The notes under the pieces were generated by a model that was given only the letters and a program-made list of their open reading frames with translations, was not told the DNA's origin and searched no databases. DNA of 22,379 nt from the IMG/VR virus record IMGVR_UViG_3300017987_000392, positions 1 through 22,379 of that record, one strand, 5' to 3'. This document shows positions 1-22,379 of the stretch, piece after piece. The translations under genes and the position numbers were made by a program. Every line of letters starts with the position of its first letter. Within the stretch, counting starts at the first letter, position 1. The DNA comes from a virus.

Positions 1-2
1 AT

Positions 3-1601
3 TTCAAGATTGGGGATTCCATTATATATGCCCTACCGATGGGCGATGGTACTAAGATCAGAGGTTTCCGTGCGAATGTTGTTATTGCCGATGAGTTCGC
101 ATCTATCCCAGAGGATGTCTTCGACATTGTGGTCCGTGGTTTTGCTGCAACCGCTAAGACACCAGTAGAGGAAGCTAAGAAAGTGGCTTTCGACAAACAG
201 TTGGCAAAACTAGACCTTCCAGACGAGGTGAGGGAAAAACTCGTCACAGACGACGGGAGAATGCGAGGAAACCAGATTGTTTATTCTGGTACGGCATATT
301 ATGCATTCAACCACTTTGCTAAGAAGTATGAGATGTGGCAGGATATCATTAGGAGTAAGGGAGATCCAGAAGCAGTTGCGCAGATTTTCGGTGGACACAA
401 TGTAGTCCCAGATGGTTTCAACTATCGAGATTATTGCATAATGCGTATCCCTCACACACATCTGCCAGAAGGTTTGTTGGACCAAAGGCAACTAGCCCAC
501 GCCAAAGCCACACTCCCTCGTAACGTATATCTTATGGAGTATGGTGCTGTCTTCGTGAAAGATTCCGATGGATTCTTCCCCAGGAGTCTGATAGAGAGTT
601 GCACAGTAGGTCCTGGCAGGCCGATTGAGACACCAGATGGTCCTATCACATTCACCCCAACTATGAGAGGGAGTCCTGGACGTAAGTATGTGATTGGCAT
701 TGACCCAGCAGCAGAACGGGACAATCTGGCTATCGTTGTCATTGAGGTGTGGGGTCGTCACTATCGGGTCGTCTATTGCTGGGCTGTGAACAAGAAAGAA
801 TTCACAGACAGGAAGAAAAAGGGTCTTGTGACAGATGACGATTACTATGCCTACTGTTGTTCTAGGATTAGAGATGTCGTCAGGTTGTTTGACCCAGTAC
901 GGATTGAGATGGATAGTCAGGGCGGTGGTTATGCTGTTGCGGAAATGCTTCGCAACAAAAAGCTGCTAGACAAAGAAAATGGGGATTTCCCGATATACGA
1001 AGTCATCGATCTCAACGAGCCGAAAGAAACAGATGGTGAGACAGATGGTCGCCACCTACTCCATCTTGTCAAGCAGAGCAGTGAGTTCAACCAGAACGCG
1101 AACCTAGTATTGCACAAGAGCCTGGAGACCAGAACGTTGCTGTTCCCGGCTTTCGATAGTGTCAAGATGTTTGCTGCGATCGAAGCAGAAAAGGCTGCTG
1201 GTGTGATCTTCGATACGTTCGAGGAAAACGTTTTCAACATAGAGGAGTTGAAGAACGAGCTTTGCACGATCCAGATGAGTCAGACTGCAACAGGTAAAGA
1301 GAAATTTGATACCCCGACAGTGGTCAGTCCTGGGGCCGTAGAGGGTAGACAGAAGAAGGGTCGGCTTCGGAAGGACCGTTACACAGCCCTCCTTTTGTGT
1401 CATGCATATATCTATGAATCCGATATCAGGCCAAATAACGATATTGATTATGATGATGTGGCTGGAAATGTTGAACAGAGATCTAAGAGAAAAGAAAATG
1501 AACCAATGTACAGAGGTCCTGGTGTTGGGAGAATGCGGAATGCTCAGCATGCCAGAACCGGGGGTATCTTCAAAGCAATCAAGCGAGGCGAATCCATTTA
1601 G
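3..1601 (+). CDS. Terminase large subunit, 5' end cut by the window
   Basis: This is the ATPase-nuclease motor that packages phage DNA through the portal into the prohead. The reading frame is open from base 3, so the true start lies upstream; the first internal ATG is at 39. Visible motifs are a Walker B strand VVIADE (about bases 78-95), an SGT coupling motif (VYSGTAYYAF, near 279-308), and the RNase H-like nuclease part: the first acidic strand YVIGIDPAAERDN (Asp codon 702-704), a second acidic strand IEMDSQGGG (Asp codon 912-914) and a C-terminal RKDRYTALLL stretch near 1368-1400. The Walker A region is missing because it lies before the window. The gene is followed by a 69-base gap with a promoter-like element and then the portal gene, which is the usual packaging order. 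The family call is firm; the subfamily is not. Confidence 0.93.
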   Translation, partial: FKIGDSIIYALPMGDGTKIRGFRANVVIADEFASIPEDVFDIVVRGFAATAKTPVEEAKKVAFDKQLAKLDLPDEVREKLVTDDGRMRGNQIVYSGTAYYAFNHFAKKYEMWQDIIRSKGDPEAVAQIFGGHNVVPDGFNYRDYCIMRIPHTHLPEGLLDQRQLAHAKATLPRNVYLMEYGAVFVKDSDGFFPRSLIESCTVGPGRPIETPDGPITFTPTMRGSPGRKYVIGIDPAAERDNLAIVVIEVWGRHYRVVYCWAVNKKEFTDRKKKGLVTDDDYYAYCCSRIRDVVRLFDPVRIEMDSQGGGYAVAEMLRNKKLLDKENGDFPIYEVIDLNEPKETDGETDGRHLLHLVKQSSEFNQNANLVLHKSLETRTLLFPAFDSVKMFAAIEAEKAAGVIFDTFEENVFNIEELKNELCTIQMSQTATGKEKFDTPTVVSPGAVEGRQKKGRLRKDRYTALLLCHAYIYESDIRPNNDIDYDDVAGNVEQRSKRKENEPMYRGPGVGRMRNAQHARTGGIFKAIKRGESI

Positions 1602-1607
1602 TGCGAA

Positions 1608-1619
1608 TGGTGTATAATC
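1608..1619 (+). promoter_or_regulatory. Promoter-like -10 element before the portal gene
   Basis: TGGTGTATAATC contains a perfect TATAAT (1613-1618) in the terminase-portal gap. The same 12 bases recur at 8960-8971. No good -35 hexamer is visible at 16-18 bases upstream, so it may depend on the upstream GGTG bases or on a phage factor. It would drive the portal and head genes. Confidence 0.45.
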
Positions 1620-1670
1620 AGTTGGATTGCAGTCGCATTGTTATTGGAATGATACCTTGGTGGGGGTAAA

Positions 1671-3827
1671 ATGGCAGCTAAAAAGACAGGGAAACAAAAG
1701 CCGCAACGGATGTACACGAAGGGGGATAATTGTGTTATAGAGCACACTCTTCCGGAAGTTTGCCATCTGAACCACGGGGTTCCTGGGAGAACGGTAGCCG
1801 CCACCCTGAATAAAAGGTCTGGGTATAACCGATACGATCATGATGCAGGCAGGCCCGGAGATAAGCTCCCAACAGAACACAAGGAAGTTGTGGCCGCATG
1901 CCAATCTATTTATCGTCGAGTAGGTATGGTCAGGAATATCATAGACCTGATGACAGATTTTGCAGCAGAGGGATTGGAACTACAACATACGACAAAGACC
2001 CAAGAGAGATTTTTCCGCGAATGGGCGAGACGTGTCAACCTCCAGGGACGTGCACACGACTTTATGAAGCTTCTCATGAGAGATGCGAATGTCATTGTGT
2101 ACAGAAAGAATGCATTTATTACGAAGCCTGTAGTCAGAGAGATGACCAAGGCCGACGTGACTTCTCTGGACATGCTTGATGAAACCAAGGTACCAGACAA
2201 GCCAGAAAAGATCGGGACCACAAAGAAACTAACCAATCGTCGAGAGATACCGTGGCGCTTTACATTTTTGTCACCAACGAATGTGGAAAAGATTGGTGGC
2301 GAAGTTGGCAAGTTTTTCGGTGCTGATGCGTTAGGGTTCAGAATTCCGCAAGAACTAGCCAATGCTATTCAAAGACCGAGGACCCAGGCTGAGAAAGCGT
2401 GGGTTGCTAAGCTCCCGTCGAATGTCATTCGTGCCGCGAAGAAGAACAGCACCCTTGTCGAATTAGAGATGGACAAGATCTACGTAGATTACTACAAAAA
2501 AGACGACTGGGAAGACTGGGGAACACCATTCCTCTATGGTGTACTAGAAGATGTGATGTTCAAAGAGAAGATGCGACTCGCGGATATGGCAGCGCTAGAT
2601 GGTGTCATCAACGTGATTCGTTTGTGGAAGCTTGGCAAGTCTGATCAGCAAATCATGCCATCGCCAGCCTTGGTGGACCGTCTAGTTGGTATTCTACAGA
2701 ACAACACCGGTGGCGGTGTTATGGACCTTGTTTGGGACGATATGATCGATCTACAGGTTGAATATCCACCGGTAGATAAGATTTTGGGTCCAGACAAGTA
2801 TCGAGGTGTGAACGCCGATATAGTCAGGGGTCTCGGTATCCCGGATTCGTTGGTCGGAGGTGCAGATCTCGGGACAAGAAACGCGCAGTCTGCTTTTGTA
2901 CAACTAAAGACTCTGGTAGAAAGATTGGAGTATGTTCGAAGCAGGGCGATCAGATGGATGGAAGGTGAGTTGCGTCGTGTAGCCGACGCTATGGGATTCA
3001 AGCAGATCCCAGCCATCAATTTTGGTATCATGTCTTTGCGTGACGAAGCAGCAGAAAAGCAGCTAATGATCCAACTATTGGATCGTGGTATTATCTCGTC
3101 TGAGAAGGCAACAGAAGTCTTTGGTGTTAATTACATGATTGAGCTAGAACGGATCAAGTCCGAGCAGACCATCCGAGAGGAGAATCCAGGAGTGCTTGAG
3201 AAGGCAGGTCCATACTACAGACCAGTTTCTGTTATGGAGAAGCAGGGTGATTTGGCTGTTGAACTGGCCAAGGTCAAGCAGGGGTACAACAGAGATAGCG
3301 AATTCCCCCCAAAGGAAGGGGAACAAGAGCCGAGTGATGACACAGGTGGCGACGAGGGTGGCGAAAATCCGAATGGGGATCAGCCGAAAGACGATGGTGA
3401 TAATCCAAGCGGGAGACCACCGTCCACCAAGGATACTGGCCCCAGGGACGAACGGACACCGACGACGATGTCTACTCTCCACATAGTAGCAGAAGGTCTG
3501 ATGGACCAGCTAGACGGAGTAATTGATGGGGAGTACCTTAAGCAGAAAGATATCAAGAATATGCGGTCTATGACTAAGGCTCAGCGAGTCGAACTGGAGC
3601 GCACCAAGCGAGGGATCTTATCTGTCTTGCAAGCTGGAGACACTGTGACTAAGGAACTGATAGCATCTCGCATAGGCAGTTCTGGAAAGAGAGATAGATT
3701 GCTTGAATCATCGTTCAGCAAATTGCATGCTGAATTTACGGCTTCAACCAAAAAGGAACCTACCACCAAGGAACGAAGAATGCTCACAGCCCTGGCCTGG
3801 GCGACACTCGCTGATTCGAAAGGATAG
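1671..3827 (+). CDS. Portal protein
   Basis: This is the dodecameric ring at the head vertex through which DNA enters and to which the neck attaches. The 718-residue length fits large phage portals. Portal-like segments are the N-terminal helical part around residues 84-104 (VGMVRNIIDLMTDFAAEGLE), a middle region with DDWEDWGTPFLYGVLEDVMF, and a crown/stem region around residues 373-397 (KYRGVNADIVRGLGIPDSLV). After the core there is a low-complexity acidic, Gly/Pro-rich linker (about residues 546-599) leading to a separate charged C-terminal helical domain of about 120 residues, which is unusual and could be an inward-facing or scaffold-contacting extension. The ATG at 1671 follows GGGGGTAAA. 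It lies directly after the terminase gene and its stop overlaps the next start region. Confidence 0.85.
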   Translation: MAAKKTGKQKPQRMYTKGDNCVIEHTLPEVCHLNHGVPGRTVAATLNKRSGYNRYDHDAGRPGDKLPTEHKEVVAACQSIYRRVGMVRNIIDLMTDFAAEGLELQHTTKTQERFFREWARRVNLQGRAHDFMKLLMRDANVIVYRKNAFITKPVVREMTKADVTSLDMLDETKVPDKPEKIGTTKKLTNRREIPWRFTFLSPTNVEKIGGEVGKFFGADALGFRIPQELANAIQRPRTQAEKAWVAKLPSNVIRAAKKNSTLVELEMDKIYVDYYKKDDWEDWGTPFLYGVLEDVMFKEKMRLADMAALDGVINVIRLWKLGKSDQQIMPSPALVDRLVGILQNNTGGGVMDLVWDDMIDLQVEYPPVDKILGPDKYRGVNADIVRGLGIPDSLVGGADLGTRNAQSAFVQLKTLVERLEYVRSRAIRWMEGELRRVADAMGFKQIPAINFGIMSLRDEAAEKQLMIQLLDRGIISSEKATEVFGVNYMIELERIKSEQTIREENPGVLEKAGPYYRPVSVMEKQGDLAVELAKVKQGYNRDSEFPPKEGEQEPSDDTGGDEGGENPNGDQPKDDGDNPSGRPPSTKDTGPRDERTPTTMSTLHIVAEGLMDQLDGVIDGEYLKQKDIKNMRSMTKAQRVELERTKRGILSVLQAGDTVTKELIASRIGSSGKRDRLLESSFSKLHAEFTASTKKEPTTKERRMLTALAWATLADSKG

Positions 3828-3829
3828 TG

Positions 3830-4486
3830 ATGGACAAGGGACAATTGCAGTTTGACCGGTGTGATACGTATATGTATTTTGCCGAGAACGCATTACCACA
3901 ATCACCAGTGATCGTAGAGGTTGGTTCTATCCACGGAGCACACGGTATCAAGTTGTGCAACAGATTCAGTGGCGATCTGACGATGATTGCGTATGAAGCT
4001 GGCCAAGAGAATCATGAGACTTTGGTCGCTGGTGTTGCTGCGTCAACAGCCGATATCGCAACACATAGGGCTGCGGTGACAGGACAAGACGGAGAAGTTG
4101 AGTTCTTTGAGTTTGCTGAGATTTCTTCGAATAGTACATATCCACGACACGAGGGGGAAGGCAGGACTTTGCGTCGAACGAGTATGGTTCGGTGTGTCAG
4201 CTTAGAGACAATTATGGCAGACAACAATCTAAACCATATTGATCTACTATTTCTCAATTGTGAGGGTGCGGAGCTTGGCATTCTGGAAGAAGTCCTTGCC
4301 AAGCCTCATCTGCGAGACAAGATGGGTCAGTTGTGTGTTTCTTTTCATGGTGGTCGGATTTACCCGCAGGCAGATACACTGCGGATGGTTGAGCGTATGT
4401 CTGAGTTTTTTGTGGTGGTGGAGGAACAGAACGATTGGCCTTGCCACCTCTTTGTTAACAAGGGTCTTGAAGTGACCGGGGGGTAG
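3830..4486 (+). CDS. FkbM-type SAM-dependent methyltransferase
   Basis: This predicted enzyme transfers a methyl group from S-adenosylmethionine; FkbM relatives mostly methylate hydroxyls on small molecules or sugars. In the 218-residue protein, motif I is VIVEVG (residues 27-32), followed by the acidic-strand region YEAGQENHETL (55-65), an AVTGQDGEVEFFEF stretch typical of the family, V-CVSLETIM (120-129) and the FkbM signature NHIDLLFLNCEGAE (135-148). I chose the ATG at 3830 over the GTG at 3827 because AAAGGA (3819-3824) is 5 bases before it. It abuts the portal stop and is followed 2 bases later by the next gene, so it is translated as part of the head operon. The substrate is unknown; a glycan on the virion or host surface is an inference. 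Confidence 0.82.
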   Translation: MDKGQLQFDRCDTYMYFAENALPQSPVIVEVGSIHGAHGIKLCNRFSGDLTMIAYEAGQENHETLVAGVAASTADIATHRAAVTGQDGEVEFFEFAEISSNSTYPRHEGEGRTLRRTSMVRCVSLETIMADNNLNHIDLLFLNCEGAELGILEEVLAKPHLRDKMGQLCVSFHGGRIYPQADTLRMVERMSEFFVVVEEQNDWPCHLFVNKGLEVTGG

Positions 4487-4488
4487 TT

Positions 4489-4818
4489 ATGTCATTGGTG
4501 AATGTTTCTTTGGATACGAATACGCGGCAGGTTGTCATGACAATTGATGGTGTTCTGGTTTCCGCCCAAGAATGCATGCTGGAGAAGTATGTTTGGGATG
4601 GCGAGGAATTCATCAGGTTTGCATATACGCAAGAGAGTACAAGTCCGACCGGGATGAAGGAGAGGAGACAGTATTACCTCCCGTCCCCAGAGGAACTAGC
4701 GACGATGGCCAAAGAAAGCGTGAGCGAACAGGGTTTCGCTTCTAAGATCGTTCACGATGATGAGAAGGCCAAGGCAGATGTCATCGATTTTCTCAGCAAG
4801 GACAAAGGGACTGAGTAA
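4489..4818 (+). CDS. Hypothetical protein in the head operon
   Basis: I do not recognise this 109-residue protein. It has no signal peptide or membrane segment. The first half is likely beta-rich (alternating hydrophobics in VNVSLDTNTRQVVMTIDGVLV and YVWDGEEFIRFAY), and the second half is charged and probably helical (PEELATMAKESVSEQ; EKAKADVIDFLSK). The ATG follows a G-rich run that overlaps the stop of the methyltransferase gene (GGGGGG at 4478-4483), so the two are translationally coupled. Its position between portal and protease suggests a minor head or assembly factor, which is only inferred from context. Confidence 0.7.
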   Translation: MSLVNVSLDTNTRQVVMTIDGVLVSAQECMLEKYVWDGEEFIRFAYTQESTSPTGMKERRQYYLPSPEELATMAKESVSEQGFASKIVHDDEKAKADVIDFLSKDKGTE

Positions 4819-4835
4819 GTCTTTCATTCAGACTT
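4817..4835 (+). other. Hairpin overlapping the stop codon
   Basis: AAGTCT (4817-4822) and AGACTT (4830-4835) form a perfect 6-bp stem with a 7-base loop, starting inside the TAA stop of the preceding gene. The stem is AT-rich and no T-run follows directly, so it is at best a weak attenuator or an mRNA processing site. Confidence 0.35.
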
Positions 4836-4847
4836 TATCATCTATTG

Positions 4848-4863
4848 GTGAACGGTCTTTTTT
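4848..4863 (+). repeat. 16-bp intergenic repeat, copy 1
   Basis: GTGAACGGTCTTTTTT occurs here and again at 8974-8989, both times in an intergenic region before a + strand gene. In copy 2 it starts 3 bases after a TATAAT box; here a TATCAT (4836-4841) lies 6 bases upstream. Function unknown. Confidence 0.7.
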
Positions 4864-4895
4864 GTAGATTTATTATTGTCTATCGTTAACAACCC

Positions 4896-4910
4896 TTGTG
4901 TATAAATAAT
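4896..4910 (+). promoter_or_regulatory. Promoter-like -10 region before the protease-scaffold gene
   Basis: TTGTGTATAAATAAT contains TATAAA (4901-4906) preceded by TG. It resembles the TGGTGTATAA elements at 1608, 8960 and 16104. No convincing -35 hexamer is seen. Confidence 0.35.
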
Positions 4911-4926
4911 GTGAATGGAGGTGTCT

Positions 4927-6432
4927 GTGCGCGTTTACAAAGCAGAACAAGGTATAGAATTCGCAATGAATGATGCTGGCAATGCGTCTTCATTGGTTAC
5001 TGCTAAGGTTCGTGTGGGAGATATCAAGCAATACTTCGATGGAATGTCGGTTGCAGATTTAATCAAAACGACATCTGCTATACAGACCGTTGAAGAACTT
5101 CTGGGCCAAGAACAGCCTGATCTAGCACTTGTCGTTGCCATCTTGGTCAGCACCGGGTGGAATTTGAATGACGACATTTTTACACCAGAAGAGGTGTGGA
5201 AAGCTAGGCAGACCCCGCTTCATAAGCCAATGAACGATAACCATGAAGCTTCCAGTATCCTGGGCCATATCGTCCAGACGAGGGCTCTTGACAAGTTTGG
5301 TAACGAGATCGAACTTGCCGAAGACGAATCTCCACCGGAAGAATTTGATATCGAAGTCGCTGGTGTTCTCTACAGGGCGTTTCCAGAACTATCCGAGAGG
5401 ATTGAGGAAATTATCGCCAAAGCCGGTTCTGGTGAGATGTTCGTCTCGATGGAAGCATGGTTCCCGGATTTCGGTTATGGTCTGATTGACCCAGCCACTG
5501 GCTCGACGAAGTTGGTAGAAAGAAACGAAGAGACTGCATTCCTGACAAAGCACTTGAGAATTTACGGTGGTAGTGGAGAATATCAGGGATACAAGATTGG
5601 TCGAGTGCTGAAGAATATCATCTTTGGTGCTCAGGGGTTTGTTGAGACTCCCGCCAATCCCGAATCTGTGATCAAGGTTGCGGCTAATAAGAATGCCGCT
5701 TCTAGTGTTTTTGTGACCGCTGAGTTAAGTGAACTACCGGAAGGGGGTGTAGGGAACGTGAAGGAACAACTGAAGGAACTTCAGGCGAAGTTGGATGAAG
5801 CTTTGGCCGCAATCGCTTCGAAAGACGAGGAAATCGCCGCATTGAAGCAAGCCGCCGAAGAAGTCGCTGCCAAGGATTATGATGGTCAGATCGCTAGTCT
5901 TACCGAGAGCAAAGATCAGAATGCTCAGGAACTGAGTGATCTCACCGCAAAGGCAGAAGAGCTTACGTCAGAGAACGAGGCTCTCAAGACACAGCTAGCC
6001 GAGGTAACTGATCGCGCTGAAAAGAGCGAGGCAGAGTTGGTGGAGATTCGAAAAGACGCATCTGCGAGAGAACGTCTGGCAAAACTAGCTGACGTCAAGC
6101 AGATCGAAGACGAAGATGCCACACTGGCCGAGTTGCGCGAGATGACGGACGAAACGTTCGAGATGGTGATCAAGTATGCTGGCGAGGCCAAGACGGAGGA
6201 ACCAGAAAGCGAAGAGCCGAAAGAGGAGGCTGTCGCTACTGAGTCTGACGAGGAAGCCAAGACAGAGGAAAAAGAGGCAGAGCAAGCGGAGGCGGCTCTG
6301 GGTGACGTAGTAGAAGAAGAGGGTCCGGAATTCAACGCACAGGAAGATGCTGTCGAAACGGAGAAAGATGGTTGGAAAACCTTGGCACACAACCTGTGCG
6401 GCCAAGATGTGAACAAAGAAGGGGGTGAATAG
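4927..6432 (+). CDS. Prohead protease fused to scaffold protein
   Basis: This is predicted to cut head proteins during maturation (N-terminal half) and to template capsid assembly (C-terminal half). I chose the GTG at 4927 rather than the ATG at 4915 because GGAGGTG (4917-4923) sits just before it and nothing suitable precedes 4915; the product is 501 residues. In the protease part, His106 lies in MNDNHEAS and Ser174 in GEMFVSMEAW. The His/Ser spacing and the local sequence fit the herpesvirus-assemblin-like prohead proteases (T4 gp21/HK97 gp4 class). A FVETPANPES segment closes the domain. From about residue 277 the protein becomes a long charged coiled coil rich in Glu, Ala and Lys, ending in a very acidic tail, as in scaffolding proteins. 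It lies just before the cement and capsid genes. The catalytic residues are assigned by eye. Confidence 0.8.
   Translation: MRVYKAEQGIEFAMNDAGNASSLVTAKVRVGDIKQYFDGMSVADLIKTTSAIQTVEELLGQEQPDLALVVAILVSTGWNLNDDIFTPEEVWKARQTPLHKPMNDNHEASSILGHIVQTRALDKFGNEIELAEDESPPEEFDIEVAGVLYRAFPELSERIEEIIAKAGSGEMFVSMEAWFPDFGYGLIDPATGSTKLVERNEETAFLTKHLRIYGGSGEYQGYKIGRVLKNIIFGAQGFVETPANPESVIKVAANKNAASSVFVTAELSELPEGGVGNVKEQLKELQAKLDEALAAIASKDEEIAALKQAAEEVAAKDYDGQIASLTESKDQNAQELSDLTAKAEELTSENEALKTQLAEVTDRAEKSEAELVEIRKDASARERLAKLADVKQIEDEDATLAELREMTDETFEMVIKYAGEAKTEEPESEEPKEEAVATESDEEAKTEEKEAEQAEAALGDVVEEEGPEFNAQEDAVETEKDGWKTLAHNLCGQDVNKEGGE
5758..6432 (+). CDS. Internal-start scaffold protein within the protease gene
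   Basis: An in-frame GTG at 5758 stands at the start of the coiled-coil scaffold domain. It is preceded by AAGGGGGTG (5740-5748), the same sequence found before the cement gene (6419-6427) and the major capsid gene (6919-6927), at a similar distance from the start codon. Initiation here would give a 224-residue scaffold lacking the protease domain, starting MKEQLKELQAKL. This is the arrangement known from lambda C/Nu3, where free scaffold is made in excess from an internal start. The match of the site and the domain boundary is seen directly; actual use of this start is inferred. Confidence 0.5.
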   Translation: MKEQLKELQAKLDEALAAIASKDEEIAALKQAAEEVAAKDYDGQIASLTESKDQNAQELSDLTAKAEELTSENEALKTQLAEVTDRAEKSEAELVEIRKDASARERLAKLADVKQIEDEDATLAELREMTDETFEMVIKYAGEAKTEEPESEEPKEEAVATESDEEAKTEEKEAEQAEAALGDVVEEEGPEFNAQEDAVETEKDGWKTLAHNLCGQDVNKEGGE

Positions 6433-6434
6433 GA

Positions 6435-6920
6435 ATGGCTTTGAAACCAGATCGGGAATACAACGAAGTTACTGACATTACCAACTTTTGGACGACTGTT
6501 GCTGCGGAGAAGGGTGGTATTGCCAGTGTAGTCACTCAGGGTTCTGGTGCTGCAATCGGTCAGAACATTACTGACGAGGCCAACGTTGTTGGTTATGCTA
6601 CTAGCGCATCTGGCGCGGTGCCCAAGGGCGTTCTGCTACAGACTGTGACTGCTGCAATGAGTGCGACTCGTGACTTTGTCAACTATGAGAATGGTGAGAT
6701 TCGTCCTGGTGACAAGTGCACGCTAGTCAAGAAGGGTTTTATAGTTACTGACATGATTACTGGTACTCCCACTGCCGGGGGTGTCGCCTATCTAGGCGCC
6801 AGTGGTTTGATCAGCACTACATCTGGTTCGTTCGGTGGTGTCGCTACTCCGGTAGTCGGTCGTTTCGAGACGACTGTCGACGCCAACGGTTTCGCACGTG
6901 TTTCTATTGATATTGGGTAA
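6435..6920 (+). CDS. Head decoration or structural cement protein
   Basis: This 161-residue protein is predicted to bind the outside of the capsid and stabilise it. It is small and Gly/Ala/Thr/Val-rich, with short beta-strands and no Cys-rich, membrane or signal features except a single Cys (DKCTLVKKGF). The order NITDEANVVGYATSASGAVPKGVLL, then ENGEIRPGDKCTLVKKGF, then GGVAYLGASGLIS resembles small phage cement proteins encoded directly before the major capsid gene. The ATG at 6435 follows AAGGGGGTG (6419-6427), lies only 2 bases after the scaffold stop and is 14 bases upstream of the capsid gene's start region. The role comes mainly from position, size and composition. Confidence 0.65.
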   Translation: MALKPDREYNEVTDITNFWTTVAAEKGGIASVVTQGSGAAIGQNITDEANVVGYATSASGAVPKGVLLQTVTAAMSATRDFVNYENGEIRPGDKCTLVKKGFIVTDMITGTPTAGGVAYLGASGLISTTSGSFGGVATPVVGRFETTVDANGFARVSIDIG

Positions 6921-6934
6921 GGGGGTGAAGAAGA

Positions 6935-7960
6935 ATGAAGCGTAACATACGGAAACCAACTCCTGAGCAAGTTGAACTTCTGAAGCGCACCGGCTCAGCG
7001 AATAAGGCCGAGGCACTGGAAGCGATGCATTCGCTCGCACAGGCTCTACAGGTTCCACTACGGTCTGCGTTGCTCGATGGTGATATCCTGGGCGGAATCT
7101 TCACACCTGAAGTTCTGGACCCAAGTGCTACTGCCGAGTATCCGCTTGACTTCTATCAGACTGCACAGGAAAGTGACTATGTGGCATACATGATTCCGAG
7201 TGAAGGTGCTCTACCACAGCGCACGATCACCGGTGATGCCGTGACGATCAACACATATGATGTTGGTAACGCAATTGACTGGCCGCTCAAGTATGCGACC
7301 TCTGCACGTTGGAACATTGTTGCTCGTGCCATGGAAGTCCTTGAGGCTGGCTTCGTCAAGAAAATGAACACTGATGGCTGGCGTGTCATCATCGCGGCTG
7401 GTGCTGGTCGTACAGACTACAACGGTGGTGCTCCACTGGTGTACGATAGTGCGGCAACTGCTGGTCAGTTTACCAAGCGTCTCGTTTCGCTGATGAAGAC
7501 GACCATGACTCGTCTCGCTGGCGGGAACAGTGCGACCCCGAACCGTGGTCGGCTGACCGACCTGTTCATCAGTCCTGAGGCTCTTGAGGATATCCGTGAG
7601 TGGGATGCCGATGAGGTCGACGACCTCACACGTCGGGAAATCTTCACGGCTGGCGATGACGGTGGTCCGATGGCCCGGATTTATGGCGTAAACCTCCATC
7701 CACTGGATGAGCTAGGTGTAGGCCAGGAATTCCAGACGTACTTCGCAACACTGGGTGTCTCCATGGGCACGAGTGATGAGGAAATCGTCATCGGTCTCGA
7801 CCTTTCGCACGGCGACTCGTTCGTCATGCCTGTCAAGCGTGAACTGGCGATCTTCGAGGACGACATGCTCCACAGGCGTCAGAAAGCCGGTTTTTATGGA
7901 TGGCAAGAACACGGTTTTGCAGCCCTAGACGGGCGTCGGGTACTACTCGGCTCGTTCTAA
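6935..7960 (+). CDS. Major capsid protein (HK97-like fold)
   Basis: This is the main shell protein of the phage head, 341 residues. The N-terminal part is charged and helical (TPEQVELLKRTGSANKAEAL), followed by a segment typical of capsid proteins with PLDFYQTAQESDYVAYMIPS, then GDAVTINTYDVGNAIDWPLKYA, a long spine-helix candidate (ARWNIVARAMEVLEAGFVKK) and an A-domain-like segment that includes RLTDLFISPEALEDI and GVNLHPLDELG. It follows the protease, scaffold and cement genes, as expected. The ATG follows AAGGGGGTGA (6919-6928), an evidently strong site. Codons here look more regular and C-rich (cgt, ctc, ggt, acc) than in neighbouring genes, as expected for a highly expressed protein. A strong terminator follows 43 bases after the stop. 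Confidence 0.88.
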   Translation: MKRNIRKPTPEQVELLKRTGSANKAEALEAMHSLAQALQVPLRSALLDGDILGGIFTPEVLDPSATAEYPLDFYQTAQESDYVAYMIPSEGALPQRTITGDAVTINTYDVGNAIDWPLKYATSARWNIVARAMEVLEAGFVKKMNTDGWRVIIAAGAGRTDYNGGAPLVYDSAATAGQFTKRLVSLMKTTMTRLAGGNSATPNRGRLTDLFISPEALEDIREWDADEVDDLTRREIFTAGDDGGPMARIYGVNLHPLDELGVGQEFQTYFATLGVSMGTSDEEIVIGLDLSHGDSFVMPVKRELAIFEDDMLHRRQKAGFYGWQEHGFAALDGRRVLLGSF

Positions 7961-7973
7961 GCCACTGTGAATA

Positions 7974-7989
7974 AAGGACTTATGTCCTT
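7974..7989 (+). other. Hairpin just upstream of the capsid terminator
   Basis: AAGGAC (7974-7979) pairs perfectly with GTCCTT (7984-7989) across a TTAT loop. It sits 14 bases after the capsid stop and could protect the capsid mRNA 3' end once the downstream terminator is used. A similar double arrangement occurs at 17285-17342. Confidence 0.5.
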
Positions 7990-8002
7990 GCCAAATATGC
8001 GG

Positions 8003-8032
8003 GGGGAGGGTAACACCTCCCCTCGTTTTTTT
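8003..8032 (+). terminator. Intrinsic terminator after the major capsid gene
   Basis: GGGGAGG (8003-8009) pairs with CCTCCCC (8016-8022) as a perfect 7-bp GC-rich stem with a 6-base loop, followed by TCG and seven Ts (8026-8032). It ends the head operon and separates it from the HNH gene's own promoter. Confidence 0.92.
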
Positions 8033-8078
8033 ATGCATTGGCACAAAATCCGTAAAACCCAGTTTTTTGCCGTCGATG

Positions 8079-8107
8079 TTGACAAACACCATACTTTGTG
8101 GTATACT
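8079..8107 (+). promoter_or_regulatory. Consensus sigma70-type promoter of the HNH gene
   Basis: TTGACA (8079-8084) and TATACT (8102-8107) are separated by exactly 17 bases. The expected transcription start (8113-8115) falls on the ATG at 8113, which has no ribosome binding site, so the mRNA may be leaderless. An inverted pair ACCATA (8088-8093) and TATGGT (8107-8112) brackets the -10 box and could be an operator. Confidence 0.85.
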
Positions 8108-8112
8108 ATGGT

Positions 8113-8925
8113 ATGAGGCCAGTTGAAATAAATGAAACGCTGTTATTGGACATGTACGTAGGTCAGAAGATGACCATGAGGGCATGCGCCAAAGAACTGA
8201 AGGTAAGCGAAGCCTCTGTCCGTCGCAGACTCAAAAAGCTTGGAGTGAAAACCAGACCACCGACCAGGAGGTTGATCGAGGACATTTCAGACGAACAAGT
8301 TGTTGATCTATACTGGAATAGAAGATTAAGCATATCTCAGACAGCTAAGATTCTAGACAGAAGCGAGCACTTCGTGAGAGATCGTTTACACAAATCTGGA
8401 CGTGGATTGAGATCTCTTTCGAAAAGTTGCAAGATGAGAGATGGGACTGACGATATAACAGATGAGCAACTTGTGTATCTCCATGACGTTCGAGATTGGA
8501 CATGTGCCCAGATATCGAGGCATTTTGGTAAGAGCGAAGATTTTGTCCGCCAACGCTTTATGGCTATGGGCAAAACCCGAAGACCAAATATTGGCAAATA
8601 CAACGGATCGTACATCGACGGTCGTACCCCGCTCCGTACCAGAATCCGTGACTGTGCGAAGTCCCTAGCCTGGAAACAACAGTGCATGGAGCGAGATAAC
8701 TACACATGCCAACGGACCGGCAAGGTTGGTGGCAGTCTCGAAATACACCACATCCGACCGTTCGCAGAAATATTCGAAGAATTCCTTTCCTTGAATCCAG
8801 ACCTCAGCCCTGAGGATGATTGCGATCAACTTTTCGAACTGTCCCAGCATTACGATCCGTTTTGGGACATAGACAACGGTATCACCCTGTCTGAAGATTC
8901 CCACCACGATCTCCACTTCTCCTAG
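8113..8925 (+). CDS. HNH endonuclease with three helix-turn-helix repeats
   Basis: This is a probable free-standing homing-type endonuclease, which cuts DNA at a specific site and promotes its own spread. The ATG at 8113 fits the promoter better than the GTG at 8098, which lies upstream of the -10 box. The 270-residue product has three similar HTH units: about residues 6-53, 58-105 and 115-162. Each starts like (D/E)xxLLxLY, contains a tri-helical core and ends in VRxRLxxxG-R. The nuclease domain follows: a CMERDNYTCQRTGK lead-in, the catalytic pair His212-His213 (EIHHIRP), Asn255 (WDIDNG) and His264/His268 (SHHDLH), with the spacing of a complete HNH motif. It sits alone between a terminator and the next promoter, as expected of a mobile insertion. 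The target site is unknown. Confidence 0.85.
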   Translation: MRPVEINETLLLDMYVGQKMTMRACAKELKVSEASVRRRLKKLGVKTRPPTRRLIEDISDEQVVDLYWNRRLSISQTAKILDRSEHFVRDRLHKSGRGLRSLSKSCKMRDGTDDITDEQLVYLHDVRDWTCAQISRHFGKSEDFVRQRFMAMGKTRRPNIGKYNGSYIDGRTPLRTRIRDCAKSLAWKQQCMERDNYTCQRTGKVGGSLEIHHIRPFAEIFEEFLSLNPDLSPEDDCDQLFELSQHYDPFWDIDNGITLSEDSHHDLHFS

Positions 8926-8959
8926 CCAGCCGACCCCAATTCTAATCTTTCCCGGACAC

Positions 8960-8971
8960 TGGTGTATAATC
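8960..8971 (+). promoter_or_regulatory. Promoter-like -10 element before the HTH-repeat gene
   Basis: TGGTGTATAATC with TATAAT at 8965-8970, identical over 12 bases to the element at 1608-1619. There is no clear -35 hexamer. The predicted start of transcription lies within or next to the 16-bp repeat at 8974-8989. Confidence 0.55.
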
Positions 8972-8973
8972 TA

Positions 8974-8989
8974 GTGAACGGTCTTTTTT
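8974..8989 (+). repeat. 16-bp intergenic repeat, copy 2
   Basis: GTGAACGGTCTTTTTT, identical to 4848-4863, here continuing into more Ts. It begins 3 bases after a TATAAT box, so it covers the predicted transcription start and the first bases of the leader. Confidence 0.7.
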
Positions 8990-9010
8990 TTATCGGACTT
9001 GGGGGATTAC

Positions 9011-9409
9011 ATGGCTCTGCCAGACACACAAGTAACATCATTGTACCTACAAGGTAGTAGCTGTGCAGAAATAGCCGGTCTCGATGGATGTAGTGAAACC
9101 GCTATGTATAATCGTCTCCAGTCTCTCGGGGTAGAGATGCGGAGTCGTTCTGAGGCGAATAAGCTTTTCCCCGATCCTGTTTTCGTCGCGCTTTACAATC
9201 TGGGTTTGTCTTCTTCTCAGATAGGCAGACTTCTCGGCGTTGACGCATCTACGGTTACCAAAAGACTTCACACGATTGGCTTCCCTTTGCGGTCTCGCAG
9301 AGACGCCAGTCGAATACGGTATACGGAAGAAGAATTCAAGCAGCATTTCATGCACAAGGATGCAATAGACGAATTGATGGCTTTGATGGAAACTTTGAAT
9401 CAGAAGTAA
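9011..9409 (+). CDS. Helix-turn-helix repeat protein without nuclease domain
   Basis: This is a predicted DNA-binding protein of 132 residues. The ATG at 9011 follows GGGGGA (9001-9006). It contains two full HTH units, residues about 3-48 (TSLYLQGSSCAEIAGLDG, then MYNRLQSLGVEMRSRSEA) and about 53-99 (VALYNLGLSSSQIGRLLGV, then VTKRLHTIGFPLRSRRDA), and the start of a third that ends early in a charged helix. The units follow the same pattern as those of the HNH endonuclease encoded directly upstream. It may be a regulator or the DNA-binding half of a former endonuclease; the sequence does not decide. Its own promoter-like element lies at 8960. Confidence 0.75.
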   Translation: MALPDTQVTSLYLQGSSCAEIAGLDGCSETAMYNRLQSLGVEMRSRSEANKLFPDPVFVALYNLGLSSSQIGRLLGVDASTVTKRLHTIGFPLRSRRDASRIRYTEEEFKQHFMHKDAIDELMALMETLNQK

Positions 9410-9424
9410 CAAGGGGGAATAGAG

Positions 9425-9775
9425 ATGGCTCTAATAGGACAATCAATCGCTGAATTTGACTTCTTTCCGGATTCGCCACCAGCTATCGTTGGCGAACTCA
9501 TTACCGGTTTGACTGTCAATATCGAGTTGTGGGAAGACGGAGTCCCTGTAGCTTTAACAGCTAGTGGTTGCACAGAGATCGATGACACTGGTATGTATAG
9601 TTGGTCGACCAGCGGCATCCCAGTTTTGACGTCTAGCAGACAACAGTTTCACTGGCGAATGACGGACGGCGGGTCAAATACTGACGATGGCGATTTTATC
9701 CTGGCCGCAAAAGAAAATGCTGACGGTGGCATGCCGTCTCTCAACGATAAAAGTTCGTATATTGTGCGGATCTAG
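9425..9775 (+). CDS. Small virion adhesin-module protein (module copy A)
   Basis: The 116-residue protein is made almost entirely of a beta-rich module of about 75 residues: VNIELWEDGVPVALTASGC, then EIDDTGMYSWSTSGIP, then a segment ending DDGDFIL. The same module is found at 10671-10922 and at the C-terminus of the 770-residue protein (about 13580-13810). Shared marks are an (E/Q)(L/V)W strand, a single Cys, E/A-I-G/D, the W-S/G-WS turn and a closing (D/E)G-FI strand. I do not recognise a named family. The context between head and neck genes suggests a structural role on the virion, such as docking of adhesins. The ATG follows AAGGGGGAA (9411-9419). Confidence 0.7.
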   Translation: MALIGQSIAEFDFFPDSPPAIVGELITGLTVNIELWEDGVPVALTASGCTEIDDTGMYSWSTSGIPVLTSSRQQFHWRMTDGGSNTDDGDFILAAKENADGGMPSLNDKSSYIVRI

Positions 9776-9793
9776 TCTCCGAAAGGAAGAGTC

Positions 9794-10741
9794 ATGGCGA
9801 TAAGTGGTATATATTTGCCTTCTGTTTACGCTCCCAAGATATATTACTATGGTCACGACGCATCTGCGCCGACAGAACTTGTTACAGGTCTAGACGTCCC
9901 GAAGTGTATCCATGTAAGCGATACACACGACAAGATTTTCTTCACAGACTTTAGAGTCCTCAAAAAGTGTGATCTTGACGGATCAAATGTAGAGATGATC
10001 GTCGAAGAGAGCGACATGCCATCTCCGAATACATATCCGAATTTGTATGGGGTTGGTGTAGCCGAAGCAAGCGGCTTGGTGTTTTTCGCAGATTCCTACT
10101 ATGACCGCATCATGAGATGCGACACAGACGGTGGCGATATTCAGGTGATGTGGAGCGGCAGTGGTACTGGTGGTTTTGGTGGCCAGTTCATTATGAAGGT
10201 CGATCAGGTTAATGAACATGTCTATTGGACGACAAGAAAGTCTCCCGGACACCCAGGTGCTGCGGATTATTCTATTAACAGGATGGATTACGATGGTGGG
10301 AATCATGTCCGTGTTGCGCACGACACATCTATGAGATTCTTCGGTCTCGCCCTAGATGTCGATAACAGTAAGGTGTATTGGACAGATTACATCAATGGGA
10401 AGATAGAATCGTCAGGCATCGGTGGTGGTACTGTTACCGAGGTAATGGATGTTGGTGTTGGGGCAGTTGGGCTAGATCTTGATATCGCAAACAGCAAAGT
10501 GTATTGGACAAATGCAGTAGATCATACCGTAATGTGCGATGATCTTGCTGGCGGCAATGTTGAGGTTCTTGCTAGCGGTGCTGCTGATTACCAAGAGATT
10601 TGGGATATATGGTTTGGTTCGCGGGCTGTAGATCCTGGTCCCCCGGTAAAACCGCAGAGACCTTACAAAATCAAAAACAGATATCGGCAATTTTGTTCTA
10701 GACGCGACGACTGTTACTATAGAGGTGTGGGACATTGTTAA
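9794..10741 (+). CDS. YWTD-type beta-propeller protein, frameshifted near its C-terminus
   Basis: This is a predicted virion adhesin or enzyme-like propeller. The ATG at 9794 follows AAAGGAAGAG. The 315-residue reading frame has at least five blades like LDL-receptor class B repeats: KIFFTDF-LKKCDLDGSN, LVFFADS-IMRCDTDGGD, HVYWTTR-NRMDYDGGN, KVYWTDYINGKIESSGIGGG and KVYWTNAVDHTVMCDDLAGG, plus a possible first blade (KIYYYGHDASAP). After the last blade (about base 10617) the reading frame runs through a Pro-rich linker into a tail (residues about 292-315) that is the wrong frame of the adhesin module. Removing one A from the A5 run at 10673-10677 would join it to the frame ending at 10967, giving a protein of about 390 residues. 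The last 20 or so residues as read are therefore probably not native. Confidence 0.8.
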   Translation: MAISGIYLPSVYAPKIYYYGHDASAPTELVTGLDVPKCIHVSDTHDKIFFTDFRVLKKCDLDGSNVEMIVEESDMPSPNTYPNLYGVGVAEASGLVFFADSYYDRIMRCDTDGGDIQVMWSGSGTGGFGGQFIMKVDQVNEHVYWTTRKSPGHPGAADYSINRMDYDGGNHVRVAHDTSMRFFGLALDVDNSKVYWTDYINGKIESSGIGGGTVTEVMDVGVGAVGLDLDIANSKVYWTNAVDHTVMCDDLAGGNVEVLASGAADYQEIWDIWFGSRAVDPGPPVKPQRPYKIKNRYRQFCSRRDDCYYRGVGHC

Positions 10742-10967
10742 CGGCATTAACACTCCGGTTGTGTTAACGGATGCGAATTGCTATGAGATAGGAAACAGTA
10801 ACAAATGGGGTTGGTCTATGAGCAATCTCCCCTTGGCAGGAAATCGTAGTCAGTATCAATTCTATTTCAGAATGACATCTGATACGACAGAGACAATAGA
10901 GGGTGAGTTCATTCTGCGGCGTGAGAAGAAAGGATATCGTGTCTACGATATTCTGAGAAGAATGTAA
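10650..10967 (+). pseudogene. Adhesin module copy B, out of frame with the propeller gene
   Basis: This frame is open from 10650 (stop at 10647) to the TAA at 10965-10967 and encodes a full module: IGNFVLDATTVTIEVWD, then TPVVLTDANCYEIG, WGWSMSNLP, YFRMTSD, EGEFIL. It matches module C of the 770-residue protein along its length. The only start codon late enough (GTG 10725) has no spaced ribosome site and would cut off the first strand. The simplest reading is that it is the C-terminal domain of the propeller protein, separated by a +1 change in the A-rich stretch 10648-10677. This may be a real mutation, a sequencing error, or programmed frameshifting. Confidence 0.65.
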
Positions 10968-10988
10968 ACTTTGGAGTTTGGAGACGAT

Positions 10989-11531
10989 ATGGCTTGGACT
11001 ACTGACTTGGTAATGATGCTGAGGGTGTTGGTGAGTGACGTCGCTACGCCACAAACATATACCGATTCTTATCTGTCTCAGGTACTCGTGACTGCTGGAG
11101 TAATCGTAGACGCAGAGATTACATTCGCATACACCTACTCATACGATATCGGCAACATTACTATATCGCCAGACCCTGTCGTTAGTGAAGATGCTATTTT
11201 CATGGCTCTAGTCCCCCTGAAAGCTGCTTGCATTATCAACCAGGGAGAATTCAAACAAGCACTCGGTCAGGGAATCAAGGTGCGGGATGGAGATAGTGCT
11301 ATAGATACAAGTGTTAGTTTCCGTGGGTACAAAGACATCATCGAACTCGGACCATGTGCCGCATATGAGAAACTCAAATGGAGCCTTATTGCGTCTGGCT
11401 CCTCCGCTGCCTCGCTGGCAGGCAGGGCCGTCTTTGGACCATATAGGACGGCTAACGGTAGTCAGCCTAGTGCATTATCGTGGTACGATCAATTCTCGAC
11501 CGAATCGAATGGTCGTAGAGATCGCTCATAG
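10989..11531 (+). CDS. Neck/connector-like structural protein
   Basis: The ATG at 10989 follows GGAG (10980-10983) at 5 bases and gives 180 residues; the TTG at 10971 has no support. The sequence pattern, a short helical start (LVMMLRVLVSD), YTDSYLSQVLVTAGVIVDAEI, a beta segment with ITISPDP, a helix with FMALVPLKAACIINQGEF, then IKVRDGDSAIDTSV and a final helix ending AYEKLKWSLI, looks like small head-tail connector proteins of marine-type phages. It has no membrane or signal segment. It sits among neck genes. The family feel is clear but I cannot assign an exact role. Confidence 0.55.
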   Translation: MAWTTDLVMMLRVLVSDVATPQTYTDSYLSQVLVTAGVIVDAEITFAYTYSYDIGNITISPDPVVSEDAIFMALVPLKAACIINQGEFKQALGQGIKVRDGDSAIDTSVSFRGYKDIIELGPCAAYEKLKWSLIASGSSAASLAGRAVFGPYRTANGSQPSALSWYDQFSTESNGRRDRS

Positions 11532-11549
11532 TTGTGAAGGAGTTGAGTT

Positions 11550-13862
11550 GTGTCAAGTTCTGGAATGCTTAGACCGAACGAAGTGGTCTTTTACCACCCA
11601 CTCGACGACTTCGTTGAGCATACGCTGAGCCAGACATGGGTTGGTTCTGCTGGTTTCACGACCGGTAAAGTCGGTGATGGTACAAGTGCCGCCACATCAG
11701 ACGCATTTTCTATCTTTCCAGAGCAATCAGCAAGTAATAACAACATAAACCCAAGGGTGACGATTGGACTCGGTAGTGGTCATGCACTTCTTCTCGGGAA
11801 AACAGCGGCATACATAGGAACTGTTAGTGGTAATTATGTCGCCATAGGACCTATACATGTCGGGATGGGTGGCACTGTAGATAATCTCAGAAACAAGGGT
11901 GTACCACTATATTATGATGAATCATCTGGAGACGGTCAGACTGTTCTCTTCCATCGATCCTACGGCACGACCATCCTTCATACTATAGACGACAATTCGG
12001 TAGTCTCAAGAGATATAGACTACATAGGACATGCTGCTGGTATTCAGCCAACATGGGGTGGTTTCGTAGCCAAACTCGATGAGAGTCACTTTATTGTTGC
12101 TGCGCAGGATATCGGTGGAAATACCTATTCTAGAGTAGGTACTGTTGCTGGCACCGCATTTTCTTACGGAGACAAGCAAAATTTTACTGGCGATGCGAGT
12201 GGATCAATACCAGATTCTGCTGCGGCATTGTCTCCCAGTAGTGTTCTGATGTACTTCGACAAAGAATCTGGTTCTGGTAGTGGATATGCTATGGTAGCGA
12301 CGGTTAACGGTACCGGCGTGACATATGGTGATCCCGTTCTAGTAACCAATAATCAGTGGAATCATACCGGTCCAAATACGGCGAATACGTCAGACGCTGT
12401 GGCCCTAGATGATTCTAGAGTGGTAATTGCTTGGCCCACAACTGAAGGTAAGGGTTCCGGGATTATTGCCACCGTCAGTGGTACAACGATCACGCTTGGC
12501 GAACCTACGTTGTTTGAGCCCATAGGTAGTCAAGATGGGACAATGTTTAAGATATCGCTGACCAGTCCGTCTGGTGATGCGAATCATGTTTTCTTGTCAT
12601 ACTATCACAGGGAGACAGGTTTAGACAAGCAGGTTGGTACGTGGGCTAGGGTTGGTACGGCATCTGGAACGTCGCTTAGTTTTGGGGAAAAGGCACTTGT
12701 GACTTCGGCGCTAGGCGACAATGCAGCCCTAACGTCAGATACTTGTGCATTTAGCTATCACACAGTTTCTCAATCAATGGCTACTAAGTTGGGTGTTCTT
12801 GACAAGGAAGCGTCTATCAGTGGTACGATGGCGTATCCGTCCGGGGCTGGAAATGATAGGATTGTTTCTGCGTTTTGGTCTAGAAATCCATCTCTTCTCG
12901 ATACGAACATAGAAGTACAAAGAGACTATCTAATCGATGTCGATTCCGCATCTATTGGTTTGGGACCTAATGGTGCTGTGTGGAGTGGTGCTGGAATCTC
13001 GACTTTGATGTCACAATTAAACGATAGCGAAGACCACTTCCTTGTACTAGACTTTGAGCATTCCGAAAGTGGGAACTGGACACTAAATACTTCTGCTGAT
13101 GGGTCCGGATGGGTTTCTCAGGGAACACAGTCTTCTGGATCTAGAGACACATCGCCATCCGGTACTGCTTCGACATTGAGCATTCACGACGGAGAATCTC
13201 AACAGTGGATCGACGAACTTGTCCTGTGGGCTGGGGATAAAACTACGTTTACTCAATTCACAGAGGCCGAATTAGGGAAATTACATAGTCTTGGTGATAT
13301 CTTTGACAGGACCATGGACCAGTATGATAGTACGTGGTTTTTCGATTCCGATTCTTGCGATTTATATATCGATGGATATGGTGTCGGTACAGATTCTTGC
13401 GATTTGGTCATATTCGGTCCTCTACCAGCAACCAGTGGCGCTGACTTATTCCTTAAGACGATAGAACCATGTTCTGGTACGTGCAATCTTTTCATCCAAG
13501 GTGTTGCGTCTACTGAACTATACGGTAAGCAATTCGATTGGCTATACAGATATCACGACCATCACCCACAATTGATAGGTGCATTTACTGGTGCGTCTAG
13601 TGCTACTATTCAGGTATGGGAAGTTACGAATGGACAGAATACTCCGATAGAACTAGCCAACAGTGGTTGCTATGCGATTGGGGACACAGGGAGATGGGGT
13701 TGGTCAACTGAGTACCTACCACGCCCACAAGGTTATGCAAGACACTACTACTATCTAATGACATCAGACAATAACTATGCATTCGATGGCCAGTTCATCT
13801 TTGATATACCAGAAGAGGCTAGGTGGATACATCCAAGTAGCCAAGAGGATTACTTGGTGTAG
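11550..13862 (+). CDS. Large fibre-like adhesin with C-terminal module copy C
   Basis: This 770-residue protein is probably exposed on the virion. The GTG at 11550 follows GAAGGAG (11536-11542). Residues about 8-45 (VVFYHPLDDFVEHT, GFTTGKVGDG) look like the start of a LamG/concanavalin-like fold. Residues about 55-420 hold repeats of a propeller-like unit ending in VxGTxxxxGxxxxV (GTVAGTAFSYGDKQNF, ATVNGTGVTYGDPVLV, ATVSGTTITLGEPTLF, GTASGTSLSFGEKALV). Residues about 430-590 look like the rest of the LamG fold (DSEDHFLVLDFEHS, QWIDELVLWAG, FTEAELGKL), so the propeller may be inserted in it. Three short CxLxIxG units follow (SCDLYIDG, SCDLVIFG, TCNLFIQG), then the adhesin module (TIQVWE to DGQFIF). 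The domain assignments are by eye. Confidence 0.7.
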   Translation: MSSSGMLRPNEVVFYHPLDDFVEHTLSQTWVGSAGFTTGKVGDGTSAATSDAFSIFPEQSASNNNINPRVTIGLGSGHALLLGKTAAYIGTVSGNYVAIGPIHVGMGGTVDNLRNKGVPLYYDESSGDGQTVLFHRSYGTTILHTIDDNSVVSRDIDYIGHAAGIQPTWGGFVAKLDESHFIVAAQDIGGNTYSRVGTVAGTAFSYGDKQNFTGDASGSIPDSAAALSPSSVLMYFDKESGSGSGYAMVATVNGTGVTYGDPVLVTNNQWNHTGPNTANTSDAVALDDSRVVIAWPTTEGKGSGIIATVSGTTITLGEPTLFEPIGSQDGTMFKISLTSPSGDANHVFLSYYHRETGLDKQVGTWARVGTASGTSLSFGEKALVTSALGDNAALTSDTCAFSYHTVSQSMATKLGVLDKEASISGTMAYPSGAGNDRIVSAFWSRNPSLLDTNIEVQRDYLIDVDSASIGLGPNGAVWSGAGISTLMSQLNDSEDHFLVLDFEHSESGNWTLNTSADGSGWVSQGTQSSGSRDTSPSGTASTLSIHDGESQQWIDELVLWAGDKTTFTQFTEAELGKLHSLGDIFDRTMDQYDSTWFFDSDSCDLYIDGYGVGTDSCDLVIFGPLPATSGADLFLKTIEPCSGTCNLFIQGVASTELYGKQFDWLYRYHDHHPQLIGAFTGASSATIQVWEVTNGQNTPIELANSGCYAIGDTGRWGWSTEYLPRPQGYARHYYYLMTSDNNYAFDGQFIFDIPEEARWIHPSSQEDYLV

Positions 13863-13871
13863 GGAGCGGAT

Positions 13872-14462
13872 ATGGCAGACTTTAATGGATCAGGCAACCT
13901 ATTCATCAACGGGAGCGTGCCCGTCCCAGCCCTGTCATGTCCTGCGCTAGACCCAACAGCATCTATTCAGATTAAAACTGAATTGATAGAAATCTACCAA
14001 TCAAGAATTGACGCTTTGATTAACCAGTTGGGGAAAAATGTCTATCTGGAGTTTGATCCTGTGAAGAGCCCTTGTCCAAACTGTGAATATGACACGCTCA
14101 GGAACCGGTCTACTGGTATATACAAAGCTGGTGGCCCAAGGCCATTTGGTCGCGGGAGAAAGTGTCCGTATTGCAAGGGTCGTGGGTTCACGGAAACGCC
14201 TGTCAATAAGTGCATCAAATGTCTTACGAAATGGAACCCGAGGGATGCTTCGGATTACGGGATATCCGTATCTCACAGGAAGGGTGTTGTGAGACTCAAA
14301 ACATATCTGACAGAAGCAGATGATCTTGCTAGAGCAAAAACGGTTGTTGTCAACCACGATATCGTTGATCAAATGAAATTGAAAGTTAGGCTCATTCAGG
14401 GTCCGATTCCTGTCGGCCTTAGGGACGACAGATATTGCATCAGTTTTTGGGAGTTGATGTAA
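13872..14462 (+). CDS. Zinc-finger structural protein of the neck region
   Basis: In this 196-residue protein the N-terminus carries one short unit (GSGNLFING) of the same type as the CxLxIxG units in the upstream fibre protein. A helix follows (IKTELIEIYQSRIDALINQL), then a zinc-binding region with three Cys pairs: CPNC near residue 68, CPYCKGRG near 98 and CIKC near 114, similar in spacing to DnaJ-type fingers. The C-terminal part is beta-rich (VVRLKTYLTEADDL, KLKVRLIQG). Its stop overlaps the next ATG (TAATG), so the two are coupled. The position between connector and tail genes suggests a virion or assembly protein; the function is not known. Confidence 0.65.
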   Translation: MADFNGSGNLFINGSVPVPALSCPALDPTASIQIKTELIEIYQSRIDALINQLGKNVYLEFDPVKSPCPNCEYDTLRNRSTGIYKAGGPRPFGRGRKCPYCKGRGFTETPVNKCIKCLTKWNPRDASDYGISVSHRKGVVRLKTYLTEADDLARAKTVVVNHDIVDQMKLKVRLIQGPIPVGLRDDRYCISFWELM

Positions 14463-15160
14463 TGGCCAAGATTACCTTTCGGATAGACCCAACATCTAAG
14501 ACTCTTGCCCAGGCAGCTAAGGGGATCAGGAAAGATGCTTCGAAACTGTTTGTTGGTAAGGCGCTATCACAAGCTCCTATGATTCGGAAGGACATAGGAG
14601 ATCTGTTGGTAAAGGCTTTTGAAGAGACACCTGTGGCGAAGGCTTTGAGAGGTCAGGGATCAGAGGATTTGCCCGCACATTTTGGCTTGAGCGATGGTAT
14701 GGCTAACTCTCTTGTTGATGGAATGGCATCGCTGATTGCTGCTTCTGTAGGCGTATTGGCTAAAAGCACGGGTGGAAATGCATCTATCACAATTCGTGCA
14801 GTCGAGGATAATTGGAATGAATACACATCGCTTCCAGGTGCTCAATATGTCTCTTCTCCATCGAATGTGACAATACCGGTTGCCAGATGGTTGTTGATTG
14901 ACCCCAGTATCGACGTGGGTCAGGCAGCGTACGACATTGTCTTCAGCGGAGACGATTCAAAGATAGATGCTAGGATACAGAAGGTATCTAGAAGTGGACG
15001 GGCGATTATGGTTTCGCTAAAATCTCTTGGTGGCAGTGGTGGGTACGTTTTGCCATCAATTGTGTCAGGACAGGCTGGCCAAAATTTCATTGAATACGCA
15101 CTGGGTCAGTCACATGTTGCCATGGAAGCTGCAAAGATATTGATGAAGAGGGTGCAATAA
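14462..15160 (+). CDS. Neck or tail-completion-like protein
   Basis: The ATG at 14462 overlaps the previous stop and follows GGGAG (14449-14453) at 8 bases, giving 232 residues. It starts with a short strand (KITFRIDP), continues with Ala/Lys-rich helices (LAQAAKGIRKDASKLF, MIRKDIGDLLVKAF), then a beta-rich domain with WLLIDPSIDVGQAAYDIVFS, and ends in a helix (VAMEAAKILMKRV). It has no Cys, signal or membrane segment. An N-terminal helix followed by a beta domain fits tail-completion or neck proteins of the gp10/minor tail type, but the match is weak. It is coupled to the next gene by a TAATG overlap. Confidence 0.5.
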   Translation: MAKITFRIDPTSKTLAQAAKGIRKDASKLFVGKALSQAPMIRKDIGDLLVKAFEETPVAKALRGQGSEDLPAHFGLSDGMANSLVDGMASLIAASVGVLAKSTGGNASITIRAVEDNWNEYTSLPGAQYVSSPSNVTIPVARWLLIDPSIDVGQAAYDIVFSGDDSKIDARIQKVSRSGRAIMVSLKSLGGSGGYVLPSIVSGQAGQNFIEYALGQSHVAMEAAKILMKRVQ

Positions 15161-16092
15161 TGTCTCTGGAATTTAAGGGTATTGGTACTGGTGGATTTGG
15201 CGGTTATGAATTGACCGACCAGTTACAGTACAACCTGAAATGGTTCCTGGACCTAGGTTTGCTCAGCAACGGTGCATACAGCATCTACGAGTATGATTCT
15301 GCTAGCTGGTACGATGACGATGAAGCGAAACTTCACCCAGTAAACGACGAACGATATGCACAGGGTCATGTGTGGGAGGGTGCGGGACGCGAATGGGTGT
15401 GGGAGAGTGGTGTGTCGCTCGGCAGTGGTTACGCTGACCCGTTCCGTGTTTCAGGGGTGTATGTTGATGGAATATTCTATTCGACTGACGAAGCTGGAAT
15501 CAACTCCCATCACATAGACTATCTCAATGGTCGTGTCATATTCGATGAGCCGAAAGCCTCGACAGACGATATCAGGGCAGAATATACCCGCCGTTCGGTC
15601 CACGTGGGTTTCGCCGACGACAAAGAGTTCCGCGTGATGATGTTGGATGCGGTGGAGGAATTTCTCTCAGACTCTTCTACGTCTGGCACAGTAGTTCGAG
15701 AGCATCAGGTTTGGTTCCCAAGCATTTTCATCGAGGTGAGCACCGGCAAGCAGCGTGGAATGCAACTTGGCGGTGGCCAGATAAAAACAAGGTACGTTAC
15801 TTTTCACATATTCGCAGATAACCCACAGGATAGAAACCTCCTGATGGACTGGCTTGATTACCAGAGTAGGACCACTTTCTGGATGGCAGATTTGAACAGC
15901 ATTACGTTCCCATTCGATCAATATGGAGATATCGTATCTGGGGTAACCAATTGGCAAAATATGGTGTCTGCGCATCCATGGAAGCGGCTCCGAGTTATGG
16001 AGAGCAAGACAACAACACTTAATTCTTTGAATACACAGTTATTTCGAGCGCGTGTTACGTGGGAAGTAGAGATAGATTTCGGTTCTATCTAG
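15160..16092 (+). CDS. Virion structural protein upstream of the tail tube gene
   Basis: This 310-residue protein is rich in aromatic residues (Trp and Tyr throughout, e.g. SWYDDDEAKLHP, EWVWESGVSLGSG). Recognisable segments are HHIDYLNGRVIFDEP, AEYTRRSVHVGFADD, a helix ahead of EFLSDSS, and a C-terminal part with VTFHIFADNPQDRNLLMDWL and TWEVEIDFG. Proteins of this kind occur before tail genes in several marine-type phages and are counted as neck or tail-terminator candidates; I cannot fix which. The start overlaps the previous stop (TAATG). A 14-bp palindrome lies across its stop codon. Confidence 0.5.
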   Translation: MSLEFKGIGTGGFGGYELTDQLQYNLKWFLDLGLLSNGAYSIYEYDSASWYDDDEAKLHPVNDERYAQGHVWEGAGREWVWESGVSLGSGYADPFRVSGVYVDGIFYSTDEAGINSHHIDYLNGRVIFDEPKASTDDIRAEYTRRSVHVGFADDKEFRVMMLDAVEEFLSDSSTSGTVVREHQVWFPSIFIEVSTGKQRGMQLGGGQIKTRYVTFHIFADNPQDRNLLMDWLDYQSRTTFWMADLNSITFPFDQYGDIVSGVTNWQNMVSAHPWKRLRVMESKTTTLNSLNTQLFRARVTWEVEIDFGSI

Positions 16093-16097
16093 ATAGA
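16084..16097. repeat. 14-bp perfect palindrome across a stop codon
   Basis: TCTATCTAGATAGA reads the same on both strands. It contains the TAG stop of the preceding gene (16090-16092) and covers the place where a -35 box would be for the TATAAA at 16109-16114. It could be an operator or a nuclease site. Confidence 0.6.
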
Positions 16098-16103
16098 GCG
16101 AGA

Positions 16104-16115
16104 TGGTGTATAAAA
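16104..16115 (+). promoter_or_regulatory. Promoter-like -10 element before the tail tube-like gene
   Basis: TGGTGTATAAAA shares its first ten bases with the elements at 1608 and 8960. TATAAA is at 16109-16114. The -35 position is occupied by the palindrome at 16084-16097 and has no TTGACA match. Confidence 0.45.
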
Positions 16116-16155
16116 TACTGGTTGGATAGTTTCTTCGTGAAAGGGGGAGTGACCT

Positions 16156-17277
16156 GTGCCCAATAACAGGATTTTCTACGCGATTCAGGCCCTTGGGTTC
16201 GCCGAGCATGATGTAGTTTGTGACGCTAGTGGCTGTGGGGCCATTTATGGTGTTGCTGGCTCTGGTACGCACCCATCGGGTTTCCGGACTGCACACGGTG
16301 TGCAAAGTGTTGGTTTGAATACTACGTTCAATCTTGAACAAGTATTCGAGCTTGGTCAATTGGAGCTTTACGAGAACATCGAGGGTATTCCGGATATTGA
16401 ACTGACGGCACAGAAGGTGCTCGATGGCTATCCGCTTCTGTATCACCTGGCGACTCCAGGTGCTACATCCGCCACGCTGGTCGGCCGTTCGAACGAGCGG
16501 TGCTTCGCGGCTTTGAATATTTACCCAGATTCATTCGACAACGCTTCTGGTACTCCACTTCAGTCTGTGGGTATGTCTGGTATGTATGTATCGGCATTGA
16601 CCTACACGATGAATGTGGATGGTAGTTCAACTGAGGACGTGACCCTCGTTGGCAACAACAAAGAATGGGTCGCCAGTGGCCTGACACACTTTACGCCGAC
16701 ATCGTTCGATGGTTCAGACGCTCCGCTTTCTCTTGCTGCTTCCGGTGGCGTGGCACGTCGAGAGAACATCCTAATGGGCTCTGGCTGTTCTATGAACTCT
16801 GCTGGTGTCATTACGGGTGTCAGTGGTAGTATCTGGCCGATCGAGATTGATGGCATTGACGCGAATGGCCACAACCTTGTCTCAGGTGATTCGTATGCTG
16901 CTCACCTCCAGACTGTAACAGTATCTAGCGACTTGGGTCGTGAAGAATTGTTCGAGCTTGGTCGGAGAGGTCCGTATCACCGGTTTGTTTCGTTCCCGAC
17001 AGAGGTAACGTGCGCTATCGATACGACTTCATCCGAGGGTGACCTGGTTGATGCTCTAGCAGATCCGGTAGGTGGTAGCAACATCACAGACCAGAAGATC
17101 TTTATCTGGATTGAGGAAGGGACGAGAATCAATCTGGGTGCCAAGAACAAACTTGCATCTGTGACGTATGGTGGTGGCGATGCGGGTGGAGGTAACGTGA
17201 CGGTCACGTACAACTATTCGAACTTCAACTCGCTGAAAGTCACGCACGTAGCTGATCCGGCAGGGTTGGCAACATAG
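16156..17277 (+). CDS. Major tail tube-like protein
   Basis: This 373-residue protein is predicted to form the tail tube. The GTG at 16156 follows AAGGGGGAG (16141-16149), the site type used for abundant structural proteins in this phage. Tail tube-like segments are LNTTFNLEQVFELGQLELYE, IPDIELTAQKVLDGYPLLY, VSALTYTMNVDGSSTEDVTL and a related second half with VTVSSDLGREELFELGRRG and FPTEVTCAID. FELG occurs twice (FELGQ and FELGR), hinting at two related halves or one fold with an insertion. The gene has its own promoter-like element and is followed by a strong terminator, fitting a highly expressed virion protein. No tail sheath gene is visible, so the tail type stays open. Confidence 0.65.
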   Translation: MPNNRIFYAIQALGFAEHDVVCDASGCGAIYGVAGSGTHPSGFRTAHGVQSVGLNTTFNLEQVFELGQLELYENIEGIPDIELTAQKVLDGYPLLYHLATPGATSATLVGRSNERCFAALNIYPDSFDNASGTPLQSVGMSGMYVSALTYTMNVDGSSTEDVTLVGNNKEWVASGLTHFTPTSFDGSDAPLSLAASGGVARRENILMGSGCSMNSAGVITGVSGSIWPIEIDGIDANGHNLVSGDSYAAHLQTVTVSSDLGREELFELGRRGPYHRFVSFPTEVTCAIDTTSSEGDLVDALADPVGGSNITDQKIFIWIEEGTRINLGAKNKLASVTYGGGDAGGGNVTVTYNYSNFNSLKVTHVADPAGLAT

Positions 17278-17284
17278 TCCGAAA

Positions 17285-17304
17285 ACAAGCATGTGGTAGC
17301 TTGT
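17285..17304 (+). other. Hairpin upstream of the tail tube terminator
   Basis: ACAAGC (17285-17290) pairs with GCTTGT (17299-17304) across an 8-base loop, directly after the stop codon. Together with the following terminator it mirrors the arrangement after the capsid gene. Confidence 0.45.
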
Positions 17305-17313
17305 GACCAAACA

Positions 17314-17342
17314 GGGACGGCCTTCGGGCCGTCTCTTTTTTT
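17314..17342 (+). terminator. Intrinsic terminator with a TTCG loop
   Basis: GACGGCC (17316-17322) and GGCCGTC (17327-17333) form a perfect 7-bp stem closed by TTCG, extended by a G-T and a G-C pair, and followed by seven Ts (17336-17342). It closes the structural region. Confidence 0.95.
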
Positions 17343-17351
17343 ATTTACCGC

Positions 17352-17380
17352 TGAACAGGCGAGGTAGTTGTCAGTATAAT
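17352..17380 (+). promoter_or_regulatory. Promoter of the zinc-tail gene cluster
   Basis: TGAACA (17352-17357) and a perfect TATAAT (17375-17380) are 17 bases apart. The same pair, with the same spacing and preceded by C, is found at 19609-19637. The start of transcription is expected at about 17386-17388, on the ATG of the next gene. Confidence 0.75.
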
Positions 17381-17385
17381 ACAGC

Positions 17386-18012
17386 ATGAAGCCAGAAGAC
17401 ATGATATATGTGAGGTCGTCCGATAAAGATAGTTATGCCAATATTTTCGAGTATGCGAAAGATAGCAGATTCAGTGTTTCGATGGGACAGGGTCATTGTG
17501 GTATCTTTTTGTCGGTCAGACCAGATGAAATCCGCGAGATCTGTCGTTATCTTGAGTTCGGACGATCGGAAAAGCATGATCTGTATTTTGACGCGATGGA
17601 ATATGCGACCTTACACACCGGAGACGTAGAAACAACACCGACAAAATGGAATTTGCATTGGAACGGAGTCTTTTTCTGGTTCGGTAGAAACCCGAAACAT
17701 CCGTATGGGACCTACGAGTCTGTTGCCGGTGTCGATTTTGAAACAGCACAACAAATGGTTACGAGCCAGACATTCACGTATCCTCAAAGTGCGACAAAAC
17801 AAGATCATCAGAAAACACTTGAGAGACTAATGGGGAAAATCCCGAAGATGAAACCACCGAATTTTTTGATACCCAAAACGCTCATTGACGATTTGGCATC
17901 TTGTGATAAAGACGAATCACCGTGTGATGAATCGCCATGTCGTGAGTGCAAAGGGACTGGCAAGATCGTTTTGTTCACAAGTGTTGTGGACTGTGATTGT
18001 ACCAGGGGGTAA
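17386..18012 (+). CDS. Zinc-tail family protein 1
   Basis: I do not recognise the main domain of this 208-residue protein. It is probably alpha/beta, with FSVSMGQGHCGIFLSVRPDE followed by a helix, then an aromatic segment (WNGVFFWFGRN) and a helix with DFETAQQMV. After a Pro/Lys-rich linker come CDKDESPCDESP and the conserved C-terminal tail: C185-RE-C188-KGTGKIVLFTS-VVD-C203-D-C205, ending TRG. This looks like a small zinc ribbon and is nearly identical to the ends of the next two proteins. The ATG at 17386 lies 5 bases after TATAAT, with no ribosome site, so translation is probably leaderless. The first gene of a three-gene family; function unknown, no signal or membrane segment. Confidence 0.72.
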   Translation: MKPEDMIYVRSSDKDSYANIFEYAKDSRFSVSMGQGHCGIFLSVRPDEIREICRYLEFGRSEKHDLYFDAMEYATLHTGDVETTPTKWNLHWNGVFFWFGRNPKHPYGTYESVAGVDFETAQQMVTSQTFTYPQSATKQDHQKTLERLMGKIPKMKPPNFLIPKTLIDDLASCDKDESPCDESPCRECKGTGKIVLFTSVVDCDCTRG

Positions 18013-18013
18013 G

Positions 18014-18463
18014 ATGGCATACGCACTACATATCAACGAGGCAGTAAGATTCGTCATAAATGATTTGTCTTTGGATGAACGTTGTGTAAGCATCCAATTC
18101 TACGACAAGATGCGTGTTGAAATTGGCGCGGTGATGTTCAGAAACAATAGTCTGACGCGGTTTGTAGATTTGCTATCGAAGAGAAACAGACCGTCAAGTC
18201 GATCGATCCCACCCAACTGCCAGAAAGACAAAATAATTATTGAATGCACTGGTGATGCAAGCGTGCGTATTATTTCGCAATTTGGTCCAGCCCCATGGCC
18301 ATGCGTCTTGTTAGACGAATATTTGGCTACAAAACTTTTGGGGAGACTGGAATCCATAGTAACAAAAACAATGAAGCCAAGATCTACATGCAAAGAATGT
18401 AATGGTACTGGCAAGATCGTTCTCTTTACTAGTGTGAGAGACTGTGATTGCGGAAGAGGGTAG
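18014..18463 (+). CDS. Zinc-tail family protein 2
   Basis: The ATG at 18014 follows AGGGGG (18004-18009) and lies 1 base after the previous stop; the longer open frame to 17885 is only overlap. The 149-residue protein has an N-terminal alpha/beta domain (FVINDLSL, VSIQFYDKMRVEIGAVMF, then a helix with FVDLLSK) and a PWPCVLLDE segment, both matched in the next protein (ISFYDSRRVTVGFLLL; PWRCVILDE). The C-terminal tail is C126-KE-C129-NGTGKIVLFTS-VRD-C144-D-C146, ending GRG. It is a clear paralogue of the next gene and shares at least the tail with the previous one. Function unknown; a common partner that recognises the tail is an inference. Confidence 0.72.
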   Translation: MAYALHINEAVRFVINDLSLDERCVSIQFYDKMRVEIGAVMFRNNSLTRFVDLLSKRNRPSSRSIPPNCQKDKIIIECTGDASVRIISQFGPAPWPCVLLDEYLATKLLGRLESIVTKTMKPRSTCKECNGTGKIVLFTSVRDCDCGRG

Positions 18464-18466
18464 GGA

Positions 18467-18937
18467 ATGGCACACGTGATTCACGAGAACAAAGCTACTC
18501 AATTCGTAGTGGATGATTCACACCCAAGTACCCATGTGGATATCTCGTTTTACGACAGCAGGCGAGTGACCGTGGGGTTCCTCCTACTAAGCGAAGATGC
18601 CACATCACAACTGTTGGATTTCCTCATGTCTGGCTGGAATTTGGGATCAAGAAAAGAGATTTTGCTTGGGGGTAATTGTCGAGACAAGTTCATCCTAGAG
18701 CCGAAGCTTGTCGACGGCGATTTGTGTGTGTATATAACTATGGCATATGGATCGTCTCCATGGCGGTGTGTTATTTTGGATGAGACTGTCACAGCAGGGT
18801 TGTTAAGGGAACTGTGTTGTGTACAGGCCGTGCGAGCAAAACCAAAATCTGCTTGCGAAGAATGTGGTGGTACTGGGAAAGTAGTCCTTTTCACAAGCAT
18901 AAGGGATTGTGATTGTGTTGGAGGATCAGATGCATAG
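18467..18937 (+). CDS. Zinc-tail family protein 3
   Basis: This 156-residue paralogue of the preceding protein starts MAHVIHENKATQFVVDD (compare MAYALHINEAVRFVIND), keeps the FYD-RV-VG strand pair, an NC-K-I/F segment and the PWRCVILDE motif, and ends with the zinc tail C130-EE-C133-GGTGKVVLFTS-IRD-C148-D-C150, then VGGSDA. The main domains have diverged much more than the tails. The ATG is 3 bases after the previous stop, with the GAGGG of the upstream tail codons as its ribosome site. Its own tail codons in turn contain the GGAGG that serves the next gene. No known family recognised. Confidence 0.72.
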   Translation: MAHVIHENKATQFVVDDSHPSTHVDISFYDSRRVTVGFLLLSEDATSQLLDFLMSGWNLGSRKEILLGGNCRDKFILEPKLVDGDLCVYITMAYGSSPWRCVILDETVTAGLLRELCCVQAVRAKPKSACEECGGTGKVVLFTSIRDCDCVGGSDA

Positions 18938-19175
18938 ATCAGAGAAAAAGATTGACGACGACTGCACAATCTCGTACAGGGACGACCCTGTTTCACGAGA
19001 GGAATTGTTCGAACGAGTAATCGAGTGGATGTTCGTCAACGGCATTTTTTCTGGGGAATCAGTTTATCAGAAGGATGTGTTCAATGATACGCTAGATTCT
19101 CTCATGGACGACATCATCACCAACATCCTAGAAGTCAAAGAAACGTATGACGACGAAGACGACGGCGGTGTATAA
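18930..19175 (+). CDS. Small acidic protein
   Basis: The ATG at 18930 follows GGAGG (18920-18924) at 5 bases and overlaps the previous stop by 8 bases; the product is 81 residues. It is strongly acidic, probably all-helical (SREELFERVIEWMFVNG, FNDTLDSLMDDIITNILEV), and ends in a run of Asp and Glu. It has no Cys pairs apart from one Cys near the start, and no membrane segment. It is coupled to the zinc-tail genes. Small acidic phage proteins can mimic DNA or bind host proteins, but nothing here proves this. Confidence 0.6.
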   Translation: MHRSEKKIDDDCTISYRDDPVSREELFERVIEWMFVNGIFSGESVYQKDVFNDTLDSLMDDIITNILEVKETYDDEDDGGV

Positions 19176-19253
19176 GACCTATGAGTGACAATGCAAGCAG
19201 ACGTCAGATGTCTTAGTTACGTCATCCTTGTGCGTCATTCGCTACCTTGTGAC

Positions 19254-19277
19254 CGGGGGTCTGAAACATGGCCCCCG
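19254..19277 (+). other. GC-rich hairpin before the membrane protein gene
   Basis: CGGGGG (19254-19259) pairs with CCCCCG (19272-19277) across a 12-base loop, followed by CTTCTTT. It may terminate the zinc-tail operon weakly, or shape the leader of the next gene. The T-run is poor. Confidence 0.4.
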
Positions 19278-19296
19278 CTTCTTTCGTAGAGGCCCC

Positions 19297-19611
19297 ATGC
19301 CCAAAAAGTGGTACTTCGTCCTACCCCTGATAGTCTTTGCCGTTTCCATTGGGGATCTGTGTGTCACCATACACGCCGATCGTGAATATGATGAATTCGT
19401 CGAGGCTAATCCAATCGCAGCACACATCTGGGACACCCATGGAGATACTGGCCTGATCGTGTTCAAACTCTCCATCACTTTGGTGTCTTGCACCTGCATG
19501 GCTTGGGCAATCAAACGCCGTGGTGGCCGTTGGACGACCTTTGTATCGGTCTTTGGATTATCGGTCTGCGCTTTCTTGGTAGGCTGGTGGATTTTCTGGT
19601 TTTTCAACTGA
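19297..19611 (+). CDS. Small membrane protein
   Basis: I take the ATG at 19297, which follows GAGG at 5 bases, over the TTG at 19228 because the longer version would need coding across the GC-rich hairpin. The 104-residue product has three likely membrane segments: about residues 5-22 (YFVLPLIVFAVSIGDLCV), 52-70 (LIVFKLSITLVSCTCMAWA) and 79-103 (FVSVFGLSVCAFLVGWWIFW). Between them, the pattern D-CVT, FVEANPIAA and G-TGLIVFKL resembles DUF5658-like proteins (a conserved D near the first helix, an NP motif and a K in the second helix). The function of that family is not known. It could act at the host inner membrane, e.g. in exclusion or lysis control. Confidence 0.55.
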   Translation: MPKKWYFVLPLIVFAVSIGDLCVTIHADREYDEFVEANPIAAHIWDTHGDTGLIVFKLSITLVSCTCMAWAIKRRGGRWTTFVSVFGLSVCAFLVGWWIFWFFN

Positions 19612-19637
19612 ACAACGACTCTGGTTTGACGTATAAT
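19609..19637 (+). promoter_or_regulatory. Promoter of the lipoprotein-RNA ligase genes
   Basis: TGAACA (19609-19614) and TATAAT (19632-19637) are 17 bases apart, the same pair as at 17352-17380. The -35 box overlaps the stop of the membrane protein gene. The expected start of transcription (19643-19645) again falls on an ATG (19643), although here a better-supported ATG with a ribosome site lies 30 bases further on. Confidence 0.75.
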
Positions 19638-19672
19638 CTGGCATGTTGAGTCATTCGTTGAAAGGTGAGAAG

Positions 19673-19870
19673 ATGAGAAAGATTGCAAGCTATGCTTTGG
19701 TTGTCGCCACCCTACTTTTGGTGTCTGGCTGTGCTTCCCATGGGGGCAGATATTTCCAGCAGTCCGAAGACAGGAAGGTCCATGTCATGAAGAATCGTAT
19801 TTACAACCCTGGCGATTATCGCCATGAACGTCATGATTCTGGTGTTGCCAGTCACGTGAATGACTATTAG
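19673..19870 (+). CDS. Small lipoprotein
   Basis: The ATG at 19673 follows AAAGGTGAGA and gives 65 residues; an in-frame ATG at 19643 would add ten residues. The N-terminus is a classic lipoprotein signal: MRKIASY, a hydrophobic stretch ALVVATLLLV and the lipobox VSGC with Cys20, where lipid would be attached. The mature part of about 45 residues is basic and polar, rich in His, Arg, Tyr and Asp, with no Pro-rich stretch, which argues against a standard Rz1-type outer spanin. In a phage such a protein often alters the host envelope during infection, e.g. superinfection exclusion, but this is only inference. Confidence 0.65.
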   Translation: MRKIASYALVVATLLLVSGCASHGGRYFQQSEDRKVHVMKNRIYNPGDYRHERHDSGVASHVNDY

Positions 19871-19879
19871 GAGTTTGAG

Positions 19880-20197
19880 ATGACGAGAGAGCAAGCAGAA
19901 GCGTTGGTCAAGAGCATCAAGGGTTCGACAGCAACCAAACATCCGAAGCAGTTGATTGCTGAGCTATGTTCGGTCGTTGAGTTCTTGCTGAAAGAAGTCA
20001 AGCTATTGTCGCCACCAGTTTTTGGAATCGACAAGGATATGCCGGTTGTTGAGCCCGACCTTGGGGCCGAACCGGATCGTCCGTTCCGCCAACCACCAAG
20101 ACCGACGCTTGGTCCTGACACGGTTGACGATGGGGACACAACAGACCCATATCTAAGAGGCATCATGGAAAAACAAGAGGGCGATGACAATGTTTGA
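19880..20197 (+). CDS. Hypothetical protein with Pro/Asp-rich tail
   Basis: The ATG at 19880 follows GGAG (19870-19873) with the lipoprotein stop immediately before it. The first half of the 105-residue product is helical and charged (REQAEALVKSIKG, KQLIAELCSVVEFLLKEVKLL). The second half is Pro-, Asp- and Gly-rich and probably unstructured. There is no recognised family. Its end overlaps the start of the RNA ligase gene by 14 bases, so the two are coupled and may be functionally linked. Confidence 0.6.
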   Translation: MTREQAEALVKSIKGSTATKHPKQLIAELCSVVEFLLKEVKLLSPPVFGIDKDMPVVEPDLGAEPDRPFRQPPRPTLGPDTVDDGDTTDPYLRGIMEKQEGDDNV

Positions 20198-21155
20198 AGT
20201 ACCATCGCATACGTGCGACGTGGTTGAAATCAAGCTTGAGCCGCACGACAACGCAGATTCGTTGAGTATCGTACGGGTAGGCGATTTCCAATGTGTTGTT
20301 CGTACATCCGATTGGAAAGACGGTGATCTCGCGGTCTACATTCCTCCAGACAGTATTGTGCCAGACACAGAAGTGTTTGCGTTTCTCGGTGAGCACAAGC
20401 GCATCAAGGCTCGTCGGTTGCGTGGTGAGTGGTCGGTTGGTCTTCTAGTACCTGCTCCTGAAGGTGCTAAGGTCGGCGATGACTACATGGAACAGCTTGG
20501 TGTCGAACACTACGAGCCACAAATCCATGGAGGTTTCAAGACCGGGGGTGATAATGTCTCCCCTCCAGCGGGGTTCCATCCAACGTACGACGTGCTCAAC
20601 TTCCGTAAATATTCGAGACTGTTTGAGGACGGGGAAGAGGTTGTCGCAACCGAAAAGATCCACGGTGCCAATGCTAGGTTTGTTTGTGTGGACGACACCA
20701 TCTATTGCGGATCAAGGAAACACTGGAAGAAAGAAGATCCAGACAATCTGTGGTGGAGGGTTTTGCTCAACAACACATGTCTTGATTCCTGGCTGAGACA
20801 TCACCAGGGTCTCACAGTATATGGCGAAGTCTTCGGTAACGTACAGAGCCTCAGATACGGGTCCACCAAGGGCGATATCTTCTTTGCTGCTTTCGACATC
20901 TTAGCTGGTAACACCTGGCTAGGATTTGACGAAGCCCGCGAGATTGGAGCACCATTGAATTGGGTTCCTACGGTGTATCGTGGTCCATACGACAAAGCCC
21001 TACTTTTGGGTCTAGCAGAAGAAGACAGTAGTGTCCCAGGTGCGAATCACCACAGAGAGGGTGTTGTTGTTAAACCCGTTGCTGAGCGGATGGACCAGCG
21101 TCTCGGTCGTGTTCAACTCAAGATCGTGGGCAATCGGTATCTGAGCAAGAGTTAG
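20184..21155 (+). CDS. RNA ligase, DRB0094/Rnl5-like
   Basis: This enzyme joins RNA ends through an enzyme-AMP intermediate. The 323-residue protein carries all nucleotidyl transferase motifs: motif I EKIHGANARF with Lys158, SRKHW (177-181), motif III VYGEVFG (212-218), IIIa FFAAFDI (233-239), motif IV EGVVVKP (292-298) and motif V LKIVGNRYL (312-320, Lys313). About 140 residues precede motif I, including an OB-like region with VVRTSDWKDGDLAVYIPPDSIVP. An N-terminal OB domain is the mark of the Deinococcus DRB0094 (Rnl5) group rather than T4 Rnl2. The starts at 20184 and 20190 are both possible; AAGAGG precedes both. No end-healing kinase/phosphatase is visible nearby. Repair of RNA cut by host defences is the usual proposed role. 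Confidence 0.88.
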   Translation: MTMFEVPSHTCDVVEIKLEPHDNADSLSIVRVGDFQCVVRTSDWKDGDLAVYIPPDSIVPDTEVFAFLGEHKRIKARRLRGEWSVGLLVPAPEGAKVGDDYMEQLGVEHYEPQIHGGFKTGGDNVSPPAGFHPTYDVLNFRKYSRLFEDGEEVVATEKIHGANARFVCVDDTIYCGSRKHWKKEDPDNLWWRVLLNNTCLDSWLRHHQGLTVYGEVFGNVQSLRYGSTKGDIFFAAFDILAGNTWLGFDEAREIGAPLNWVPTVYRGPYDKALLLGLAEEDSSVPGANHHREGVVVKPVAERMDQRLGRVQLKIVGNRYLSKS

Positions 21156-21167
21156 CTATTTGGATTG

Positions 21168-21240
21168 GTGGGCGACGGTAAACGCCACTGAGCGTACGAC
21201 AGGTAGTCGGCTTTGGCGGGGCACTCTCACTCAACCGCCA
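21168..21240 (+). other. Intergenic stretch with two GC-rich hairpins
   Basis: The 188-base gap between the RNA ligase and the next gene holds two stems: one formed by 21168-21174 and 21183-21188 with one bulged G, and TGGCGG/CCGCCA (21214-21219 with 21235-21240). No T-run follows, so neither is a clear terminator. It could be a structured leader or a small RNA. Confidence 0.3.
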
Positions 21241-21356
21241 TGTCTCCGCTTGTGGGACCATTAACCGGGGATGAAGTCTTCGTGACAGAGAGTAGCTGTT
21301 CAATTCAGCCCGTCGTCATTCGTGTTGACAGAAAGGGGAAACGATGTTGTTTGTGA
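21240..21356 (+). CDS. Possible tiny ORF
   Basis: An open frame from the ATG at 21240 encodes 38 residues (begins MSPLVGPLTGDEVFVTESS, with VVIRVDRKGKR near the end) and overlaps the next gene's start by 13 bases. The alternation of hydrophobic and polar residues looks protein-like, but no ribosome binding site is seen before the ATG. An upstream in-frame TTG (21213) would add nine residues. Weak candidate. Confidence 0.2.
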   Translation: MSPLVGPLTGDEVFVTESSCSIQPVVIRVDRKGKRCCL

Positions 21357-21679
21357 AGATTGGCGAACAAGAGTTTGATATTTCATTCAGGTATTCGGAA
21401 GAATCGCCAGAGTCTGTGCGTAACCTGACCGACGCGGTAGTCGATGGACCAAGGCGGTGTTCATTCGCCAATGTGTTCATGGATGGTGAATCTATGACCG
21501 AAGGTGTGGCTGTGTGTCATAAGGGTGACAATTTCTGCAAGGCCATTGGTCGTAAGAGGGCTTTACGATGGGCTATCAGCGATTTCCCGGCCGATGTCAG
21601 AAGAGCCATCTGGACAGCGTATGAGATCAAGTTTGGTTTCAAGAACAGGAAGAAACGTAATGCATCCAGAACAGGCTAA
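21344..21679 (+). CDS. Hypothetical phage protein with GRKRALRWAI motif
   Basis: The ATG at 21344 follows AAAGGGG. The first part of the 111-residue protein is beta-like (LFVKIGEQEFDISFRYSEES). The second contains AVCHKGDNFCKAIGRKRALRWAISDFPADVRRAIWTAYEIKFG, read in two overlapping motifs: a HKGDNFCKAIGRKRAL segment and a helix ending RRAIWTAY. This arrangement (a D-F-K-GRK-AL core followed by R-IW-Y) recurs in many phage proteins of unknown role. No Zn or nuclease motif is obvious. Its end overlaps the next gene by 20 bases. Confidence 0.65.
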   Translation: MLFVKIGEQEFDISFRYSEESPESVRNLTDAVVDGPRRCSFANVFMDGESMTEGVAVCHKGDNFCKAIGRKRALRWAISDFPADVRRAIWTAYEIKFGFKNRKKRNASRTG

Positions 21680-21899
21680 GAAAATCAAATGCGACAAGTG
21701 CGGTGCGGTAATTGGTCTGTACCGACACGATGATGGGTGGCGTTGTGGAACATGTGTTTGGAATGAGCGTGTCGATTTGGTAAATCATATAGAGGCTATT
21801 CTCAGTGCGGTTGATTATACGGAGGGAAATGGGTCGGCGGTCGTTGTGTCTCATGAAAGTTTGGATCGGTTGTCCGCAGCAGTAAATGCTGCGAAATAG
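21660..21899 (+). CDS. Small zinc-ribbon protein
   Basis: The ATG at 21660 follows AGGA within the end of the upstream gene. The 79-residue product begins with a zinc ribbon, CDKCGAVIGLYRHDDGWRCG-TC (two CxxC pairs about 16 residues apart), and ends in helices (LVNHIEAILSAVDY, HESLDRLSAAVNAA). It is distinct from the zinc-tail family: the finger is N-terminal and lacks the GTGK and VLFTS marks. The function is unknown; nucleic acid or protein binding is usual for such ribbons. Confidence 0.6.
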   Translation: MHPEQAKKIKCDKCGAVIGLYRHDDGWRCGTCVWNERVDLVNHIEAILSAVDYTEGNGSAVVVSHESLDRLSAAVNAAK

Positions 21900-21915
21900 A
21901 AACAGGAGACTGTGT

Positions 21916-22379
21916 ATGAACCTGCTTGGAAAGATCATCGTCTTGCTTGCTTTGTTCGCCATGCCTGCGGTTAGCCTTGGTGCTTTCGAGTGTTTTACGG
22001 ATGCCCAAGAAATCAGTGGCGAAAAACCTGTTACAGATTGCCCTAACGACGAAATCGCATTTTTGTCTGATGGGTATTTTGTTGCCACATATATGGAATC
22101 TGACTATGATTCGTTTGTAGTTGCTGGCGTAGTCGATTCTGGAGGTATTGTCACGATAGGGACTCCGGTGCAACTTACGTGGACAGGTACCGATATTATG
22201 GATGTTCGACAACTTAAGCGCATGTCGTCGAACACGTTCATTATTGGGCTCAAAGACTATGGTACATCCGCAACTAGCCACTTTGGCCATGGTGCTGTTA
22301 TTGCTGGCGAGGTCAATCTGGTGTCATTGACTATTACACTAGGAGATGCCCATACTTTCCAGGGTCAGTATTGTACAGA
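21916..22379 (+). CDS. Secreted fibre-like repeat protein, 3' end cut by the window
   Basis: The frame from the ATG at 21916 stays open to the end of the window (154 codons seen). CAGGAG (21903-21908) is 7 bases before the start. The N-terminus is a Sec-type signal peptide: MNLLGK, a hydrophobic core (IIVLLALFAMP) and a likely cleavage site after SLGA near residue 23. The mature part begins with a short Cys-containing stretch and then shows propeller-like units (AFLSDGYFVATYMES, VVAGVVDSGGIVTIGTPVQL, MSSNTFIIGLKDY, AVIAGEVNLVSLTITLGDAHTF), the same style as the repeats in the 770-residue fibre-like protein. A phage protein with both is unusual; it may be exported to the cell surface or periplasm. 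The full length and end are not visible. Confidence 0.75.
   Translation, partial: MNLLGKIIVLLALFAMPAVSLGAFECFTDAQEISGEKPVTDCPNDEIAFLSDGYFVATYMESDYDSFVVAGVVDSGGIVTIGTPVQLTWTGTDIMDVRQLKRMSSNTFIIGLKDYGTSATSHFGHGAVIAGEVNLVSLTITLGDAHTFQGQYCT

Follow-up and report, generated by a model that had tools for sequence, protein, structure and literature searches.

The window, by which we mean the whole stretch of viral DNA analysed here (22,379 nucleotides), contains three tandem genes on the plus strand, at 17386..18012 (gene 1, 208 aa, with an alternative in-frame ATG start at 17401), 18014..18463 (gene 2, 149 aa) and 18467..18937 (gene 3, 156 aa). All three terminate in the motif CxECxGTGK[IV]VLFTSxxDCDC, which we term tail A and which lies on the plus strand at 17938..18000 (CRECKGTGKIVLFTSVVDCDC), 18389..18451 (CKECNGTGKIVLFTSVRDCDC) and 18854..18916 (CEECGGTGKVVLFTSIRDCDC), being terminal in genes 1 and 2 and near the end in gene 3. 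The initial annotation had reported three tandem genes with a near-identical four-cysteine tail, and we find its coordinates and translations to be correct: 17 columns of the 24-residue tails are invariant (C1, E3, C4, G6, T7, G8, K9, V11, L12, F13, T14, S15, D18, C19, D20, C21 and G24), and the cysteines and their spacing, CxxC-x14-CxC, are identical in all three. A fourth member, gene 4 (18930..19175, plus strand, 81 aa), has no tail; it is coupled to the cluster, its start overlapping the 3' end of gene 3, and its single distant relative is found in L060.

Genes 2 and 3 are homologous along their whole length (42%, E 5e-38), and the likeness of gene 1 to genes 2 and 3 is confined to the last 27 residues (E 3e-12 and 1e-10, respectively); homology of the gene 1 body with those of genes 2 and 3 was rejected on comparison. 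Tail A is thus modular, and protein 1 carries it on a different main domain, as had been proposed. Within the paralogous pair the tails are indeed better kept than the bodies, with identities of 17/21 (81%) and 47/123 (38%), respectively (Fisher p 3e-4), and identical residues are encoded by different codons at 10 of 17 positions in the tail and 29 of 47 in the body. Since synonymous codons are equally diverged in tail and body, it is the protein sequence that is selected, and recent gene conversion is no explanation. The gene 1 tail is nearer to that of gene 2 (18/21) than the gene 2 tail is to that of its paralogue, gene 3 (17/21), a small difference. Gene 2 gave no signal of internal duplication. 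For the bodies of genes 1 to 3 no relatives were found, and none occur in the corresponding slot of the clade members compared; a resemblance of the gene 2/3 body to bodies from the same slot in relatives G006 and G002, suggested by eye, was unsupported on testing. Viral contigs searched with A2, A1 and P0001 returned no match.

Given that the genes are tandem and that their 3' ends overlap with the ribosome-binding site of the following gene, the likeness of the tails might be read as the product of recent duplication or gene conversion, or as a translated DNA-level element of the 3' end. We consider this highly improbable: codons differ at 59% of identical residues in tail A of genes 2 and 3, and at 58% among carriers of a second tail, B (see below), and the frame is always the same. 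Such synonymous divergence with residues kept rules out recent gene conversion or a DNA-level 3' element. The initial annotation had also counted a Gly-rich end as part of the tail; the cysteine motif and GTGK[IV]VLFTS stand, but the Gly-rich end does not, being mostly the Shine-Dalgarno sequence of the following gene (ACCAGGGGGTAAG, GGAAGAGGGTAGGGA and GTTGGAGGATCAG, each directly followed by ATG) and unconserved outside the window.

Comparison with relatives places genes 1 to 3 in a variable slot. Its left border is a conserved 373-aa protein (16156..17277, plus strand), presumed from its position to be a virion (tail) protein, which gave no family match and has 39 relatives in IMG/VR at 90-22% identity, many of them on contigs of 120-180 kb. 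Downstream, the slot is bordered by a conserved DUF5658-like membrane protein (19228..19611, plus strand; E 3e-5; 10 relatives), beyond which lies a conserved RNA ligase (20184..21155, plus strand). The cluster had been described as sitting outside the structural region; it does lie beyond that region, although not far, directly after its last conserved gene. Elsewhere in the window, an FkbM-type methyltransferase (3827-4486; PF05050, E 8e-8) lies between the portal and head genes.

Between the 373-aa gene and the cluster are a terminator-like hairpin with a T run (17313..17336, plus strand), identified by consensus match only, and, ahead of gene 1, the sequence GAACA-N16-GTATAAT (17353..17380, plus strand). 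The latter conforms to a motif that is over-represented in the intergenic regions of the clade, in line with the earlier suggestion that the cluster has its own promoter. Such over-representation of GTATAAT holds for 9/9 clade genomes and, in many cases together with a preceding [AG]AACA box, GTATAAT is probably the clade's promoter; of the two elements the box is the less secure, as the [AG]AACA...GTATAAT motif has 69 matches vs 47 for a control motif. A second promoter-type match occurs in the window at 19610-19637. The corresponding slot in G006 holds two tandem genes with a common other tail, ending in DENLNSVFG and DDNLRGVFE, and that in G010 holds an SH3-like protein with the end DDNLRSVFA. 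Immediately before the slot's tail-bearing gene, which in G002 and G010 is a tail-B gene, [AG]AACA-N13-17-GTATAAT is found in the window, G002 and G010. From the presence of the promoter at the same slot position in all three, we conclude that slot and promoter persist, as does the use of tailed cargo, and that it is bodies and tails that change. Relatives with the same arrangement but other tails strengthen the idea that the tail is a tag.

Tail A recurs on unrelated bodies beyond the window. A DNA pattern for it identified 8 stretches in 7 viral contigs and a looser pattern 22 stretches; profile searches of whole records gave up to five copies per phage, and relative G002 has four within 2.5 kb. 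G002, G006 and G007, found via the tail pattern, are among the relatives of the 373-aa protein; the module is therefore found again within the clade to which the window belongs. The carriers are mutually unrelated, and tail-bearing proteins elsewhere match the window proteins in the tail only; the module is C-terminal, internal or N-terminal, often behind a GKPDP-like lead, and is therefore not strictly a C-terminal tag. Since LFTS-like residues were built into the search patterns, the strictness with which that strand is conserved is in part imposed by the search, and profile matches free of the constraint show drift; the most conserved positions are the four cysteines and the glycines. Similarity of tail A is greater within genomes than between them (0.67 vs 0.59, permutation p 0.003), a difference to which paralogy contributes. 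At G002 7578-7694, a tail-A stretch occupies a 39-codon open frame inside a tandem cluster, probably the end of a frameshift-broken gene or a very short gene. The window also encodes, at 13872-14462, a presumed virion protein conserved in relatives, whose cysteine-rich segment (CPNC...CPYCKGRG...CIKC) is unrelated to tail A and whose homologues are often fused to long upstream proteins.

Searching 84,980 genomes, we obtained 0 matches to one tail A pattern and 1 to another, so that under these patterns a common bacterial domain is rejected; named phages and plasmids gave chance-level matches only. The sole bacterial or archaeal match (L099 3886-4032, from the Candidatus Heimdallarchaeota MAG CP070695.1) reads CPHCKGTGKITLLTSIVDCEC; the short open frame that contains it precedes a fragment resembling a formylglycine-generating-enzyme domain, and either viral DNA or mistaken binning could account for the match.

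Beyond tail A, no fewer than two C-terminal tails, B and C, are shared within the clade and are new here; we found no description of any of these tails, A included, in the open-access literature. Comparing C-termini by anchored alignment in a sample of eight relatives, read in pieces, and the window, with home-made gene calls, we observed 72 similar pairs vs 12 with random internal ends, an excess that is partly ordinary paralogy. Tail B (ending LKxQLDDNLRSVFG) is present in 13 proteins of these genomes, vs 0.15 expected from random internal ends, and a stringent DNA pattern for it gave 12 matches, vs 0 for the reversed pattern. It is carried by several kinds of small proteins (L067 7232-8046; L063 7229-7486; L228; L229; G002, G006 and G010), with further carriers in G003, G014 and G019, and its sites include the slot homologous to the window's cluster. 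No difference in similarity within vs between genomes was seen for tail B (p 0.24). The T4-type C-terminal clamp-binding peptide was considered as a model for this tail; the C-termini of long proteins carry no such motif, and no family-B polymerase was found. Tail C (ending KHSSxRRVEL) is carried by three or more protein families, among them a stand-alone BRCT domain, with carriers at G007 17006-17290, 54118-54600 and 135887-136264, G006 24761-25105, G002 63292-63834 and G010 123013-123405 as well as in G008 and G009. G010 also encodes, at 158066-158494, a small protein ending in GGGDDNIPF, a tip typical of bacterial single-stranded-DNA-binding proteins.

The interchangeability of the tails, as far as sequences indicate, rests mainly on SH3-like bodies bearing either A or B, where SH3-like denotes a judgement from a sequence pattern (KPGDxI...) and refers neither to a solved nor to a predicted fold. 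Among tail-B SH3-like pairs, identity is 0.59 in the tail and 0.32 in the body, the tail being the better conserved in 15/15. A profile of these tail-B bodies, built without tails, retrieves from 2130 proteins the tail-A bodies of L059 (1e-13) and L008 (4e-10) and, weakly, three tail-A proteins of G002 (0.003 to 0.06). Both tails thus occur on one body family, and within G002, likewise within G003, both are found on SH3-like bodies. As the bodies of genes 1 to 3 have no relatives, exchange is shown for the SH3-like family rather than for the window's own bodies.

Tail A is a probable four-cysteine, one-zinc ribbon, with a knuckle (CxxCxGTG), a strand (IxLFTS) and a second knuckle (CxC), as judged from its cysteine pattern; AlphaFold models (pLDDT 34-35) are too poor for a fold search. 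Its profile neighbours (the DnaJ Cys-rich domain, anti-TRAP and antitermination protein Q) share only the CxxCxGxG knuckle. Two of these nearest knuckle-bearing neighbours, Q and anti-TRAP, are regulators, and SH3-like bodies are common in such regulators. These points, the former weak, would fit a tail that is an autonomous zinc ribbon binding nucleic acid or RNA polymerase, its carriers being separate small regulators in which the body provides specificity and the ribbon affinity, with no tag system at all. However, basic residues are few in tail A, and this account leaves unexplained that the one body family has parallel tails, B and C, neither of which is a ribbon. We judge it unlikely, and regard it as a serious rival all the same.

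Also a serious rival, and rather unlikely in our estimation, is the view of the tail as a zinc-nucleated cap for folding or stability, or as an oligomerisation unit, that very small proteins reuse through recombination and that has no partner of its own. That the four cysteines and the glycines are the most conserved positions would be expected of such a unit, and in anti-TRAP, a small protein whose CxxCxGxG-type cysteine knuckles bind zinc, both oligomer formation and function need zinc binding (PMC2896485). On the other hand, K9, V11, D18 and D20, which are not needed for zinc, are also kept within the window, and tail B, or no tail at all, serves paralogous bodies well.

From these observations, we tentatively favour, at slightly less than even confidence, the hypothesis that the tails are interchangeable docking or targeting modules sending small accessory proteins to a common partner; zinc binding, docking, the partner and the destination are what we infer. 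The clade would keep the slots, their borders and the promoter fixed, with small accessory proteins coming and going, and what is retained would be a short module, presumably leading every new arrival to one destination; candidates for this are the virion and a hub, of phage or host, common to all. Other slots and relatives may use other modules for the same job, i.e. tail B (with its NLRSVFG end) and tail C (a basic peptide with an HSSxRRVEL end). We stress that N-terminal and internal copies of tail A speak against a docking tag, in that they would be needless for a pure C-terminal address, and tail A is better described as a mobile cysteine mini-domain, with a putative docking function, than as a purely C-terminal tag. 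Thus, the tail observation of the initial annotation is confirmed and its interpretation is partly supported: a selected module on diverse bodies stands, an exclusively C-terminal position does not, in view of the copies in relatives and other phages, and docking or tagging is still inference.

It is possible, although doubtful, that this clade of large phages has a small code of interchangeable tails, A, B and C, each addressing changing small effectors to its own hub, and that a new effector becomes functional once it has gained a tail within a slot that already has a promoter. Tails that do serve as addresses would offer a handle on a large stock of uncharacterised small phage proteins, as carriers could be listed by sequence and the common target fished with one tail; they would also supply short tags by which a protein of choice could be sent to a location defined by the phage.

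Compared with known systems, tail A shares one CxxCxGxG knuckle with the central domain of DnaJ (PF00684), but that domain has four such repeats, whereas tail A combines one with CxC and is accompanied by no J domain. Gene 2 scores 16.9 bits against PF00684, the gathering cut-off being 32.7, genes 1 and 3 have no match, and no significant PHROG match was obtained; the tail is thus not part of one known full-length domain, and DnaJ membership is rejected, being below cut-off and of the wrong architecture. Anti-TRAP (PF15777) is likewise a small protein with a CxxCxGxG-type knuckle, but has two such motifs at short spacing and tail A one; 4 of 25 tail sequences match it (best E 0.02), and with one motif rather than two and no significant match, we reject membership. 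The tail A profile also matches the knuckle of antitermination protein Q, an RNA-polymerase-binding phage regulator, not significantly (PDB, E 0.67-1.0 over 9 residues; PHROG Q-like family, E 0.12). The arrangement would be analogous to the internal proteins of T4, in which a short conserved targeting sequence is carried by highly diverse small accessory proteins (PMC3012670), and the clade's tails share this feature of a short conserved tag on diverse proteins. The T4 capsid targeting sequence is N-terminal (PMC9026906), whereas tails B and C are C-terminal and tail A is C-terminal in the window but internal or N-terminal elsewhere; moreover, at least three kinds of tail occur here, one of them cysteine-rich. 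Should the tails prove to be addresses, the principle known from T4, in which variable cargo bears a conserved targeting sequence, would be extended to further kinds of tag.
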